From Flexithrix dorotheae DSM 6795 (GTDB lineage: Bacteria; Bacteroidota; Bacteroidia; Cytophagales; Flammeovirgaceae): a stretch of 64,000 nucleotides of DNA. Made by a program: the position numbers and the translations under genes. The stretch is from NCBI RefSeq assembly GCF_000379765.1, contig NZ_KB903454.1:372001-436000 (forward strand), given 5' to 3'. The notes beneath the pieces were generated by a model that made no database searches, was not told the DNA's origin, and worked only from the letters and a program-made list of their open reading frames with translations. Positions 1 to 64,000 of this stretch are shown in pieces. The stretch's first letter is position 1. Each line of letters starts with the position of its first letter.

Positions 1-1006
1 CAAAAAGTAATTTTGTCCGAATTTCCTTTATTGGAAAATCAAACTCAATCCCAATCATCAATCCAATTCCTCTTACCTCTTTGGCAATGCCCATCCCTTT
101 TAATTCCTGTATTAAATAATTCCCAACCTGAGTCGCGTTTTCCATCAAATTCTCCTTCTCCATTACTTCCAGAACTGCTATTCCCGCAGCACAAGCCATA
201 TGGTTACCACCAAAAGTACTTCCCAGCATACCATATACAGCCTCAATTTTAGGACTAATGGCTATTCCACCAATTGGAAAACCATTCCCCATACCTTTGG
301 CCATGGTATAAATATCTGCTTTAACCTCAAAGTGATCATGAGAGAAAAACTTACCAGTCCTTCCATAACCACATTGAACAGCATCCGCTATAAAAACAGC
401 ATTATTGTCTTTACAAAGCCTTTCAATTTTTTTAATAAAAGAAGGGTTTGGTAGATTTATCCCACCTATTCCCTGAATTCCTTCAATAATAACCGCACTT
501 ATTTCCTCCTCCTGAAAAGCTTTTTCTAATGCCTTTTCATCATTAAATGGAAGGATTATGGCATTGTCAGTTTCATTTACGGGTGCCACAATCTTTGGAT
601 TATCAGTAACCGCCACCGATAGGGAAGTTCTACCATGAAAACCTTTTGTAAAGGAAATTACCTTCTTCTTACCATTATAAAAAGAGGCTAGTTTTATCGC
701 ATTTTCATTTGCTTCCGCTCCTGAATTACACAAAAACAAATTGTAATCCTGGTATCCTGAAACCTCCCCCAATTTCCTGGCAAATTTTTCCTGTAGTGGA
801 TTGATGATAAAATTAGAATAAAAAGCCAGTTCTTTGAGCTGGTTGGAAATTGACTCCACAAAATGAGGATGGCTATGCCCAATGGAAATCACGGCATGGC
901 CACCATATAAATCCAGGTATTTATTTCCTTCACTGTCCCATACATAAGAACCTTCACCCTTTACGGGTTTAATCCCAAATACAGGATAAACATCGAACAT
1001 ATTCAT
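1..1006 (-). CDS. argD: Acetylornithine (or succinylornithine) aminotransferase, partial
   Basis: PLP-dependent class III aminotransferase of arginine synthesis, converting the N-acyl-glutamate semialdehyde to N-acylornithine in the cytoplasm. The reading frame is open from the ATG at 1006 to the window edge, so about 335 residues are present and the C-terminus is missing. Visible landmarks, in order: YLDLYGGHAV near the start, NSGAEANENAIK (phosphate and substrate region), FTKGFHGRT, FIADAVQCGYGRTG (PLP-ring aspartate), and TMAKGMGNGFPIGG with the Schiff-base lysine. The position after the PLP-binding Asp is Ala, where most family members have Glu. It follows argC by about 100 bp on the same strand, so it is probably the third gene of an argG-argC-argD unit. 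Whether the acyl group is acetyl or succinyl cannot be told from this gene. Confidence 0.9.
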   Translation of the reverse strand, partial: MNMFDVYPVFGIKPVKGEGSYVWDSEGNKYLDLYGGHAVISIGHSHPHFVESISNQLKELAFYSNFIINPLQEKFARKLGEVSGYQDYNLFLCNSGAEANENAIKLASFYNGKKKVISFTKGFHGRTSLSVAVTDNPKIVAPVNETDNAIILPFNDEKALEKAFQEEEISAVIIEGIQGIGGINLPNPSFIKKIERLCKDNNAVFIADAVQCGYGRTGKFFSHDHFEVKADIYTMAKGMGNGFPIGGIAISPKIEAVYGMLGSTFGGNHMACAAGIAVLEVMEKENLMENATQVGNYLIQELKGMGIAKEVRGIGLMIGIEFDFPIKEIRTKLLF

Positions 1007-1107
1007 GGTATAAGAATATTTTTCTAATTAATAGAGGTGATAATTATTCTGATAGTCAACTTATTGTTTTACAATAGTTGGCTGTTGCTTTAAATTAACC
1101 TACAAAT

Positions 1108-2073
1108 TTAAAATCCCACAGGCTTAAGTTTCAACCCGGTAGTCTCTTCCCAGCCCAACATAAGGTTCATATTGTGAACTGCCTGACCTGAAGCACCTTT
1201 TACAAGATTATCAATCATACTAATAATCAGCACTTTATCGTCATGTTTTTCAATATATACTACAGCCTTATTGGTATTTACCACTTGTTTTAAATCAGGA
1301 TTAGTATCCGATACCACCACAAATGGAGCTCCAGCATAAAATCCTTTGAAAATGGAAACAATTTCTTCATACCCTAATTGGCACTTAGTATAAACTGAAG
1401 CCATAATTCCCCGGGAAAAATTTCCTCTTACCGGAATAAAGTTAATGGCTTTATCAAAAGCGGGTTGCAACTGTTTAATACTTTGGGAAATCTCCCTTAA
1501 ATGCTGGTGTTTGAATGCTTTATATACAGAAACATTATTATTTCGCCAGCTAAAATGTGTTGTTGGAGAAGGATTTTGACCAGCTCCAGTTGACCCTGTT
1601 ATGGCATTCACATGCACTTCATCGGTCAATAATTTCCTTGCTGCCAGGGGTAAAATAGCCAGTTGGATACATGTAGCAAAGCATCCTGGATTCGCCAGCC
1701 TTTGGGCATCCCGGATCGCCTGACGGTTTAGTTCTGGCAAACCATAAACAAAATCGTGAAGCGGAGCTTTTATCCTAAAATCCTGACTCATATCAATTAC
1801 CCTGATTTTGCCAGGAATAGGATTTTCCTTCATAAAGACTTCTGAAGCGCCATGCCCCATGCATAAAAACAACACATCAATTCTGGGGGAAATTTCACTT
1901 ACAAATTCTAAATTGATCTCTCCAATTAAATCTTTGTGAATATGATGAACAGGTTTCCCTGCATTACTATTACTATGTACGAAACTGATGGTAACCCGAG
2001 GATGGTTGACTAAAATTCTCAACAACTCTCCAGCGGTATAACCAGCTCCACCAACTATTCCTACTCTTACCAT
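1108..2073 (-). CDS. argC: N-acyl-gamma-glutamyl-phosphate reductase
   Basis: NADPH-dependent reduction of N-acylglutamyl phosphate to the semialdehyde, third step of arginine synthesis. The 321-residue protein begins VRVGIVGGAGYTAGELLRIL, a Rossmann dinucleotide-binding start. The catalytic cysteine lies in ANPGCFATCIQLAILPL, and the substrate-binding segment TGSTGAGQNPSPTTHFSWR follows. Length fits the short type of the family. Its ATG shares one base with the argG stop codon (TAATG), which indicates translational coupling. It is followed after about 100 bp by argD. All landmarks of an active enzyme are present. Confidence 0.96.
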   Translation of the reverse strand: MVRVGIVGGAGYTAGELLRILVNHPRVTISFVHSNSNAGKPVHHIHKDLIGEINLEFVSEISPRIDVLFLCMGHGASEVFMKENPIPGKIRVIDMSQDFRIKAPLHDFVYGLPELNRQAIRDAQRLANPGCFATCIQLAILPLAARKLLTDEVHVNAITGSTGAGQNPSPTTHFSWRNNNVSVYKAFKHQHLREISQSIKQLQPAFDKAINFIPVRGNFSRGIMASVYTKCQLGYEEIVSIFKGFYAGAPFVVVSDTNPDLKQVVNTNKAVVYIEKHDDKVLIISMIDNLVKGASGQAVHNMNLMLGWEETTGLKLKPVGF

Positions 2074-3266
2074 TATTTATCTGAATTTACTTGGTGATAG
2101 ATTTTTATTTGATTACTGATTATTTTAGTAAATCCTTTCACATCCTCTCCTGACCAGGCCAGATTCATTTCTCCATAACTTCCAAACTTAGCCGACATTA
2201 AATCATAAGGAGATTCAATTCCTAAAACATCAAATTTATAGGGAGATAGTTTCACTTTTACTTTCCCCGTCATATTTTGTTGGGTATCCTCCAGAAACTT
2301 TTCAATATTTCGCATAACCGGATCAAGGTATTGCCCTTCGTGCAACATCATGCCGTACCAATTGGCCAACTGCTCTTTCCAGTACAATTGCCATTTGGTT
2401 TGCACATGTTTACCCAAAAGATGGTGGGCCTTTATAATTATGAGTGGTGCAGCAGCTTCAAAGCCTACTCTTCCTTTTATACCAATAATAGTATCACCCA
2501 CATGCACATCTCTACCCACCGCATATCCGGAGGCCAGCTCTTCTAATGCCTGTATGGCCTTCACAGGATTCTCAAAAGTTTCTCCTTCCAAACCTATCAG
2601 CTCTCCTTTTTCAAAGGAAAGTTCAATTACCTTCTCTCCAGACGCTGTGAGTTGGGTTGGATATGCCTCCTCAGGCAAAACACCATCGGAAGTCAGGGTT
2701 TCTACTCCCCCTACACTGGTTCCCCACAATCCTTTGTTGATAGAATACTTTGACTTTGTCCAGTCTCTCTCCACACCATTTGCAGCAAGATATTCTACTT
2801 CAGCTTCTCGGGATAACTTCTGGTCCCTTATTGGGGTGATGATCTCAATATCCGGAGCCATTATCTGAAAAATCAGGTCGAATCTTACCTGATCATTTCC
2901 TGCACCAGTACTTCCGTGAGCAATAGCTTCAGCACTTAAAGATTTCGCATATTTAATGATTTCCACAGCCTGAAAAACTCTTTCAGCACTTACAGAAAGT
3001 GGATAAGTATTGTTTTTGAGGATATCCCCGAAAATTAAATATTTGATACAATTTTGATAATAGCTGTCAGTGGCATCAATTGTTGTATGGGAAACAACAC
3101 CCAATTTAATCGCATTACTTTCAATTTCTTTCAATTCCTCTTCTGAAAACCCACCAGTGTTTACTATTGCGGAATAAACTTCCATTTTCAATTCATTGGT
3201 CAGGTATTTCACACAATACGAAGTATCTAATCCACCGCTATAGGCAAGTACAACCTTTTTACTCAT
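2073..3266 (-). CDS. argG: Argininosuccinate synthase
   Basis: ATP-dependent condensation of citrulline and aspartate to argininosuccinate. The 397-residue protein starts KKVVLAYSGGLDTSYCVKYL, containing the PP-loop SGGLDTS. GSTGAGNDQVRFD supplies the aspartate/citrulline-binding segment, and EVEYLAANGV and SPYDLMSAKFGSYGEMN are further family landmarks. Its stop overlaps the argC start by one base. A 388-bp leader separates it from the upstream acetyltransferase gene, with a perfect 9-bp hairpin at 3482-3515 and a weak TAnnTTTG motif at 3380-3387, so it may have its own promoter. Confidence 0.96.
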   Translation of the reverse strand: MSKKVVLAYSGGLDTSYCVKYLTNELKMEVYSAIVNTGGFSEEELKEIESNAIKLGVVSHTTIDATDSYYQNCIKYLIFGDILKNNTYPLSVSAERVFQAVEIIKYAKSLSAEAIAHGSTGAGNDQVRFDLIFQIMAPDIEIITPIRDQKLSREAEVEYLAANGVERDWTKSKYSINKGLWGTSVGGVETLTSDGVLPEEAYPTQLTASGEKVIELSFEKGELIGLEGETFENPVKAIQALEELASGYAVGRDVHVGDTIIGIKGRVGFEAAAPLIIIKAHHLLGKHVQTKWQLYWKEQLANWYGMMLHEGQYLDPVMRNIEKFLEDTQQNMTGKVKVKLSPYKFDVLGIESPYDLMSAKFGSYGEMNLAWSGEDVKGFTKIISNQIKIYHQVNSDK

Positions 3267-3654
3267 ATCTCAATATTTTTAGTCTTGCTTTCAATTAAAT
3301 TCCCCGAATAATCCTTATTTAAAAATTGAAAGCAACAGACTTTAATGCTTTATTAAAAATTAATGATTTACTAAATATTCAAAAATATAACTACATGCTT
3401 AAAAAGGCTAAATCCCTTTTAAAAATTTGATAAAAAACTAAAATTGGTTAAGGCTTAAATAAGTAATTTAAACTAGTGCCACAGGAACTAAATTTATATG
3501 ATAAGATAGTTCCTGACAATCATTTGATACACACCAATAAAACATATGCGTATTTCGATAGGACAGGTTCTCTGTTTGTCGCACAAGTGGTATCAGGAAA
3601 TTTAGCCTGGCTTTTTTATTTTAAATAAATTTTAAAACCAGGTTAAAATGTTAA
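3267..3654 (-). promoter_or_regulatory. Leader region upstream of argG
   Basis: This gap between the GNAT gene and argG holds no convincing gene. It contains a hairpin with perfect 9-bp arms (CAGGAACTA/TAGTTCCTG, 3482-3515), a candidate -7 element TATTTTTG reading leftwards at 3380-3387 with no clear -33 partner, and an imperfect inverted repeat at 3601-3647 just past the GNAT stop codon. It is likely the argG promoter and leader; the function of the hairpin is unknown. Confidence 0.35.
3601..3647. terminator. Possible hairpin terminator after the GNAT gene
   Basis: TTTAGCCTGG at 3601-3610 pairs with CCAGGTTAAA at 3638-3647 with one mismatch, enclosing an AT-rich interior that can also pair. 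It lies 8 bp past the GNAT stop codon. The T-run sits inside the structure rather than after it, so this is only a weak terminator candidate. Confidence 0.3.
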
Positions 3655-4359
3655 TCAGGAAATTGCCATCCTTTCTTTTTTCTTTTTTAACCTCAAGGCA
3701 TTTTCCATTTTTCTAGATTCAATTTTTTTAGCTAATAATTCCTTTTTGTGCTTTCTCACCGCAAGGAATCGCAAAAACAATTGCCATCTTTCATATAAAT
3801 TCTTTTGTTTCTTTTGCCTGTTTTGCACATCCTCGGTCGGGTCATAAATCATTCCCGTGCAGAGACAGTGTGTTCTCCCTGTTCTGGTAAGAATATCGAA
3901 ATTAGTGCAACTCTGGCAACCTTTCCAGAAAGCTTCATCGGTAGTTAATTCGGAAAAGGTTACGGGTTTGTAGCCTAAGTCAGAATTAATTTTCATTACC
4001 GCCAAACTGGTAGTGATCCCAAAAATCTTGGATTTAGGGAATTTTTTTCTGGATAACTCGAAAACTTTTGCCTTAATTAATTTAGCCAACCCTCCTTTCC
4101 TGTACTCGGGCAGAACAATAAGACCGGAATTGGCTACATACTTCCCATGACTCCAGGTTTCTATATAACAAAATCCGGCAAAAGAAGTCCCTGCCAAGGC
4201 AATTACGGCCTTGCCTTCCCTTATTTTATCGGAAATATATAATGGTGATCTTTTTGCTATTCCTGTTCCTCTGGCTTTGGCTGCATCTTCCATTGCCTGA
4301 GTAATTTCCTCCGCATATTTTACATGTTCCTCAGAAGCAAATAATATTTGAAATTTCAT
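3655..4359 (-). CDS. GNAT-family N-acetyltransferase of the arginine cluster
   Basis: Probable acetyl-CoA-dependent N-acetyltransferase, about 234 residues. The GNAT core is visible: SGLIVLPEYRKGGLAKLIKAKVFELSR matches motif A with an R/Q-x-x-G-x-G/A-type acetyl-CoA loop, preceded by FAGFCYIETW. I chose the ATG at 4359 over an in-frame GTG at 4374 because GGAGG lies about 8 bases before it. After the core come four cysteines in about 20 residues (C-x2-C, then C-x-C), a possible metal site, and a very basic Lys-rich tail. Its place directly before argG, argC and argD suggests it makes the N-acetylglutamate that starts the pathway in place of ArgA or ArgJ. That role is an inference from position; a ribosomal or other acetyltransferase remains possible. 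Confidence 0.8.
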   Translation of the reverse strand: MKFQILFASEEHVKYAEEITQAMEDAAKARGTGIAKRSPLYISDKIREGKAVIALAGTSFAGFCYIETWSHGKYVANSGLIVLPEYRKGGLAKLIKAKVFELSRKKFPKSKIFGITTSLAVMKINSDLGYKPVTFSELTTDEAFWKGCQSCTNFDILTRTGRTHCLCTGMIYDPTEDVQNRQKKQKNLYERWQLFLRFLAVRKHKKELLAKKIESRKMENALRLKKKKERMAIS

Positions 4360-4847
4360 ATTTTCCCCCTCCACCCCGAAAGGTGTTATTAATTTGGCAC
4401 AAAGAATAATTATAAATAAATGAAATGCTGGGCAGGCTAATCAGAAACCCGGGAAACTGCTTTGCCTCAAGGGTTTGATTTTAGTGGCGTGATCAATACA
4501 CAGAGATTTGTATAGATAAATACTTAAAAACATTCCTTTTTTGCCAATAAGTAACAAATAGATATTTTTCAAAATTTACAATACAAAGCTACATTATTTT
4601 CAATAAAATAAGTCAACTGATTAATTATTTTTACACAATTCCGCCTTTTTTTTTAAATCTGCCGGAAATGATCCTGTAAAATCGATTTCATTAATTCTTA
4701 GTATATTTATATTTATTGTTTATCTTCAAAGTATAATATACTGCTACTTAAAAATGTTATTACAATAAATATTACTTTTTGATTCACTTATTAACCATTA
4801 CCAGTCTAACTACACATCATACCTAACAGTAAGGTACATTTTTTAAA
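4360..4847. promoter_or_regulatory. Divergent control region, GNAT gene and sensor kinase
   Basis: This 488-bp gap separates two divergently read genes and must hold both promoters. No small gene is convincing. Near the GNAT side, AGGC/GCCT (4434-4437 with 4464-4467) and AAACCC/GGGTTT (4445-4450 with 4471-4476) are crossing complementary pairs that could form an H-type pseudoknot in the leftward transcript. The remainder is very AT-rich, with no clear promoter motif. Confidence 0.35.
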
Positions 4848-7800
4848 ATGGCTATTCAATTAATTAAAAATATTAAGCCTGGATTAGTTTTTCTTTTTTT
4901 ATTTAACTGCTTATTGATATACGGTCAGAAAAAAGGATTAAATCCTGAAAAGGACCTGACACAATACAATTTAAATATCTGGGGAAATAGTGATGGCCTG
5001 CCCTCTCAGGGAGCCAACAATATTTTACAGCATCAGGATGGTTATTTATGGATTTCTACTTTCAATGGATTAGTAAAATTTGATGGACGTAGTATCAGTA
5101 CTATCCCTATTTTTGATACCACTGCCAATTTAATTGGCAACTCATTTAAACGACTTTATCAGGATACCGAAAACACGCTTTGGGTGTCATCCAATGGAAG
5201 TGGATTGTTATCTCTTAAGGATAATGCACTTAGTATATTCACAAAAGAAAACGGACTTCCAAGCAATATTGTAAATGATATATTAAAAGACAGAAATGGA
5301 AAACTATGGGTTGGGACAGCCAGTGGATTAACCTTTAAGAAAGAATTCGAATTTACCCAGGAAGGAGTAAAACAGCCATTAACGCAATCGGGAATAAACC
5401 GAATTATTCAGGACTCTGCCGGAAATATCTGGATTGCCACACAGGAAAAAGGAGTTTTCAAACTTACGGAGGAAGGAGAAGTTTTGGAAAATTTCCCGTT
5501 AGCCAATAAACAGGCACTTGAACTGGAACAAGACCACGTTGGAAATATTTGGATTGGCACCAATAAAGGCATCGTGATAATTTCCCCACAAAATAGAATA
5601 TTTAGTTTTGGTCCACAACACGAACTTCCCGGATTAATTATCAAAGCCATCTATGAAGATCAGGATAAGGGCATTTGGATTGGTACTAATAAAGGTTTAT
5701 GCAGATTTTATAATAATGAACTTCAGGTGTTGGTAGAAAAAAGCCAGATTCCAAATCATGATGTAACCAATATTATTGAAGACAATGAGGGTAATTTATG
5801 GGTAAGCACTTACCAATCAGGGTTTTACCAACTAACAGAAGGAAAGTTCACTACTTATACTATCAATCAGGGACTTACCGGAAATCATGTGTATAGCATT
5901 GTAGAATCAGATACAGGGCAATACCTTGTGGCCACTAATGCCGGAATAAGTCAGTTTAAACCAGGTTGGGACTGGCACCCATTTTTGGTAGACGGAAAAC
6001 CATTTAATAAAAGGGTAAGAGATTTATTTATTGACAGTAAAGGCAACACCTGGTTTTGTACTGAAAATACCCTTTTCTGTATGGAAAATGGAGGTAAATT
6101 AAAAAAGTATTCTACAAAGGACGGTCTATCACATGCTTATGTTAGAACTATTTTTGAGGACAAGGAAGGAAATATGTGGTTTGGAACTGAAGATGGTTTA
6201 AATAAATTTTCTGATGGAGAATTTGTCCCAATTTTGGCTGAAGGAGAATTGTCAAGCCAAAAGATACATGCTATCAATCAGGATAGTGAGGGAACCATTT
6301 GGATATCAACCGAGGAAGGACTTAATAGCCTAAAGGATGGAAAGATAACTTCCTACACCTCCAAAGACGGACTATCCGGAAATGTCATTTTCCAGATTTA
6401 TGAAGATGAGGACGAAGTCCTCTGGATCGGTACTAATGGAGGTATTACCCGATACAAAAACAATGAATTTATAAGTATTAACAGAGCCAATAATTTCCCT
6501 ATTCATTCCGCTTTCGATTTTTTGGAGGATGAAGAAAACAATTTGTGGATACCGTGTAATGGAGGTATTTTAAGAGTACCCAAATCAGAGCTGAATGCTG
6601 TTGCCGATGGAGAAATTAAGAAAATTACAAGTTTCAGAATTTTTAATAAGGATGATGGCATGAAAGCCAATGCAGCAACTGCTAATGCCAGATCCTTAAT
6701 TTCCACGAATGGCTCTTTTTGGATTGCCACTCCTAATGGGGTTACTTTAATAGAAAATCCCCTTGAAATTTCCCTGAATAAACAGGCTCCAAAAATAATA
6801 ATTGAATCGATTTCGGTTGATAATAAAAACGTACCCATAAAAAGCCCAATAGTTATTCCTCCAGGTAACCACAGGATCAACATTAAATTCACTGCATTAA
6901 GTTTTAAAGCACCCAAAAGGGTCACCTTTGCTTATGCCCTGGAGCCCGAATATCACATGCAAAAAATTGGCAGCCAGAGAGAGGTTTCCTTTAACAATCT
7001 CCATCCTGATACCTATAATTTTACGGTAATGGCTTTTAATAATGATGACTTTTACCATCAGACTGAATTGGTGATCATCAAACAACCCTATTTTTACCAG
7101 AAAACCTTATTTCAGTTATTAGCTCCTTTCCTGGTGCTAATTTTCCTGATGTTGGTTACCAAATGGAATTCCAGAAGGGTAAGAAAGCAAAATGAATTTC
7201 TGGAGCAAACCGTTCAGGAAAGAACAGAAGAGATTCATATTCAAAAAGAACAAATTGATAAACAACGGAAAAGTATTGAAAGAAAGAACAAAGAGTTGGG
7301 CAGAAAAAATTCCGAACTCATAGATTTAAATGAGGAAAAAAATCAATTGATTGGAATTGTAGCTCATGATTTGAAAAGCCCATTAGGGCAAATATATGGG
7401 TTAATTAACCTCATCAAAATGGATGGGGATAATCTTACCGAGGAGCAAAAAATGTATTTTGACCACATTTTTAATTCTGCCAACCGATTGAATGGTATGA
7501 TCTCCCATATTCTAAATGTGGAATCCATTGAATCCAAAAGCTTCAATTTTAGCATGGAGGTGATTAATTTGTATTATACACTACTGGATGTGAGCAATGA
7601 TTATACCCCGGATCTAAACAGGAAGCAGCTGAAGCTGGAATTTTCCCCTGAAAAGCCTCAGGATTTTTTGGTAGAAACAGATGCCAAAATTGTAGTTCAG
7701 GTTTTTGCTAATCTTTTATCAAATGCCATTAAATTTTCCCCTCCTGAAAAGAAAATTTTTGTGTCAATTTCTACAGCAGAAAAAGGAAAAGTAAGAGTAG

Positions 7801-8060
7801 AAATTAAAGATGAAGGTCCCGGGATTACCAAGGAAGATATGAAAAAATTATTTGGTAAATACCAGCGTCTGAGTGCCAAACCTACCGGAGGAGAGAAATC
7901 AACCGGCCTGGGGCTCGCCATAGCCAAAAAATATGTAGAAGCACTTAAGGGAAAGATCTGGTGTGAAAGCCAGGAAGGAAAAGGAGCCAGTTTTATTGTA
8001 GAATTTCCACTCGCCAAAAGCAAAAAGAAAAAACAAAAAGCAGAGGAGACCAAAACATGA
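4848..8060 (+). CDS. Propeller-type membrane sensor histidine kinase
   Basis: Inner-membrane sensor kinase of 1070 residues. It has a signal sequence (residues 1-26), a long periplasmic region of about 14 two-component-regulator propeller repeats with the recurring pattern NLWVGT..GL/WIGTN.G (about residues 40-610), a Y_Y_Y-like beta-sandwich (about 650-740), one membrane span (about 753-772), a coiled coil, and a DHp domain with the phospho-acceptor His840 in IVAHDLKSPLGQIYG. The ATPase domain follows with N-box FANLLSNAIKFSP, G1 DEGPGITKED and G2 TGLGLAIAKKY. Unlike many Bacteroidota hybrid regulators it has no receiver or AraC-type domain, and no response regulator is encoded nearby, so its partner is elsewhere. 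Its ligand is unknown; related propellers often sense polysaccharide fragments. Confidence 0.93.
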   Translation: MAIQLIKNIKPGLVFLFLFNCLLIYGQKKGLNPEKDLTQYNLNIWGNSDGLPSQGANNILQHQDGYLWISTFNGLVKFDGRSISTIPIFDTTANLIGNSFKRLYQDTENTLWVSSNGSGLLSLKDNALSIFTKENGLPSNIVNDILKDRNGKLWVGTASGLTFKKEFEFTQEGVKQPLTQSGINRIIQDSAGNIWIATQEKGVFKLTEEGEVLENFPLANKQALELEQDHVGNIWIGTNKGIVIISPQNRIFSFGPQHELPGLIIKAIYEDQDKGIWIGTNKGLCRFYNNELQVLVEKSQIPNHDVTNIIEDNEGNLWVSTYQSGFYQLTEGKFTTYTINQGLTGNHVYSIVESDTGQYLVATNAGISQFKPGWDWHPFLVDGKPFNKRVRDLFIDSKGNTWFCTENTLFCMENGGKLKKYSTKDGLSHAYVRTIFEDKEGNMWFGTEDGLNKFSDGEFVPILAEGELSSQKIHAINQDSEGTIWISTEEGLNSLKDGKITSYTSKDGLSGNVIFQIYEDEDEVLWIGTNGGITRYKNNEFISINRANNFPIHSAFDFLEDEENNLWIPCNGGILRVPKSELNAVADGEIKKITSFRIFNKDDGMKANAATANARSLISTNGSFWIATPNGVTLIENPLEISLNKQAPKIIIESISVDNKNVPIKSPIVIPPGNHRINIKFTALSFKAPKRVTFAYALEPEYHMQKIGSQREVSFNNLHPDTYNFTVMAFNNDDFYHQTELVIIKQPYFYQKTLFQLLAPFLVLIFLMLVTKWNSRRVRKQNEFLEQTVQERTEEIHIQKEQIDKQRKSIERKNKELGRKNSELIDLNEEKNQLIGIVAHDLKSPLGQIYGLINLIKMDGDNLTEEQKMYFDHIFNSANRLNGMISHILNVESIESKSFNFSMEVINLYYTLLDVSNDYTPDLNRKQLKLEFSPEKPQDFLVETDAKIVVQVFANLLSNAIKFSPPEKKIFVSISTAEKGKVRVEIKDEGPGITKEDMKKLFGKYQRLSAKPTGGEKSTGLGLAIAKKYVEALKGKIWCESQEGKGASFIVEFPLAKSKKKKQKAEETKT

Positions 8061-8180
8061 TTGGGTGCATATTTTTCATTCTATAAAGCCTTAATCTTTT
8101 ATTCAATTCCTACATTAAAGTATCCATTCCATAACCCAACTTGTAATTTTATCCGTAATGCTGCTTTAAGCACCTATGCT

Positions 8181-8260
8181 TTTATTTCCGAGGAATAACA
8201 ACCTCTCTATCAGTTTTTTATAGCAAAATAATACACGATTAATTTTGAATTATTATTAAA
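8181..8260 (+). repeat. Dispersed ~80-bp noncoding repeat, copy A
   Basis: By hand alignment, 67 of 80 positions are identical to 27661-27740, in the same orientation and without gaps. The best-conserved parts are a CTCTCTA core, then GCAAAATAAT and TTAATTTTGAATTATTA. Flanks beyond the 80 bp do not align well, apart from a possible AAGCACC at the left. Both copies are intergenic and beyond the 3' end of a gene. I see no coding potential and no clear terminal inverted repeats. Confidence 0.75.
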
Positions 8261-8287
8261 TGAGTATTTGGCTTTATTAGGAAAAGC

Positions 8288-8318
8288 AAAAAAAAAGACA
8301 TCTTCATTAAAAGATGTC
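8288..8318 (-). terminator. Rho-independent terminator of the SulP gene
   Basis: Perfect 8-bp stem GACATCTT/AAGATGTC (8297-8304 with 8311-8318) with a 6-base loop. On the minus strand it is followed directly by nine T (8288-8296). It lies about 25 bp after the SulP stop. Confidence 0.9.
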
Positions 8319-8342
8319 CATTCCTTTTAAAAATTTTTCTTT

Positions 8343-9956
8343 TTAGAATTCCTCCACGTTTTCCCCGGAAACCACATAGTACCTGGGATCGTCCACATCA
8401 TCTATAATTATTTCATCAAATTTAGGGTTTGCCTTTTTCAGGATGTTTTTACAATCCTCGCTCAAGTGAATCAACTTCAAAAACTTGCCCTGAGATTCAT
8501 ATTTTTCCACCAGATTGGTAATGGCTTCCACTCCGGAGAAGTCTGACACCCTGGATTCTATAAAATCTATTTCTACATTATCAGGATCATTCTTGGTATC
8601 AAATTTTGAGTTGAATTCTGAAATTGACCCAAAAAAGAGCGGCCCCCAGATTTCATAAACCTTAGTTCCATCTTCCTTAAACCTTTTTCTGGCTCTAATT
8701 CTTTTGGCATTTTCCCATGCAAATACTAAAGCTGAAATAATCACCCCTGCAAAAACGGCAATTGCCAGGTCAAAAATTACTGTTAATGATGATACCGCAA
8801 TTAATACAAATGCATCAGATTTTGGGATTTTGTGTAAAACCCTGAAGCTACTCCAGGCAAATGTACCGATTACCACCATGAACATTACCCCAACTAAAGC
8901 CGCCATGGGTATCATTTCAATATAACTGGAAGCGAAAAGTATAAAACACAATAATGCAATTGCTGCCACAATTCCTGAAAGACGACCTCTACCACCAGAA
9001 TTTACATTGATGATACTTTGCCCGATCATGGCACAGCCTCCCATTCCACCAAATAAGCCGGTTACAATATTGGCAGTACCCTGCGCTACACATTCTTTAT
9101 TACTCCGTCCCCTTGTTTCTGTAATTTCATCAATAAGGTTGAGTGTCATTAATGACTCAATTAACCCGATCGCCCCCAGAATTAGAGCATAGGGTAGAAT
9201 AAATTTTAAAGTATCTAAATTTAAAGGTAAAACAGAAAACAATTCAGTTTGAAAGGTGGGTAATCCTCCTTCTAATCCTGCTCCTCCACCATCTCTGATA
9301 AATGAACCCACTGTGCTTACATTCAAATTTCCGAATATGGCCACCGCACTTACAATAATGATGGCCGTTAATGCAGCCGGAATTTTTTTGGTAATTTTTG
9401 GAAGAAAATACATAATGGCCATGGTAAGTGCCACAAGACCCAACATGGTAAATAATTCAGTGCCTTCTAAATAGGATTTTACGCCATTTTCTGTTTTTGT
9501 AAATAGGCCCAGCTGAGACTTAAAAATTACAATGGCTAATCCATTCACAAACCCCATCATTACCGGATGAGGAATTAATCTCACAAACTTTCCCAATCTA
9601 AATACACCCGCTCCAATCTGGAAAAATCCCATTAAAATTACAGTGGCAAAAAGATAAAGCAAACCCAGGTTTTCAACAGGGTTTTCCATGGCAAGTCCTC
9701 TTTCATTTCCCTGTGCCACAAGGGTAACCATTACTACCGCAAGTGCACCAGTAGCACCGGAAATCATTCCGGGTCGTCCTCCCAACACGGAAGTAATTAA
9801 GCCGATCATAAAAGCGGCATACAAACCTACCAAAGGGTCAACCCCTGCCACAAAAGCAAAAGCAACTGCTTCCGGCACCAAAGCCAGAGCTACGGTCAGG
9901 CCTGATAAAATATCATCTTTCGAATTGACTGATTTTTTTCTGATTAACTCGATCAT
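8343..9956 (-). CDS. SulP-family inorganic anion transporter with STAS domain
   Basis: Inner-membrane anion transporter of 537 residues. The N-terminal two thirds are hydrophobic helices with the SulP signature region (DILSGLTVALALVPEAVAFAFVAGV, then GLYAAFMIGLITSVLGGRPGMISGATGA). A cytoplasmic STAS domain follows (about residues 430-520), including FIESRVSDFSGVEAI, where family members have a phosphorylatable or nucleotide-contacting Ser/Thr. The substrate could be sulfate, bicarbonate or another anion. No sulfate-assimilation gene or carbonic anhydrase lies beside it, so specificity is open. It appears to be a single-gene unit with its own terminator. Confidence 0.92.
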   Translation of the reverse strand: MIELIRKKSVNSKDDILSGLTVALALVPEAVAFAFVAGVDPLVGLYAAFMIGLITSVLGGRPGMISGATGALAVVMVTLVAQGNERGLAMENPVENLGLLYLFATVILMGFFQIGAGVFRLGKFVRLIPHPVMMGFVNGLAIVIFKSQLGLFTKTENGVKSYLEGTELFTMLGLVALTMAIMYFLPKITKKIPAALTAIIIVSAVAIFGNLNVSTVGSFIRDGGGAGLEGGLPTFQTELFSVLPLNLDTLKFILPYALILGAIGLIESLMTLNLIDEITETRGRSNKECVAQGTANIVTGLFGGMGGCAMIGQSIINVNSGGRGRLSGIVAAIALLCFILFASSYIEMIPMAALVGVMFMVVIGTFAWSSFRVLHKIPKSDAFVLIAVSSLTVIFDLAIAVFAGVIISALVFAWENAKRIRARKRFKEDGTKVYEIWGPLFFGSISEFNSKFDTKNDPDNVEIDFIESRVSDFSGVEAITNLVEKYESQGKFLKLIHLSEDCKNILKKANPKFDEIIIDDVDDPRYYVVSGENVEEF

Positions 9957-10194
9957 TTACCAAATAAATAGTTGTGCACAATAAATTGTAATTTGTGAAT
10001 TTTCCAGGGAATGACGGACAGATAAAAAAGCTCCAATTGGAAGTGTACCACAAAACCCTAAAAACGGGCGCAAAGGTAGGAAATTTTACGGGCTATCCCA
10101 TTTGTTTACACAAATTTATGAGGATAATGACTGATTATATATTTGAAAAACCGAATACAAGTATTTTTAAGGTAAAAAAGCAGCTCCAAAAAAG

Positions 10195-10950
10195 TTAGAT
10201 GGTCAATCCTCCATCGGCTGTAAATACAGCTCCTGTACAGAAGGAACCTGCATCGGAAGCCAACATCAAAGCCAGACTGGCAATATCTTCAGGTTTTCCA
10301 ATATCCTGAATAGGTTGCATTTTAAAAACCTGAGACATGATTTTTTCATTCGACCAAAGTGCCTCACTGAATTTGGTTTTAATCAACCCTGGACAAATGG
10401 TATTTACCCTAACCTTATCTTTTCCCCATTCTTTTGCAGTCACTTTGGAAAGCATTATCAGGGCTGCCTTACTCACACTATACAACCCTAACCCAAAACC
10501 GGGAGTTATACCCTCCACACTACTAATATTGATTACAGCACCTCCCCCATTATCCTTCATAATTGGATAAACCAGTTTACTAATCAAAAAAGGACCTTTC
10601 ACATTCACATCCATAATTTTATCAAATGCTTCTGTAGTTGCCTCCTCAACCGGACCAAAAATCGGATTGGTGGCAGCATTATTCACCAAAATATCAATTC
10701 TGCCATAATCCTGCTTCGTAGTTTCAAAAAGCTGCTTCACCTCTTCCATTTTACCCATATTACAGGCTATAGCTCCGGCTGAAATTCCTTCCCTTTTAAA
10801 TTCCTCCCCCACTTCATCTACCGCCTGCTGCTTCCTGCTACTTAAAATCACGGTGGCTCCGGCTTTTCCGAATAAAAAGGCAATGGATTTTCCGATCCCC
10901 TTACTGGCCCCGGTTATGAGCGCTACCCTCCCTTTTAGTATCTGTTCCAT
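10195..10950 (-). CDS. SDR-family NAD(P)-dependent oxidoreductase
   Basis: Classical short-chain dehydrogenase/reductase of 251 residues. It has the coenzyme loop TGASKGIG at the N-terminus, NNAATNP (the NNAG-type motif), a catalytic Ser in ISSVEG, and YSVSKAA (Tyr-x3-Lys). A PGLIKT segment and a C-terminal GAVFTADGG are typical of the FabG/glucose-dehydrogenase-like classical subfamily. The substrate cannot be predicted and the neighbours are unrelated transporters. The start MEQILKGRVALITGA gives the normal distance to the coenzyme motif. The 238-bp gap to the SulP gene holds nothing recognisable. Confidence 0.92.
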   Translation of the reverse strand: MEQILKGRVALITGASKGIGKSIAFLFGKAGATVILSSRKQQAVDEVGEEFKREGISAGAIACNMGKMEEVKQLFETTKQDYGRIDILVNNAATNPIFGPVEEATTEAFDKIMDVNVKGPFLISKLVYPIMKDNGGGAVINISSVEGITPGFGLGLYSVSKAALIMLSKVTAKEWGKDKVRVNTICPGLIKTKFSEALWSNEKIMSQVFKMQPIQDIGKPEDIASLALMLASDAGSFCTGAVFTADGGLTI

Positions 10951-11126
10951 GTTTTGTTGTTGGATAATGAGTCAATAAAAATTAGTCAGGAAGTTAAAAA
11001 CTTTTTAGTTCAATCAATAATTTTCAAAAAACTGATTTTTATAATTTTTACATTAAAAATAAGCTATTGTTATTATTTTTTTGAGATTTAGGGTAATTTA
11101 TAGTGCATTTTATAAGTAAATTATAC

Positions 11127-11134
11127 TATTTTTG
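11127..11134 (+). promoter_or_regulatory. Candidate -7 element before amtB
   Basis: TATTTTTG matches the Bacteroidota -7 consensus TAnnTTTG and lies about 50 bp before the amtB start. I see no clear TTG-type -33 element at the expected distance, and such motifs arise by chance in AT-rich DNA. Confidence 0.3.
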
Positions 11135-11182
11135 AAAATTCAAATTCTTTTATAAACTGAAAAAATAATAATTTACAGAGAA

Positions 11183-12490
11183 ATGAAAAAAAGAGGACTG
11201 TTTTTTACCCTAATCCTGTTAACCTTGCCACTTCTGGGTTTTAGTCAGGAAACTGAACCCGCAATCAACACAGGAGATACCGCCTGGATGCTCATAGCAA
11301 CCGCACTAGTGGCATTAATGACCCCGGCAGGATTAACTTTATTTTATGGAGGCCTCACCCAGCGGAAAAGTGTTTTGAACACGATCGGTATGAGTTATAC
11401 TGCTTTTTGTACGGCATCAATTGTTTGGGTGGTCATTGGCTACAGCATTGCTTTTGGAGGCTCCAACGATCCTTATTTTGGCTCTCTCGAATTTTTATTA
11501 TTACAAAATATTCCAATCGACAGTGTGAGTGGCACAATCCCGACTTTACTTTTTGTAATGTTTCAGGGTACTTTTGCCGCAATTGCTGTAGCACTGGTAA
11601 GTGGTTCAATTATAGAACGTGTTAAATATTCTACCTGGTTTATATTTTCCATCCTTTGGGTAATATTAGTCTATTCTCCAGTCGCGCATTGGGTTTGGAG
11701 TGAATCGGGATTCTTATTACAACATGGTGATTTGGATTTTGCCGGAGGAACGGTAATTCATATTAATGCCGGAATAGCCGGTTTGGTATTGGCTTATATG
11801 TTAGGTAAAAGAGTAGATCACGAAAAACCAACAGCTGCAAAACCTTCTTCAATCAAATTAATGGTTTTAGGTTCTTCCTTATTATGGTTCGGCTGGTTTG
11901 GATTTAATGGAGGAAGTGAATTAGCAGCAGATTTTATCACAGCAAATGCACTATTAGTTACAAATGTAGCAGCAGCTGCTGGTGGACTTTCCTGGTTACT
12001 TATCGAATGGAATACAGTTCATAAAAAACCAACACTTATTGGAAGTGCCTCAGGTGTGGTTTCAGGATTGGTAGGTATCACACCCGCTGCAGGTTTTGTG
12101 GATGTAACCGGAGCTTTAGTCATCGGTATCTTATCGGGTGCAATTGGATATTTTGGGGTGGTTAAATTGAAAAAGATTTTAGGTTATGATGATACGCTTG
12201 ACGTTTTCGGTATTCATGGCTTGGTTGGAATATTTGGAGCAATTGCCACAGGAATATTTGCTAACCCAGAGATTAATGGCGCAGCAGGTCTGTTATACGG
12301 AAATCCGGGTCAGGTGGTAACTCAGTTTTATGGAGTATCAGTCACCATAATTTTCTCGGGTATTGCCTCAGCTATTTTATTTAAGGTGGCAACCTTATTA
12401 ACCGGAGGAAGCCGGGTAACTAAGAAAGTAGAAGAAGAGGGAATGGATTTAGCCTATCACGGTGAAGCAGGATTTAATATATTGGATTAA
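11183..12490 (+). CDS. amtB: Ammonium transporter, Amt family
   Basis: Inner-membrane ammonium channel of 435 residues with an N-terminal signal peptide (residues 1-20, ending GFSQ), as in many Amt proteins, then about 11 membrane spans. Family landmarks are FYGGLTQRKSVLN, AGGTVIHINAGIAGLV with the first pore histidine, FGWFGFNGGSELAADF, and DVFGIHGLVGIFGAIATGIFA with the second pore histidine. No glnK/glnB (PII) gene is adjacent, unlike the common amtB-glnK pairing. It is monocistronic, with a strong terminator 30 bp after the stop. Confidence 0.96.
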   Translation: MKKRGLFFTLILLTLPLLGFSQETEPAINTGDTAWMLIATALVALMTPAGLTLFYGGLTQRKSVLNTIGMSYTAFCTASIVWVVIGYSIAFGGSNDPYFGSLEFLLLQNIPIDSVSGTIPTLLFVMFQGTFAAIAVALVSGSIIERVKYSTWFIFSILWVILVYSPVAHWVWSESGFLLQHGDLDFAGGTVIHINAGIAGLVLAYMLGKRVDHEKPTAAKPSSIKLMVLGSSLLWFGWFGFNGGSELAADFITANALLVTNVAAAAGGLSWLLIEWNTVHKKPTLIGSASGVVSGLVGITPAAGFVDVTGALVIGILSGAIGYFGVVKLKKILGYDDTLDVFGIHGLVGIFGAIATGIFANPEINGAAGLLYGNPGQVVTQFYGVSVTIIFSGIASAILFKVATLLTGGSRVTKKVEEEGMDLAYHGEAGFNILD

Positions 12491-12520
12491 TCTCCCACTT
12501 TCTTTGTAAAAAGAATTGGA

Positions 12521-12556
12521 GAAAGGGCATTGAAAAGTGCCCTTTCTTTATTTTAT
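12521..12556 (+). terminator. Terminator of amtB
   Basis: Perfect 9-bp stem GAAAGGGCA/TGCCCTTTC (12521-12529 with 12538-12546), followed by TTATTTTAT. It abuts the stop codon of the convergent EamA gene (12548), so it may also serve that gene weakly. Confidence 0.88.
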
Positions 12557-13414
12557 AAGAATTAATAATGTTCCAAAAATCATTATAAAAGAGCCCAATA
12601 AGCGCATTTTTATGTCCTTTTCTTTCAAGAAGAAAAATCCCATCAATACATTTATCACAGAAGACAACTGAAAAAGAGCTAGAGAATATCCCACAAATAC
12701 TTTTTGAAAAGTAAATAAGGTAAACAGTTGCATAATGGTAATGGAAAGAAACAATCCTAAAAAATTTAATTTCTGAGCAGACATTAAATAAAAATCTTTT
12801 TGTTTTATTTCTTTTTTCTGAAAGGCATAAATTAAAATGAGAAAAGGAGACCCTATTATTGCCCAAAAAACAAGTGCTGTGAGCGGATTTGATAATAATA
12901 CAACCTTTTTAATGATAACAGCCGAAACAGCCGAGAGAGTAATACCGGAAATTCTTAACCAAAAGCCTTTTGAAAGATATAGCGCAAACGTATTTCCATT
13001 GCGTTCCCCTGACATGTTCAGAAAGTAACTGCCCAATACTATTATAAGCATTCCAATAAGCCCCTTAACAGAAGGAATTTCGTAAAGGATAAAAATGCCA
13101 AATAATAATGCAATTACAGGTTTAAAAGCATTTAGAGGTCCAAATAAGGATAAATCCATATTCTGTAGTGATTTCACAAGAAGAAAATTCCCAAAAGCAT
13201 CCAACACACCAACCAAAATCATATACATCCAAAATTGATTTGGAATATTTCTGATCTCTAAAAACCACAATACCGGTAGGGATATTAATGCTAGGAAAGT
13301 ATAGGCAAATAGCACTACAAAAAGTGGGGAGACCTGGCTATTCGTTAATTTCTTTTGAAAAAAATTTGAAAAAGGGCTGGCAAATACTCTGATTAAGATA
13401 AATATCAGGATCAT
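12548..13414 (-). CDS. EamA/DMT-family membrane transporter
   Basis: Inner-membrane protein of 288 residues with about ten hydrophobic segments arranged as two repeats of five, the drug/metabolite transporter (EamA) pattern. The first half ends around MLIIVLGSYFLNMSG and the second around FIMIFGTLLILIK. GVLDAFGNFLLVKSLQNMDLSLFGPLNAFKPVIALLFG matches the conserved helix 3-4 region of the family. The substrate is unknown. It converges with amtB, with only the terminator hairpin between them. Confidence 0.85.
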   Translation of the reverse strand: MILIFILIRVFASPFSNFFQKKLTNSQVSPLFVVLFAYTFLALISLPVLWFLEIRNIPNQFWMYMILVGVLDAFGNFLLVKSLQNMDLSLFGPLNAFKPVIALLFGIFILYEIPSVKGLIGMLIIVLGSYFLNMSGERNGNTFALYLSKGFWLRISGITLSAVSAVIIKKVVLLSNPLTALVFWAIIGSPFLILIYAFQKKEIKQKDFYLMSAQKLNFLGLFLSITIMQLFTLFTFQKVFVGYSLALFQLSSVINVLMGFFFLKEKDIKMRLLGSFIMIFGTLLILIK

Positions 13415-13751
13415 TTTGTTGAAAGATGGGCTGTTAGAACTCTAGTTTTCTTTAATCTTCAAAGAATAAGGTTAAAGGTATCATTTACTTTTATCAATAC
13501 ACCTTTTTATAGGCAATCACCTTGAAATTATTTGTTTTTTTTTTGTGGTTTAATTACATTGTAATAAAAATATTCAAGGAATAATAATAAATGCGCACTT
13601 CCGTTAACATAACGTTGTTCAATAAGTGTTAAGGTTGCTAAACCATTAACAATTAACCAATTGAGATAAATTTTTTTATGTACCTTATCGCATATGTTTG
13701 TAAGGATTAATTGAAACTATAATTTTTTTTAAATTCAAAACTTTATATATC
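13415..13751 (+). promoter_or_regulatory. Upstream region of the 54-residue membrane protein
   Basis: A 337-bp AT-rich gap between two divergent genes, with no coding frame above 20 codons. TATGTTTG (13691-13698) matches the TAnnTTTG -7 consensus about 55 bp before the start of the small protein, but a TTG-type -33 element at the usual spacing is not evident. Confidence 0.3.
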
Positions 13752-13916
13752 ATGGCACAACAAGTAATTGAAAAAGGAGATAAAATCGCCAACGAGGAAT
13801 ATGGAATCAAACCTGCCTATCCTCAGGAATACGAATGGATGATTTCAGTGGGAATTGTTCTTGGAGCAGTTCTTATAATTGGTTTTACCATATTAGCTTA
13901 TGCTGAAATTTTCTAA
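13752..13916 (+). CDS. Small single-pass membrane protein, 54 residues
   Basis: I do not recognise this protein. It begins MAQQVIEKGDKIANEEYG, continues with a charged, Tyr/Pro-containing stretch, and has one C-terminal membrane helix of about 21 residues (WMISVGIVLGAVLIIGFTI), ending AYAEIF. The expected topology is cytoplasmic N-terminus with a C-terminal anchor. A textbook terminator 25 bp after the stop and a clean upstream region support a real, independently transcribed gene. The layout resembles accessory subunits of respiratory or transport complexes, but nothing nearby supports a specific role. Confidence 0.75.
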   Translation: MAQQVIEKGDKIANEEYGIKPAYPQEYEWMISVGIVLGAVLIIGFTILAYAEIF

Positions 13917-13940
13917 GCAAATTGAATCTGGTTTAAAAAA

Positions 13941-13966
13941 AGCACCCTGATCGGGTGCTTTTTTTG
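13941..13966 (+). terminator. Terminator of the 54-residue protein gene
   Basis: Perfect stem AGCACCC/GGGTGCT (13941-13947 with 13953-13959), loop TGATC, followed by a run of seven T. Confidence 0.93.
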
Positions 13967-14280
13967 TTTGTGCTCACATATGGTACTGATCAGCCTAAAA
14001 AGGTAAAAAAGGCCTTTTACCGCTTAACTTTAAAAAGTAGATTGAAAGCACAGGCAGGAAAAAACGGTAGATCTTTTTTGAAAATATGAATTTATTAATC
14101 AGGTCCAAAAAAATTAGTGCTTCAATGGCTAATTTTTTTTATAATTTATTCAGGCAGAAAGGAGCTAATTAATCGTATTTCATCTATTTAATAATTTGGT
14201 TATAGCCCCACTAGTACTTAGTTTTAAATTTTGAAGAATAAAATCTTCCATTAGCGCATTCACCTTTGTAATCTAAAAAA
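13967..14280. other. Gap before the GH5 gene
   Basis: A 314-bp region without a gene. At 14107-14140, AAAAAAATTAG and CTAATTTTTTTT flank a ten-base loop and form a perfect AT-rich stem-loop with a T-run on either strand, possibly a second bidirectional terminator. Nothing else is recognisable. Confidence 0.4.
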
Positions 14281-15390
14281 ATGAAATCGATACTAATTTT
14301 TTTAACTGCATTTTTATTCGTTTCAGGCTTTGATCATTCAGAGCAATATCAAAGTGAAAAATTATTCAAAAAGAAATTCTTCCAAATAAAACGAGGCACC
14401 AATATAAGCCACTGGCTTTCCCAAAGTAAAAAAAGAGGAGAAGAAAGAGCCGGGTATTTTACTGCGGAAGATGTAGCCTTTTTGGCCGAAATTGGTTTTG
14501 ACCATATTAGGATTCCCATAGATGAAGAACAAATGTGGGATGAGGACGGCAATAAGGAAGAGGAGGCTTTCAAATTACTTCACAATGCCATTGGTTGGGC
14601 ATTTGAAAAAGAGCTCAAGGTAATTGTAGATTTGCACATCCTTCGCTCCCATCATTTTAATAATGAAGAAAAACCGCTTTGGACCGACCCAAAAGCTCAG
14701 GAAGGTTTTTTCCAATGTTGGAGAGAACTTTCAGCAGAACTCAAGAAATACCCAAACGAAAACCTGGCTTACGAGCTGATGAATGAACCTGTAGCAGATG
14801 ACCCAAATGACTGGAACAAACTAATTTCCAAGGGAATAGCAATCGTTAGGGAAAATGAACCCGAAAGAAAAATTTTTATTGGCTCCAATCGCTGGCAATC
14901 TACGGAGACTTTTGGAGATTTGGTTCTTCCGGAGGATGATAAAAATATTGTAGTGAGCTTTCATTTTTATGAGCCATTTTTAGTAACTCATCACCAGGCC
15001 AGCTGGACAAAAATTGGGGCCTATAAAGGAAATGTAACGTATCCTGGCAGAACTGTAGAAGAAAAAGACCTGATAGGGCTTTCTCCAGAAGTCATTCGGG
15101 CAGTTACTGAAAGTAATGGTTATTTCGATAAAGCTAAACTGGAGGAAAGAATTTTAAAACCAGTAAAATTTGCAAAAGAACGAGGACTTCAGGTTTATTG
15201 CGGGGAATGGGGCTGCCTGCCCACTGTACCCAGAGAATCATTTATCAATTGGTACTCAGATGTAAAATCTATATTAGAAAAACACAAAATAGCCTGGACT
15301 ACCTGGGATTATAAAGGAGGATTTGGGGTTAGGGAAAGAGATGGAAAAACCCCAGTCAATGACTTGATTGAGGTTTTAGTGGGGGATTAA
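14281..15390 (+). CDS. Secreted GH5-like glycoside hydrolase (cellulase family)
   Basis: Exported (beta/alpha)8-barrel glycosidase of 369 residues with a hydrophobic signal sequence (about residues 1-17). Clan GH-A landmarks are RGTNISHWL near the N-terminus, FDHIRIPID, KVIVDLHIL, YELMNEPV with the acid/base glutamate, VSFHFYEPFLVTHHQ, and VYCGEWGCLP with the nucleophile glutamate. WTTWDYKGGFG near the end is also typical. It likely cleaves a beta-1,4-linked glucan or mannan; specificity cannot be read. It lacks a type IX sorting domain and a carbohydrate-binding module. It is a single-gene unit, converging with the VWA lipoprotein gene across a shared terminator. Confidence 0.9.
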   Translation: MKSILIFLTAFLFVSGFDHSEQYQSEKLFKKKFFQIKRGTNISHWLSQSKKRGEERAGYFTAEDVAFLAEIGFDHIRIPIDEEQMWDEDGNKEEEAFKLLHNAIGWAFEKELKVIVDLHILRSHHFNNEEKPLWTDPKAQEGFFQCWRELSAELKKYPNENLAYELMNEPVADDPNDWNKLISKGIAIVRENEPERKIFIGSNRWQSTETFGDLVLPEDDKNIVVSFHFYEPFLVTHHQASWTKIGAYKGNVTYPGRTVEEKDLIGLSPEVIRAVTESNGYFDKAKLEERILKPVKFAKERGLQVYCGEWGCLPTVPRESFINWYSDVKSILEKHKIAWTTWDYKGGFGVRERDGKTPVNDLIEVLVGD

Positions 15391-15405
15391 AAATAATAGT
15401 ATAAA

Positions 15406-15443
15406 AAAGGCCCCAGTTTTTTTTCATAAAGCCTGGGGCCTTT
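15406..15443. terminator. Bidirectional terminator between GH5 and VWA genes
   Basis: AAAGGCCCCAG (15406-15416) pairs perfectly with CTGGGGCCTTT (15433-15443). T-rich tails follow on both strands, and the stem lies between convergent stop codons. Confidence 0.88.
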
Positions 15444-15456
15444 ATTTCCTATACTT

Positions 15457-17136
15457 TTACTCCCCTCTTGCCATCAAATTACAAGACTCCACCAATTGTA
15501 TAAACTCTCTTCTATAGCCCTCATCATCATCACCCATTGCGTTTTTCCCAAGGCTAATTACCTGGGCATAATTCAGAGTTCCCTTAAATTCAGAGTCTCT
15601 TAAGAGCAAACTAAAACCTGCCACAGAAGCAGAGAACCGGAAATTTTCAGAAGTATTTTTCAATGCCCTTTCTTTATCTGCTAATACTTCCTGAACCAGT
15701 TTACTTTTATCCTCCTCGGGCAATTTGTACCGTAATTTCACAGTAAGTAAATCATTGGATTTATTTCCGGATTGAGGTGTTTGGTATTTCAACTCATCTA
15801 CAGATTTCACAAATTCACTTTCTATGCCCACGGGAATAATTTCATAAAGTGCAGTTACCGTGTGTCCGGCTCCAAGTTCCCCGGCATCTTTTTTATCATC
15901 ATTAAAATCCTCACTTTTTAGCATCCTGTTTTCATATCCAATTAAACGATAAGCCTGTACTTTTTCAGGGTTAAATTCTACCTGAATTTTCACATCTTTG
16001 GCAATAGTGAATAAAGTTGCCCGCATTTGATGTACAAATACTTTTTGGGCTTCCTTAATGTTATCGATATAAAAATAATTCCCGTTACCGGCATTGCTGA
16101 TTTGTTCCATTCTGCCATCTTTATAATTCCCCATACCAAACCCACAAATGGTCAGGTAAATACCAGATTTTCTTTTCTCCTCTATCATCCTTACCATTTC
16201 AGAGGTAGAGGAAACACCCACATTAAAATCTCCATCAGTAGCCAGGATAATCCTGTTATTTCCATTTTCAATCAGATTTTCTTCCGCAATTTCATAAGCC
16301 AGTTTGATCCCAGCTCCACCAGCAGTCGAGCCACCAGCCTGTAATTTATCAAGTGCCTTCATAATGGTTTCTTTTTCCGTAGCCGGAGTGGATGGTAAAA
16401 CACAACCCGCAGCACCTGCATAAACCACAATTGCCACTTTATCTTTATCTCCAAGTTTGTCTAATAACAATTTTAAAGAAGAGCGCAACAAAGGCAATTT
16501 ATTGGCATCTTCCATTGAGCCAGAAACATCAATTAGGAACACTAAATTAGAAGCAGATAAATTTTCATAGTCCAAATCCTTTCCCTGCAGACCAATATGC
16601 ACCAGTTTGTGTTTTTCATTCCAAGGGGCCGGTCCCACTTCGGTGTTGATCGAAAAAGGGACATCATTTTTAGGCTGTGGATAATCGTAATCAAAATAAT
16701 TGATAAATTCTTCTATTCTGACTGCATCTTTGTAAGGCATTTGTCCCCCGTTTATAAATCTCCTGGCATTGGTGTAAGAAGCATTATCCACATCTATGGA
16801 AAAGGTGGATAACGGACTGGTTTTAGGAGTTTGAAAAATATTTTCCACGATATGGTCATATTCTTCAGTATTGTGTGTTCTTCCTGTTTCCATATCAGGT
16901 GCAAATTCCTCTTCTATATGATCTCCTGATTGAATGGAATAATAAAAATCCTGAGCATTCATATCCTTTTTCTCAAATAATTTTCTTGTTTTTAAAGAGG
17001 GGTTATTCCCAGAAACAGTGGGAGATAAATCTTCTGTGGCGGGTTCTTCTTTCGCAATCTGGCTATTTTTCGAACAAGCGTTTGCCATCAATAAGGCTAA
17101 TGAAATAATGGTAATTTTTAAAACTGAATTTCTCAT
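15457..17136 (-). CDS. VWA-domain lipoprotein (YfbK-like)
   Basis: Exported lipoprotein of 559 residues. The signal peptide ends LLMANAC, a lipobox with Cys21. A conserved N-terminal region (SPLSTFSIDVDNASYTNARRF, then IEEFINYFDYDYPQP) precedes a von Willebrand type A domain with an intact MIDAS: DVSGSM, the Thr in GGSTAGGAG, and ATDGDFNVG. A C-terminal beta-rich domain follows (VKIQVEFNPEKVQAYRLIGYENR), ending in a region typical of YfbK-like VWA proteins. The MIDAS should bind a divalent metal and mediate protein contacts. The biological role of this family is unknown. No MoxR or TonB partner genes are adjacent. Confidence 0.9.
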   Translation of the reverse strand: MRNSVLKITIISLALLMANACSKNSQIAKEEPATEDLSPTVSGNNPSLKTRKLFEKKDMNAQDFYYSIQSGDHIEEEFAPDMETGRTHNTEEYDHIVENIFQTPKTSPLSTFSIDVDNASYTNARRFINGGQMPYKDAVRIEEFINYFDYDYPQPKNDVPFSINTEVGPAPWNEKHKLVHIGLQGKDLDYENLSASNLVFLIDVSGSMEDANKLPLLRSSLKLLLDKLGDKDKVAIVVYAGAAGCVLPSTPATEKETIMKALDKLQAGGSTAGGAGIKLAYEIAEENLIENGNNRIILATDGDFNVGVSSTSEMVRMIEEKRKSGIYLTICGFGMGNYKDGRMEQISNAGNGNYFYIDNIKEAQKVFVHQMRATLFTIAKDVKIQVEFNPEKVQAYRLIGYENRMLKSEDFNDDKKDAGELGAGHTVTALYEIIPVGIESEFVKSVDELKYQTPQSGNKSNDLLTVKLRYKLPEEDKSKLVQEVLADKERALKNTSENFRFSASVAGFSLLLRDSEFKGTLNYAQVISLGKNAMGDDDEGYRREFIQLVESCNLMARGE

Positions 17137-17331
17137 GGTTTATCTTTTTGTTTTAATCCATGATGCAGGGGTTCTTTCAATTCCATAATAATTTATGATT
17201 TTTTTTAAAATCCTGATGTTATTTCCCAAAAACAGTTCTCTTAAATTATAAAATGCTACTTCTCCAAATAGAAATAACCATTATATTTAAGTCCTAAACT
17301 TAATTGCTCCCATTATTGAAAATTTACATTA

Positions 17332-18255
17332 ATGTTAAATAATTTTTTATCACTTATACTACCTGTTTTTCTTTCGGCCTCCTTTTCATGTTTTAATAAG
17401 ACAAATTCTATTTCTATGGAAGAAGGGATAAAAGCCAGGCCGATCGAGTTAAAAAATGGAAATCTTACTGTAAGCATAGACCCTCAGACTGGTGGTAGAA
17501 TTACTTCATTTAGGCTGGGGACAGACGAAATGTTAATCCAGAATCAAAATGGTTTAACCAACTATGGTTCAACTTTCTGGACTGCCCCACAAAGTGATTG
17601 GAACTGGCCTCCCTTTCCAGCGCTACATCAGGAGGCCTATACCATTGTTAAACAAAACAAGAATTATCTTGAAATTGAAAGTTCACCAAATGCCCCATGT
17701 GGATTTCAGGTAAAAAAGATATTTAGATTTGGAAAGAATGATAATCTGGAAATCACTTATGAATTGAAGAACATTTCAAAAGACATTAAAAAAGCTGGTC
17801 CATGGGAAATTACAGTTGTCCCTGCAGGTGGCTTAACTTTATTTCCAAATGGCTCAAAAAACAACCTTAAAACTTCCACTCTGAGTTTTAACCAAAATGA
17901 AAAATATCAATTTTTCTTTTATGATGACCAGGTTTTACAAAATCAACAAAAGCTTTTTGCTTTTCCCAAGGAAGGATGGTTAGGGCATTTGAATCCTAAT
18001 AATTTACTATTCATCAAAAAAATTGATATTTTTTCCAGTGAGGAGGTATCGCCAACTCATGGACTGGTAGAAGTTTATATTAGCAAAAAATCAAAATATA
18101 TGGAGCTTGAAAACCATGGAAAATATCAACAACTTAAGCCAAATGAATCATTAAAATATAGGGTTAATTGGTATCTTAAAAAATTAGATGGGGAATTCTC
18201 AACAGAAATTAATATCGATAGTATTGGCGAGCAGATTTCTGAAATTATTCAATAA
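17332..18255 (+). CDS. Lipoprotein resembling DUF4380 / aldose-epimerase-fold proteins
   Basis: Predicted lipoprotein of 307 residues; the signal peptide ends LSASFSC, with Cys20. The body is a beta-rich protein with NGNLTVSIDPQTGGRITSFRL and STFWTAPQSDWNWPP, which resemble the galactose-mutarotase-like fold of DUF4380 proteins. A carbohydrate-binding or epimerase-like role is plausible but unproven. It is the first gene of a rightward set with a DUF5060-type glycosidase (132-bp gap) and a glucosaminidase. The family assignment is from memory of the motif pattern and is moderately secure. Confidence 0.7.
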   Translation: MLNNFLSLILPVFLSASFSCFNKTNSISMEEGIKARPIELKNGNLTVSIDPQTGGRITSFRLGTDEMLIQNQNGLTNYGSTFWTAPQSDWNWPPFPALHQEAYTIVKQNKNYLEIESSPNAPCGFQVKKIFRFGKNDNLEITYELKNISKDIKKAGPWEITVVPAGGLTLFPNGSKNNLKTSTLSFNQNEKYQFFFYDDQVLQNQQKLFAFPKEGWLGHLNPNNLLFIKKIDIFSSEEVSPTHGLVEVYISKKSKYMELENHGKYQQLKPNESLKYRVNWYLKKLDGEFSTEINIDSIGEQISEIIQ

Positions 18256-18387
18256 TTAAATAATGGATAATATCCTTCCTAACACAAAAAACCAAACGGA
18301 AAAAACAAAATCCGAAATGCTAAAATCACCAATGTAAAATTATGTTTCATCAATGAAAGCAAACATCTTTCATTATATTAATTAAGT

Positions 18388-19959
18388 ATGCAACTACTTT
18401 CACAAAAGCCAAAACAAAATTCCATTAGCCAAAATTTAAATAGAGTTCACCCTCCCAGTCAATTAAAGGTGTTATTTCTGGTCGGGTTTTTAATTTGTTT
18501 ATCCCATTTTTCCATTGCTCAGATGAAAGTAGAAAAATGGGATATGTTTGAGGTTTCATTAAGGGGACCATCTGATGGAAACCCATTCAAAGAGGTTGAG
18601 TTATCAGCCACTTTTGCAAAAGGTTCTGAAAGGATAACCTGCAATGGATTTTATGATGGTAATGGAGTTTACAAGGTCAGGTTTATGCCAAAATCTGAAG
18701 GAGACTGGTCCTATATTACGGTCAGTAACCATAAAATGCTGAACAATAAAAAGGGGGAATTCAGTTGTATAGAGCCTTCCGGTAACAATCATGGACCAGT
18801 AAAAGTGGCTGATACCAGACATTTTTCTTATGAAGATGGCACACCTTATTTACCCTTCGGAACCACTTGTTATGCCTGGACTCACCAACCTCAGGAATTA
18901 CAGGACCAAACTGTAAAAACACTAGCTAAAGCTCCATTCAATAAAATCAGAATGTGTGTGTTTCCCAAACACTATACTTTTAACCAAAATGATCCCGACT
19001 ACTATCCATTTGAAGGAGATAGCAAGGAAAACTTCAATTTCGCTAAATTCAACATGGATTATTGGAAAAACCTGGAAAAGCGGATAATACAAATGCAGGA
19101 ATTGGGTATAGAAGTAGATTTGATTTTATTCCATCCTTACGATTATAACAAATGGGATTTTAATAAATTAGACATTCCCACTTCAGAATTTTACCTAAAA
19201 TATTTAACCGCCCGGCTTTCCTCATTTCGAAACATCTGGTGGTCAATGGCCAATGAATTTCATATTATGCAAAAGTCGGATGAGGATTGGGAAACCCTTG
19301 CCAAAATTGTAATGGATAATGACAATTACAATCATCTTATTTCAAACCACAATCACCCCAGAGTGGAATTCGACTGGTCTAAACCATGGGTAACTCATGT
19401 AAGTATACAAAATCCTGATATGCGGTATGTAGCAGGTTTGGCTGAAAAATACGAAAAACCAATCATTAATGATGAGTGCGAATATGAAGGAAATCTCAAT
19501 ACGCCCTGGGGAAGTATTTCAGCAGAGGAATTAATTAACCGGTATTGGATTGGGATAGTGAATGGCGTTTATACCACCCATGGGGAAACTTATATGGATG
19601 AAAATGATGTGATCTGGTGGGCAAAGGGAGGCATATTAAAAGGAAAAAGCGCCAAAAGAATTGCCTTTCTAAAGGAAATTTTGGAAGATGCTCCCGCACA
19701 AAGACCTGACAAAATAAAACCTAAAGGCTGGTGGGATAAAATAGCCAGTGGCAGTTTCGATGATCAGATTTTAATCTATTTTGCAGATCATCAACCTGTA
19801 TTTTGGGAGTTTGAATTTCCGGAGGGCAATCAATATTCCATTGAATTGATCGACCCCTGGGAAATGAAAACCACCCCTATTAAAGGAACTTTTAAAGGAA
19901 AATGTAAAATTGATTTACCAGCCAAACCATATCTGGCACTTCGAATAAAAAAGATTTAA
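18388..19959 (+). CDS. Putative secreted glycosidase with DUF5060-like N-domain
   Basis: Exported protein of 523 residues; the hydrophobic signal ends SHFSIAQ around residue 45, giving an unusually long n-region of about 27 residues. The N-terminal beta-sandwich (WDMFEVSLRGPSDGNPF to GDWSYITVSN) matches DUF5060. The (beta/alpha)8-type centre has FGTTCYAWTHQ, WWSMANEFHI (candidate acid/base Glu) and IINDECEYEG (candidate nucleophile Glu). A small C-terminal beta domain follows, as in DUF4038/DUF5605 proteins. Putative clan GH-A hydrolase of unknown specificity. The glucosaminidase gene starts 8 bp after its stop, so the two are probably co-transcribed. Confidence 0.8.
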   Translation: MQLLSQKPKQNSISQNLNRVHPPSQLKVLFLVGFLICLSHFSIAQMKVEKWDMFEVSLRGPSDGNPFKEVELSATFAKGSERITCNGFYDGNGVYKVRFMPKSEGDWSYITVSNHKMLNNKKGEFSCIEPSGNNHGPVKVADTRHFSYEDGTPYLPFGTTCYAWTHQPQELQDQTVKTLAKAPFNKIRMCVFPKHYTFNQNDPDYYPFEGDSKENFNFAKFNMDYWKNLEKRIIQMQELGIEVDLILFHPYDYNKWDFNKLDIPTSEFYLKYLTARLSSFRNIWWSMANEFHIMQKSDEDWETLAKIVMDNDNYNHLISNHNHPRVEFDWSKPWVTHVSIQNPDMRYVAGLAEKYEKPIINDECEYEGNLNTPWGSISAEELINRYWIGIVNGVYTTHGETYMDENDVIWWAKGGILKGKSAKRIAFLKEILEDAPAQRPDKIKPKGWWDKIASGSFDDQILIYFADHQPVFWEFEFPEGNQYSIELIDPWEMKTTPIKGTFKGKCKIDLPAKPYLALRIKKI

Positions 19960-19967
19960 TTCTCTTG

Positions 19968-21002
19968 ATGGTACTTTCTGTTTATTTTAAAGCATTGCCG
20001 GTATGGGTTTTATTTTGCTTGTTTTTCAAAATTTCCTACTCCCATGCTCAGGATGAGCTGAAGTTAATTGTTGAACATCCAAAGGAGGCATTACTTGGAG
20101 AAGAAGTAGCCTTTAAATTCCAAGCTGGAAATAAACTTAATTATATTCAGGTTTATGCGAATAGCGGATCCCTTGGAAAAATCAAATTAGAAAGAGAACC
20201 ATTTATCTTCGCTTTCAAGTTCAATTACAGTGGAGTAAAAAAATTAAAGTTTAATGGAATCGACCATAAAGGAATAGTACTTAAAACTATAGAAAGTACG
20301 ATTTTTATTGCCAAAGAAGCATCTACCAATAACAATTATGGGGAAGTGCTCCACTTTCCCCCTACTCCAAATGAAGATGAAGTAAACGGAAAAAACAACA
20401 ATGCTTATCTGGCAGCTAAATTAGGGGTAACCTCCAAAGAAAAAATCAATTTTATAAATACGATTTCCAAATATGCAAAGAAAATCGGAAATCAATATAA
20501 TATTCCTGCCAGCGCACTAATAGGAATTGCAGCTTTGGAAAGCGGATATGGCTTTACCAGAACTGCCTATTATGCCAATAATTTAATGGGCATCAAAAAA
20601 TGGGGCCTAAACCCTGAAAATGCCTACCAGCTAAAAGGACAGCCAGACGAAGATGAGGGCAAAGTATTAATTCTCAGAAAAACTGCCACTGGTGAATTTA
20701 TTTTCGATGAATCAAAAAGAAAAGATAACTGGTATGAAAATTTTTCCTCGAGAGAAGAATGCCTGAGGTTTTTTGCTGAAATAATTTTATTGAATATTGA
20801 CGATTCTCGTTGGAGAGCCCACCGAAAACCTGTAATTAATTATGAAATAAACAGGGCAAATGGAATGGATAAAAAAACCGCTTCCAGGCAGTTTATTTTC
20901 GAGTTGGGGGAAAATGGATATAATCACCTTGGTGGAAAAATATACTTAGAAAGAGTAGGGAAAGTAATGGACGAACTAAACCTTTATCAATATGATGATT
21001 AG
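19968..21002 (+). CDS. Secreted glucosaminidase (GH73-type) domain protein
   Basis: Exported peptidoglycan or chitin-oligomer hydrolase of about 344 residues. I take the ATG at 19968 rather than an in-frame TTG three bases earlier. The signal peptide ends YSHAQ, followed by an Ig-like beta domain (about residues 28-115). The GH73 domain has IPASALIGIAALESGYGFTRTAYYANNLMGIKKW, with the catalytic Glu in LESGYG. A later FSSREECLRFFAEII and ENGYNHLGGKIYLERV complete the family pattern. It lies 8 bp behind the DUF5060-type glycosidase. Its role in that set is unclear; cell-wall remodelling is the simplest guess. Confidence 0.86.
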   Translation: MVLSVYFKALPVWVLFCLFFKISYSHAQDELKLIVEHPKEALLGEEVAFKFQAGNKLNYIQVYANSGSLGKIKLEREPFIFAFKFNYSGVKKLKFNGIDHKGIVLKTIESTIFIAKEASTNNNYGEVLHFPPTPNEDEVNGKNNNAYLAAKLGVTSKEKINFINTISKYAKKIGNQYNIPASALIGIAALESGYGFTRTAYYANNLMGIKKWGLNPENAYQLKGQPDEDEGKVLILRKTATGEFIFDESKRKDNWYENFSSREECLRFFAEIILLNIDDSRWRAHRKPVINYEINRANGMDKKTASRQFIFELGENGYNHLGGKIYLERVGKVMDELNLYQYDD

Positions 21003-21019
21003 TTGTCCATTTTTTTTAC

Positions 21020-22882
21020 TCAGGAAACCGCATGATTCGATTCGGTTTGGGTAATTGGCTCTTCGTCCTTTAATATGTAATAAAAAATATTACTTTCCTG
21101 CCCCATATTAATAATCTGATTATTAACAGGTTCCACTTTCCTGAAATCTTTTAACAGAAATAAAGGAATAATAGAATCCCCTAAATCCTCAATAAAATCA
21201 TTCAGTTCAGATTGAGAAGTCACATCATATTGCTGAATAGTGGGATTTTGCCGGAAATAATGGGTAACATTAATATAATCCACTGCACCATTAAACAATA
21301 AGTTTTTGGTCCTTTTAGTCTTGTTATCTTTAGTTTCCTCATTTGACCCAAGGCGATAAACCCGCTGGTTGCCAAATTCTTCACTAAAAATTTTACAACT
21401 CATCATATTGATCTCTGTATTGCTGGTCATGGCATGTAGTTGACCAAACTGGGATAAATCTATTTCTTCATAAACATCATCACTGGCAAGACTTCCTTCA
21501 AAAGTAGGCAAATCCAGCTTTTGCGCCTCATAAATATTTGATTGTGAGGTATCTGCCAATAACACAGGAACATTCAAACGAGTTAAAAACTGTGCAATAA
21601 ACCTGGCAGGCTCACTTGCTCCGAGAAATAAAACTCCATTGGGTTCACTTCTGGTTACGCCTAAAAGTTTGGCCAAAGGTTTGGCGGTGATCCCCTGAAG
21701 CACTACGGTTCCTACAATGATGAAAAATGTAAGTGGCAGTAATAATTTTGCATGGAAGATTTCCATCATACTACCAGGGTTTCCATCTAAAATGGGAACA
21801 AGTCTGATGGCGAAAATAGAAGCCACACCCGCAGAAACAATTCCTCTGGGACTAATCCAGGAAATAAACAGCTTTTCTTTTAATGATAACTCGGATTTGA
21901 TAGTACTTAAAAATACTGAAACAGGACGAAGTACGAATACTACTACAGAAAATAAAATAAAACTACTCGGATTGATGATGGTAATTAAGTCTTCTGCCTG
22001 AATTCTGGAAGAAAGTAACACAAACAAAAAGGAAATCAGAATGAGTACAATATCTTCTTTGAAACTTAGAATTTCCTTTAGATTTTCTATTTTCAAATTG
22101 GCCAAAATCATTCCCAATAAGGTCACTGCCAGCAAGCCTGATTCCGCATGAATCACATCTGACAAAGCAAATGTCATGATTACCATAGCCAATACCACTA
22201 CATTTCTGAGGTATTTGGGAATTAAATTTCTGGTAAGCACATAATGTAAGATAAAGGCAAATGCTCCTCCTACAAAAACTCCGGCAAGAATGGTGATTAG
22301 AAAACTCTTTAAGGCAAAAATGGTAAATTGCTCTCCTGGTTTTCCGGAAACTATAAATTCATAGATTAGAATCGCAATTAAAGCGCCTATTGGGTCAATC
22401 AGGATACTTTCCCATTTCAGCACCGTATTGATACGGAAATTGGGTTTTACATTTCTTAGAATCGGACCAATAACCGTAGGGCCTGTAACAATGATGAGTG
22501 AGCCAAATAAAAAGGCAAACCGCATGGACATTCCCAATACATAATGTGCCACCATTGCCCCGCCAAAAAGAGTAACAATAGTGCCTACAATTATCAGATT
22601 CCGAACAGTTTTACCAAGGGAATTGACTTCCTTCAACTTCAGGGTTAAGCCCCCCTCAAAAAGAATTAACCCTACTGAAATGGAAATAACATCAAACAGA
22701 AATTCCCCCTGAAAAATATTATCTCCATCAATAAACTTTTTTCCATCATAGGAAATGATCGACCATATTGGCCCGACCAATAATCCGATAATAATTAGGG
22801 GAAGTATAGCAGGAACCTTTATCCTCCATGCCAACCACTGTGCTAATAAACCTAATACTAATAAGGCTGCCAGTTCAATCAT
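21020..22882 (-). CDS. CPA1-type Na+/H+ antiporter with TrkA-N-like domain
   Basis: Inner-membrane cation/proton antiporter of 620 residues. About 12 membrane spans fill residues 1-395, with ILFEGGLTLKL, TGPTVIGPILRN, and WESILIDPIGALIAILIYE containing the ion-binding Asp pair region of the NhaP/CPA1 family. WISPRGIVSAGVASIFAI follows. The cytoplasmic C-terminus begins a Rossmann-like regulatory domain (GVLFLGASEPARFIAQFL, then VLLADTSQSNIYEA), resembling TrkA-N/RCK. It converges with the glucosaminidase gene with only 17 bp between stops. The likely role is pH and Na+ homeostasis, fitting a marine host. Confidence 0.93.
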   Translation of the reverse strand: MIELAALLVLGLLAQWLAWRIKVPAILPLIIIGLLVGPIWSIISYDGKKFIDGDNIFQGEFLFDVISISVGLILFEGGLTLKLKEVNSLGKTVRNLIIVGTIVTLFGGAMVAHYVLGMSMRFAFLFGSLIIVTGPTVIGPILRNVKPNFRINTVLKWESILIDPIGALIAILIYEFIVSGKPGEQFTIFALKSFLITILAGVFVGGAFAFILHYVLTRNLIPKYLRNVVVLAMVIMTFALSDVIHAESGLLAVTLLGMILANLKIENLKEILSFKEDIVLILISFLFVLLSSRIQAEDLITIINPSSFILFSVVVFVLRPVSVFLSTIKSELSLKEKLFISWISPRGIVSAGVASIFAIRLVPILDGNPGSMMEIFHAKLLLPLTFFIIVGTVVLQGITAKPLAKLLGVTRSEPNGVLFLGASEPARFIAQFLTRLNVPVLLADTSQSNIYEAQKLDLPTFEGSLASDDVYEEIDLSQFGQLHAMTSNTEINMMSCKIFSEEFGNQRVYRLGSNEETKDNKTKRTKNLLFNGAVDYINVTHYFRQNPTIQQYDVTSQSELNDFIEDLGDSIIPLFLLKDFRKVEPVNNQIINMGQESNIFYYILKDEEPITQTESNHAVS

Positions 22883-23269
22883 AAGGAACTACTAAAAAAT
22901 TTTACTTGTTCAAAAAATTCCTAAAAGGGACTATGGGTTTAAATCCCATTACCTATTAATGAGTATTATTTACATTTATTATCTTAATGGTTTGTATATT
23001 TTTGCTAAAGATTGGGATTAATCTTACCCCAAAAATTAAATTTTAAAATATTATATCAGGGAAATTGAATTTTTTAATGTTTTTCATTAATTATGAGGTA
23101 ATATTATTATTTTGATATTTTAAAACACGAAATAATAATTTTATTCAAAAAAGAGGTTGAACTTCAAAAAATGATTGTTCGGCTGATTCCAACCATTTCT
23201 TTGAGCGTTTTTTAAGCAATCTTCAACTACAAATAATCACTTTTAATTTGAACTGAAAGGACATAAATT
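22883..23269. promoter_or_regulatory. Divergent promoter region, antiporter and ALDH
   Basis: A 387-bp AT-rich gap between divergent genes without coding potential. ATGGG/CCCAT arms (22933-22949) form a near-palindrome about 50 bp before the antiporter start, a possible operator. TATTTTTG around 22997-23004 resembles a rightward -7 element but has no clear -33 partner. Confidence 0.3.
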
Positions 23270-24637
23270 ATGAAAATCATAAACCCTACTACGGAGGCTA
23301 CTATAAAAGAAATAAAGGAAGACAATGACCAGAAGATTACTGAGAAATTCATGGAACTAAAAAGGGGCCAGAAGGTCTGGAAATCCATTCCCCTGAAAAA
23401 CAGAATCCAGTGCCTTTCCAATTTTGGTAAACTTGTAGAGGAAAATATTGATGAACTTGCCCAAATTCTTACCGAAGAAATGGGAAAACCTTTATCCCAA
23501 TCTGTAAATGAAATAAAAGGGGCGGATGCCAGACTTAAATTCTTTTTAAAAAATTCGGAAAAATGGCTGGCAGATGAAGATTTGGGAGCCAATGGAAATA
23601 CTTTAGAAAAAATTAAATATGAACCCCTGGGGGTAATAGGGAATATTTCAGCATGGAACTACCCGTACCTGGTGGGATATAATGTTTTTGTTCCAGCCTT
23701 AATTGGAGGTAATGCCGTACTATACAAACCCTCCGAATTTGCCACACTTACCGGACTGAAAATTGAGGAATTAATGATAAAAGCAGGCATTCCTGAAGAT
23801 GTCTTTAAAACAGCAATTGGTGGAAAAAAAGCAGGAGAACATATGACCAAGCTTCCGCTTGACGGCTACTTTTTTACAGGTTCTTATCAAACAGGGATAC
23901 ACATTGCAACAGCCGTAGCCCATAAACTTGTGCCCTGCCAAATGGAATTAGGCGGGAAAGATCCATTATATGTTACAGATAAAATTAAGGATATAAAAAA
24001 AGCGGCCAGTTTTGCGGTAGAAGGAAAATTCTATAACAATGGGCAAAGTTGCTGTGCCATAGAAAGAATTTATGTACATGAAAATGTGTTTGATGAATTC
24101 GTGAAAGAGTTCGTGAGTCTGACTGAATCCATGAAGGTGGGTGACCCCATGCGAGATGATACAGACTTGGGTCCTTTGGCCAGGAGGCAGCAATTAGATT
24201 ATTTATTATTTCAGGTGAATGATGCACTCGATAAGGGAGCTAAAATGATTTTAGGGGATGAATCTATTGAAACTCAGGGTTATTTCTTTGAGCCTACTGT
24301 GCTCACCGATGTAAGTCACGACATGAGTCTTATGGTAGACGAAACATTTGGCCCATTAATCGGAATTCAAAAAGTGAGTAATGATGACGAGGCTATTGGC
24401 TGGATGCAGGACACTGATTATGGCCTTACAGCCGCTGTATTTTCGGATGATGGCAAACGTGCAGAAACGATACTTGAAAAACTTGATGTAGGAACCGGAT
24501 ACTGGAACTGTTCGGACCGCGTAAGTCCTAACTTACCATGGTCAGGAAGAAGAAAATCAGGTTTAGGCAGCACACTTTCATATCAGGGAATCAGGGCTTT
24601 TGTACAACCTAAGGCCTATCATTTGAGGGAGTGGTAG
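23270..24637 (+). CDS. Aldehyde dehydrogenase, succinate-semialdehyde-type
   Basis: NAD(P)-dependent aldehyde oxidation by a 455-residue ALDH-superfamily enzyme. Landmarks are NISAWNYPYLVGYNVFVPALIGGNAV, FTGSYQTGIHIA, MELGGKDPLYV with the general-base Glu, and NNGQSCCAIERIYV with the catalytic Cys. The terminal region has SGRRKSGLG. The protein is close in size and motif pattern to the short SSADH/lactaldehyde type; the natural aldehyde is not predictable. The start MKIINPTTEATI is typical of that branch. It is monocistronic. A frame resembling a RelE-type toxin C-terminus overlaps its last codons. Confidence 0.92.
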   Translation: MKIINPTTEATIKEIKEDNDQKITEKFMELKRGQKVWKSIPLKNRIQCLSNFGKLVEENIDELAQILTEEMGKPLSQSVNEIKGADARLKFFLKNSEKWLADEDLGANGNTLEKIKYEPLGVIGNISAWNYPYLVGYNVFVPALIGGNAVLYKPSEFATLTGLKIEELMIKAGIPEDVFKTAIGGKKAGEHMTKLPLDGYFFTGSYQTGIHIATAVAHKLVPCQMELGGKDPLYVTDKIKDIKKAASFAVEGKFYNNGQSCCAIERIYVHENVFDEFVKEFVSLTESMKVGDPMRDDTDLGPLARRQQLDYLLFQVNDALDKGAKMILGDESIETQGYFFEPTVLTDVSHDMSLMVDETFGPLIGIQKVSNDDEAIGWMQDTDYGLTAAVFSDDGKRAETILEKLDVGTGYWNCSDRVSPNLPWSGRRKSGLGSTLSYQGIRAFVQPKAYHLREW

Positions 24638-24738
24638 GTGAAGTTTTTCATTTATCAATTTATGATAATGCAGGAAAAGCAGACATTATCCCGAAAGAAT
24701 TTGAAAATCTTTTAGATTCAATTGATCTAAAAGATTAA
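24631..24738 (+). pseudogene. Probable C-terminal remnant of a RelE/HigB-like toxin gene
   Basis: In a frame different from the ALDH gene there are about 35 codons ending in TAA at 24738, reading GEVFHLSIYDNAGKADIIP, then KEFENLLDSIDLKD. This resembles the C-terminal signature of RelE/HigB-family toxins (Gly-Glu-hydrophobics-Tyr-Asp-Lys then a Lys/Asp-rich helix). No ATG, catalytic N-terminal part or antitoxin gene is present. If real, it is a decayed fragment into which the ALDH 3' end has been placed. The resemblance is short, so chance is possible. Confidence 0.35.
24706..24736. terminator. Hairpin between convergent ALDH and rtcB
   Basis: AATCTTTTAGAT (24706-24717) pairs perfectly over 12 bp with ATCTAAAAGATT (24725-24736), with a 7-base loop. 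It lies between convergent stop codons. It is AT-rich without a long T-tail, so a weak bidirectional terminator is likely. Confidence 0.55.
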
Positions 24739-24774
24739 TTAATATTGTTATGCTAAAAAGAATGAAAGGGGAAG

Positions 24775-26175
24775 TTAATCCCCGTCCATTCTTACCACTC
24801 TTGGAGTAAATTTCCCAATCACATCTACCAGGTTTTTCTGAATACTCATTACTTTATTGATATCTTTATAGGCAATAGGAGCTTCATCAAGTCCACCTCC
24901 AATCAGGTCTATTTGATTGGCTTTTAGCACCTTTTTCAGCTCACTTCTGGTAATGGATTCCCTGGCCTGCCTTCGGGACATTTGTCTACCTGCTCCATGA
25001 GAGGCCGAATTTATGGCATCCTCATTTCCCTTTCCCCGCACTAAAAATCCCGGAGCAGTCATTGAACCGGGGATGATTCCTAAAACATCCTTTTGTGCCG
25101 GAGTCGCCCCTTTTCTATGCACAATCACTTCCTTTCCATTCAGCATTTCCTTCCAGGCAAAATTGTGATGGTTTTCCACCACAGCCAACGGCTTCTCCCC
25201 TAGTGCCTTGCCTAACCTTTTGTGAATTTGATGATGACAAGCCGAAGCATAATCACCCGCCAGATTCATTGCCAGCCAATATTCCATTCCTTCTTCTTTG
25301 TCCAGATCGAGCCATGCCAAATGTTTGGCTTCCCTGGGTAAATGGCAAAGACTAATGGCCAAATCCGTGTAATGTTTGGCTATGGTGGCCCCCAAACCTC
25401 TGGATCCAGAATGCGATAAAACGCCAACATATTTCCCCACAGGCAAATCGAGTTCATTGGATTTATCCAGGATTTCAATTTCCCCAAACTCCACAAAATG
25501 ATTCCCAGAACCAGAAGAACCTATTTGTTTATAAGCTTTATCTTTCAGGCCTTTTACCACAGAAATCTCACTGAATTCCTTTCGCTCAAGAATTGCGTCA
25601 TCCATTGGTTTGTCGAATCCATTTCCGGCTCCAAACACCGTATTATCACTTAAATACTTTCTCAATATGTTAGTATGCCGGTTGATGTAATTTTCAGGCA
25701 TCTGGTAAATTGACAAACACATCCTGCAGCCAATATCCACACCTACTCCAAAAGGAATAACTGAATTCTCTGTAGCCAAAACTCCCCCAATGGGCAAGCC
25801 ATACCCCTGATGCGCATCTGGCATCAGGGCACCTGCAATGGTTACAGGTAATCTCATTGCCACATCCATCTGTTTTCTGGCCCCTTCTTCAATTTGCTCA
25901 CTTCCAAAAACCGGATAACTTTCACTCTCCAGCTTCAATGGAATTTCCATGTTTTTAACTTTGGGAGTAATTAAGGCTTCGGCAATCCTGCCTAATATTT
26001 CATTTTCCAGGTATTCTTCTGGTTTTTCTAATATGGATTTTAATAAATCCAGTTTTTCTTTTAAGGAATTTCTCTTATAGGCCTTTCCCACAATATTGAT
26101 GGCCAAGCCTATCACTTTTCCCTGAGGATATCCCATTTTCCTCAAATCACTTCCTCTCAATTTTAATCTTCCCAT
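24775..26175 (-). CDS. rtcB: RtcB RNA ligase
   Basis: GTP- and Mn-dependent RNA ligase joining 2',3'-cyclic phosphate or 3'-phosphate ends to 5'-OH, involved in RNA repair. The 466-residue length is normal. Metal and guanylylation motifs are present: GVGVDIGCRMC, GSSGSGNHFVEFGE, VLSHSGSRGLGATIAKHY, VENHHNFAW, HRKGATPA, GIIPGSMTAPGFLVRGKGN, and SASHGAGRQMSR with the His that is guanylylated in characterised enzymes. No rtcA, rtcR or archease gene is adjacent. It is preceded on its strand by two tandem terminators at 26257-26337, so it has its own promoter in 26176-26256. Confidence 0.95.
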   Translation of the reverse strand: MGRLKLRGSDLRKMGYPQGKVIGLAINIVGKAYKRNSLKEKLDLLKSILEKPEEYLENEILGRIAEALITPKVKNMEIPLKLESESYPVFGSEQIEEGARKQMDVAMRLPVTIAGALMPDAHQGYGLPIGGVLATENSVIPFGVGVDIGCRMCLSIYQMPENYINRHTNILRKYLSDNTVFGAGNGFDKPMDDAILERKEFSEISVVKGLKDKAYKQIGSSGSGNHFVEFGEIEILDKSNELDLPVGKYVGVLSHSGSRGLGATIAKHYTDLAISLCHLPREAKHLAWLDLDKEEGMEYWLAMNLAGDYASACHHQIHKRLGKALGEKPLAVVENHHNFAWKEMLNGKEVIVHRKGATPAQKDVLGIIPGSMTAPGFLVRGKGNEDAINSASHGAGRQMSRRQARESITRSELKKVLKANQIDLIGGGLDEAPIAYKDINKVMSIQKNLVDVIGKFTPRVVRMDGD

Positions 26176-26256
26176 GATTATATGTATATATTTTTATCTA
26201 TTCACTATTTCCTTTCTGATTATGAATGGACATTCACACAAAGCATAACAGTGAAT

Positions 26257-26289
26257 AAAAAAGCCTGAATAAAGAGTTTACTCAGGCTT
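26257..26289 (-). terminator. Distal tandem terminator upstream of rtcB
   Basis: AAGCCTGA (26261-26268) pairs perfectly with TCAGGCTT (26282-26289). On the minus strand the stem is followed by a run of T. Confidence 0.8.
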
Positions 26290-26303
26290 AATTTAAAATT
26301 TTA

Positions 26304-26337
26304 TTCAAAAAAAAGCCCGAACTGCAGGTTCAGGCTT
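26304..26337 (-). terminator. Proximal tandem terminator after the alpha/beta hydrolase
   Basis: AAGCC-x-GAAC (26313-26322) pairs with GTTC-x-GGCTT (26328-26337) with one internal mismatch. On the minus strand at least eight T follow. It lies 185 bp past the hydrolase stop codon. Confidence 0.82.
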
Positions 26338-26521
26338 ATTCAATATATTTTGAAAATATAAATACTACCTGAACCTTTGAAGTTCAATTCCAGCAAAAGA
26401 GTTGCTGTAGTGGTCGATATTTATATTATAAAGTAGCATTTTTAGATATGATTTGCTGCAAAAGAATAGTAATTTTTGAATATTCAAAGTAAAAATTCAC
26501 TTTTTTATAAAACTACTTTCT

Positions 26522-27559
26522 CTACTTTACATCATAAGGCAATTCATCCACCGGCTGTAAATTCATAGTTTCTCCTAAAAATACCATCGTAGAATCACGA
26601 ACCTCCTGCCAGTTTTTCGAAACATATTTTGAAGCAATAACATGTTCACCAGCTTCGGGAAATGGCATATTTACCTTAAGAGAATCTGGAGTACCCAACA
26701 TCCCAAACATCTCTCTCATGGCTCCTACCGAAACCACCTGGTCCTGTAATTTTTCATTTTTATAATAGTATCCAAGAAATAAGGGACATTTTATTTTAGC
26801 AAAAACTTCAGGTTTCATCAATTGCGTTACCAAGGCAGATAAAGTAACAAGCCCTTCTATTCGGTATTTAGTACTCCAATAGTTTTCCTGAATCTCGTAT
26901 TTAGGAGTAAAGCCAGCATAGTCAGATCCCATTACCACCCGACCTACCTGTAATCCCCACTGAGCAGCCAACAATTTAGCATTAGGATCGTAGAAATCCA
27001 CCAACGGAGAATAAAGCACTAATCCGGCAATTTCCGGATTTTCAGCTGCGAGATACAGGCCAAACATACCTCCTGTGGAGGTCCCCATTACGATCACCTT
27101 TTCACCTATTTCTTTTCCAATAGCCACAGCTTTTTTGGCTGAAGCAAGAAAGCTTTCCGGTTTTAAATTAAAGAAAACCTCTTCTTCCTGAATACCATGT
27201 CCCTCCAATCGGGAAAGATACAAATTACAACCATAATATTTGGCCACTTCCATATGCACAGGCTCACCTTCACCCTGAGAAGCTGAAAAACCATGCAGAT
27301 ACACTATGCTATAGGGTGTTTTCTCCTTCTTTTGCTCATCTGCCCAGATTATCCTGGCCTCATTATTTTCTTTTAATCCAATTATTGCGGCCTCAGACTT
27401 TTCTATCTCCTTTTCCAGTTCAATCAGGTTATTATTCACTACCGGCAATGTTCCATTCATGTTTTTAACTTTTATTTTGGGGCCGAAATAATAGACCAAT
27501 ACCAATATCACCATGATCCCGCCAATCCCTCCAAAAAACCATTTAAGTACTTTTAGCAT
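26522..27559 (-). CDS. Membrane-anchored alpha/beta hydrolase
   Basis: Serine hydrolase of 345 residues with one N-terminal membrane anchor (residues 5-26, FFGGIGGIMVILVLVYYFG). The alpha/beta fold begins at YSIVYLHGFSASQGEG, with the oxyanion HG. The nucleophile elbow is VMGTSTGGMFG and the likely catalytic His is in EAGEHVIAS. The cap and core resemble monoacylglycerol-lipase or carboxylesterase-like members of the serine-aminopeptidase S33 group. Likely an esterase or lipase acting at the outer face of the inner membrane; the substrate is unknown. Repeat copy B lies about 100 bp upstream of its start. Confidence 0.85.
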   Translation of the reverse strand: MLKVLKWFFGGIGGIMVILVLVYYFGPKIKVKNMNGTLPVVNNNLIELEKEIEKSEAAIIGLKENNEARIIWADEQKKEKTPYSIVYLHGFSASQGEGEPVHMEVAKYYGCNLYLSRLEGHGIQEEEVFFNLKPESFLASAKKAVAIGKEIGEKVIVMGTSTGGMFGLYLAAENPEIAGLVLYSPLVDFYDPNAKLLAAQWGLQVGRVVMGSDYAGFTPKYEIQENYWSTKYRIEGLVTLSALVTQLMKPEVFAKIKCPLFLGYYYKNEKLQDQVVSVGAMREMFGMLGTPDSLKVNMPFPEAGEHVIASKYVSKNWQEVRDSTMVFLGETMNLQPVDELPYDVK

Positions 27560-27660
27560 AGTTTAAATTATTAAGCCGCTTTTTTTATTCTTGAATTTGA
27601 TTTTTCTGAAAGTATTACCTAAAAATATAAGCACCAGTGCTCCATACCGGGTACTATTCT

Positions 27661-27740
27661 ATTATTTCTGAGAAATATTAATCTCTCTAACAGTTCTTTA
27701 TGGCAAAATAATCCACGGTTAATTTTGAATTATTACTTAA
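27661..27740 (+). repeat. Dispersed ~80-bp noncoding repeat, copy B
   Basis: Second copy of the element at 8181-8260, same orientation on the plus strand, 67 of 80 matches with no gaps. It lies about 50 bp beyond the permease terminator and 100 bp upstream of the hydrolase start, so it may be outside the transcript of the first and within or near the promoter of the second. Confidence 0.75.
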
Positions 27741-27785
27741 AACACCATTTTTCAAATTTCCCCTAAAATAAATTTTTGAAATGAA

Positions 27786-27815
27786 GAATAAAAGGGTTGC
27801 CAAAACAACCCTTTT
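27786..27815 (-). terminator. Terminator of the ABC permease gene
   Basis: AAAAGGGTTG (27790-27799) pairs perfectly with CAACCCTTTT (27806-27815), loop CCAAAA. On the minus strand the stem ends TTTTATTCTTC. It lies 97 bp after the permease stop. Confidence 0.8.
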
Positions 27816-27911
27816 CCTGTAAAACTTTTAAATGCTAAAAATAGTAAATTACGGTAATTTACTTCCTGTTCAACAATCCTTTTGAAATTAATTTTTTATT
27901 GAACAATTAAT

Positions 27912-30341
27912 CTATTCGTAACGAAGCGAATCAATCGGATTGGCCAAAGCAGCTTTTACAGTCTGATAACTTACCGTAAACAGGGAAATGATTACCACTA
28001 TTCCACCAGCCAATAGAAAAAGTAAAATGTTAATATCTATTCTGTAAGGAAAACTATTAAGCCAGTAATCCATCAATAGATAAGTTATGGGAGTGGCAAT
28101 GAGGATGGCAATAATAATTAGCACCACAAATTCTTTGGAAAGCAAAAACAAAATGTGGAAAACGCTGGAACCAAATACTTTCCTCACTCCAATTTCCTTG
28201 GTTCTTTGCTGGGCAGTAAATGCAGAAAGGCCAAATAAACCAAGACAGGCGATAAATATTGCCAGAATAGAAAAAATGCTAAAAACCTGTCCAAACCGCT
28301 CTTCTGCCTTATATTGCCTGTTAAAAAAATCATCTAAAAAGAAATATTCAAAAGGATTCCCGGGAAAATAAGTTAACCATTCCTGGCTAAGTTTTTCCAT
28401 CACCGCATTTACCTTCCCAGTTTCCAGTTTTACTGAAAAAAATGAATTACTTCCTTCAGAAAGTCTGTAAACAATTGGTGTAGTAGTATTCTTTAATGAC
28501 ATCTGATGATAATCTGCAATCACCCCAATTACAATTCCTGTATCTCCGCCAACAGTTACCCTTTTTTGAATGGCATCCTGGAGGTTTTCAAATTGTAAAA
28601 GTCTGGCTGTAGATTCATTCAGGATAAAGCCTTCTTTATCGGATTCCACGTCTCTGGAAAAATTCCTTCCTGCCAAAACTTCAATATCAAAAGCCTCCAA
28701 ATAATCATAATCCATTCCTACATTATAGATGGTAGTACTATTTTCCGGTCCTCCCTGCAAACGCCTGATTCCTCTCGTCCAGTAAATTTCATTACCTGGT
28801 ACATTTGAAGAAGCAGAAATATACTTAACTCCACTTTCCCTTATCATTTCATTTTTAAAGACATCTAATTTATTCTGGTAAGTAGAATCAATCACCTGCG
28901 GCCCCCGGATCACCAGGGTTTGTTCGATATCAAATCCAAGGTCCTGATTTAACATAAAATTGATTTGCTGATAAACCGCGATGGTTCCGGCAATGAGTAA
29001 TACGGAGGCTCCAAATTGAAAAACTACCAGTGATTTTCTTAAGAAAACACCTTTTGTGGAAGTACTTAATTTCCCTTTTAATACAGTAACCGGCTGAAAA
29101 CCAGACAAAACAATAGCAGGATAAAAACCAGAAAGGAATGCCCCAATTAAAAACATCACTGCCAGGGCTAACCAAAACCAGGATTGCTGGAAAAATTCAA
29201 AGGAAATAGGTTTACCGGTCAATTCCTGAAAATAGGGTAAAGCAACTGAAACCATTATAATAGCCAGAATGATTCCTGCCATATTCAAAATGGCCGATTC
29301 AAACAAAAACTGCCTGACCAATTGTAGTCTATAGGCACCCAGGGTTTTTCTAACCCCCACCTCATTGGCCCTGTCCACAGCCCTTGATGTAGATAAATTC
29401 ACATAATTCACCCAGGCTATTACCAAAGTAAAAATAGCGATGATAATTAAGAAATACACCACATTTCCATCACCTTGCTCTTCTGGTTCAGATTCCTGGA
29501 GCAAGTCTGAATATAAGTGAATATCCAAAAGTGGTTGTAAAATAAATGCCTGCTTATAGTTGTGTTTTTTCCAGTCTTCTCCTCTGACTTCTTCGAGATG
29601 TTTATCCCATTTTTCCTGAAAAGCCTGATAATCAACTCCTTCATTCAATAGAATATAAGTATTGAAATCATACCATCCCCATGAAGTTTCACTTCCGTTT
29701 TCAGAAATGTTATTCAGTGTTTCATAGGAAAGCAAAAAATCAAATTTAATATGGGAATTTTCGGGTAGATCAGCCATTACACCAGTTACCTCATATTCAA
29801 TCTGTCCCCAGGCTGCAACCGATATCATTTTTCCTACTGGATCTTCATCCTTAAAATATTTTTGAGCTACCCTTTTAGTAATGACAGCTTTATTAGGTTC
29901 CACCAAAGCAGTTTTGGGATCACCTGAAAGAAGTTCAAAAGAAAAAACATCGAAAGTAGAGGGCGAAGCAACCTGCATTTTTTCCTCCCTGAAATTTACC
30001 TGATTGCCTTGTGGATCCACATAGGTAACCACTCCACTAATTGGAAATAACCGGGTAAATTCCGCCACCTCCGGAAAATTATCCTTCAGCTCCGGACCAA
30101 CTGCCGGTACAGCCGCTGCACATTCAAATGTTTTTCTTCCATTTTGCCAATTGTCATACCTGATCCGATAAATACGGTCTGCTTTTTCATGGAAGCTATC
30201 ATAACTTAATTCATAATTAACATATTGGAGTATAAGCAGGCAGGAAGACATGCCAATTGCCAATCCCAAAATATTGATAACTGAAAAAACCTTGTTTTTA
30301 AAAAGGGTTCTTAAGGCAATTTTAAGATAATTTTGAATCAT
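27912..30341 (-). CDS. MacB/FtsX-type ABC transporter permease
   Basis: Inner-membrane permease of 809 residues with the duplicated FtsX layout common in Bacteroidota: N-terminal helix after YLKIALRTLFKNKVFSVIN, a periplasmic MacB-core domain (about residues 45-285), three membrane spans with a VNYVNLSTSRAVDRANEVGVRKTLGA coupling motif, a second periplasmic domain (about 450-675), and three more spans with FTAQQRTKEIGVRKVFGSS. It ends ALANPIDSLRYE. No ATP-binding partner is adjacent, as is usual for these scattered genes, so the partner ATPase must be encoded elsewhere. Likely roles are lipoprotein or peptide handling or stress sensing by mechanotransmission. Substrate unknown. Confidence 0.92.
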   Translation of the reverse strand: MIQNYLKIALRTLFKNKVFSVINILGLAIGMSSCLLILQYVNYELSYDSFHEKADRIYRIRYDNWQNGRKTFECAAAVPAVGPELKDNFPEVAEFTRLFPISGVVTYVDPQGNQVNFREEKMQVASPSTFDVFSFELLSGDPKTALVEPNKAVITKRVAQKYFKDEDPVGKMISVAAWGQIEYEVTGVMADLPENSHIKFDFLLSYETLNNISENGSETSWGWYDFNTYILLNEGVDYQAFQEKWDKHLEEVRGEDWKKHNYKQAFILQPLLDIHLYSDLLQESEPEEQGDGNVVYFLIIIAIFTLVIAWVNYVNLSTSRAVDRANEVGVRKTLGAYRLQLVRQFLFESAILNMAGIILAIIMVSVALPYFQELTGKPISFEFFQQSWFWLALAVMFLIGAFLSGFYPAIVLSGFQPVTVLKGKLSTSTKGVFLRKSLVVFQFGASVLLIAGTIAVYQQINFMLNQDLGFDIEQTLVIRGPQVIDSTYQNKLDVFKNEMIRESGVKYISASSNVPGNEIYWTRGIRRLQGGPENSTTIYNVGMDYDYLEAFDIEVLAGRNFSRDVESDKEGFILNESTARLLQFENLQDAIQKRVTVGGDTGIVIGVIADYHQMSLKNTTTPIVYRLSEGSNSFFSVKLETGKVNAVMEKLSQEWLTYFPGNPFEYFFLDDFFNRQYKAEERFGQVFSIFSILAIFIACLGLFGLSAFTAQQRTKEIGVRKVFGSSVFHILFLLSKEFVVLIIIAILIATPITYLLMDYWLNSFPYRIDINILLFLLAGGIVVIISLFTVSYQTVKAALANPIDSLRYE

Positions 30342-31274
30342 TGTCTTTGGAAAGTGTTATGGAAAATCTAATTCAGGCATACCATTAATTAAACAGACCA
30401 AATAGCAACAATTTCAGGAAAATTAAAATAATTATATGCTCAGTGAAGATATTTTGGGGTAAGTGGTAAAAATAATGTGGGAATGGATTTGGAGATAATT
30501 AAAAAAAAGTAGTACCTTCCCACCACCCAAATTTATAAGGTAAAGATAAGGCATCGGGAAGGCATTAGCTTGATCAATTATTTAAATTACATTTCAAATA
30601 TGACAAAAAGAATGCTAGAATAAAATCACCATTTTTAAGGGATTTTAGAAAGGAATTCAGCAAAAAAAAACCAGCAAACTAACATTACTAACACACTCAT
30701 AATAAACAACTTAAAAACAAAACCTTATCCGAAAACCCTATCATTTTTTCTGCATTTTTTTAATTAATTAACAATTTGGCAAAAACTTGGAAAAATCCAA
30801 TTCACATAAGATCACTACCACTAATCAATAAATTATACCACTTATAGGCACCTAACGTCAAATCTTTTAGCGATAATCATACTTTATTTTTTAATGAAAT
30901 CTTAAGAATATAACTGTTTATCCCTCATTCTTCATAAAAAATGAATTTCCTGACATCAAAAAAACACAAAAAATAACCCTTTCCGGGTTAATTTTATCCT
31001 GATTAATTAAAACAAGGAAATAGAGTTTACTTCCCATCCCGTCTAAGCAACAGGAAAAAAAGCCTTTTTCTGAGCCAACCATAAGCAAATTGACTTACGC
31101 ACCGATCAAACCCAACTTTTCTAAATTGCATTATTTAAAACGTTGCCGTTAATTTTTTTCTTTTTTCACCTCCATAATTCTGCCTTCCTCCATAACTTCG
31201 AACCAGCTAAATTGCTTAAATCATTTGCTTTCTAAATAAATACCGAAAGTGAATTATACTAAAACAAATTGAAA
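30342..31274. other. Long divergent gap (933 bp) with an orphan leftward terminator
   Basis: This gap separates the permease and GH2 genes. It is rich in A/T runs and has no conserved gene. A leftward terminator-like hairpin (30962-30990) lies more than 600 bp upstream of the permease start, so a separate short leftward transcript is implied. A 34-codon basic frame (31131-31027) would end about 37 bp before it. Evidence for that frame is too weak to list as a gene. Confidence 0.4.
30962..30990 (-). terminator. Orphan terminator-like hairpin
   Basis: TAACCC (30974-30979) pairs perfectly with GGGTTA (30985-30990), loop TTTCC. On the minus strand it is followed by ATTTTTTGTGTTTTTTTTG. No recognised gene ends here. 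Confidence 0.5.
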
Positions 31275-34073
31275 ATGAATTTCAAAATCTACAAACTACT
31301 CATCTTTTCAGTTTTTTTATCCTCTCCCCTATTTTCTCAGTTCACCCAAATCCAATATTTATCTGGAATAGATAAAGACCAAACAGTTGATTGGGAATTC
31401 TTTATTGATAATGGCCAAAACAGTGGAAAATGGACGACCATTCCTGTGCCTTCAAACTGGGAACTTCAAGGTTTTGGAGTTTATAATTATGGCAGGAAAA
31501 AAATGGTACCACAAGATGAATCAGATGAAACAGGTCAATATAAATATAGATTTAAAGTAGCTGAGGCCTGGAAAGGGAAAACCATTAATATAGTATTTGA
31601 AGGCTCCATGACAGACACAGACGTATATATTAATGGCAAATCAGCCGGCCCTGTTCATCAGGGGTCTTTTTACCGCTTCAAATATGATATTACAAAGCTT
31701 TTGAAAATTGGAGAAGAAAACCTGTTGGAAGTAACCGTAAAAAACTGGTCATCAAACCCATCGGTAAACACTGCTGAACGAGAAGCTGATTTTTGGCTTT
31801 TTGGGGGAATTTATCGTCCGGTTTATCTTGAAGCATTACCCAGGCAACATATAGAGTGGACAGCTATTGATGCCAAAGCAAATGGAAGTTTTGCCGCCCA
31901 CATTTATTTAAAAAACAACAAGGATATTTCAGCAGTGACTGGCCAAATTCAAACCCTTTCCGGAGAAAACATTGGCTCAGCTTTTTCTGCTTCGGTACAA
32001 AAAAAAGAGGATAAAGTTATCCTAAACACCAAAGTCGATCATCCCAATTTATGGTCCCCTGAATTTCCCAACAGGTATCAGGTAGTATTTTCCATCAAAA
32101 ACAATAAGGGAATTGTTCATACCATTACAGAGAAATTTGGTTTCCGTACTGTAGAGCTCAAACCAGAGCTTGGCATTTTTGTAAATGATGTAAAAATCAA
32201 TTTAAAGGGCGTGAACAGACATAGCTTTTGGCCGGAGTCTGGCCGATGCCTGAGCAGGGAACTCAGTGAAATTGATGTCAACCTGATCAAAGAAATGAAT
32301 ATGAATGCGGTGAGGATGTCTCATTATCCTCCGGATGTTCATTTTCTGGATGTCTGCGATTCTTTAGGCTTGTTTGTTTTGGATGAGGTTACCGGTTGGC
32401 AAACCAATTACGATACAGAAGTGGGTAGGAAACTTGTAAAAGAAACGGTTGTCAGAGATGTGAACCATCCTAGTATAATTATCTGGGACAATGGAAATGA
32501 GGGAGGATGGAATTATGAAATTGACGATGATTTTTATTTATATGACCCTCAAAAAAGGCCATTAATTCATCCATGGGAAAAGTTCAGGGATACTGATACT
32601 CAACACTATATAGATTATGATTGCTGTGTTGACGGTGCGTTTAACAGTTCAGATATTTTCTTCCCTACAGAATTTTTACATGGACTATATGATGGTGGTC
32701 ATGGAGCCGGATTGGAAGATTTTTGGAATCTGATGCAACAAAAACCGTTGGCTATTGGAGGTTTTTTATGGGTATTTGGAGATGAAGGAGTAGTAAGAAC
32801 GGATAAAAACGGAATGGTAGATACCAATAAAAGTAATGCTCCGGATGGCATTGTAGGGCCCTACAGAGAAAAAGAAGGCAGCTTTTATGCCATAAAGGAA
32901 ATATGGTCCCCAATTGTCATTAAGCTGGATAAAATCACCAAATATTTTGAAGGAATAATTCCTATTGAAAATCAATATTTGTATACCAACCTGAATCAGG
33001 TAAAATTTGATTGGGAGCTTGCAAGTCTTCCAAATTATAATTCTTCTGAAAACAAATCAATAAACTCAGTTACAGGAAATATAAAATCCCCTTCAGTGGC
33101 TCCTTTTAAAGCAGGAGAATTAAAAATAGATTTGCCCGAAAACTGGGAGGAGTTTGATGTGCTTTACCTGAAGGCAACCGATCTTTATAATCGAGAAATT
33201 TTCACCTGGAGCTGGCCCGTGCAAAAGGCAAAAGTTATTGCTTCAAAACAAATTAATAAGGAATCTGATTTAGTGGCAACCGGTGAGGAATATGGTGATG
33301 AAATTATTTTAAAAGCCAATAAAATAGAATTGGTTCTTGAAAAAAACAGCGGTAAAATTAAAACGGTGAAAAACAATGGCGAGTTAATTTCATTCTCAGG
33401 GGGGCCTGTGGCTGATGAAATGTTGGGGGAATCGAAATTGAAAGAAGTGAAGCAGAGTAAAGATGAAAATGATTATCTGGTAGAATTCATTTTCGAAGAG
33501 AAAAGTATGATGAAAACCATTCAATACCGCATGCAGGGAAATGGATTGTTGAAATTACATTATGAATATCTGCCGAAAGGGGGACAATATGATTATATCG
33601 GTATTGAATTCAATTACCCAGAAGAAAAAGTAACAGGTATAAAATGGCTGGGAGAAGGCCCTTACAGGGTTTGGAAAAACAGGATGAGAGGGACAAAATT
33701 CGGGATTTGGGAAAAGGAATATAATAATACAATTACCGGAGAAACACTTTGGGAGTACCCTGAATTCAAAGGATACCATGCCAATTTATACTGGGCCACC
33801 TTTCAAACAGAAGAACAAAACTTTACAGTCATTTCTGAAACTGATGATATTTTCCTTAAACTATTTACTCCTGACAGCCCTGAAGGAGCCTACAATACAA
33901 ATAATGACGGTGTATTCCCAAAAGGAGAAATCGCATTTATGCACGCCATTAGTCCTATAGGAACTAAATTTAAAAATGCCGATCAGCTGGGTCCTCAGGG
34001 GAAAAAGAATATGGTACATTATAATAGAAATGCAAAAAATATGAAAGCCACCCTATATTTCGATTTTAGGTAA
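31275..34073 (+). CDS. Secreted GH2 glycoside hydrolase (beta-galactosidase-like)
   Basis: Exported GH2-family enzyme of about 932 residues. I use the ATG at 31275 rather than an in-frame TTG six bases earlier; the signal peptide ends SSPLFSQ. The jelly-roll sugar-binding domain has VPSNWELQGFGVYNYG and VFEGSMTDTDVYINGKSAG. An immunoglobulin-like domain follows, then the barrel: NLKGVNRHSFWPESGR, MNAVRMSHYPPD, and IIIWDNGNEGGW with the acid/base Glu. A nucleophile candidate lies near FGDEGV. The C-terminal large-beta-galactosidase-like region includes WLGEGPYRVWKNR. The canonical GNEAGDG is varied to GNEGGWN, so specificity may differ from lactase. Sugar target unknown; no SusC/SusD pair adjacent. 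Confidence 0.92.
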   Translation: MNFKIYKLLIFSVFLSSPLFSQFTQIQYLSGIDKDQTVDWEFFIDNGQNSGKWTTIPVPSNWELQGFGVYNYGRKKMVPQDESDETGQYKYRFKVAEAWKGKTINIVFEGSMTDTDVYINGKSAGPVHQGSFYRFKYDITKLLKIGEENLLEVTVKNWSSNPSVNTAEREADFWLFGGIYRPVYLEALPRQHIEWTAIDAKANGSFAAHIYLKNNKDISAVTGQIQTLSGENIGSAFSASVQKKEDKVILNTKVDHPNLWSPEFPNRYQVVFSIKNNKGIVHTITEKFGFRTVELKPELGIFVNDVKINLKGVNRHSFWPESGRCLSRELSEIDVNLIKEMNMNAVRMSHYPPDVHFLDVCDSLGLFVLDEVTGWQTNYDTEVGRKLVKETVVRDVNHPSIIIWDNGNEGGWNYEIDDDFYLYDPQKRPLIHPWEKFRDTDTQHYIDYDCCVDGAFNSSDIFFPTEFLHGLYDGGHGAGLEDFWNLMQQKPLAIGGFLWVFGDEGVVRTDKNGMVDTNKSNAPDGIVGPYREKEGSFYAIKEIWSPIVIKLDKITKYFEGIIPIENQYLYTNLNQVKFDWELASLPNYNSSENKSINSVTGNIKSPSVAPFKAGELKIDLPENWEEFDVLYLKATDLYNREIFTWSWPVQKAKVIASKQINKESDLVATGEEYGDEIILKANKIELVLEKNSGKIKTVKNNGELISFSGGPVADEMLGESKLKEVKQSKDENDYLVEFIFEEKSMMKTIQYRMQGNGLLKLHYEYLPKGGQYDYIGIEFNYPEEKVTGIKWLGEGPYRVWKNRMRGTKFGIWEKEYNNTITGETLWEYPEFKGYHANLYWATFQTEEQNFTVISETDDIFLKLFTPDSPEGAYNTNNDGVFPKGEIAFMHAISPIGTKFKNADQLGPQGKKNMVHYNRNAKNMKATLYFDFR

Positions 34074-34095
34074 GGCCCAAATACATGAGGATTAT

Positions 34096-34133
34096 AAAAA
34101 AGAGGAAGTGAATGAATTCACTTCCTCTTTTTT
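34096..34133 (+). terminator. Terminator of the GH2 gene
   Basis: AAAAAGAGGAAGTGAAT and ATTCACTTCCTCTTTTTT form a perfect long stem with a tiny loop, with a T-run at the end, 23 bp after the stop codon. Confidence 0.93.
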
Positions 34134-34666
34134 ATCTAGGCATAATGCTCAGATTGCCCGCTTTTTACCCAATTCATTCCAAAGGTTCCCAATTTTAGAA
34201 TAAATCGATTATGAAAGTTAAAACCCTAAAACTTTCCCTTCACCAATAATTTCTGACAATTCCTTACTACAAATTACATCAGGCCCGCTGAAGGCAAAAG
34301 GTTGTTAATTATGCTTAACCAAACCGGGTAATCCATCTAAAACCATATAATTTGGTACAAAATTCGGAGAATAAAATTAAATGAGGATATTTGCAGCCTC
34401 AAAGGAATTAAAAACAAGGCAAAATTTCTTTAAAACCTTACATTATACATGTAATTTCAATACTTACTCTATAAAAAACCATCTACGAAGCAAAAGTTTT
34501 AAGAGTAAAATTGGGAAAACAAGGGTTTTTGAGAATGTTTAATAAACCAAACCAGACTGTAAAGTTGGCTAACCATATAACCAGGGTTTAGTTGTTCGGG
34601 TATTGTATGGAAAGCAAACATTAGTAAGAGCTTTGGAAGAGGCTTTATAATTACTTTACAAATATT

Positions 34667-34680
34667 TAAACTTAAGTTTA
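34667..34680. promoter_or_regulatory. Perfect 14-bp palindrome before the type IX cargo gene
   Basis: TAAACTTAAGTTTA lies 14 bp upstream of the start codon. It could be an operator or a chance AT palindrome. Confidence 0.25.
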
Positions 34681-34694
34681 TTTATAACAAATCC

Positions 34695-37600
34695 ATGAAC
34701 AAACTTATTCAAATCAGCTTATTCAACCTGGCAATTTGCTTTCTATTTGTATTTCCAGCCATTGGGCAAAATACTTTTACAGAGAAAGCGGCAAACTACA
34801 AAATCAACCTGAACGGAGAAAAAGACGGAGGACTTTCCTTTGGGTTCCTAAATGGCGACCAACATCTTGACCTTATAGTCAATACTTTTCAGGATGATGT
34901 TAATCACAGAACCAGGGTTTATTTTTACAATCCATCCACTAAATCATTTGATGATGTCACAGCAGCTAAATGTAAGGGCTGTATTGCTCCTGGATTACCT
35001 GGAAGTTCCGTACTGGAAAGATCTATGGTAATCGCTGACTTTAACAATGACGGGGCTAATGATTTTGTGAGAAACTCGGCTGAAAGGCTGGAAGTTTACC
35101 TTAATAATGGAAGTGCTAATGGATTTACTTTCGGAAAGGGAAGTAACCAGGAACCAAACTTTGTGCTTTTCACCACCGATCTTACCGACCCTACAGATAC
35201 CTTATTTAGAATTCCTGGAGGTATGAATACTGAAGGAATCGGTGTGTTGGATTTTGATAATGACGGTGATTTGGATCTTTTTATTGAAAACCACAATTGG
35301 GGAATGGAAATCTACAGAAATAAGGGATTTGCAAGTGGTGAATTTGAATACGTTTCCCCACAATCTATTGGACTTCCAGTTGGTGCGCTAAATGCTGGTG
35401 ATGGTGATTACGCCTCAGTAACTGACTTCAATGATGATGGGTATGTAGATATTATCGCCAGAAAAAACGAATATATTGAATATGACTTTGCGGTAAATAA
35501 CCCCGAAAATCCGGGTAATTTTATTAATGCTCTGGATATTCAGGATGCAGACAATGACAATAAGGGTTCGGTTTCATTATACGATTTTGATAATGACGGA
35601 GACTTTGATTTAATCTGGACCGCAGCCGATTCTACTATCATTTACCAAAGAGAAAAATTTGGGTTTACTCCCCTGCCACAAAGTATTACCGGAATTTCTC
35701 CAACCATTGGGAATCAGATTGATGGACTTGCCTGTGGCGATATCGATAATGATGGTGATATTGATATTTTCCTCGCTGATGATCAGGGAGAAAGTTTCTT
35801 ATTCATAAATCAAATTAATGACCCTGTTTTAGGATCAAATTCAGGTCAACCCATGCAATTTGTACAAGACAACAGGGGTATTAACCTGAATGGAGATGGA
35901 GAGGGTTGTGTTTTCGTTGACTTTGACCAGGATGGTGATTTGGACTTGTATGTAAACATGAATGGAAAAGCCAACCAATATTGGGAAAATGATTTAAATA
36001 ATGCCACCTGGGCAAACGGTACAAGTGGCAATACTATATCAAAATCAGACGATTACCTTTTTGTAAAAATTCTAGAAGACAGAGATGAGAATGCTAATCA
36101 TCTTGGCACTCAAAGACTAGCCCTAGGAGCAACAGTTAAACTAAAAGATTGCTGTGGCAAAGTTATTAGTGGAGTAAGAGAAGTAAATGGAGGAAACGGC
36201 CATGGTACTCAGGATCCATCCATTGTCCATTTTGGTTTACCAGACGGTCCACTTACAGATTATATTGTAGAAGTCAGGTATCCTGCTTATTTAAAAAATG
36301 GAAAATACGAAAGAGATACTGTAGAGTTCAAAGTAATTCCTTCTGAATTGCCCAATCATTTGCTGGTAGTAAGAGCGATTGATGAAACTGATGAAACTTT
36401 GTTCTGTAACAAACCTCCTGTTGCTGTCAATGATACTTTAACCGGATTTATTAATACTGATATCATCGGGAATGTATTGGACAATGATTCTGACCCTAAT
36501 AATGATCCCATTGTGGTGGATACCATTCCGGTAATTGCACCCGAACATGGTACACTTGAGTTAAACTCAGATGGAAGTTTTGCTTATACCCCAGACTCCA
36601 CTTTTACTGGTGAAGATCAGTTTACTTATAAAATATCAGATCCTTGTGGGGTAAGTGATGAGGCTATAGTTTTTCTAACTATTCTACCTTGTAAAGTTAT
36701 TGATTGTACTGCTCCTATTGCTAATGAAGATGTGTATGTATTACCGGGGTGTACCGAAAGTTTCCAGGGCTCAGTTTTCGCTAATGATACCACATTCGAC
36801 TGCTCAGGCAAAAGATCCTTTGAATTGTTGACAGTACCTGACAGCACTTTTGGTAAATTTGATTTCACGACTTTCGCTTCAAATGGATTATTTACATTCG
36901 AGCCTGATAGTAATTATTTTGGAACATTTGAATTTTCCTATAAACTCTGTACAAAATCTGCACAATGTGGAGATTTGTGTGATAGCACTACAGTTAAAAT
37001 CACGGTGGAGGAATGTATTACCTGCCTACCTCCTGCTTTAGGAACAGATTTCTTCTCATTCCATAGCTGCCCTGATACTTTCAAGGTAAACTTTGCGGTG
37101 AATGACACGCTTCCTGCAAATTGTGACCAGCTGGTTTATAATCTTGTACAGGATGGAAAATTTGGAAAATCAACTTTAAACCAGGATGGAATTTTAGAAT
37201 ATGTGCTGGATAATCCCGGCTATGTAGGTATGGATACATTGGTTTATGCAGGAGTCTGTATTGATTGTGAATCGGAGCCTACTGCTATTGACACCACCAC
37301 CATAGTTTTTGAATTTACTGAATGTGAGGATTGCGAAAATGATAAGCCTCAGTTGGCAGATCATCAGTTGGAGTATGACAATTGTAGTCCTGTAATTACC
37401 GGAAACCTTGCTGAAAATGCAGTAATTTCCCCGAATTGTGATTCACTAATTTTCTCTGCCGACAACCTGATAAAGCCTGTAAATGGAAAAGTGGTGATTA
37501 AGGAAGATGGCAAATTTACCTACACTTTAAACGACCCTAACTTTGTAGGGGTAGATACTTTTTCTTACATAGGCGTTTGTGCAGGATGCGAGGCAACCCC

Positions 37601-39197
37601 ATTAGCCTTTGATACTGCAAGAGTGTATTTAAATATTACCACATGCCCTGATACGGTTTGCAAAGCTCCATCACTGGAGGACGATTATTTCGTTTACATT
37701 GCCTGTGATACCACATTCGATGGGATTGCAGCAACCAATGATGTAATGCCTAATAACTGTGACAGCCTGATTTTCGAATTAGTTGGTGACAAAACCACAT
37801 TAAATGGTTCAATTAATTTCAGAACAGATGGAAGTTTTACCTATACCTTAAATGATACCTCCTATACCGGAGTGGAAACCTTCCAGTATAGAGCAGTTTG
37901 TTTCAGCTGTGAGGGAACTACTTCCGCATATGATACGGCCACTATAAGTATTGAAATACAAAAATGTCCTGATATGCCGCAATGTTATCCTCCTGAATTA
38001 ATGGATGATGAATTAAGCTATCAAAACTGTACTTCAACCTTCCTTGGAGATGTAAGTATCAATGATATTTTCCCTGATTCCTGCAATATGCCTATTTTCC
38101 AATTGGTAGAGGGAATGGCCGCCAACCATGGTGATTTCCAACTCCAGGAGGATGGCAAGTTTGTATATACGCTTTACGATTCCACATTTGTGGGAACAGA
38201 TAGTATTCAGTATGTAGGGGTTTGTATGGGATGTGAAGCCTTCTCTGCGTCATTTGATACTGCATGGGTAAAATTCACCATTACAGAATGTGTGGTTCCT
38301 CCATGTCCTAAACCTGAACTTGGAGATGACAGCTTTAAATATGACTGTGAGAATGGATTGACTGGTAATGCATTAGAAAATGATATTTTACCTCCAACCT
38401 GTAAGGATCCTAAGTTCTTTTTAATTGAAAATAGCAGACCACTTTATGGGGAAATTACCTTTAATGAAAATGGTACATTTAAGTACCTGTTGACCGATCT
38501 TAGTTTTAAAGGAATAGATTCTTTACAGTACTATGTAGTTTGTGAAGGATGTACAGAAACAGGTACAGTATATGACACGGCCTCCATATATATTGATATT
38601 TGTTGTGATAAACCAGTAGCTGAAAATGATGCTTATGATTCTGAAGGATGTGAATCTATTGAATTCTCCGAAAGCGTTGCAGCCAATGATTCACTGACAG
38701 AATTCTACAGATATGCAGTACTGGACAATGGAGAAACTAAACTGGGGGGAACCGTTGATATGGACAAAGAAGGATTCTTTACCTATACCCCACCTGTGGG
38801 TCAGGGAGGTACGGATGAATTCATGTACACCGTTTGTAGCGATGACTGTAATATTTGTGATACAGCCACCGTCACCATTACCAGGGCTCCGATTAAGGTT
38901 TATGAATTAGTAACCCCGGACGATTCTGGCCAAAACGACATTTGGTACATTGATAATATTTCCTGCTACCCTAATAATGTGGTTAAAATATTTAACAGAT
39001 GGGGTAACCTGGTTTTTGAGAAAAATGGCTATAAAAATGATGTGGTCAATTCTTGGTATGGTCAGGTTAATAAAAATACCGGAATTAGTGTGAAGGATAA
39101 AGTTCCGGATGGTACCTATTTCTACATCATCGATCTAGGGGATGGAAGTGATACAATCAGTGGGTATGTGGAAATAAGAGGAACAACAACAGATTAA
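34695..39197 (+). CDS. Secreted repeat protein with type IX (type-B) sorting domain
   Basis: Exported surface protein of 1500 residues with a signal peptide ending FPAIGQ. An FG-GAP/VCBS propeller follows (about residues 40-440), with at least six Asp-rich calcium loops such as DFDNDGDLDLF and DIDNDGDIDIF. Next come an ASPIC/UnbV-like domain (ALGATVKLKDCCGK to HFGLPDG) and a cadherin-like domain (about 575-665, DNDSDPNNDP to FTYKISD). Seven Cys-bearing repeats of about 105 residues follow (about 670-1400), most with a GVCxxCE motif. The C-terminal ~85 residues (LVTPDDSGQNDIWYIDNI, then KIFNRWGNLVFE, DGTYFYII) are a CHU_C-type type-B sorting domain. The downstream PorP/SprF gene fits SprB-like export. 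Likely an adhesin or matrix protein; ligand unknown. Confidence 0.93.
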   Translation: MNKLIQISLFNLAICFLFVFPAIGQNTFTEKAANYKINLNGEKDGGLSFGFLNGDQHLDLIVNTFQDDVNHRTRVYFYNPSTKSFDDVTAAKCKGCIAPGLPGSSVLERSMVIADFNNDGANDFVRNSAERLEVYLNNGSANGFTFGKGSNQEPNFVLFTTDLTDPTDTLFRIPGGMNTEGIGVLDFDNDGDLDLFIENHNWGMEIYRNKGFASGEFEYVSPQSIGLPVGALNAGDGDYASVTDFNDDGYVDIIARKNEYIEYDFAVNNPENPGNFINALDIQDADNDNKGSVSLYDFDNDGDFDLIWTAADSTIIYQREKFGFTPLPQSITGISPTIGNQIDGLACGDIDNDGDIDIFLADDQGESFLFINQINDPVLGSNSGQPMQFVQDNRGINLNGDGEGCVFVDFDQDGDLDLYVNMNGKANQYWENDLNNATWANGTSGNTISKSDDYLFVKILEDRDENANHLGTQRLALGATVKLKDCCGKVISGVREVNGGNGHGTQDPSIVHFGLPDGPLTDYIVEVRYPAYLKNGKYERDTVEFKVIPSELPNHLLVVRAIDETDETLFCNKPPVAVNDTLTGFINTDIIGNVLDNDSDPNNDPIVVDTIPVIAPEHGTLELNSDGSFAYTPDSTFTGEDQFTYKISDPCGVSDEAIVFLTILPCKVIDCTAPIANEDVYVLPGCTESFQGSVFANDTTFDCSGKRSFELLTVPDSTFGKFDFTTFASNGLFTFEPDSNYFGTFEFSYKLCTKSAQCGDLCDSTTVKITVEECITCLPPALGTDFFSFHSCPDTFKVNFAVNDTLPANCDQLVYNLVQDGKFGKSTLNQDGILEYVLDNPGYVGMDTLVYAGVCIDCESEPTAIDTTTIVFEFTECEDCENDKPQLADHQLEYDNCSPVITGNLAENAVISPNCDSLIFSADNLIKPVNGKVVIKEDGKFTYTLNDPNFVGVDTFSYIGVCAGCEATPLAFDTARVYLNITTCPDTVCKAPSLEDDYFVYIACDTTFDGIAATNDVMPNNCDSLIFELVGDKTTLNGSINFRTDGSFTYTLNDTSYTGVETFQYRAVCFSCEGTTSAYDTATISIEIQKCPDMPQCYPPELMDDELSYQNCTSTFLGDVSINDIFPDSCNMPIFQLVEGMAANHGDFQLQEDGKFVYTLYDSTFVGTDSIQYVGVCMGCEAFSASFDTAWVKFTITECVVPPCPKPELGDDSFKYDCENGLTGNALENDILPPTCKDPKFFLIENSRPLYGEITFNENGTFKYLLTDLSFKGIDSLQYYVVCEGCTETGTVYDTASIYIDICCDKPVAENDAYDSEGCESIEFSESVAANDSLTEFYRYAVLDNGETKLGGTVDMDKEGFFTYTPPVGQGGTDEFMYTVCSDDCNICDTATVTITRAPIKVYELVTPDDSGQNDIWYIDNISCYPNNVVKIFNRWGNLVFEKNGYKNDVVNSWYGQVNKNTGISVKDKVPDGTYFYIIDLGDGSDTISGYVEIRGTTTD

Positions 39198-39207
39198 ATA
39201 AACTTCA

Positions 39208-39273
39208 TTCACAAAACTGGTTTTCAGATTGAAAATCAGTTTTGTGAACCAAAAATAGCTGGTAAAAACCAGC
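39208..39273 (+). promoter_or_regulatory. Two tandem intercistronic hairpins
   Basis: TTCACAAAACTG (39208-39219) pairs with CAGTTTTGTGAA (39237-39248), and the interior extends the stem to about 19 bp with one G-U pair. A second hairpin GCTGG/CCAGC (39258-39262 with 39269-39273) follows. Neither has a T-tail. They lie between the cargo gene and porP/sprF and could be RNA-processing or stability elements, or a partial transcription barrier. Confidence 0.6.
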
Positions 39274-39433
39274 ATGGATCATGGACTTATTAGTCCAAAA
39301 TCCTTTACCAACAAAATGGTACTTCACCCAAAAGAGGATTTAGTACCTAACAAAAAACAGAAGACTGGAAAATCCAATAATAAGCCAGCCTTTTGTTTAC
39401 TGAAACTATTATAACTTACAAAAAGAAGATAAA

Positions 39434-40351
39434 ATGAACTATCAAATCATTCAAAAGATCTTTGTGATTGTTATGGTATTGTTTAGTGCTACCAGCTATG
39501 GCCAACAAGACCCAATTTACACACAATATATGTTTAATGGAATGGCCATAAATCCTGCATATGCAGGCAGTCATGAATCCATTAGTTTATCTGCCTTATC
39601 CAGAATCCAGTGGACTAATACCGGAAGTGGAAAGCCATTTACCTCTACATTTTCTGGTCATGCTCCAATTCAACACAACCTTGCTGTTGGGCTTTCTTTT
39701 GTGAATGATCATATTGGGGTGACTGACCGAAATATGTTGATGGGAGCCCTCGCTTATAAAATCCCGGTTGGTTTGGGTAAACTATCATTTGGTTTGCAAG
39801 CCGGATTATCCACCTACAAAGCTGGAACTTTGTTGGCAAAAGATCCTAATGATCCTTTAAATCAGCAAATCGATCCTACAGCACGACCAGAATTTGGAGC
39901 AGGAGTTTATTATTACACTGACAAATTCTTCCTTGGATTGTCTGCTCCTAATTTAATGGACCAACAATTTGGAGAAAGTGATGCAGAATCTTATATTAAA
40001 TTACAAAAACATTATTTTGCATATAGTGGCTATGTATTTACTTTTTCTGAAACTTTAAAATTCAGGCCAAATGTTTTGGTAAAATATGTGGAGGGAGCCC
40101 CAATCCAAATGGATTTGAATGCCAGCTTTTTGTTTAATGAAACCCTGTGGCTGGGAGCATCCTACAGATCATTAGATGCGGTAAGTATTATAGCCGAAAT
40201 ACAATTGAAAAATCCAATGATTCGAATTGGCTATGCTTATGATTTTGCCACCACTGACTTAATGAAAGAACAGTATGGAACACATGAAATCGTGTTAAAT
40301 TATAGGTTTGGAATCAATAAGAATGTAATTTTAACTCCACGTTACTTCTAA
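39434..40351 (+). CDS. PorP/SprF-family type IX secretion outer-membrane protein
   Basis: Outer-membrane beta-barrel of 305 residues in the PorP/SprF family. The signal peptide ends ATSYGQ, followed by the family signature QDPIYTQYMFNGMAINPAYAGSHE, then alternating amphipathic strands ending YRFGINKNVILTPRYF. SprF of Flavobacterium johnsoniae is required for export of the type-B cargo SprB, encoded directly upstream; this gene has the same position relative to the type-B cargo here. It should therefore help translocate or anchor the 1500-residue protein. The next gene starts 5 bp after its stop, so the two are co-transcribed. Confidence 0.94.
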   Translation: MNYQIIQKIFVIVMVLFSATSYGQQDPIYTQYMFNGMAINPAYAGSHESISLSALSRIQWTNTGSGKPFTSTFSGHAPIQHNLAVGLSFVNDHIGVTDRNMLMGALAYKIPVGLGKLSFGLQAGLSTYKAGTLLAKDPNDPLNQQIDPTARPEFGAGVYYYTDKFFLGLSAPNLMDQQFGESDAESYIKLQKHYFAYSGYVFTFSETLKFRPNVLVKYVEGAPIQMDLNASFLFNETLWLGASYRSLDAVSIIAEIQLKNPMIRIGYAYDFATTDLMKEQYGTHEIVLNYRFGINKNVILTPRYF

Positions 40352-40356
40352 TAACC

Positions 40357-43300
40357 ATGACTAAGAATTTTACTTTTTTAACTTTTGTACTGCTGGTTTT
40401 CATTTTCCCAAAATTACAGGCTCAGGAAAAAACTAAATTTCTGAAATTAGCAGATCAAAATTATGAAGTAGATTCTTTTAAACTTGCCGCAAAATATTAT
40501 AAGAAACATTTAAAGAAAGTAAAAAATGATTCCCTGGTTTTAGAAAAACTGGGGAATTCTTATTATCAGAGTTTTGCTCAATACTTAGGAAACAGGGATT
40601 TTTCCAATGCCCAGCTTTATTTCAAAAAGTATGTAAAAACCCTTAAGCAACATAATGCACTGACTTACGAAAAAGTTAAGCAGGATTATTACAACCTCAC
40701 CAATGGGTTTTTATCTGTAAAAAACTACCCCAAATCACTACGGATTTACGAAAAGGAAATGATGCCTTTGGTAAAAGAAAGTGGAAATAAAGAAGATACA
40801 ATTACCCTGCTGAGGGAAATGGGATTATATTTTGTTGATCTTGGGAATTATTCAAAAGCAAAAAAATATTTAAACAGGATTTACCCTGACCGCGATAGCA
40901 TTTATAAAAGCGCAAACACCCTACTTTGCCAGGGAAGTGGAAAGGAGGAAAATAGTTCCAGTTTCATCAATATGGACAAACTGGATGCAGCAAGAATGTA
41001 CAGGTTTTTGTATAAGTATGAAAAAGATTCCACACAAGACCAACTTTTCAACTTGCTGATTGCCAGGTCTTATTGGGAAAGCGGAGCATTATTTAAAGGA
41101 GCCTCCCTTTTTTGGTATGATAAAATCATTTCCGATAAAGATGTTGAGAACATTCAAAAGAAAACCCAGATTTTTGTAGAGCAGGATTATTGCCAGTCGT
41201 GGAGGGCCAATCCAAATGCTACTTTTTCTTTAGAAGAGGAAAAGAAAAATCTGGACATTATTCGGTATGCTGAGTTAAACCTGAACCAAACAGGAAAATA
41301 CCTGGAGGCAAAAGCACTCCTGAAAAAAGTTATTTGGGATGATCAGCTTGATCCCAATGCCCCGGAAATTGATCTTTTTGACAATGTAATTGTGGTGAAC
41401 CCGGTTGGAACCGAATCCATTAATTTAAGTGGATCAGAATTTGGCCCGACAATTTACAAAAACGATACACTTTTATTTGCCTCTGATAGAAATACGGCTA
41501 ACCCGGTTACTTATAACCTGGCCGATGAGGACAGAAGACCATACGATATTCTTATGTACTCATTGATGGATAAGGATAAAAAAGGAATCCTATCCATAGC
41601 CCCTCAAACAGAAAAAAATGACCTGGATACAGCTTCATTATCCAACTCCACTGATGGAATAGAAACCCTGCCAAAATTTTTTCAAACAGAACGAAATGTT
41701 TCTTATAATGAGGGAGCTATTGCCTTTTTTCCCAACAACTGGAATAAAGCCATATTTACAGGAAACTATTACGCAGATAAAAAACATTTAAACAAAAGAG
41801 ACAAACTTAGTAAAGCCAAACTCAATCCTTTAAAACTATTTATTGCGGAAAGGCCTGATGATACCACTTCATGGGAAATTGTCAATCAGGTAGCATTTTC
41901 GGGAGAAATGGCTTATTTACTTAATGATGAGAAAGTTAATGTGGGTCACCCTACTCTGGTTCAGGCAAATGGAAAAACCCTGATGTATTTCTCCTCGGAT
42001 GTCAACCACAATAATTCAGATATCTACTTTTCACATTTTGATGAAGAATCAGGAAAGTTTGGTGACATTAAACACCTGCCGGCTGTGGTAAACACCATAG
42101 GAAATGAGGTTTTTCCTTTTGTACATAAAGATAACAACGAAAACCTGACCCTGTACTTTTCCTCCAACCGACAGGGAGGAATGGGCGGTTTGGATATTTA
42201 TGAAATACAATTGGATGACAACGGAATGCCAATTGGCGAACTGAAAAACCTCAAAAACCCGGACAGTCAAATCAATTCTCTTAATTCTGTTGGGGATGAC
42301 TTCGCCTTAGTAATGAATGAAATGGGGAGTGGTGGTTATTTCTCTTCAGACAGAAAAAATGATCAGGATGATATTTATAAATTCAGAATCTACAAAATGG
42401 AAATTGTAGTAATGGACAAGGATAAAGATCAGCCAATTAGTAAAGCTAACTTAAGCTTTTCCGGAACCAATGTTCCTTTCCACAACACGGATTCTACTGA
42501 TCAGGAGGGTTTTCTGAATGTAAAGCAATTTCCTTTAAATGATTACATCGATTTTCATGCCACTGCCTTTGGCTACAGGCCCGGTAGATTAGGGGTTTAT
42601 ACTGCAGAAGATTCAATTCCTCTAAATGGCATAATCCGGGATACAATCTGGCTGGAAAAAGTACCGGCCAAGGTTATTGTTCTGGCCAATATTGAAAGCG
42701 AACAACAAGTATTTATTGAATTGACCAAATCATTTGATGGTACTACCCAAAATGGCTTAAAGGTGCATCTGGAACCCCATGTCCTTTATGAACTCATTGA
42801 TGAAAACGGCAGTAACAGACTGATCAATACCGAAAGTGAAACACCCTACTCTACCGCTATTCCTATTGGCAGTTTTTTCGAAATAAAGGATTTCGACCAG
42901 GAGCAAAAAATCAAGGCCTTCAATGACAGTCTTAACCACCATGGGATTATTATTGAGAAACAAACCATTATCAAAAATATTCGGTATATCACTGGGAGAA
43001 ATACATTTATTAGTAAAGATGGAAAAGTAGACCCGCAAGTGGAATTACAAAAAGTAACTGACTTAATGGAGGATTATGCACACCTCACGGTAAAAATCAG
43101 TTCTCACACCGATAAATGTCCTTATTCCAATTTCACTGAAGATAAAAATAACAACTACCGGTTATCAGAAAGGAGAAACCAGGCCGCCAAGGATTTTCTT
43201 TTAAAACAGGAAATTAAAAATGAAAGAATTATTACCTGTGCTTTTGGTCAAGAGTTTCCTGTTCACAATATCTATCCTACGGAGCCAGAAGGTTTTAAAC

Positions 43301-43518
43301 TAAGGCCCAGAGACAGGAAGGTGAATCAAAAAAGAGGGACGCCCTGCAAAAACATGTACAACAGAAGAACAGAATTTAAATTTATTTATCCAAATCGTGC
43401 TAACTTTGGGGAAGATTGTGATTGTGACAAAAGTATTATTTACAGTATTGATGGTTCCAGAATTGAACCAGACTTTATTCCCGAAAAAGAAGGACCAGAA
43501 AAATTAGGCAAACTTTAA
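40357..43518 (+). CDS. PorE-like TPR / PD40 / OmpA-family protein, copy 1
   Basis: Exported protein of 1053 residues; the signal peptide ends FPKLQAQ. N-terminal TPR-like helices (about residues 25-330) precede a PD40/WD40-like propeller (about 360-680), with repeats such as FASDRNTAN and LYFSSNRQGGMGGLDIYEI. A CarboxypepD_reg-like beta domain (about 690-770) and an OmpA-like peptidoglycan-binding domain follow (ISSHTDKCPYSN to NRRTEFKFIY, about 890-1020). This order is that of PorE, the type IX component linking the secretion ring to peptidoglycan, although this protein is longer. It is clearly a paralogue of the next gene (same domain order and many shared motifs). It forms an operon with porP/sprF. 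Confidence 0.9.
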   Translation: MTKNFTFLTFVLLVFIFPKLQAQEKTKFLKLADQNYEVDSFKLAAKYYKKHLKKVKNDSLVLEKLGNSYYQSFAQYLGNRDFSNAQLYFKKYVKTLKQHNALTYEKVKQDYYNLTNGFLSVKNYPKSLRIYEKEMMPLVKESGNKEDTITLLREMGLYFVDLGNYSKAKKYLNRIYPDRDSIYKSANTLLCQGSGKEENSSSFINMDKLDAARMYRFLYKYEKDSTQDQLFNLLIARSYWESGALFKGASLFWYDKIISDKDVENIQKKTQIFVEQDYCQSWRANPNATFSLEEEKKNLDIIRYAELNLNQTGKYLEAKALLKKVIWDDQLDPNAPEIDLFDNVIVVNPVGTESINLSGSEFGPTIYKNDTLLFASDRNTANPVTYNLADEDRRPYDILMYSLMDKDKKGILSIAPQTEKNDLDTASLSNSTDGIETLPKFFQTERNVSYNEGAIAFFPNNWNKAIFTGNYYADKKHLNKRDKLSKAKLNPLKLFIAERPDDTTSWEIVNQVAFSGEMAYLLNDEKVNVGHPTLVQANGKTLMYFSSDVNHNNSDIYFSHFDEESGKFGDIKHLPAVVNTIGNEVFPFVHKDNNENLTLYFSSNRQGGMGGLDIYEIQLDDNGMPIGELKNLKNPDSQINSLNSVGDDFALVMNEMGSGGYFSSDRKNDQDDIYKFRIYKMEIVVMDKDKDQPISKANLSFSGTNVPFHNTDSTDQEGFLNVKQFPLNDYIDFHATAFGYRPGRLGVYTAEDSIPLNGIIRDTIWLEKVPAKVIVLANIESEQQVFIELTKSFDGTTQNGLKVHLEPHVLYELIDENGSNRLINTESETPYSTAIPIGSFFEIKDFDQEQKIKAFNDSLNHHGIIIEKQTIIKNIRYITGRNTFISKDGKVDPQVELQKVTDLMEDYAHLTVKISSHTDKCPYSNFTEDKNNNYRLSERRNQAAKDFLLKQEIKNERIITCAFGQEFPVHNIYPTEPEGFKLRPRDRKVNQKRGTPCKNMYNRRTEFKFIYPNRANFGEDCDCDKSIIYSIDGSRIEPDFIPEKEGPEKLGKL

Positions 43519-43523
43519 AGACT

Positions 43524-43555
43524 GGCTCACAGAGAAAATATTTTCTCCTCCAGCC
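43524..43555 (+). promoter_or_regulatory. Intercistronic hairpin between the PorE-like paralogues
   Basis: The 65-bp gap contains the perfect 16-bp palindrome GAGAAAATATTTTCTC (43532-43547), extended by GGCT (43524-43527) and AGCC (43552-43555). There is no terminal T-run. Likely an RNA stability or processing element within the operon. Confidence 0.55.
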
Positions 43556-43583
43556 TGACTAACAAAACTCAAAAATAATAGGA

Positions 43584-46500
43584 ATGAATAAACTCCAATT
43601 CTTAATTTTATTAATCAGCATAAACTTCGGATTTTCTCACTTTACCATTGCACAGGATTCAAACGGAGCAATTGCTTTGGCAGATAGTGCTTTAAAAATG
43701 GGAGAATTTAAAGTAGCACTTAAAAATTACGAAAAAGCTTATAGTAAGAATAAGAAGGACGAAAATACGGCAAATAAACTGGCTGAAGGTTATCTGGCTT
43801 ATTCCCATGAATTATCGAAGCAGGAAAATTATGAACCTGCTCTAATTTATTATCAAAAGTTTTTAAAAACCAGAAAGAAATTCAATCCCGTTCCAGCTGG
43901 AGAATATATTGAAGGCTATATTTCTTTTGCCGATGGTTACCTCTATCGCAACAGAGACTACCAAAAAGCAGCCAGGCTGTATAAAAAAATCCTTAAAATG
44001 GAGAAAAAAGCAGGCTTGACTGCTCACACCCATTTGGTGACACAAAAACTGGCAGAATGTTTTGTAGAGCTTAACAATTTCTCCACTGCAAAAAAATATT
44101 ATGCCCGGATTTACGGAAAGCATAGAAATCTGAATGAAGTCGCTGATAGTATGTATTGTCAGGCCAAAGACTACGAATCAGCCGCAAGATTATACAGAAC
44201 CCTCCGGGATAATCTAAAGATAAAGGACCCTTACGATATTCAAATAGCGCGATCCTACTGGGGAAACAGGGATATGGCAAAAGCCCTGGAATGGTATAGT
44301 AAATTCCTGAGTGAAAAGGATATTCGAAAACTGGATTCAGTCATTACCATTAATGCCAATTTTGATGGATGCGAACAAAACCTGGAATCCAAATATGGCA
44401 TGTACCTCACTGATAATAATAAAGTGGAAGATATTGATGTTTTTCGGTATGCCCAGGTATTATTGAACCTAAGTGGAAAGTATTATGGAGCAAGGAGCCT
44501 GCTTGACAAATTTACCATAGTGGTGGAGGAAGATCCTAATGCACCTAAGAGCGCCTTTTTACAGAACAAGACCTTTTTATTAAACAAACTGAATACACAA
44601 TCCATCAACTCTGATGATTCTGAATTCGGACCTGTTATCTATAAGGATAACCACCTGATCTTTGTTTCCGACAGAAATAATGACGGGACAAAAACTAAAA
44701 CACTGAATGGAGAGGAAAGGTCAACCCTGGATTTATATGTTTCTGAACTCAACAGAAAGGATTTATTAGGATTTCACCTGCCTGAAAATAATGAAAATAT
44801 CCTCTCGAACCTGAAAGATACCATTAAAACCCTCCCATCCAGATTTATTAATGTTAGCAGGGATCTAAATTATAATGAAGGAAGTATGGCCTTTTTCCCC
44901 GGTTCCTGGAATAAACTGGTTTTTACCGGGAATACTTTCAGTAATCAACAAAACTTTAAAGAGACAAAAGGTTTTGAGAAAGTAAAAATCAATACGCTTA
45001 AACTTTTTGTGGCAGAACGGGAAAGCGACACGGTGGCCTGGAACATCAATCAAATAAAATTTACCGGTCCAGAGGCCCATATTTTTAACGATGAGAAGTA
45101 CTCTATTGGTCATCCTACCCTATCTCATAACGGTACCAGACTTTATTTTTCTTCAGATGCACCAATTCCTTCCAGCTTTGGTAATTCAGATATATACTAT
45201 AGTGATTACAATCCTGAAAGTAAAGAATGGGAGGCACCGGTAAATTTGGGAAAAAACATTAATACCAGTGGCAATGAAGTATTTCCATTTTACCACTTGG
45301 ATAAAGACAGTGTAGCCACTTTATATTATTCCAGTAATGTGCCAGGAGGGTTTGGAGGTTTGGATATCTACAAATCGGTTATCAGCAATAATAATGTATT
45401 TGCAGAACCTGTAAATATGGGAGATGAAACAGACTCCATAAATTCCATCAACTCTCCAAGGGATGATTTTGCATTAATCCTCAATGAAAATGGTTCATGC
45501 GGATATTTTTCATCAGACAGAGGTGATTCCACAAAAATTGATGATGACATCTATAAATTCAGGATAATGAAAATTGAAGTTTACGTGTTTGATGAAGACA
45601 GTAAACTACCTATTCCAACAGCCAAAGTTAGCCTGTTCCAAGATGGAGCTATGCCCATTGGAGTGCCTTTGAAAGTAGATCAGGAGGGAAAAGCTTCCTA
45701 CGACAAATTTGCCCTCAACCAAAAATTTAATGCATTTGCCGGTGCTCCGGGTTACAGACCCGGGAGAAAAGGCTTCTCTTCTGATCTTGATTCAATTCCC
45801 GAAAATGGAGTAATCAGAATTGATATTTACCTGGATAGAAGCCCGAATGTGGAATTAATTATTCTGGCTAATGTAAAAGGAGAACAACAGGTATTTTTCA
45901 ATTTCGATAAAGATGTAAATGAATTAAACGAGCAAAATATTCTGCAACAGGATAAACTATATGAATTGTTCTTCACTAATGGAATCAACTATTTAGGGAA
46001 CACCGAACTTAGCGGTTCAAATGTTCAGATTTTTGATCAATCTGATCCTTTTGAAATTAAAAACCTGGAAGACTCTGTGGTGCAGGCCAACTTAAAAAGC
46101 CTGTTGGAATTCAATGGGATAATTGTAAAGAATATCACTTTAATCCGAAATATTCGATACAATTTCGCTACAAACGAGTTCAATAAAAAAGATGGAGCGA
46201 AAGTGATTCCAGAAAAGGAATTTACCAAAGTAGCAGAAGTATTATACAAATACCCACACCTGGACCTGAAGTTAAGTTCTCATACTGACAGGTGTCCTTT
46301 GGATGGCAATTATGACAATAAAGCGCTTTCGGGCAGAAGAAACCAGGCAGCTGTAACCTATATTTTGGATACACTCGCTAATTTCCAAATTGCTGAAAAC
46401 AGAATAAAGCAATGTGCCTACACCTATGAATATCCGGTGGATGAGCACTATGGGCCTGATGGTTGCCGAAATGACTATAACAGAAGAACAGAATTTAAAT

Positions 46501-46622
46501 TGGTTTATAAAGGAAGGGAAGGATATGTGCTGGATTGTATTTGTGATCCTTCTATGCTGGAATATTCCGGAAAGCCAACTCAAAAAAGAAAAAGATTACC
46601 CAAAAATTTAGGAGGAAACTAA
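43584..46622 (+). CDS. PorE-like TPR / PD40 / OmpA-family protein, copy 2
   Basis: Exported protein of 1012 residues, signal peptide ending HFTIAQ. Its domains match those of the preceding gene in the same order: TPR-like helices, a PD40 propeller (FVSDRNNDG, LYYSSNVPGGFGGLDIYKS), a beta domain (VYVFDEDSKLPIPTAKVSL), then an OmpA-like domain (LSSHTDRCPLDGNY to NRRTEFKLVY). Shared blocks such as YNEGS/AxAFFPxxWNK and PGYRPGRxG show tandem duplication. Both copies keep the OmpA-type peptidoglycan contact region, so they may be alternative or stacked periplasmic anchors for the outer-membrane machinery. It ends with a strong terminator, which closes the type IX unit. Confidence 0.9.
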   Translation: MNKLQFLILLISINFGFSHFTIAQDSNGAIALADSALKMGEFKVALKNYEKAYSKNKKDENTANKLAEGYLAYSHELSKQENYEPALIYYQKFLKTRKKFNPVPAGEYIEGYISFADGYLYRNRDYQKAARLYKKILKMEKKAGLTAHTHLVTQKLAECFVELNNFSTAKKYYARIYGKHRNLNEVADSMYCQAKDYESAARLYRTLRDNLKIKDPYDIQIARSYWGNRDMAKALEWYSKFLSEKDIRKLDSVITINANFDGCEQNLESKYGMYLTDNNKVEDIDVFRYAQVLLNLSGKYYGARSLLDKFTIVVEEDPNAPKSAFLQNKTFLLNKLNTQSINSDDSEFGPVIYKDNHLIFVSDRNNDGTKTKTLNGEERSTLDLYVSELNRKDLLGFHLPENNENILSNLKDTIKTLPSRFINVSRDLNYNEGSMAFFPGSWNKLVFTGNTFSNQQNFKETKGFEKVKINTLKLFVAERESDTVAWNINQIKFTGPEAHIFNDEKYSIGHPTLSHNGTRLYFSSDAPIPSSFGNSDIYYSDYNPESKEWEAPVNLGKNINTSGNEVFPFYHLDKDSVATLYYSSNVPGGFGGLDIYKSVISNNNVFAEPVNMGDETDSINSINSPRDDFALILNENGSCGYFSSDRGDSTKIDDDIYKFRIMKIEVYVFDEDSKLPIPTAKVSLFQDGAMPIGVPLKVDQEGKASYDKFALNQKFNAFAGAPGYRPGRKGFSSDLDSIPENGVIRIDIYLDRSPNVELIILANVKGEQQVFFNFDKDVNELNEQNILQQDKLYELFFTNGINYLGNTELSGSNVQIFDQSDPFEIKNLEDSVVQANLKSLLEFNGIIVKNITLIRNIRYNFATNEFNKKDGAKVIPEKEFTKVAEVLYKYPHLDLKLSSHTDRCPLDGNYDNKALSGRRNQAAVTYILDTLANFQIAENRIKQCAYTYEYPVDEHYGPDGCRNDYNRRTEFKLVYKGREGYVLDCICDPSMLEYSGKPTQKRKRLPKNLGGN

Positions 46623-46640
46623 CGTCACTCCATTTGCCAG

Positions 46641-46675
46641 AAAAAAGGTCTGTTGAATTAACAGGCCTTTTTTTT
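46641..46675 (+). terminator. Terminator of the type IX operon
   Basis: AAAAAAGGTCTGTT pairs with AACAGGCCTTTTTTTT (46641-46675) with one G-U pair; a 5-base loop and eight T at the end. Confidence 0.92.
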
Positions 46676-46813
46676 AGCAATTAAATGAAGATTGATCGGA
46701 CATTTGGTCTTTAACCATTAATTTCGCCCCTTTGTGAAAAATATCTTTATGATACCGGCCTGACTTTGCATCAAGCAAACCGGGCTTTATCACCAATAAC
46801 AACAAACGAGCAA

Positions 46814-48274
46814 ATGAGCCCAGCACTGGTATTTAGCGTCATTTTTGGCTATTTTATTCTTTTAATTTGTATTTCGTATTTTACCTCACGAAAAGCTGAT
46901 ACAGACACTTTTTTTACGGGAAATAGACAATCGCCCTGGTATTTAGTAGCCTTCGGAATGATAGGAGCTTCACTTTCCGGAGTTACTTTCATCTCAGTAC
47001 CAGGAGAAGTTGGTAATTCAGACTGGACTTATTTCCAAATTGTGCTTGGCTATTTATTAGGCTATCTGGTAATTGGGACGGTACTTATGCCTTTGTATTA
47101 CAGGCTGAATCTGGTATCCATTTATACCTACCTACAGGACAGGTTTGGAATTTGGTCTTACAAAACTGGTTCATTTTTCTTTTTACTTTCCCAAACAATA
47201 GGTGCCTCTTTCCGGCTTTTTCTGGTTGCCGGAGTATTGCAAATCGCTTTTTTCGATAGCTTCGGTGTTCCTTTTGAAGTTTCTGTTTTAATTACCATTA
47301 TTCTGATTTGGTTGTACACCTTTAAAGGCGGTATAAAAACAATTGTCTGGACAGATTCTCTCCAGACCTTTTTTATGTTGCTTTCAGTTTGCATCAGTAT
47401 TTACATCATCGCCCAACAACTTGACCTGTCCTTCAACCAGGTGATGGATAAGGTTGGAAATTCTGATTACTCCAAAATCTTCATTTGGGACTGGAAACCG
47501 GGCAATAACTTCTTCAAACAATTTTTTTCAGGTGCATTTATCGCTATTGTGATGACCGGCCTGGACCAGAACATGATGCAAAAAAACCTCACTTGCAAGA
47601 ATATTGGGGAAGCCCAGAAAAATATGCTTTGGTTTAGCATCACACTGGTTTTTGTAAATTTGCTATTCCTTAGTCTGGGAGTTTTGCTTTACGTTTTTGC
47701 CGAAGATCAGGGAATTGTTTTGGCCATCAATGAAGAAACAGGAAAACTCCTTAGCACAGACAAACTTTTCCCTAACCTGGCCATCAATCATTTCAATCTT
47801 CTGGCAGGAGTAATATTTTTATTGGGCATTACAGCTGCGGCTTATTCCAGTGCCGACTCCTCCCTTACCTCACTGACTACTGCCTTTTGTGTGGATTTTC
47901 TAAATTTTGATAAACTGCCAGAAGAAAAAAGGAAACAAACAAGAATGATTGTTCACATAGGGTTTTCGGTAATTCTGTTTTTAGCGATTTTTATTTTTAA
48001 TAAAATCAACGATGACAGTGTAATTAACTCAGTTTTCCGGGCAGCTGGCTACACCTATGGACCCTTACTAGGCTTATTTTCTTTTGGACTATTTACAAAA
48101 TATAAAGTAAAGGATAAATTTGTGCTTCCACTTTGCCTGGCTACTCCCATTATCTCTTATATCCTGAATGCCAACTCTGAAGTATGGTTTGGCGGGTACA
48201 TATTTGGTTTTGAAATTCTGATTGTCAATGGAGCATTAACATTTATTGGCCTGTTCTTATTGAGGAAAAAATGA
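46814..48274 (+). CDS. Sodium:solute symporter (SSS family)
   Basis: Inner-membrane Na+-coupled symporter of 486 residues with about 13 spans. I use the ATG at 46814; a longer frame from TTG 46766 would add a polar stretch before the first helix. Landmarks are the N-terminal FFTGNRQSPWYLVAFGMIGASLSGVTFISVPG, typical of SSS proteins, GGIKTIVWTDSLQTFFML, and AAAYSSADSSLTSLTTAFCVDF with the Na2-site serines. The substrate (sugar, iodide-like anion, amino acid or sialic acid) cannot be read. It stands alone after the type IX terminator. No terminator is obvious directly after its stop. Confidence 0.93.
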   Translation: MSPALVFSVIFGYFILLICISYFTSRKADTDTFFTGNRQSPWYLVAFGMIGASLSGVTFISVPGEVGNSDWTYFQIVLGYLLGYLVIGTVLMPLYYRLNLVSIYTYLQDRFGIWSYKTGSFFFLLSQTIGASFRLFLVAGVLQIAFFDSFGVPFEVSVLITIILIWLYTFKGGIKTIVWTDSLQTFFMLLSVCISIYIIAQQLDLSFNQVMDKVGNSDYSKIFIWDWKPGNNFFKQFFSGAFIAIVMTGLDQNMMQKNLTCKNIGEAQKNMLWFSITLVFVNLLFLSLGVLLYVFAEDQGIVLAINEETGKLLSTDKLFPNLAINHFNLLAGVIFLLGITAAAYSSADSSLTSLTTAFCVDFLNFDKLPEEKRKQTRMIVHIGFSVILFLAIFIFNKINDDSVINSVFRAAGYTYGPLLGLFSFGLFTKYKVKDKFVLPLCLATPIISYILNANSEVWFGGYIFGFEILIVNGALTFIGLFLLRKK

Positions 48275-48557
48275 TAATAATGAATTTCAATTGCTAAAGT
48301 GCTTTTTTTTTATTTGAAACAACATTTATAGTTAATGAATTTTAATAAAGGATTTAAAATCTAACCTGAAGTCACTGGATGCGTAAATGATAACAAGATT
48401 TTATTTGTAACATTTTTTCATTAAGTTGTAGAAATGACTTGCTTTTAGTTACATCTATAACCCTTTCAAAATCAGCATCTACCTAATAACAATAATAATT
48501 TTTAACAACTTGGGTTAAAGAACCCAAAACCTATTTAATACCAAAAACTTCCAATTT
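48275..48557 (+). promoter_or_regulatory. Leader of the 41-codon peptide gene
   Basis: A 283-bp AT-rich region between the symporter and the peptide gene. A perfect hairpin TTGGGTT-AAAG-AACCCAA (48510-48527) lies 30 bp before the peptide start. I see no clear TAnnTTTG promoter, so co-transcription with the symporter is possible. Confidence 0.4.
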
Positions 48558-48683
48558 ATGAATTACTTAAAAAACGCTAACGAAAAATTAAGCTTAAACC
48601 TAATCAACAGAATACCTGACGGGGATGATACCCCAACAGGGGGAGGGGGAGATGTTGAATTACCACCTAATGGTGACGATTAA
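48558..48683 (+). CDS. Small acidic Gly/Pro-rich peptide, 41 residues
   Basis: I do not recognise this peptide. The N-terminal half is MNYLKNANEKLSLNLINRI, helix-forming and leader-like; the C-terminal half runs from Pro20, begins PDGDDTPTGGGGDVE and ends PPNGDD, with seven Asp/Glu, six Gly and no Cys. The two-part composition resembles ribosomal peptide precursors, but no modification enzyme is adjacent. A textbook terminator starts 23 bp after the stop, which argues for a real transcript ending here. It faces the TPR-CHAT protease-like gene tail to tail. It could be a substrate or partner of that protein, a RiPP precursor, or an unrelated small protein. Confidence 0.6.
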   Translation: MNYLKNANEKLSLNLINRIPDGDDTPTGGGGDVELPPNGDD

Positions 48684-48705
48684 AAACCTAAAAATTATAA
48701 TTCCG

Positions 48706-48729
48706 GCAGCCTTAGGGCTGCTTTTTTTT
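48706..48729 (+). terminator. Terminator of the peptide gene, overlapping the CHAT stop codon
   Basis: GCAGCC (48706-48711) pairs with GGCTGC (48716-48721), followed by eight T. The 4-base loop contains the reverse complement of the CHAT stop codon (48712-48714), and the T-run is coding sequence for the CHAT protein's Lys-rich tail. Confidence 0.88.
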
Positions 48730-51700
48730 GCTTTTACTTTTTTTCTGGAAAAGAAATCCGACTATAATGGCCATCCCTAAAATCCCTATCGAAAAATAAA
48801 TATTTTTGAAATTATTCCCATATTTTAAATCTTGTTTTCCCACAAAAACCAAAGGTGCCCAGTAAGCCGGATGAGCAGTCCTTTCATCTGCCTTTTCCAA
48901 ATATCTTAATTTGGCATTCCTAAGAGATTCATTTACAAGTTTTTGTTCATTTATATTTTTATAAAATTCATCAACAATTTCAAGGGCAAATTTATCATGT
49001 ACCTGCCACAAACTCATGATGATAGAAGGACAGCCCGCATAAGCAAAACCTCTCCCCATACTTAATACTCCCTCTCCCTTTTGAACTTTCCCTACCCCTG
49101 ATTCACAGGCACTTAAAAAGGTTAAACTGGCATTTAGATTCAAATTATACAGTTCATAATCATATAAAACCCCATCTTCTTCTCCATCCAGACTATCCCT
49201 AAAAACCAAATAAGCCTCTCCATTATTACCTCTTTCAGCAAAGCCATGAATAGCCAGATGAATGATATCAAACTCCTTTGCCTTTTGCTTAAAATTCTTT
49301 TCTGTGGCATTTTCCCCCATAAAATAGTTGCCTTCAAACATTTTGGATATAGCCATGATCTCCATTGGGGCTCCTAAAAGCATTCCCAGATTTCTCCTGT
49401 ATGCAGCAGGCTCTGTGTTTCCTGTTAGTTCTTTGGGGTCAGTAAAACTAAAGGCCAAAACTTCTGGAGCACCACCAGGTTTAGTTGTGCTTTTCAATAA
49501 AAAATCACTTGAATAGACATAACTTGTGGTATATTCATTGATAAGATATTTGAGGTTTTTATAATCCAAAATCCTGGATTGAGGTTTTTTGGAAATAAGG
49601 GACTCAAATGGAATATAGGCCAAAACTCCATCAGGAATGATGATCAATTTATCAATCTTATCTTTTCCAAAGGCAGGAGCCACAAGCGATTCATACAAGG
49701 CACTCGAATTTGAAGTAAAAGTTTCATAGGTCTTTTGGGCATTGGTGCCATTTAAGCCATTTGCAAGCGAGGACAAATAAACTAAAACATTAAATTCAAC
49801 TTTACTGTCAATTTTAAATATTTCCACTCCTGAGGCAGAGATACCCATCCCATAGTTATAATCTCTTCCCCAAAAGTATTCAATGATTAAAGCATTATTT
49901 TGAACTGCAAACATTTGCAATTCTTCAATGGATACCTTTCTATCCTGATATTTAACCTGATAATAATGAGGGTAATGCTTTTGAAATTGAGATAGCAAAC
50001 TCTCTTTTGCTTTGTCCAATTGGAACAAAGAATCATAAATTGCAGCCTTTTTTGATTTCTCAGTTATTTTTTTAAGCAAATCATGGTAATACGAAATTTC
50101 ATATTCTAAATTTTTTTCCTTTTCTGTCAAGTCAGTGGGTAAACCTAATTGATTTATACTTTCCGCCTTGGCAAAAGCTTTTGACAACAGTTTGGCTTTG
50201 CTTTTTGCCATCATTTCCACAAATTCTTTCTTGTATTTGTGTTCTTTTGGATATAACTTTTGCAACTCCCACAATCCAGCTAAACCATATTCATAGACTT
50301 GTTTATTTTCCTCATTTAAAGCCAACTGATCATCTTCTCGCTGAAGATTCCCACTGAGCTCAGTCAACATTTGATCAGCAATTTTAACAAGCCTGTAGGA
50401 ATTGTGTAGGTAATCAAGACTATTGTGTGGGTCTTCCTTATAAATCCAAAAAGAAGTTCTTAATAAATTTCTTAAAACAGTCAAACTTAGTACGCTAATA
50501 TCTAAGTCTTCAATATATAAGTTTTCATTTTCCTGTTTTTCTTTATCCTTAATAAAAAAACTTAATGCATAATTGGTATAATGGAAAGCACTGTCCAGCA
50601 CATCCCAATTATAAAAATAATCTCCAAGTAAAAAATAAGAAGAACTTCCAAAGTTATTTTCATTAGAGAAATAATCCTCCCTCAACCTTATGGTCTTCTT
50701 AATATAAAATAGACTAGAATCTTTTTTTAGCACTCTTTCTATTGGGTCATTCTTATCGCTTCCATAAAGAAAAGTATTTCCCAAGTTTTGATATATATTT
50801 CCCAATTCTTTTTTTACATAAAGCTCTTTTTTGTTGATCTTTTCCAATATGTATCGGGCTTTATGAAAATATTTCAATCCAATTTTGTGCTTTTTACTCT
50901 TTTTAAATAATTGCCCTAATCCATTAAAATATGTTGCTAACAAAAAGTCATTTTTAATGTCTTGGACTTGATGGGTAGTTATAGCTTTCTCAAAAAACAA
51001 CTTTGAGTTATCAAAATCATTTAAATTACTATAACACTGGGCGATAAGATGATAACAATATTTTTTGTACGCTTCATTATTATATTCTCCCGATTCTAAA
51101 AGGTTTAATGCTTTCTGAGCATAAATCAAGGCTTTGTGATTATCATGTTTTCCTTTTGTAGAATTACTTAAATTAAAAAAAAGTCTGAATTTCAAACTTG
51201 CTTTGGGTTCCAGGCCTTTGGTTTCTAAAATATCCAATGCGGTTTTGTGATTTTGCTCTGCCTTATAAAAATTACCCAACACAAATTGATAGACATTTCC
51301 TATTTCTATATAGGTTCTTGCCGTGGCTGAATTCCATTTGCCATAGGCATCTAGTCTTATTGCTAAACATTTCTGTAATTCTTCCAGGGCAAGATCACCC
51401 TCTTTCATATAGCGATAGCAACTTCCCTTAAAAAAAATTAAAGCAGATAAAAGTCCAGAATGATTAGGCAATTTTTCCTTACAAATGCTTTCCCCCTCTT
51501 CAAAAATTTCAATCGCCTCTTCAAATTTCCTGTCTTCAAAATAGCAAATACCTATTTCAAATATAGCATTGATTTCTCCTTCCCAGTTTTTTTCTTTTCT
51601 GAACAGTTTTTCTGCCTTTCTATATGCCTTAATGCTACCTTCATAATCTTTGATTTTATTCAAAGAATCTCCCATTGCGAGATAAGGATGAGCAAATTCA

Positions 51701-51840
51701 TAAGGTTGGGTGATGGTTCTTTCCTCTGCTGATTTATCGGATTCCTCAAAGTCAAAGGTGATGCTTCCTACACTTGCCTTGGATAAGGGAGAATAAATAA
51801 GCAAAAAAAATGCAGCAACTAATTTTAATGGTATACTCAA
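48712..51840 (-). CDS. Membrane-anchored periplasmic TPR-CHAT (caspase-like) protein
   Basis: Exported protein of 1042 residues: signal peptide (1-22, ending SKASV), at least eight TPR-type helical repeats (about 50-520; e.g. AIFEIGICYFEDRKFEEAIEIFEEG), a linker, and a CHAT domain (about 700-995). The predicted dyad is intact: His865 in IIHLAIHGFAE and Cys912 in LSACESGVG, so protease activity is plausible. A last membrane helix (about 1010-1028) precedes a basic tail (KKSKSKKK), giving a periplasmic CHAT domain and a cytoplasmic C-terminus. TPR-CHAT proteins are frequent in Bacteroidota with mostly unknown roles; one type acts as the Csx29 protease of type III-E CRISPR, but no CRISPR genes are present here. 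It lies between two tiny ORFs (48558-48683 and 51956-52054). Confidence 0.92.
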   Translation of the reverse strand: MSIPLKLVAAFFLLIYSPLSKASVGSITFDFEESDKSAEERTITQPYEFAHPYLAMGDSLNKIKDYEGSIKAYRKAEKLFRKEKNWEGEINAIFEIGICYFEDRKFEEAIEIFEEGESICKEKLPNHSGLLSALIFFKGSCYRYMKEGDLALEELQKCLAIRLDAYGKWNSATARTYIEIGNVYQFVLGNFYKAEQNHKTALDILETKGLEPKASLKFRLFFNLSNSTKGKHDNHKALIYAQKALNLLESGEYNNEAYKKYCYHLIAQCYSNLNDFDNSKLFFEKAITTHQVQDIKNDFLLATYFNGLGQLFKKSKKHKIGLKYFHKARYILEKINKKELYVKKELGNIYQNLGNTFLYGSDKNDPIERVLKKDSSLFYIKKTIRLREDYFSNENNFGSSSYFLLGDYFYNWDVLDSAFHYTNYALSFFIKDKEKQENENLYIEDLDISVLSLTVLRNLLRTSFWIYKEDPHNSLDYLHNSYRLVKIADQMLTELSGNLQREDDQLALNEENKQVYEYGLAGLWELQKLYPKEHKYKKEFVEMMAKSKAKLLSKAFAKAESINQLGLPTDLTEKEKNLEYEISYYHDLLKKITEKSKKAAIYDSLFQLDKAKESLLSQFQKHYPHYYQVKYQDRKVSIEELQMFAVQNNALIIEYFWGRDYNYGMGISASGVEIFKIDSKVEFNVLVYLSSLANGLNGTNAQKTYETFTSNSSALYESLVAPAFGKDKIDKLIIIPDGVLAYIPFESLISKKPQSRILDYKNLKYLINEYTTSYVYSSDFLLKSTTKPGGAPEVLAFSFTDPKELTGNTEPAAYRRNLGMLLGAPMEIMAISKMFEGNYFMGENATEKNFKQKAKEFDIIHLAIHGFAERGNNGEAYLVFRDSLDGEEDGVLYDYELYNLNLNASLTFLSACESGVGKVQKGEGVLSMGRGFAYAGCPSIIMSLWQVHDKFALEIVDEFYKNINEQKLVNESLRNAKLRYLEKADERTAHPAYWAPLVFVGKQDLKYGNNFKNIYFSIGILGMAIIVGFLFQKKSKSKKKQP

Positions 51841-52221
51841 GGTGGTTGATTTTGGTCAATGAATTATAGCAACTAATCGCGTTAGTTTTTTTGGCTAGCT
51901 ATTAATTTTCTCTGATAGTAACAATTTGCGGTGATCCTATGATATAGTTAAAGTAATGCTCAGCAGGGTCTGCCTTTTCGCGTCCCTTTGTTTAATGTTG
52001 AACTTTATCCTTTTTCAGGGGTTCTCCCAAGAGAAGACTCTGAAAAGAAATTGAGCATTTTTATTTACATTCACCACAACTCGTAATAATCATGATTTTT
52101 TGAACTTAAATGGGTAATTAAGGTTAAAAATAGGAGATTTTTTTCATTTTAAAGCTCAACTCAATGGTTGATTTTCCCTTTTCCCCCAAAACCCAGATAA
52201 ATTCTAAATGCAAAGTTATTT
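51841..52221. other. Divergent gap between CHAT and phosphatase genes
   Basis: A 381-bp gap that must hold the promoters of two divergent genes. It also contains a 32-codon secretion-signal-like frame (51956-52054). The 3' half of that frame folds into a long hairpin (CTTTTTCAG at 52010-52018 with CTGAAAAG at 52040-52047, inner arms TTCTC/GAGAA). The remaining DNA is AT-rich and featureless. Confidence 0.45.
51956..52054 (+). CDS. Short signal-peptide-like ORF, 32 residues
   Basis: The frame begins MLSRVCLFASLCLMLNFILF and ends QGFSQEKTLKRN: a basic start, a hydrophobic core and a GFSQ/E site typical of Bacteroidota signal peptides, then only seven or eight polar residues before TGA. It is either a secreted or membrane micropeptide or the 5' remnant of a lost exported-protein gene. 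No ribosome site is obvious. It lies on the strand opposite to the TPR-CHAT gene, about 115 bp upstream of that gene's start and 170 bp before the phosphatase. No protein-like continuation is visible after the stop in other frames. Confidence 0.4.
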   Translation: MLSRVCLFASLCLMLNFILFQGFSQEKTLKRN

Positions 52222-52947
52222 ATGAACGAAAATGATTTTAATATCACACATTCAATACCTTTATCAAAAAAAAGGAGATTGGTAACCTCGGACATTCATG
52301 GATGCTTTCATACCTTCAAGGCTTTAATTTCAAAAATTGGACTTACACCTGAAGATCAGTTGTTTCTTTTAGGGGACTATGTAGACCGCGGGCCGGGAAG
52401 TTCCAGAGTTATTGATTACATCCTAAAATTAATGGAGGATGGATATCAGGTATTTCCATTAAGGGGAAATCATGAAGAAATTTATATTGATTTTGAGGGA
52501 AAAAATGCGCCTAAATTTTTAGGTCAATATGCCGAAGAAAACTATGCCACTGACCTGCTCAATTCTATGGGAAGGGTAAAATCCAGGTACCTAAAGTTCA
52601 TGAAGAGTCTGCCTTATTTTTTTGAATTAGAAAATTGCTTTCTCGTTCATGCAGGGTTTGACTTTTCTTCTGCATCTCCTTTTGAAAATATCTATCAGAT
52701 GGTATGGATTCGAAATTATTTTTACGATGAAAATTTAGCCAAAGGAAAACAAATAATTTATGGCCATACCCCAACTGCTTTCTCTGAAATTGAAGAGGCC
52801 ATACAAAATAAAAAGCCATTAATTCCACTCGACAATGGCTGTGTTTTTGGAAGTGACTTCAGGTCAACAGTTTATCCCGATTATGGAAAATTATTATGCC
52901 TTAACCTGGATACTTTCGAATTAATTTCCCAATATAAAATTGATTGA
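52222..52947 (+). CDS. PPP-family metallophosphatase (Ser/Thr phosphatase or ApaH-like)
   Basis: Cytoplasmic dinuclear-metal phosphatase of 241 residues. The PPP signature blocks are clear: TSDIHGCFHTF (GDxHG-type), LLGDYVDRGPGSSRVID (GDxVDRG), and LRGNHEEI (GNHE). A later FLVHAGFDF and IIYGHTPT supply the remaining metal histidines. Size and motifs fit bacterial PrpA/PrpB-like or diadenosine-tetraphosphatase-like enzymes; the substrate is not decidable. It ends just before an inverted repeat containing two DnaA-box sequences and converges with yaaA. Confidence 0.92.
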   Translation: MNENDFNITHSIPLSKKRRLVTSDIHGCFHTFKALISKIGLTPEDQLFLLGDYVDRGPGSSRVIDYILKLMEDGYQVFPLRGNHEEIYIDFEGKNAPKFLGQYAEENYATDLLNSMGRVKSRYLKFMKSLPYFFELENCFLVHAGFDFSSASPFENIYQMVWIRNYFYDENLAKGKQIIYGHTPTAFSEIEEAIQNKKPLIPLDNGCVFGSDFRSTVYPDYGKLLCLNLDTFELISQYKID

Positions 52948-52957
52948 AAAAAGCAAG

Positions 52958-53001
52958 AAAAAGTTATCCACAAATGTTGGTAACTATGTGAATAACTTTT
53001 G
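52958..53001. repeat. Inverted repeat made of two consensus DnaA boxes
   Basis: TTATCCACA (52964-52972) and the reverse complement of TTATTCACA (52987-52995) face each other, within arms AAAAGTTAT-x-CACA/TGTG-x-ATAACTTTT that pair over 14 positions with one mismatch. The site lies between convergent genes, so the same repeat could simply be a bidirectional transcription terminator; the two readings are not exclusive. A further inverted repeat AATATTTG/CAAATATT follows in AT-rich DNA. Confidence 0.5.
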
Positions 53002-53084
53002 AGAAATCTTTAATATTTGTACAATTCAAATATTTCACAGGACTTTTTTGCTAAAAACCACAAAAATATTAACAAGTATTAGTT

Positions 53085-53852
53085 TTAACCTCTGGTAAAA
53101 ACCCACTCATTTCCATTACTCATCAAGTCATTATAACTATAACCTTCTTCCTGGAATAATTTTAAATTTTCGGGATTGGTAAGTTTGTTTTTAATCGCAT
53201 ATGCAGACATAAATCCTCTTGCTTTTTTGGCAAAAAAGCTCAGCACTTTATAATCTCCATTTTTAAAATCTTTAAAGACTGGAGTAATTACTGTGGCTTT
53301 AAGCTTTTTGAGGTTTACCGATTTAAAATATTCGTTTGAAGCCAGATTAATCACCACTGGTTCCTCTTCATTTTCCAGAAAGAAATTTAAAGTATCTGTA
53401 ATTTTATCCCCCCAAAACTGATATAGGTTTTTCTTCCTTCTTACAGGCAATTGAGTACCCATTTCCAACCTGTAAGGCCTGATCAAATCCAGCGGTTTTA
53501 GTAAGCCATGCAAGCCAGACAATATGCGGAGATGTTTTTGGGCAAAATCAAAATCTTCCTGTACAAATGTTTCCGCCTGAAGCCCCAGGTAAACATCTCC
53601 TTTAAAGGCTAAAACTGCCTGCTTGGCAGCGGGAACTTTAAATTCAGGAGACCAGTTTTGGTAGCGGTCGTAATTCAACTCAGCCAACTGTGGACTGATG
53701 TTCATTAATTCCCCTATTTTTTTTCGGGAAAAAGTTCTGAGTTTTTTAATTAATATTTCCGATTCTTCCTGAAACACAGGTTGAGAACTGGTATCAGTCA
53801 AATTATTTGCGGTAAAATCCAGCGTTTTTGCAGGTGATATTAAAATTAACAT
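53085..53852 (-). CDS. yaaA: YaaA-family (UPF0246) peroxide-stress protein
   Basis: Cytoplasmic protein of 255 residues starting MLILISPAKTLDF, the YaaA family signature. Further landmarks are YDRYQNWSPEF, AVLAFKGDVYLGLQAETF, LSGLHGLLKPLDLIRPYRLEMGT, and FFAKKARGFMSAYAI. In Escherichia coli YaaA limits intracellular iron and protects DNA during hydrogen peroxide stress, and it binds DNA. Length and motif spacing are normal. No OxyR-like site is evident. It converges with the phosphatase gene. Confidence 0.95.
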   Translation of the reverse strand: MLILISPAKTLDFTANNLTDTSSQPVFQEESEILIKKLRTFSRKKIGELMNISPQLAELNYDRYQNWSPEFKVPAAKQAVLAFKGDVYLGLQAETFVQEDFDFAQKHLRILSGLHGLLKPLDLIRPYRLEMGTQLPVRRKKNLYQFWGDKITDTLNFFLENEEEPVVINLASNEYFKSVNLKKLKATVITPVFKDFKNGDYKVLSFFAKKARGFMSAYAIKNKLTNPENLKLFQEEGYSYNDLMSNGNEWVFTRG

Positions 53853-54317
53853 TTACGAATAAATTAAGTCGCTCTACCAATTTGTTACAAGCAATTTTGG
53901 CTTATTTTAAATCAGTTGAGGTGAATGGGTATTTTTAAATTTAATTACACAATTATTAAAGTTTTATATGCCTAATTTTGCATATAAATCATTTATAGCT
54001 GTCAAAGGTTAAGTAGAGAGTCCTGTAAATTAATTGTCACATAAAATTGAATGATTTACAATGGTTTTTCCTACTTCAAACAGTTGGAGTTTGCTATAAA
54101 ACTTTTTCAGTCGCTCAAAATAAAGCATCAGCAGGCATAATTCTATTTAATTTTGGAAAATTGTAAATCTGAAAGCAATTTTGAGGAAAATTTTTAGAAC
54201 AAAGCATTTTTTAAGACACATTTTTATTTTTATTCTTTGTTGATATTTAGTCAAAGCACTGGAATGAATTGTTAAGAGGGCCTGGCAAATAAAAACATTT
54301 GACAAAAATATTTTTTT
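53853..54317. promoter_or_regulatory. Divergent gap between yaaA and fabH
   Basis: A 465-bp AT-rich region with no plausible gene. TAATTTTG (54148-54155) matches the -7 consensus in the fabH direction, about 160 bp before its start, without a clear -33 partner. Nothing else is recognised. Confidence 0.3.
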
Positions 54318-55307
54318 ATGAATAAAGTAACAGCTGCAATTACCGGGGTTCACGGCTGGGTTCCTCCCTATATTCTGGATAACAAGGAATTGGAAACCAT
54401 GGTTGACACAACCGATGAATGGATTTCCACTAGGACTGGAATTAAGGAGAGAAGAATTCTGAAAGGAGAAGGACAGGGTACTTCTGTAATGGCTGCAGAG
54501 GCAGTGAAAGGTTTACTGGAAAAGACGGGAGTTAAACCTGACGAAATTGATGGGGTTATTGTGGCTACTTCTACGCCCGATATGCTATTTCCATCCACCG
54601 CAAATCTGGTTTGCGATAAAATTGGAATTAAAAATGCATACAGTTTTGATATGGCTGCGGCCTGCTCAGGATTTTTATATGCCATTGAAGTAGGAGCCAA
54701 TTTTATCCGGTCTGGCGGAAGTAAAAAAGTGATCGTAATTGGGGCCGATAAAATGTCCTCCGTAATGGATTATACAGACAGGGCTACCTGTATTTTGTTT
54801 GGTGATGGTGCTGGTGCAGTCCTACTTGAGCCCAACACCGAAGGATATGGTTTACAGGATGCCATTCTAAAATCTGACGGAGAAGGAAAGGATTTGCTCA
54901 GAGTAAAAGGGCATGGCTCCATTGAACCCGTAACACCTGAAAAATTAATGAAAAAAGATCATTTTTTCTATCAGGAAGGAAAAGCCGTTTTCAGATTTGC
55001 TGTAACCAGAATGGCTGATGCTGCTGCCGAGATAATGGAAAGAAACAACCTGAAAGGTGATGATATTGCGTATCTGGTTCCACATCAGGCCAACAAAAGA
55101 ATTATAGAGGCAACCGCCAATAGAATGGGAATTGGGATGGACAAAGTGACCATGAATATCGAGCGATATGGCAATACCACTGGAGCAACCATTCCTTTGT
55201 GTTTGTGGGAATGGGAAAAAGACTTTAAAAAAGGAGACAATCTGGTGATGGCTGCCTTTGGAGGTGGTTTCACCTGGGGAGCTACCTATTTAACATGGGC
55301 TTATTGA
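54318..55307 (+). CDS. fabH: Beta-ketoacyl-ACP synthase III
   Basis: Initiates fatty-acid synthesis by condensing an acyl-CoA with malonyl-ACP. The 329-residue protein carries the full triad: Cys116 in AAACSGFLYA, His256 in VPHQANKRI, and Asn286 in RYGNTTGATIPL. TTDEWISTRTGIKERR near the N-terminus and GDGAGAVLLEP are further family landmarks. It is alone, not beside plsX/rpmF/acpP as in many genomes, so it may be one of several FabH copies. It ends with a strong terminator. Confidence 0.95.
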   Translation: MNKVTAAITGVHGWVPPYILDNKELETMVDTTDEWISTRTGIKERRILKGEGQGTSVMAAEAVKGLLEKTGVKPDEIDGVIVATSTPDMLFPSTANLVCDKIGIKNAYSFDMAAACSGFLYAIEVGANFIRSGGSKKVIVIGADKMSSVMDYTDRATCILFGDGAGAVLLEPNTEGYGLQDAILKSDGEGKDLLRVKGHGSIEPVTPEKLMKKDHFFYQEGKAVFRFAVTRMADAAAEIMERNNLKGDDIAYLVPHQANKRIIEATANRMGIGMDKVTMNIERYGNTTGATIPLCLWEWEKDFKKGDNLVMAAFGGGFTWGATYLTWAY

Positions 55308-55342
55308 GGCAATTGAAACAGCTCTTTTTACAAAAAATATTT

Positions 55343-55377
55343 AAAAAAATCCCGAAAGTAAAGCTTCGGGATTTTTT
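55343..55377 (+). terminator. Terminator of fabH
   Basis: AAAAAAATCCCGAA pairs with TTCGGGATTTTTT (55343-55377), loop of eight bases, T-run at the end. Confidence 0.92.
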
Positions 55378-55451
55378 GTTTTCCGACTTTTTTCCAAAAT
55401 TGCCTGACTAACTAATTAATTAACACACACCACCAATATACCAATAATCAC

Positions 55452-57488
55452 ATGCCTGAAATCAATCAATATAATGCCATCCGGTTTGACAGAAAAAAAT
55501 ATTCCGGGGAATCGCATTCCGGTGAATCGCATTCTGATGAATCATTAAAAATGATCTATAAAGCCCTGATCAAGCCCCGCCTTATAGAAGAAAAAATGCT
55601 GATCCTGCTCAGACAGGGGAAAATCACCAAATGGTTTTCCGGAATAGGACAAGAAGCCATTGCCGTGGGTGTTGGACTGGCATTAGACCCTGAGGAGTAT
55701 ATCCTGCCTATGCACCGTAACCTGGGAGTATTCACTTCCAGAAATATTCCCTTAACCAGCCTTTTCGCTCAGTTTCAGGGGAAAAAATCAGGGTTTACCA
55801 AAGGTCGTGACCGTTCGTTTCACTTTGGTTCAAATGCACATCATATTGTAGGAATGATCAGCCACCTGGGTCCCCAACTTTCGGTAGCCAATGGGATCGC
55901 ACTGGCCAACAAATTGGAGAATAATCAAAAAGTAACAATTGCCTTTTCGGGAGATGGAGCCACTTCCCAGGGGGAATTTCATGAAGCTCTTAATGTGGCA
56001 GCGGTGTGGGATTTACCGGTAATCTTTCTGGTAGAAAATAATGGTTATGGACTTTCCACACCAAATAATGAGCAATTCCGGTGCGCTAGTATTTCGGATA
56101 AAGCCATTGGTTATGGCATGGAAGCCCTTCAGGTAGATGGCAATAATCTTCTGGAGATGATTTATACCATACAGAGAGCGAAGGAAAAAGCCATTTCAGG
56201 TTCCAAACCAATTTTGGTAGAGGCTTTAACTTTCCGGATGAGAGGTCATGAAGAAGCTTCAGGGACTAAATATGTTCCGGAGGAATTGATGGAAGAATGG
56301 CAGGCCAAAGATCCTGTGCAGAATTATGAGACTTTTCTTTTAGAAAATAAGATCATCTCCGATGGGGAAATTTCAGAAATAAAATCAGGCATTAAAAAAG
56401 AAATAGAAGAAGGCCTTTCCCTTGCATTCGAAGAACCTTTAGCTGAAGCCAGTGAAGAAAGTGAACTGGCCGACCTTTTTGCACCGTCCCCACAAACCAT
56501 TGAAAAGCCTTTACCAGCTGCAAAGAAAAATATCAGATTGGTAGATGCTATATCCAAGGGACTTTATCAGGCAATGGAAAAATTCCCAAACCTGGTATTG
56601 ATGGGTCAGGATATTGCTGAATATGGCGGAGTATTCAAAATTACAGAAGGATTTTTAGAAAAGTTTGGTAAAGACAGGGTTCGGAATACACCACTTTGCG
56701 AATCAGCCATTTTGGGGGCAGCTTTAGGGCTCTCTATAAAAGGTTATAAAACCATGGTAGAAATGCAATTTGCAGATTTCGTTACCTGTGGATTCAATCA
56801 GATCATTAACAACCTTGCAAAATCACATTACCGCTGGGGGCAAAATGCCGATGTGGTGGTGAGAATGCCCACAGGAGCCGGAGTAAAAGCAGGCCCTTTC
56901 CATTCCCAATCCAATGAAGCCTGGTTTACACACACTCCGGGTTTAAAAGTGGTTTATCCCTCAACACCAACCGATGCCAAAGGACTTTTGGCTAGTGCTT
57001 TTGAAGACCCAAACCCTGTATTATATTTTGAACACAAAGCATTGTACCGCTCTATTTCGGAAGAAGTTTCTGATGATTTTTATACAATACCAATTGGAAA
57101 AGCCCATGTAGTAACTCAGGGAACTGATTTATCTATAATTACCTATGGAATGGGAGTACACTGGGCGAGAGCTATTGCAGAAGAATTCCCAGAGATTTCC
57201 ATGGAAATTATTGATTTAAGGTCCTTAATACCTTGGGATAAGGAAGCAGTTAAGGCTTCTGTGATGAAAACCAATAAGGTTCTGGTTTGCAATGAAGATT
57301 GCCTCACCGGAAGTTTCTCTGGGGAAATTGCCGCCTGGATAGCAGAAAACTGTTTTGAATTTCTTGACGCTCCGGTAATGCGGGAAGGAAGCCTGGACAC
57401 TCCCGTGCCTTTTGCAGCCAAACTAGAGGATCAATTTTTGCCCAAAGATAGATTGAGGGAAAAGATTAGGAAATTGATGGAGTATTAA
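55452..57488 (+). CDS. Fused 2-oxoacid dehydrogenase E1 (alpha + beta)
   Basis: Thiamine-diphosphate-dependent E1 of a branched-chain or pyruvate-type 2-oxoacid dehydrogenase, with both subunits in one 678-residue chain, a Bacteroidota habit. The alpha half (about 30-335) has the TPP motif GDGATSQGEFHEALNVAAVWDLPVIFLVENN and the phosphorylation-loop-like HFGSNAHHIVGM. The beta half (about 355-678) has MGQDIAEYGGVFKITEGF, TPLCESAILGAALGLSIKG with the TPP glutamate, and PSTPTDAKGLLASAF. The N-terminus holds a 15-bp tandem repeat encoding SGESH SGESH SDESL. No E2 or E3 gene is adjacent. Substrate preference is not certain. Confidence 0.93.
   Translation: MPEINQYNAIRFDRKKYSGESHSGESHSDESLKMIYKALIKPRLIEEKMLILLRQGKITKWFSGIGQEAIAVGVGLALDPEEYILPMHRNLGVFTSRNIPLTSLFAQFQGKKSGFTKGRDRSFHFGSNAHHIVGMISHLGPQLSVANGIALANKLENNQKVTIAFSGDGATSQGEFHEALNVAAVWDLPVIFLVENNGYGLSTPNNEQFRCASISDKAIGYGMEALQVDGNNLLEMIYTIQRAKEKAISGSKPILVEALTFRMRGHEEASGTKYVPEELMEEWQAKDPVQNYETFLLENKIISDGEISEIKSGIKKEIEEGLSLAFEEPLAEASEESELADLFAPSPQTIEKPLPAAKKNIRLVDAISKGLYQAMEKFPNLVLMGQDIAEYGGVFKITEGFLEKFGKDRVRNTPLCESAILGAALGLSIKGYKTMVEMQFADFVTCGFNQIINNLAKSHYRWGQNADVVVRMPTGAGVKAGPFHSQSNEAWFTHTPGLKVVYPSTPTDAKGLLASAFEDPNPVLYFEHKALYRSISEEVSDDFYTIPIGKAHVVTQGTDLSIITYGMGVHWARAIAEEFPEISMEIIDLRSLIPWDKEAVKASVMKTNKVLVCNEDCLTGSFSGEIAAWIAENCFEFLDAPVMREGSLDTPVPFAAKLEDQFLPKDRLREKIRKLMEY
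55503..55547 (+). repeat. 15-bp tandem repeat inside the E1 gene
   Basis: Three units of 15 bp at 55503-55517, 55518-55532 and 55533-55547. Units 1 and 2 differ by one base; unit 3 is more divergent. The reading frame is kept because the unit is five codons long (Ser-Gly/Asp-Glu-Ser-His/Leu). It precedes the first conserved alpha-subunit helix, so copy-number change would alter only a disordered N-terminal tail. Confidence 0.85.
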
Positions 57489-57656
57489 AATATTTAACTT
57501 ACTGATAATCAAAATAAAAAAAATCAAACGCAATATGGTTTAAGTTTTAAAACTTAAATCTATTAATAATTTACAGTTTGTAACTGGAAATTACTGAAGT
57601 TACAAATCAAAAACAGCATAAAATTATAAGCCATTTCAAAAAAATCACATATTCAA
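57489..57656. other. Palindromes after the E1 gene
   Basis: Two inverted repeats lie between the convergent E1 and small-membrane-protein genes: the perfect 20-bp palindrome TTTAAGTTTTAAAACTTAAA (57539-57558), and TTTGTAACT/AGTTACAAA (57577-57585 with 57598-57606). Either may act as a weak bidirectional terminator. Confidence 0.45.
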
Positions 57657-57842
57657 TTATCTTTTTCTTTTAAAAAAATAATAATTAAAAATAAGTAACG
57701 CTCCCAAAAGTATTATTAACCAATCTAACCCATGTTTTTTTTCTGAAAATAAAGAATGAACTCCCATTAAAATCCAACCAAAACCTATAAATGCCATTAA
57801 GCCAGTCCATCTACTGATCTTATTTTTGGGTTTAAATCTCAT
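57657..57842 (-). CDS. Small two-span membrane protein, 61 residues
   Basis: Unrecognised small membrane protein. It starts MRFKPKNKISRW, has one hydrophobic span (GLMAFIGFGWILMGVHSLF), a short charged loop (SEKKHG), a second span (LDWLIILLGALLIFNYYFF) and a basic end (KRKR). The positive-inside pattern predicts both termini in the cytoplasm. It is transcribed opposite to its neighbours. Composition and topology look real, but no function or partner can be named. Confidence 0.65.
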   Translation of the reverse strand: MRFKPKNKISRWTGLMAFIGFGWILMGVHSLFSEKKHGLDWLIILLGALLIFNYYFFKRKR

Positions 57843-57884
57843 ATCAAATTATTATATCTCGTTAAAAATATACCTTACCAAAAA

Positions 57885-57965
57885 CTCACCGAAGTCACAG
57901 ACTTCTTCTAAATCTTTCCAATCTAATTAACAAGTTCCAGGTTGCAAACCTGAACCAGCGAGAAT
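57885..57965. repeat. Pair of REP-like palindromic sequences
   Basis: GAAGTC/GACTTC with a 3-base loop (57891-57905), then AGGTT/AACCT and GTTC/GAAC arms with one bulge (57934-57955). Such clustered small palindromes in an intergenic region resemble REP elements mobilised by RAYT transposases in Bacteroidota. No transposase gene is in the window, and only one site is seen here, so this is tentative. Confidence 0.4.
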
Positions 57966-58056
57966 ATTTAAGGTAGTAGGTGATTTCTAAAATCTAGTTT
58001 CTAACCTCTTAACATCTAGCTTCTAAAACCCAACTTCCAATCCCTATCTTTTTCCT

Positions 58057-58064
58057 TAACTTTG
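58057..58064 (+). promoter_or_regulatory. Candidate -7 element of the DEAD-box gene
   Basis: TAACTTTG followed by CA fits the TAnnTTTG consensus, 50 bp before the start codon. A TTG-type -33 element is not clear. Confidence 0.4.
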
Positions 58065-58114
58065 CATTTTTAAAAACTGTAATTCCAAAAGCAGAAATTC
58101 CGAATCATACATTT

Positions 58115-59446
58115 ATGGCCACAGAAGAAAAGACTTTCTCAGATTTTAAGCTTAACAAACAATTACTCAATGCCATTGCTGACATGGGATTTACCAAACC
58201 CTCTCCTATTCAGGAAAAGGCTATTCCCAGAATTTTGGCTGGTCAGGATTTATTTGGAATAGCCCAGACAGGAACAGGGAAAACTGCAGCTTTTGTTTTG
58301 CCTATCCTGATGAAAATAAAATATGCGCAGGGGAATGATCCTAGGGCCCTGATTTTAGCCCCAACAAGAGAACTTGTTATTCAAATTGATCGGGAAATAA
58401 AAGAACTGGCGAAATATACAGACCTTAGGCATGTTTGTGTGTATGGAGGAATTGGACCCAAAACCCAGATTGAAGAAATCCAGAAGGGAGTTGATATTTT
58501 GGTGGGAACACCAGGCAGGGTCATGGACATTTACCTCAAAGGAGAACTCGTTTTCAAACAATTGAAGGTAATGGTTTTGGATGAAGCCGACCGGATGATG
58601 GACATGGGATTTATGCCTCAAATTAGAAAATTTTTGGAAGTCATTCCCAGAAAAAGACAGAACCTCCTTTTTTCCGCCACACTCCCCGATAAAGTAGTTA
58701 CCCTGTCAGAAGAGTTTTTGGAATTTCCCGAAAGAATTGAAGTCACGCCACAAGCCACTCCGGCAAAATTAGTGGAACAAAAGCTCTATTATATCCCGAA
58801 TTTCCTCACCAAAATTAACCTTCTTGGGGAGTTGCTAGCAGATGAAGAAACATTTTCCCGGGTAATCATATTTACCAAATCGAAGGAGCACGCAAATAAT
58901 ATATTCAAATTTCTTTCGAGAAAAGGCAAAGGAGAAACAAGAGTTTTACATGCCAATAAAGGTCAGAATTCCAGAATAAATGCCATTGATAGTTTTAAGG
59001 ATGGGGAAGTGAGAACTTTGGTAGCTACTGATGTGGCCTCAAGGGGAATCGATGTCAGCAGTGTCTCACATGTAATTAATTTTGATGTGCCTGTAATTTA
59101 TGAAGATTATGTCCACAGAATAGGAAGAACCGGAAGAGCCAATAATACGGGGACTGCCCTGACTTTCTGTAATCCTGCTGAAAAATACCATATTGGAAAA
59201 ATCCAAAAAATCATCAGAATGCAGATTCCCGTAGAGGATTTGCCGGCAAACCTGGAAATTCTGCCTACGACCAAGGAAGAAAGACAAAAAATTAATAAGG
59301 AGATTGATCACCAGAAAAGACGGGAAAACCCGGGCTTTAAAGGAGCTTTTCATGAAAAAAAGGAAAGGAAAAAAGACAGTCCCTATCTTAAAGCCTTAAA
59401 CAAGAAAAAGAAAAGCGGAAACCGTAAAAATAAAAGGAGACGATAA
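58115..59446 (+). CDS. DEAD-box RNA helicase, RhlE-like
   Basis: ATP-dependent RNA helicase of 443 residues used in ribosome assembly, mRNA decay or cold adaptation. All core motifs are present: Q-motif (FTKPSPIQEKAIP), motif I AQTGTGKTAAF, Ia PTRELVIQI, TPGRVMD, motif II VLDEADRMMDMGF, III SATLP, then VATDVASRGIDV and motif VI HRIGRTGRA. The C-terminal tail (about residues 385-443) is strongly basic (KKKKSGNRKNKRRR) and probably RNA-binding. RhlE-like is the nearest subfamily by length and tail. It is a single-gene unit. Confidence 0.95.
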   Translation: MATEEKTFSDFKLNKQLLNAIADMGFTKPSPIQEKAIPRILAGQDLFGIAQTGTGKTAAFVLPILMKIKYAQGNDPRALILAPTRELVIQIDREIKELAKYTDLRHVCVYGGIGPKTQIEEIQKGVDILVGTPGRVMDIYLKGELVFKQLKVMVLDEADRMMDMGFMPQIRKFLEVIPRKRQNLLFSATLPDKVVTLSEEFLEFPERIEVTPQATPAKLVEQKLYYIPNFLTKINLLGELLADEETFSRVIIFTKSKEHANNIFKFLSRKGKGETRVLHANKGQNSRINAIDSFKDGEVRTLVATDVASRGIDVSSVSHVINFDVPVIYEDYVHRIGRTGRANNTGTALTFCNPAEKYHIGKIQKIIRMQIPVEDLPANLEILPTTKEERQKINKEIDHQKRRENPGFKGAFHEKKERKKDSPYLKALNKKKKSGNRKNKRRR

Positions 59447-59507
59447 AAAGGACTCACTTTCTTGAATTAAAGCCACTCCTTCATATTTAGATTTTATTAA
59501 AATTAAA

Positions 59508-59523
59508 TTTAGACTTGTCTAAA
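59508..59523. promoter_or_regulatory. Palindromic operator of the metal-transport operon
   Basis: TTTAGACTTGTCTAAA: perfect 7-bp arms (TTTAGAC/GTCTAAA) with a 2-bp centre. It overlaps the TTG of the candidate -33 element at 59515-59517. Form and place fit a DtxR/MntR-type metalloregulator box, and the operon encodes such a domain in its third gene. Confidence 0.7.
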
Positions 59524-59545
59524 CTTGATTTTAAATCTATATTTG
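59515..59545 (+). promoter_or_regulatory. Promoter of the metal-transport operon
   Basis: TTG (59515-59517), 20 bp, then TATATTTG (59538-59545). This agrees well with the Bacteroidota -33/-7 arrangement (TTG-type and TAnnTTTG). The start codon of the binding-protein gene is at 59627, giving a leader of about 75 nt. It is the best promoter candidate in the window. Confidence 0.65.
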
Positions 59546-59626
59546 TTTCATTAAACAAAAATCAAAAATTTGGGTATTGATTTTATTTACTATTCAATGA
59601 ATAACCTAATATTTTTTAAACCTGCT

Positions 59627-60544
59627 ATGAAAATTCAGTTTTACTTCACTATACTTTTTTCGCTGATTTTATTTAGTTGCGGAAAAGAAGAAAATAAAAA
59701 AGAAAACGGAAAACTTTACATTGTGGCCACTACCGGAATGATAAAAGATGCTGTAGCCAACATAACCGGAGATTTGGCCACGGTAGAGGGTTTGATGGGA
59801 CCCGGAGTTGATCCGCATTTATACAAACCCACTCCCGGAGATTTATCGAAATTAAGACAAGCCGATGTGGTCTTTTACAATGGATTACATCTGGAAGGGA
59901 AAATGGTAGAAGTATTCGAAAAATATGCCCGGGAAAAACCTGTATTTCCGGTAAGCGAGGGGATTTCCAAAGATAAATTAAAAGCTCCGGATGATGGTGC
60001 TCAGGCCTATGATCCGCATATTTGGTTTGATGTAAGTCTTTGGAAAGCAGCTGTTAACCAAATTTCTAAAAAACTCATCGAGTTTGATCCTGATCATAAA
60101 TCGGTTTACCAGAAAAATACAGAAACGTATTTAGCCAAACTTTCTGAACTGGATAATTGGGTGAAAACAGAGATTCAAAAAATTCCTGAAAATGGCCGAG
60201 TGTTGATTACTGCACACGATGCATTTGGTTATTTTGGACTGGCATATGATATACAGGTAAAAGGCCTTCAGGGTATATCCACTGTTTCTGAATTTGGCCT
60301 TAGAGATGTAACTGAACTGGTAAACTTCATTTCTTCCAGGAAAATTAAAGCAGTATTTGTAGAGACTTCCGTTCCTTCCAAATCGCTTGAAAAGGTGGTA
60401 GCAGGTTGTAAAGAAAATGGACATGAAGTTAAAATTGGAGGAACTTTATTTTCCGATGCCATGGGCGAAGAAGGTACTGAAGAAGGCACCTATATTGGCA
60501 TGGTAAAATCCAATGTCAATGCCATTGTTTCTTCATTGAAATAA
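59627..60544 (+). CDS. Metal ABC transporter substrate-binding lipoprotein (YtgA/TroA-like)
   Basis: Periplasmic lipoprotein that captures Mn2+, Zn2+ or Fe2+. I start it at ATG 59627: the frame extends upstream to TTG 59570, but only the inner start gives a lipoprotein signal (FYFTILFSLILFSCGK, lipobox Cys). Length is then 305 residues. Cluster A-I landmarks are GPGVDPHLYKPTPGDL, YNGLHLEG, DPHIWFDVSLW and TAHDAFGYFGLAY, which give three His ligands. FSDAMGEEGTEEGTY holds the likely fourth (Asp). The His-rich loop of ZnuA is absent, which favours Mn/Fe over Zn, but that is an inference. First gene of a four-gene operon. Confidence 0.93.
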   Translation: MKIQFYFTILFSLILFSCGKEENKKENGKLYIVATTGMIKDAVANITGDLATVEGLMGPGVDPHLYKPTPGDLSKLRQADVVFYNGLHLEGKMVEVFEKYAREKPVFPVSEGISKDKLKAPDDGAQAYDPHIWFDVSLWKAAVNQISKKLIEFDPDHKSVYQKNTETYLAKLSELDNWVKTEIQKIPENGRVLITAHDAFGYFGLAYDIQVKGLQGISTVSEFGLRDVTELVNFISSRKIKAVFVETSVPSKSLEKVVAGCKENGHEVKIGGTLFSDAMGEEGTEEGTYIGMVKSNVNAIVSSLK

Positions 60545-60579
60545 AACCTAAATTAGAGGAATTTCTTAATACAGTAATT

Positions 60580-61371
60580 ATGATTTCACATGTTGATAAT
60601 CCCGTACTGGAACTACATAATCTGACGGTAACTTACGAAAACAAACCGGCAGTATGGAATGTAGATTATACCATTCCCGAAGGTAATCTGATTGGAATTG
60701 TAGGGCCGAATGGATCGGGGAAAACCACCATGCTAAAAGCCGTAATGGGACTGGAAAAGCCAAGTAGTGGTTATGTGAAAGTATTTGGGAATGATTTAGA
60801 TAAAGTAAGGGATAAAGTAGCCTATGTACCGCAAAGAGGTTCTGTTGACTGGGACTTTCCTACAAGCGTATATGATGCTGTTTTAATGGGCAGATATACC
60901 AAACAAAACCTGTTTAAAAGAACAAGTAAAAGAGATCGGGAAATCACCAATGATTGTATAAAAAAGGTTCAATTGGAGAATTTTTCAAAACGCCAAATCT
61001 CCCAACTCTCCGGAGGCCAACAGCAAAGAGTTTTTATTGCCAGAGCCCTGGCTCAGGAAGCAGAACTTTATTTACTGGATGAACCCTTTGCCGGAGTGGA
61101 TGCGGCCACAGAAAATGCCATTATTTCCTTACTCCAGGAAATGAAAGCCGAGGGAAAAACGATTATGGTCGTGCATCATGATTTACAAACAGCGCCCAAA
61201 TATTTCGACTGGCTGGTGATGATGAATACCAGGTTAATTGCTTCCGGGAAAATCTCAGATGTATTCAATCAGGAGTTGCTTAATCAAACTTACGGAGGCC
61301 GTCTGAATATCCTGACGCAGGTTGGGGAATTATTAAAACAAACCTCCCACCCCATCCGGGAGAAAAAGTAA
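60580..61371 (+). CDS. Metal ABC transporter ATP-binding protein (YtgB/TroB-like)
   Basis: Cytoplasmic ATPase of 263 residues powering metal uptake. Walker A is GPNGSGKTTML, the Q-loop region is VPQRGSVDWDFP (typical of Mn/Zn ABC ATPases), signature LSGGQQQRVFIARALAQ, Walker B YLLDEPFAGVD, and H-loop VVHHDL. It begins 35 bp after the binding-protein gene and ends 6 bp before the permease-repressor gene. Confidence 0.95.
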   Translation: MISHVDNPVLELHNLTVTYENKPAVWNVDYTIPEGNLIGIVGPNGSGKTTMLKAVMGLEKPSSGYVKVFGNDLDKVRDKVAYVPQRGSVDWDFPTSVYDAVLMGRYTKQNLFKRTSKRDREITNDCIKKVQLENFSKRQISQLSGGQQQRVFIARALAQEAELYLLDEPFAGVDAATENAIISLLQEMKAEGKTIMVVHHDLQTAPKYFDWLVMMNTRLIASGKISDVFNQELLNQTYGGRLNILTQVGELLKQTSHPIREKK

Positions 61372-61377
61372 ATTACC

Positions 61378-62673
61378 ATGGAATTGATAATTGATTTTTT
61401 CTTTAAAGATCCTGTGGTCAGATGGGTACTCATGGCTGTCATTTTAATGTGTGCCAGTGCAGCCATTGTGGGCTGTTTTACATTTCTGAGAAAAAGAGCC
61501 CTTGTGGGAGATGCAATTTCCCATGCCATTTTGCCCGGCATCTGCCTTGCCTTTATCATTGCGCAAACTAAAAATCCTATGGTTTTAATGTTAGGCGCTT
61601 TTGGAAGTGGATGGCTGGGGCTAATCACAATTGATTTCATCACCAATCGGACTAAACTCAAAACTGATGCGGCACTGGGCCTTGTATTATCTGTCTTTTA
61701 TGGTTTTGGCATTTTACTATTAACTACTATACAAAACTCTGGAAATGCTTCGCAATCCGGTCTGGATAAATTTCTGTTTGGCAATGCAGCTGCTATGATG
61801 CAATCCGATGCAATCACCTTTGGCTTATTTTCCTTAGTCCTGATCATTTTAATATTCATCCTTTTCAATCCACTCAAACTCGTCACATTTGACAGGAATT
61901 TTGCGATTTCAAGGGGCATTCCGGTAAAAAGATTGGAATTACTTTTATCTGTATTAACTGTTTTTGCCATTGCCATTGGCATTCAGGCCGTGGGTGTAGT
62001 ATTAATGGCTGCACTACTCATTACACCTGCTTCAGCCGCTCGTTTTTGGACACACGATTTGAAATGGATGATTTTCCTGGCTGCAGCATTTGCGGTAATT
62101 TCAGGAATTATGGGCACCTTCATCTCTTATACTTTGCCCAAAATGCCTACAGGTCCCTGGATAGTGACAATTCTCTCTACCATAGCTATAATCTCAATCA
62201 TTTTTGGATTTAAAAAAGGCATACTTTCCAAGGTTAGGCTAAGGAGATTAAATAAGAAAAAGATCCTAAGGGAAAATATTCTAAAATGTCTTTATCATTT
62301 AGGTGAAAAAGCGGGCAATTTCGACAAATTCTGGTCAACCTGGGAAATATTGGAGAAAAGGGAAATGAATAAAGCACAACTAAAATCCGGGTTAAAACAG
62401 TTAGAATCAAGGAATTTAGTAATTCTGAAAGGAAATGCAGCAAAATTTTCTGAATTGGGAAAGGAAGAAGGAAGAAGGGTAACTAAAATTCACAGACTTT
62501 GGGAAATATACTTGACCAAGTATATGAAAATGGCGCCCGATCATGTTCACAATGATGCAGAAGCTATGGAGCATCTCATTACTCCGGAAATTGAAAAAGA
62601 CCTGGAAGTTCACCTGAAATTTCCTTTAATTGATCCCCATGATTCCCCTGTTCCCTATAAAGATTTGAAGTAA
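61378..62673 (+). CDS. Metal ABC permease fused to a DtxR-type repressor domain (YtgCR-like)
   Basis: Inner-membrane ABC-3 permease (about residues 1-275, eight or nine spans; RKRALVGDAISHAILPGI is the family coupling motif) followed by a cytoplasmic DtxR/MntR-type region (about 286-431). The winged-helix part (ILRENILKCLYHLGEKAGNF to KIHRLWEIYLTKYM) and the metal and dimerisation part (HVHNDAEAMEHLI, DPHDSPVP) are both present. In Chlamydia trachomatis the same fusion (YtgCR) is cleaved to release the repressor YtgR. Here it should sense the imported metal and repress the operon through the palindrome at 59508-59523, probably after cleavage; this is inferred. One base separates it from the next gene. 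Confidence 0.93.
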   Translation: MELIIDFFFKDPVVRWVLMAVILMCASAAIVGCFTFLRKRALVGDAISHAILPGICLAFIIAQTKNPMVLMLGAFGSGWLGLITIDFITNRTKLKTDAALGLVLSVFYGFGILLLTTIQNSGNASQSGLDKFLFGNAAAMMQSDAITFGLFSLVLIILIFILFNPLKLVTFDRNFAISRGIPVKRLELLLSVLTVFAIAIGIQAVGVVLMAALLITPASAARFWTHDLKWMIFLAAAFAVISGIMGTFISYTLPKMPTGPWIVTILSTIAIISIIFGFKKGILSKVRLRRLNKKKILRENILKCLYHLGEKAGNFDKFWSTWEILEKREMNKAQLKSGLKQLESRNLVILKGNAAKFSELGKEEGRRVTKIHRLWEIYLTKYMKMAPDHVHNDAEAMEHLITPEIEKDLEVHLKFPLIDPHDSPVPYKDLK

Positions 62674-62674
62674 T

Positions 62675-63538
62675 ATGGATGCATTTTGGATAATATTAAC
62701 CGGTTCTTTAGTGGCCACATGTTGTGCCTTATTGGGCTGTTTCCTATTGCTAAGGAAAATGACCATGGTGGGGGATGCCATTTCCCACGCTGTGCTTCCC
62801 GGTATTGTACTGGCCTATCTGGTTACTGCTTCAAGAGCATCATTCCCCATGTTGGTTGGAGCTGCAATTTTTGGGGTGATCACCACTATTCTAATTGAGC
62901 TATTGAGCAAAAAAGGAAAATTACAGGAAGATGCCGCTATTGGAGTTTCTTTCACCTGGTTGTTTTCCATTGGAGTAATTCTCATTTCTGTGTTTGCAGG
63001 ACAGGTAGATCTCGATCAAGATTGCGTGCTATATGGTGAAATTGCCTATGTTCCACTGGATACACTTTATATTGGAGGCAATAATCTCGGCCCTGAACCA
63101 GTATGGTTGCTAGCCATTAACCTCCTGATTATCATTGTGTTTATCTTAATTGGTTACAAAGGTTTAGTAGTTACCAGTTTCGATCCCATATTAGCTACTT
63201 CACTGGGAATTTCTACTGTGTTCTGGCATTACTCTCTCATGAGTCTGGTTTCCCTCACTACTGTTTTTTCCTTCGAATCTGTTGGAGCAATTATGGTTGT
63301 GGCTTTTTTAATCGGCCCTCCTGCTGTAGCCTATCTACTCACAGAAGACCTTAAAACCATGCTCTTTTTATCAGTAATTTTCGGCATTGGGGCAGCATTG
63401 GGAGGGTATTTTCTTGCAGTGGCTATTGATGCTTCTATTGCAGGTGCTATGGCTTCGGTTATAGGTGTTGAGTTTATTTTTGCTTTTATTTTCAACCCAA
63501 GAAATGGAATTTTGAAAAGAAAGAAGCTGGCGGCTTAA
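62675..63538 (+). CDS. Metal ABC transporter permease (YtgD-like)
   Basis: Second ABC-3 permease of 287 residues with about eight spans. RKMTMVGDAISHAVLPGIVLAY is the coupling motif. It lacks any cytoplasmic regulatory domain, unlike its paralogue upstream, and should form a heterodimeric membrane unit with it. Its stop codon overlaps the convergent glycosyltransferase gene by 4 bp, leaving no room for a separate terminator. Confidence 0.94.
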   Translation: MDAFWIILTGSLVATCCALLGCFLLLRKMTMVGDAISHAVLPGIVLAYLVTASRASFPMLVGAAIFGVITTILIELLSKKGKLQEDAAIGVSFTWLFSIGVILISVFAGQVDLDQDCVLYGEIAYVPLDTLYIGGNNLGPEPVWLLAINLLIIIVFILIGYKGLVVTSFDPILATSLGISTVFWHYSLMSLVSLTTVFSFESVGAIMVVAFLIGPPAVAYLLTEDLKTMLFLSVIFGIGAALGGYFLAVAIDASIAGAMASVIGVEFIFAFIFNPRNGILKRKKLAA

Positions 63539-64000
63539 TTCTGTTTGGAAAGGTTTTCTTCAAAAAACCGGGTGATTCTTTTCGCAATATTGTCCATATT
63601 ATAATACTGATAAAAACCAGACGGGATATCACTATTTTCATTTAAGCCCTGAATAATGGCCTGGGAAAAAGCTGGCCAATCCCTATCCTGAGTAACTTTT
63701 AATTTCCCTCCACAAACTTCCTGAAAAACACCTTCTGCCCCTGATTCGGTAGAAACTACCATTTTGTTCATCGCAAGTGCCTCCACTACTTTGGTTTTCA
63801 CACCTCCTCCTGTTAGTATGGGATTAAGCACAATGTCGGAAATGGCAATAAAATCATCAATATTATCCACAAACCCCATGTATTTCATATGCTCCAACTG
63901 ATTATTTTCCAACCGCTGGTACTTTTCAGTCAGACCTCTCCCACAAATAATAATGCTATAATTAAAATTAGCATGCCTGCTTAAGTAGGGATTAATTTCC
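63535..64000 (-). CDS. Glycosyltransferase, C-terminal part (GT4-like), partial
   Basis: The frame is open to the window edge; about 154 residues are present and the N-terminal domain is outside. The nucleotide-sugar-binding C-domain of GT-B enzymes is visible: YSIIICGRG, MGFVDNIDDFIAISDIVLNPILTGGGVKTKVVEALAMNKMVVSTESGAEGVF. The last has the glycine-rich loop and the Glu that contacts the donor sugar. It resembles group 1 or WcaA/GT4-type transferases of surface-polysaccharide clusters. Donor and acceptor are unknown. The gene converges on the metal operon with a 4-bp overlap. Confidence 0.85.
   Translation of the reverse strand, partial: EINPYLSRHANFNYSIIICGRGLTEKYQRLENNQLEHMKYMGFVDNIDDFIAISDIVLNPILTGGGVKTKVVEALAMNKMVVSTESGAEGVFQEVCGGKLKVTQDRDWPAFSQAIIQGLNENSDIPSGFYQYYNMDNIAKRITRFFEENLSKQN

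Follow-up and report, generated by a model that had tools for sequence, protein, structure and literature searches.

The closest described counterpart of the locus examined here is the chlamydial ytgABCD operon, in which the first permease, YtgCR, carries a C-terminal DtxR-fold domain. In C. trachomatis this domain, YtgR, has been reported to bind DNA (PMC5599777, PMC6504234), and two articles describe its cleavage together with DNA binding (PMC5599777; PMC7755916). Permease-DtxR fusions were reported from 11 phyla by Thompson et al. 2012, as related in a review that suggests on this basis that the YtgCR cleavage model extends to other phyla (PMC5599777). The fusion is neither new nor specific to the Flexithrix genome. 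A further point of comparison is offered by the trans-inhibited importers MetNI and ModBC, where, according to PMC10710835, cytosolic substrate on an added domain slows import. The likeness to our locus lies in this mode of action, which we propose below; the MetNI C2 and ModBC regulatory domains are on the ATPase and have other folds, whereas the fused DtxR domain is on the permease, and the term DtxR does not occur in PMC10710835. Among the open-access literature matches listed, nothing dealt with fused DtxR domains that regulate without binding DNA.

Within the window (the whole 64,000-nt stretch of Flexithrix dorotheae DSM 6795 DNA that was analysed), positions 59508-63538 hold a TroABCD-type metal ABC importer operon of four genes, all on the forward strand. 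Gene calls and Pfam confirm the original prediction of a ytgABCD-like metal operon with a permease-DtxR fusion, and the gene order is that of the chlamydial locus whose YtgA is identical to PDB 6nsi. A YtgA search of genome contigs found no relative. The first gene encodes a TroA-like metal-binding lipoprotein (59627..60544; PF01297, ZnuA-type, E = 4.6e-83); its open frame begins at a TTG at 59570, though the ATG at 59627 is the more likely start (MKIQFYF..., lipoprotein-like). Its best solved relative is TroA (1toa, E = 2.9e-80), with aligned stretches dphly, dphiwfd, tahdafgyf and lfsdamg. The Mn/Fe-type ABC transporter ATPase that follows (60580..61371; ABC_tran, E = 1.6e-32) matches a manganese/iron ABC ATPase model at E = 2.4e-67 and 227 bits, below that model's cut-off of 393. 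The third gene (61378..62673) encodes a 431-aa TroC-type permease with a DtxR-fold domain, as judged from Pfam (ABC-3 at residues 12-276, E = 5.8e-65), the permease tree and an AF2 model. Its permease fold is that of PsaC from the PsaBCA importers (7kyp, Z 35.7), the closest solved permease, whose 290-residue chain aligns with model residues 1-298, the permease portion plus its exit helix, and nothing beyond. The last gene (62675..63538) encodes a TroD-type permease without a sensor domain (PF00950, ABC-3, E = 8.3e-48; permease tree). A missed stop or assembly artefact as the source of the fusion is ruled out by the same fusion in 23 relatives.

As the original prediction anticipated, the C-terminal region matches a DtxR-family profile, Fe_dep_repr_C (PF02742), at residues 359-426 and far above chance (E = 2.2e-18). 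This metal-binding and dimerisation domain, placed at residues 358-426 (62449..62655, forward strand) by PF02742, invariant columns and a ligand table, retains H372, E376, H391, E395, E398, H399 and the DPH at 419-421, and with them the E-x-x-E-H site of the Mn sensors ScaR and DR2539. The equivalents of DtxR H79, E83, H98, C102, E105, H106 and DPH are kept in 30/30 fusions of the Flexithrix kind (one E to D) and in 63/63 chlamydial fusions, and the ligands are almost all kept across the 105 membrane-tethered DtxR-like domains compared, which include 3 of 5 second-class fusions. The retained ligands support the earlier suggestion of an importer with its own built-in metal sensor.

In the AF2 model the DtxR fold, winged helix included, is intact. 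Residues 293-430 align with the repressor DR2539 (8pw0_A) at Z 17.8 (rmsd 2.3, 133 aligned), and the whole fold, including the metal and dimerisation domain, is shared with the standalone repressors DR2539, SloR, IdeR, DtxR and MntR (Z 13.7 to 17.8 for the repressors listed). In contrast to these proteins, the fused domain lacks a C-terminal FeoA/SH3 domain and is covalently linked to the membrane. A fold search among viral structures yielded nothing at E <= 0.001. A helix at residues 282-312 (62221..62313, forward strand; AF2 DSSP, pLDDT about 87-91) leaves the membrane and continues unbroken as DtxR alpha1, and no flexible linker between permease and DtxR domain is seen in the model, the junction being helical and ordered. 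The whole domain could hardly be made on its own from a start codon within the gene: past the last membrane helix, the first ATG/GTG/TTG codons are a TTG at residue 325 and an ATG at residue 330, which fall inside the winged helix, so the whole domain cannot begin there.

The winged helix (residues 321-357; 62338..62448, forward strand) contains a recognition helix (EKREMNKAQLKSGLKQLE) that does not resemble the one in DtxR. Thus, where both parts of the DtxR region had been called recognisable, the metal/dimerisation part stands by Pfam, and the winged helix stands as a fold and through weak whole-length matches, with PF01325 unmatched at E <= 1. PF01325 matches 0/24 fusions of the Flexithrix kind and 0/29 chlamydial fusions, but 23/23 standalones; PF02742 matches all of these proteins. 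Similarly, the canonical recognition-helix motif occurs in none of the 105 tethered domains (0/30 among fusions of the Flexithrix kind) and in 52/55 standalone repressors. Because the motif was drawn from the first 38 standalones, its presence in 38/38 is partly by construction, and the make-up of these 38 (18 drawn from loci of relatives, 20 out of the top 30 PF02742 loci by score) favours canonical ones; among ten further standalone loci, the motif is present in 7 and absent in 3 (L261_1, L287_5, L288_1). C. trachomatis YtgR lacks both the PF01325 match and the motif as well, yet is a reported DNA-binder, so absence of the motif is no proof of lost DNA binding.

The fused recognition helix is also variable. 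At 60-75% metal-domain identity (pairs above 90% metal-part identity being dropped from this comparison), recognition helices are 62% identical between standalones (387 pairs), versus 29% between fusions of the Flexithrix kind (246 pairs), 25% between FeoA-linked forms (30 pairs) and 24% between non-Chlamydiaceae chlamydial fusions (670 pairs). Presumed Chlamydiaceae differ, with 58% identity in the corresponding helix stretch at matched distance. Six chlamydial fusions have a winged-helix segment of just 35-42 residues. We also compared fused and standalone proteins between pairs of genomes, leaving out 2 of 12 pairs (one without a standalone found, one unmatched by the pattern). For two members of one genus (L298 and L299), identity is 7/58 in the winged-helix segment and 49/64 in the metal part of the fused protein, versus 36/53 and 52/64 in the standalone. 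Between the two closest genomes, the corresponding values are 53/55 and 63/64 (fused) and 50/52 and 63/64 (standalone). Residues 313-360 of this closest pair show 22 synonymous versus 3 non-synonymous differences; dS is saturated in 3 of its 5 regions, and hence no winged-helix dN/dS is given. Neutral decay of the winged helix is ruled out for this pair by conservation nearly that of the metal part, which indicates selection for something. The fused segment is positively charged (mean +6.4 versus +4.2 in standalones), a generic winged-helix family gives weak hits to 5/24 fusion members, and across genera the fused recognition helix keeps a loose pattern of its own, with basic residues and the buried face retained.

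A separate DtxR repressor with an intact recognition helix is encoded in the Flexithrix genome. A second DtxR protein occurs in 28/30 fusion genomes, Flexithrix included, and was not found in the other two (G006, G025); the recognition helix is intact in all 22 of these 28 proteins that were read. The standalone gene lies directly ahead of the fusion operon's binding-protein gene in 14/30. The likely operator of the standalone MntR/DtxR-type repressor is a perfect palindrome ahead of the importer operon, TTTAGACTTGTCTAAA (59508..59523, no strand assigned; 14/14 match), whose first base is the start that the original prediction gave for the operon. No shuffle out of 300 scores as well, and the 9.54 Mb genome holds two exact copies, this one among them. 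Matches of 11/14 or better occur in 22/25 upstream regions, including those of two operons with an unfused permease (L056, L062), and are absent in three (L035, L052, L055); the pattern was read off the very regions in which these matches were counted, and for the six regions at exactly 11/14, between 8 and 22 of 300 shuffles score as high. With up to two mismatches, the pattern is rarer genome-wide than its reversed control (28 versus 154 forward matches), so its informative value is limited to the exact match.

In one locus (L044), a 12/14 match lies just 5′ of the fusion gene itself. The binding-protein gene has no operator in the two genomes without a second DtxR (best 8/14), and one whose only second DtxR is a weak 47.9-bit match (G022) reaches 9/14 there. 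Five genomes combine a standalone DtxR with dispersed genes; four of them also lack an operator at this gene (G037, G052, G043, G044; 8 to 10/14), while the fifth (G018) has a 12/14 match. Fourteen bases past the Flexithrix operator, TATATTTG (59538..59545, forward strand) fits TAnnTTTG, the consensus of the Bacteroidota -7 promoter element; in 11/22 upstream regions this pattern follows the operator at a distance of no more than 45 bases, versus 149/1275 background windows.

Tethered and standalone domains fall on two sides of one branch of the domain tree (SH-aLRT 93, unstarred), which is built on only 83 columns and has long branches flagged. In the permease tree, whose sampling leaves aside unfused TroC from other phyla, unfused permeases are placed among fused ones on branches of 80-90 support; four first permeases are unfused, indicating that the domain can be absent. 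Conversely, three records carry a DtxR-like domain on both permeases of the pair, such that two sensors could dimerise within one importer. The second Flexithrix permease has no such domain, precluding a sensor dimer inside one importer unless two fused permeases pair. A second tethered form, found directly before feoB, consists of a membrane helix, a DtxR-like domain and two FeoA domains, with the same continuous-helix layout as the fused permease (H27-55 in the model). Among the open-access matches listed, nothing described this form.

A kept metal site and an apparently lost DNA-reading helix suggest that the fused domain controls the importer rather than genes. We give somewhat better than an even chance to a division of labor in which the standalone repressor controls transcription while the fused domain senses cytosolic metal and inhibits import. 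The operon would import Mn2+, or perhaps Fe2+ or Zn2+, and the separate MntR/DtxR-type repressor would regulate its transcription at TTTAGACnnGTCTAAA. Cytosolic metal would fill the sites of the fused domain, which presumably does not bind DNA, and would thereby move alpha1; since the last membrane span exits through a helix that runs on into alpha1, this movement could be transmitted to the permease or ATPases and slow import (trans-inhibition), by analogy with the C2 domains of MetNI and the regulatory domain of ModC. The fold, retained ligands, absent recognition motif, separate repressor and conserved operator were all computed here. We count for such a brake the kept ligands, the missing PF01325 match and motif, the variable helix, the second DtxR, the operator and the rigid helix 282-312, as well as the FeoA-linked tethered protein before feoB and the domain on both permeases in three records. 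Counted against it are the reported DNA binding of C. trachomatis YtgR, in which the motif is missing too, the winged-helix constraint in the closest pair, the positive charge and the weak generic winged-helix matches, along with the domain-free second permease, the 2/30 genomes without a second DtxR and the four unfused first permeases.

Several other modes of action can be weighed against the same data. A protease could free the domain as in YtgCR, the metal-dependent DNA-binder thus released repressing its own operon. Gene order and architecture match those of C. trachomatis, the winged-helix fold is retained in the model, and YtgR, for which cleavage and DNA binding are reported (PMC5599777; PMC7755916), shares the lack of a canonical motif. 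However, the helix is not DtxR-like and, unlike in presumed Chlamydiaceae, is poorly conserved between genera although the operator is conserved; moreover, a second DtxR protein accompanies the fusion in 28/30 genomes, with an intact helix where read, the operator is also found without a fusion, and the model has no flexible linker. Release as a repressor, one of the options left by the original prediction, is therefore unlikely. It is quite unlikely, too, that the standalone repressor is captured through the dimerisation surface by the fused domain, which would hold it at the membrane and off DNA and so tie importer state to transcription. PtsG, which holds Mlc at the membrane, is a precedent for such sequestration, and the two proteins have a dimerisation and metal motif in common (HRLWE..VHE.AE..EH..DPH) and co-occur in 28/30 fusion genomes. 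Yet 2/30 lack the partner, and of 136 chlamydial genomes that match PF02742, 123 do so just once, 122 of these in a fusion-length frame, leaving no second DtxR to sequester. Unlike these chlamydial genomes, that of Flexithrix has its own standalone repressor and an operator that is conserved.

The placement of the domain directly after the permease's last membrane helix, together with its retained ligands, would also suit a chaperone or buffer that picks up metal leaving the permease on the cytoplasmic side and passes it on without any regulation, but alpha1 and the entire DtxR fold are kept, beyond the needs of a simple metal trap, and we regard this role as distinctly improbable. Positive charge, the 22 versus 3 substitutions in the closest pair and the weak hits that some members have to generic winged-helix families could instead reflect an uncleaved, membrane-tethered repressor with changed DNA specificity. 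The pattern of its own across genera is only a loose one, however, and the single operator type found is one that the standalone repressor fits, making a tethered repressor very improbable.

More broadly, and with a probability we place a little short of even, the brake may not be peculiar to Flexithrix: a DNA-blind DtxR-derived domain may be a plug-on tethered importer sensor that gates post-translationally. TroC-type permeases would have acquired it in two or more phyla, Chlamydiota and the Flexithrix phylum among them; TroD-side permeases would have gained it independently, and FeoB operons in a form joined to a single membrane helix and a pair of FeoA domains. The DNA-binding YtgR of Chlamydiaceae would be the exception and not the model. 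If so, it would become questionable whether the YtgCR cleavage model holds in other phyla. Metal ABC importers and FeoB would then have in common a post-translational metal brake built from a repressor that does not read DNA, providing a rapid level of regulation downstream of transcription.

Four same-direction genes at the end of the window (operon 59508-63538, + strand) encode a TroA-like binding lipoprotein, an ATPase, a 431-aa permease with a C-terminal DtxR-fold domain (61378-62673) and a second permease (62675-63538). The solved structure nearest to the binding protein is TroA (1toa, E=2.9e-80), and four aligned stretches contain what we take to be the TroA metal ligands. The permease part resembles PsaC, the permease of a Mn importer (7kyp_F; Z 35.7, rmsd 3.0, 284 aligned), and no solved chain among the matches at E<=0.01 spans the permease and DtxR parts together. 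Pfam PF02742 matches residues 359-426 of the first permease (E=2.2e-18); with the four genes, this match confirms the predicted permease-DtxR fusion in a metal importer operon, an architecture that is already known. A CarboxypepD_reg domain on a TonB receptor of the window genome and TAnnTTTG, presumably the Bacteroidota promoter element, are both compatible with that phylum.

The original prediction described both DtxR parts as recognizable. This holds for the metal/dimerization part by profile; PF01325, the DNA-binding part, has no Pfam match in the window fusion at E<=1, and the winged helix is recognizable as a modeled fold. An AlphaFold2 model built on 24 fusions (mean pLDDT 87.3, pTM 0.74) contains the full DtxR fold including the winged helix; residues 293-430 superpose on DR2539, a Mn repressor (Z 17.8, rmsd 2.3, 133 aligned). 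In this model, helix 258-276, by position the last membrane span, is followed by a single helix (282-312) that continues into DtxR alpha1, with no disordered linker between span and domain.

Our fusion query matches somewhere in 54 of 58 related genomes (order level or closer). Fusions of the window's class, in which the first, TroC-type permease carries the domain (F1), occur in 24 of the 58, window counted, and a second class of TroD-side fusions in 3. Across a phylum sample of 128 genomes, PF02742 is present in 92 and a fusion-length frame (434-516 aa) in 12, all 12 of which also have a standalone-length PF02742 frame. Three of these 12 fusions were already in the relatives' set, and 8 of the other 9 were read (6 F1, 2 second class). 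A second DtxR protein accompanies the fusion in 28 of 30 F1 genomes, weakly in one (G022, 47.9 bits); G006 and G025 have none. The standalone gene lies directly ahead of the same operon's binding-protein gene in 14 of the 30 (8 relatives and 6 from the phylum sample). At two loci, a gene of >700 aa separates fusion and second permease (L297 4773-6959, L304 5568-7709). Another locus has a topologically odd 592-aa open frame (L061 8052-9830, - strand) joining the periplasmic binding protein (7-294) and the ATPase (345-586), possibly a missed stop or a real fusion.

In Chlamydiota, the phylum of a Parachlamydiaceae record, PF02742 is found in 136 of 151 genomes. The open frame with the best match is 393-493 aa long in 135 of these and 313 aa long in one; 13 genomes have an additional short match, and 123 have a single match, of fusion length in 122. 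We read 63 chlamydial fusions from the surveyed genomes. At one locus YtgA is identical to PDB 6nsi, so the fusion there, which carries a WWW motif, is C. trachomatis YtgCR; PMC7755916 describes the YtgCR WWW motif. Small genomes, operon content and this motif suggest that 17 of the 63 are from Chlamydiaceae (motif in 13/17, and in 0/46 of the remainder). Six chlamydial fusions (L194, L195, L189, L181, L222, L179) have just 35-42 residues between alpha1 and the metal part (median 58), hardly room for a winged helix. The review PMC5599777 credits orthologous permease-repressor fusions in 11 phyla to Thompson et al. 2012, and reports that YtgR is cleaved (bands of 49 and 28 kDa) and binds DNA in an Fe-dependent way.

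The metal site and the recognition helix have fared differently. At six positions, which we take to be DtxR H79, E83, H98, C102, E105 and H106, and in the DPH motif, 38/38 standalone DtxR/MntR-type repressors and 30 F1 domains agree, apart from a single E to D change among the latter, and so do the second-class (3), FeoA-linked (9) and chlamydial (63) domains. PF02742 likewise matches every standalone, F1 and chlamydial sequence compared for PF01325, which at E<=0.1 matches 23/23 standalones (18+5), 0/24 F1 fusions and 0/29 chlamydial fusions. A recognition-helix motif derived from the 38 standalones themselves is found in all 38, in 14 of 17 further standalones (7/10, 6/6, 1/1) and in none of 105 tethered domains (30 F1, 9 FeoA-linked, 3 second-class, 46 and 17 chlamydial). 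Of the 28 second DtxR proteins in F1 genomes, 22 were read, and every one of these has the motif intact. Over pairs with 60-75% metal-part identity, which are non-independent and in which aligning divergent helices depresses identity, recognition-helix identity is 62% for standalones (387 pairs), 29% for F1 (246), 25% for FeoA-linked (30), 24% for chlamydiae outside presumed Chlamydiaceae (670) and 58% within them (107). When the entire winged-helix segment is aligned separately for each pair, the values are 46, 30, 39, 34 and 51%, respectively (shuffled ~21%). Loss of constraint is therefore clear for F1, and smaller in the other tethered groups by the whole-segment values. Within one genus (L298 vs L299), 7/58 residues of the fused segment are identical, against 49/64 in the fused metal part and 36/53 in the standalone segment.

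The upstream region of the operon contains a perfect palindrome, TTTAGACTTGTCTAAA (59508-59523), as a candidate operator, with a TATATTTG element (59538) 14 bases past it. The best match reaches >=11/14 in 22 of 25 upstream regions (not in L035, L052 or L055), and >=12/14 with <=1/300 shuffles as good in 16 of 25. Matches precede operons headed by the standalone gene, two with an unfused first permease (L056 12/14, L062 13/14) and one second-class fusion operon (L061 12/14). The exact palindrome occurs twice in the window genome, once ahead of the importer operon and once 105 bases upstream of where a gene for a TonB-dependent receptor starts (G000:C14:8025-8040; L306, L321), likely a second member of the metal-uptake regulon. 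Since the standalone helix is conserved, the site is kept across settings and the fused helices differ, the operator is best explained as read by the standalone repressor, not by fused domains.

Several observations run against a loss of DNA reading in the fused domain. Between the window genome and G001, the closest pair, the fused segment is identical at 53/55 positions and the fused metal part at 63/64 (standalone 50/52 and 63/64); the segment, nearly as well kept as the metal part, therefore has some role in every lineage. It carries a higher mean net charge in F1 (+6.4) than in standalones (+4.2), and some fusions match other winged-helix families weakly (HTH_45 in 5/24). Absence of the motif alone is no proof, because C. 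trachomatis YtgR, a reported DNA-binder (PMC5599777, PMC6504234), likewise lacks it, as do 3/55 standalones by the pattern used. The case against DNA reading thus rests on motif, variability, separate repressor and operator taken jointly. As for a built-in sensor or a YtgR-like repressor, the kept ligands favor a sensor, while the missing motif and the separate repressor in 28 of 30 F1 genomes weigh against a repressor.

A tree built from 80 permease parts splits with full SH-aLRT support into two sides, which we label TroC-type (first permease) and TroD-type (second). The TroC side holds F1, the chlamydial fusions and one double-fusion class, while second-class fusions and the TroD-type permeases from double fusions fall on the other; because fusions occur on both sides, the DtxR domain has probably become attached to permeases on at least two occasions. 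Four unfused TroC-type permeases (L056, L057, L058, L062; two in 1.1-1.2 Mb genomes) stand among fused ones on weaker branches, likely through domain loss. Both permeases carry a DtxR-like domain in L258 (310-1746, 1867-3012), L256 (1426-2946, 1-1419) and L200 (1432-2808, 155-1621). In L258 and L256, inspection by eye shows D at the H98 and C102 positions of the first permease (VDRDAD, VDRGAD) and H and E kept in the second, so the two domains may form a complementary pair.

A FeoA-linked tethered form, counted by PF02742 frame length and score (328-369 aa, <100 bits; two more frames of this length, with standalone-like scores, excluded), occurs in 19 of 128 sampled genomes, within ~800 bases of a standalone match in 17. 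The nine proteins read combine a hydrophobic N-terminal stretch, a basic segment resembling the permease exit, a DtxR-like domain that keeps the ligands and lacks the canonical motif, and a FeoA-like C-terminal half. Both proteins scanned contain two FeoA stretches, and in one of them PF01325 matches below threshold (17.3 bits vs 26). In a model (mean pLDDT 87.8), as in that of the window fusion, a first helix (3-21) precedes a single helix (27-55) running into alpha1 of a DtxR fold (5zr6, E=8e-15). The next downstream gene is FeoB_N (Pfam) in six neighborhoods (L291-L295, L302). The form, a membrane helix with DtxR-like and FeoA domains, lies between standalone dtxR and feoB at L291 (5241-6254, - strand), L261, L262, L263, L264, L265, L267, L276, L295 and L302. 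The presence of a tethered DtxR-like domain next to a metal importer of quite another kind argues that such domains act at transporters.

PMC10710835 reviews regulatory domains that have been added to transporters; the word DtxR is absent from it. Operator reading by the standalone repressor is the stronger of our two claims. For the fused domain, the most likely function, which we put at slightly better than even, would be that of a metal-sensing brake on the importer.
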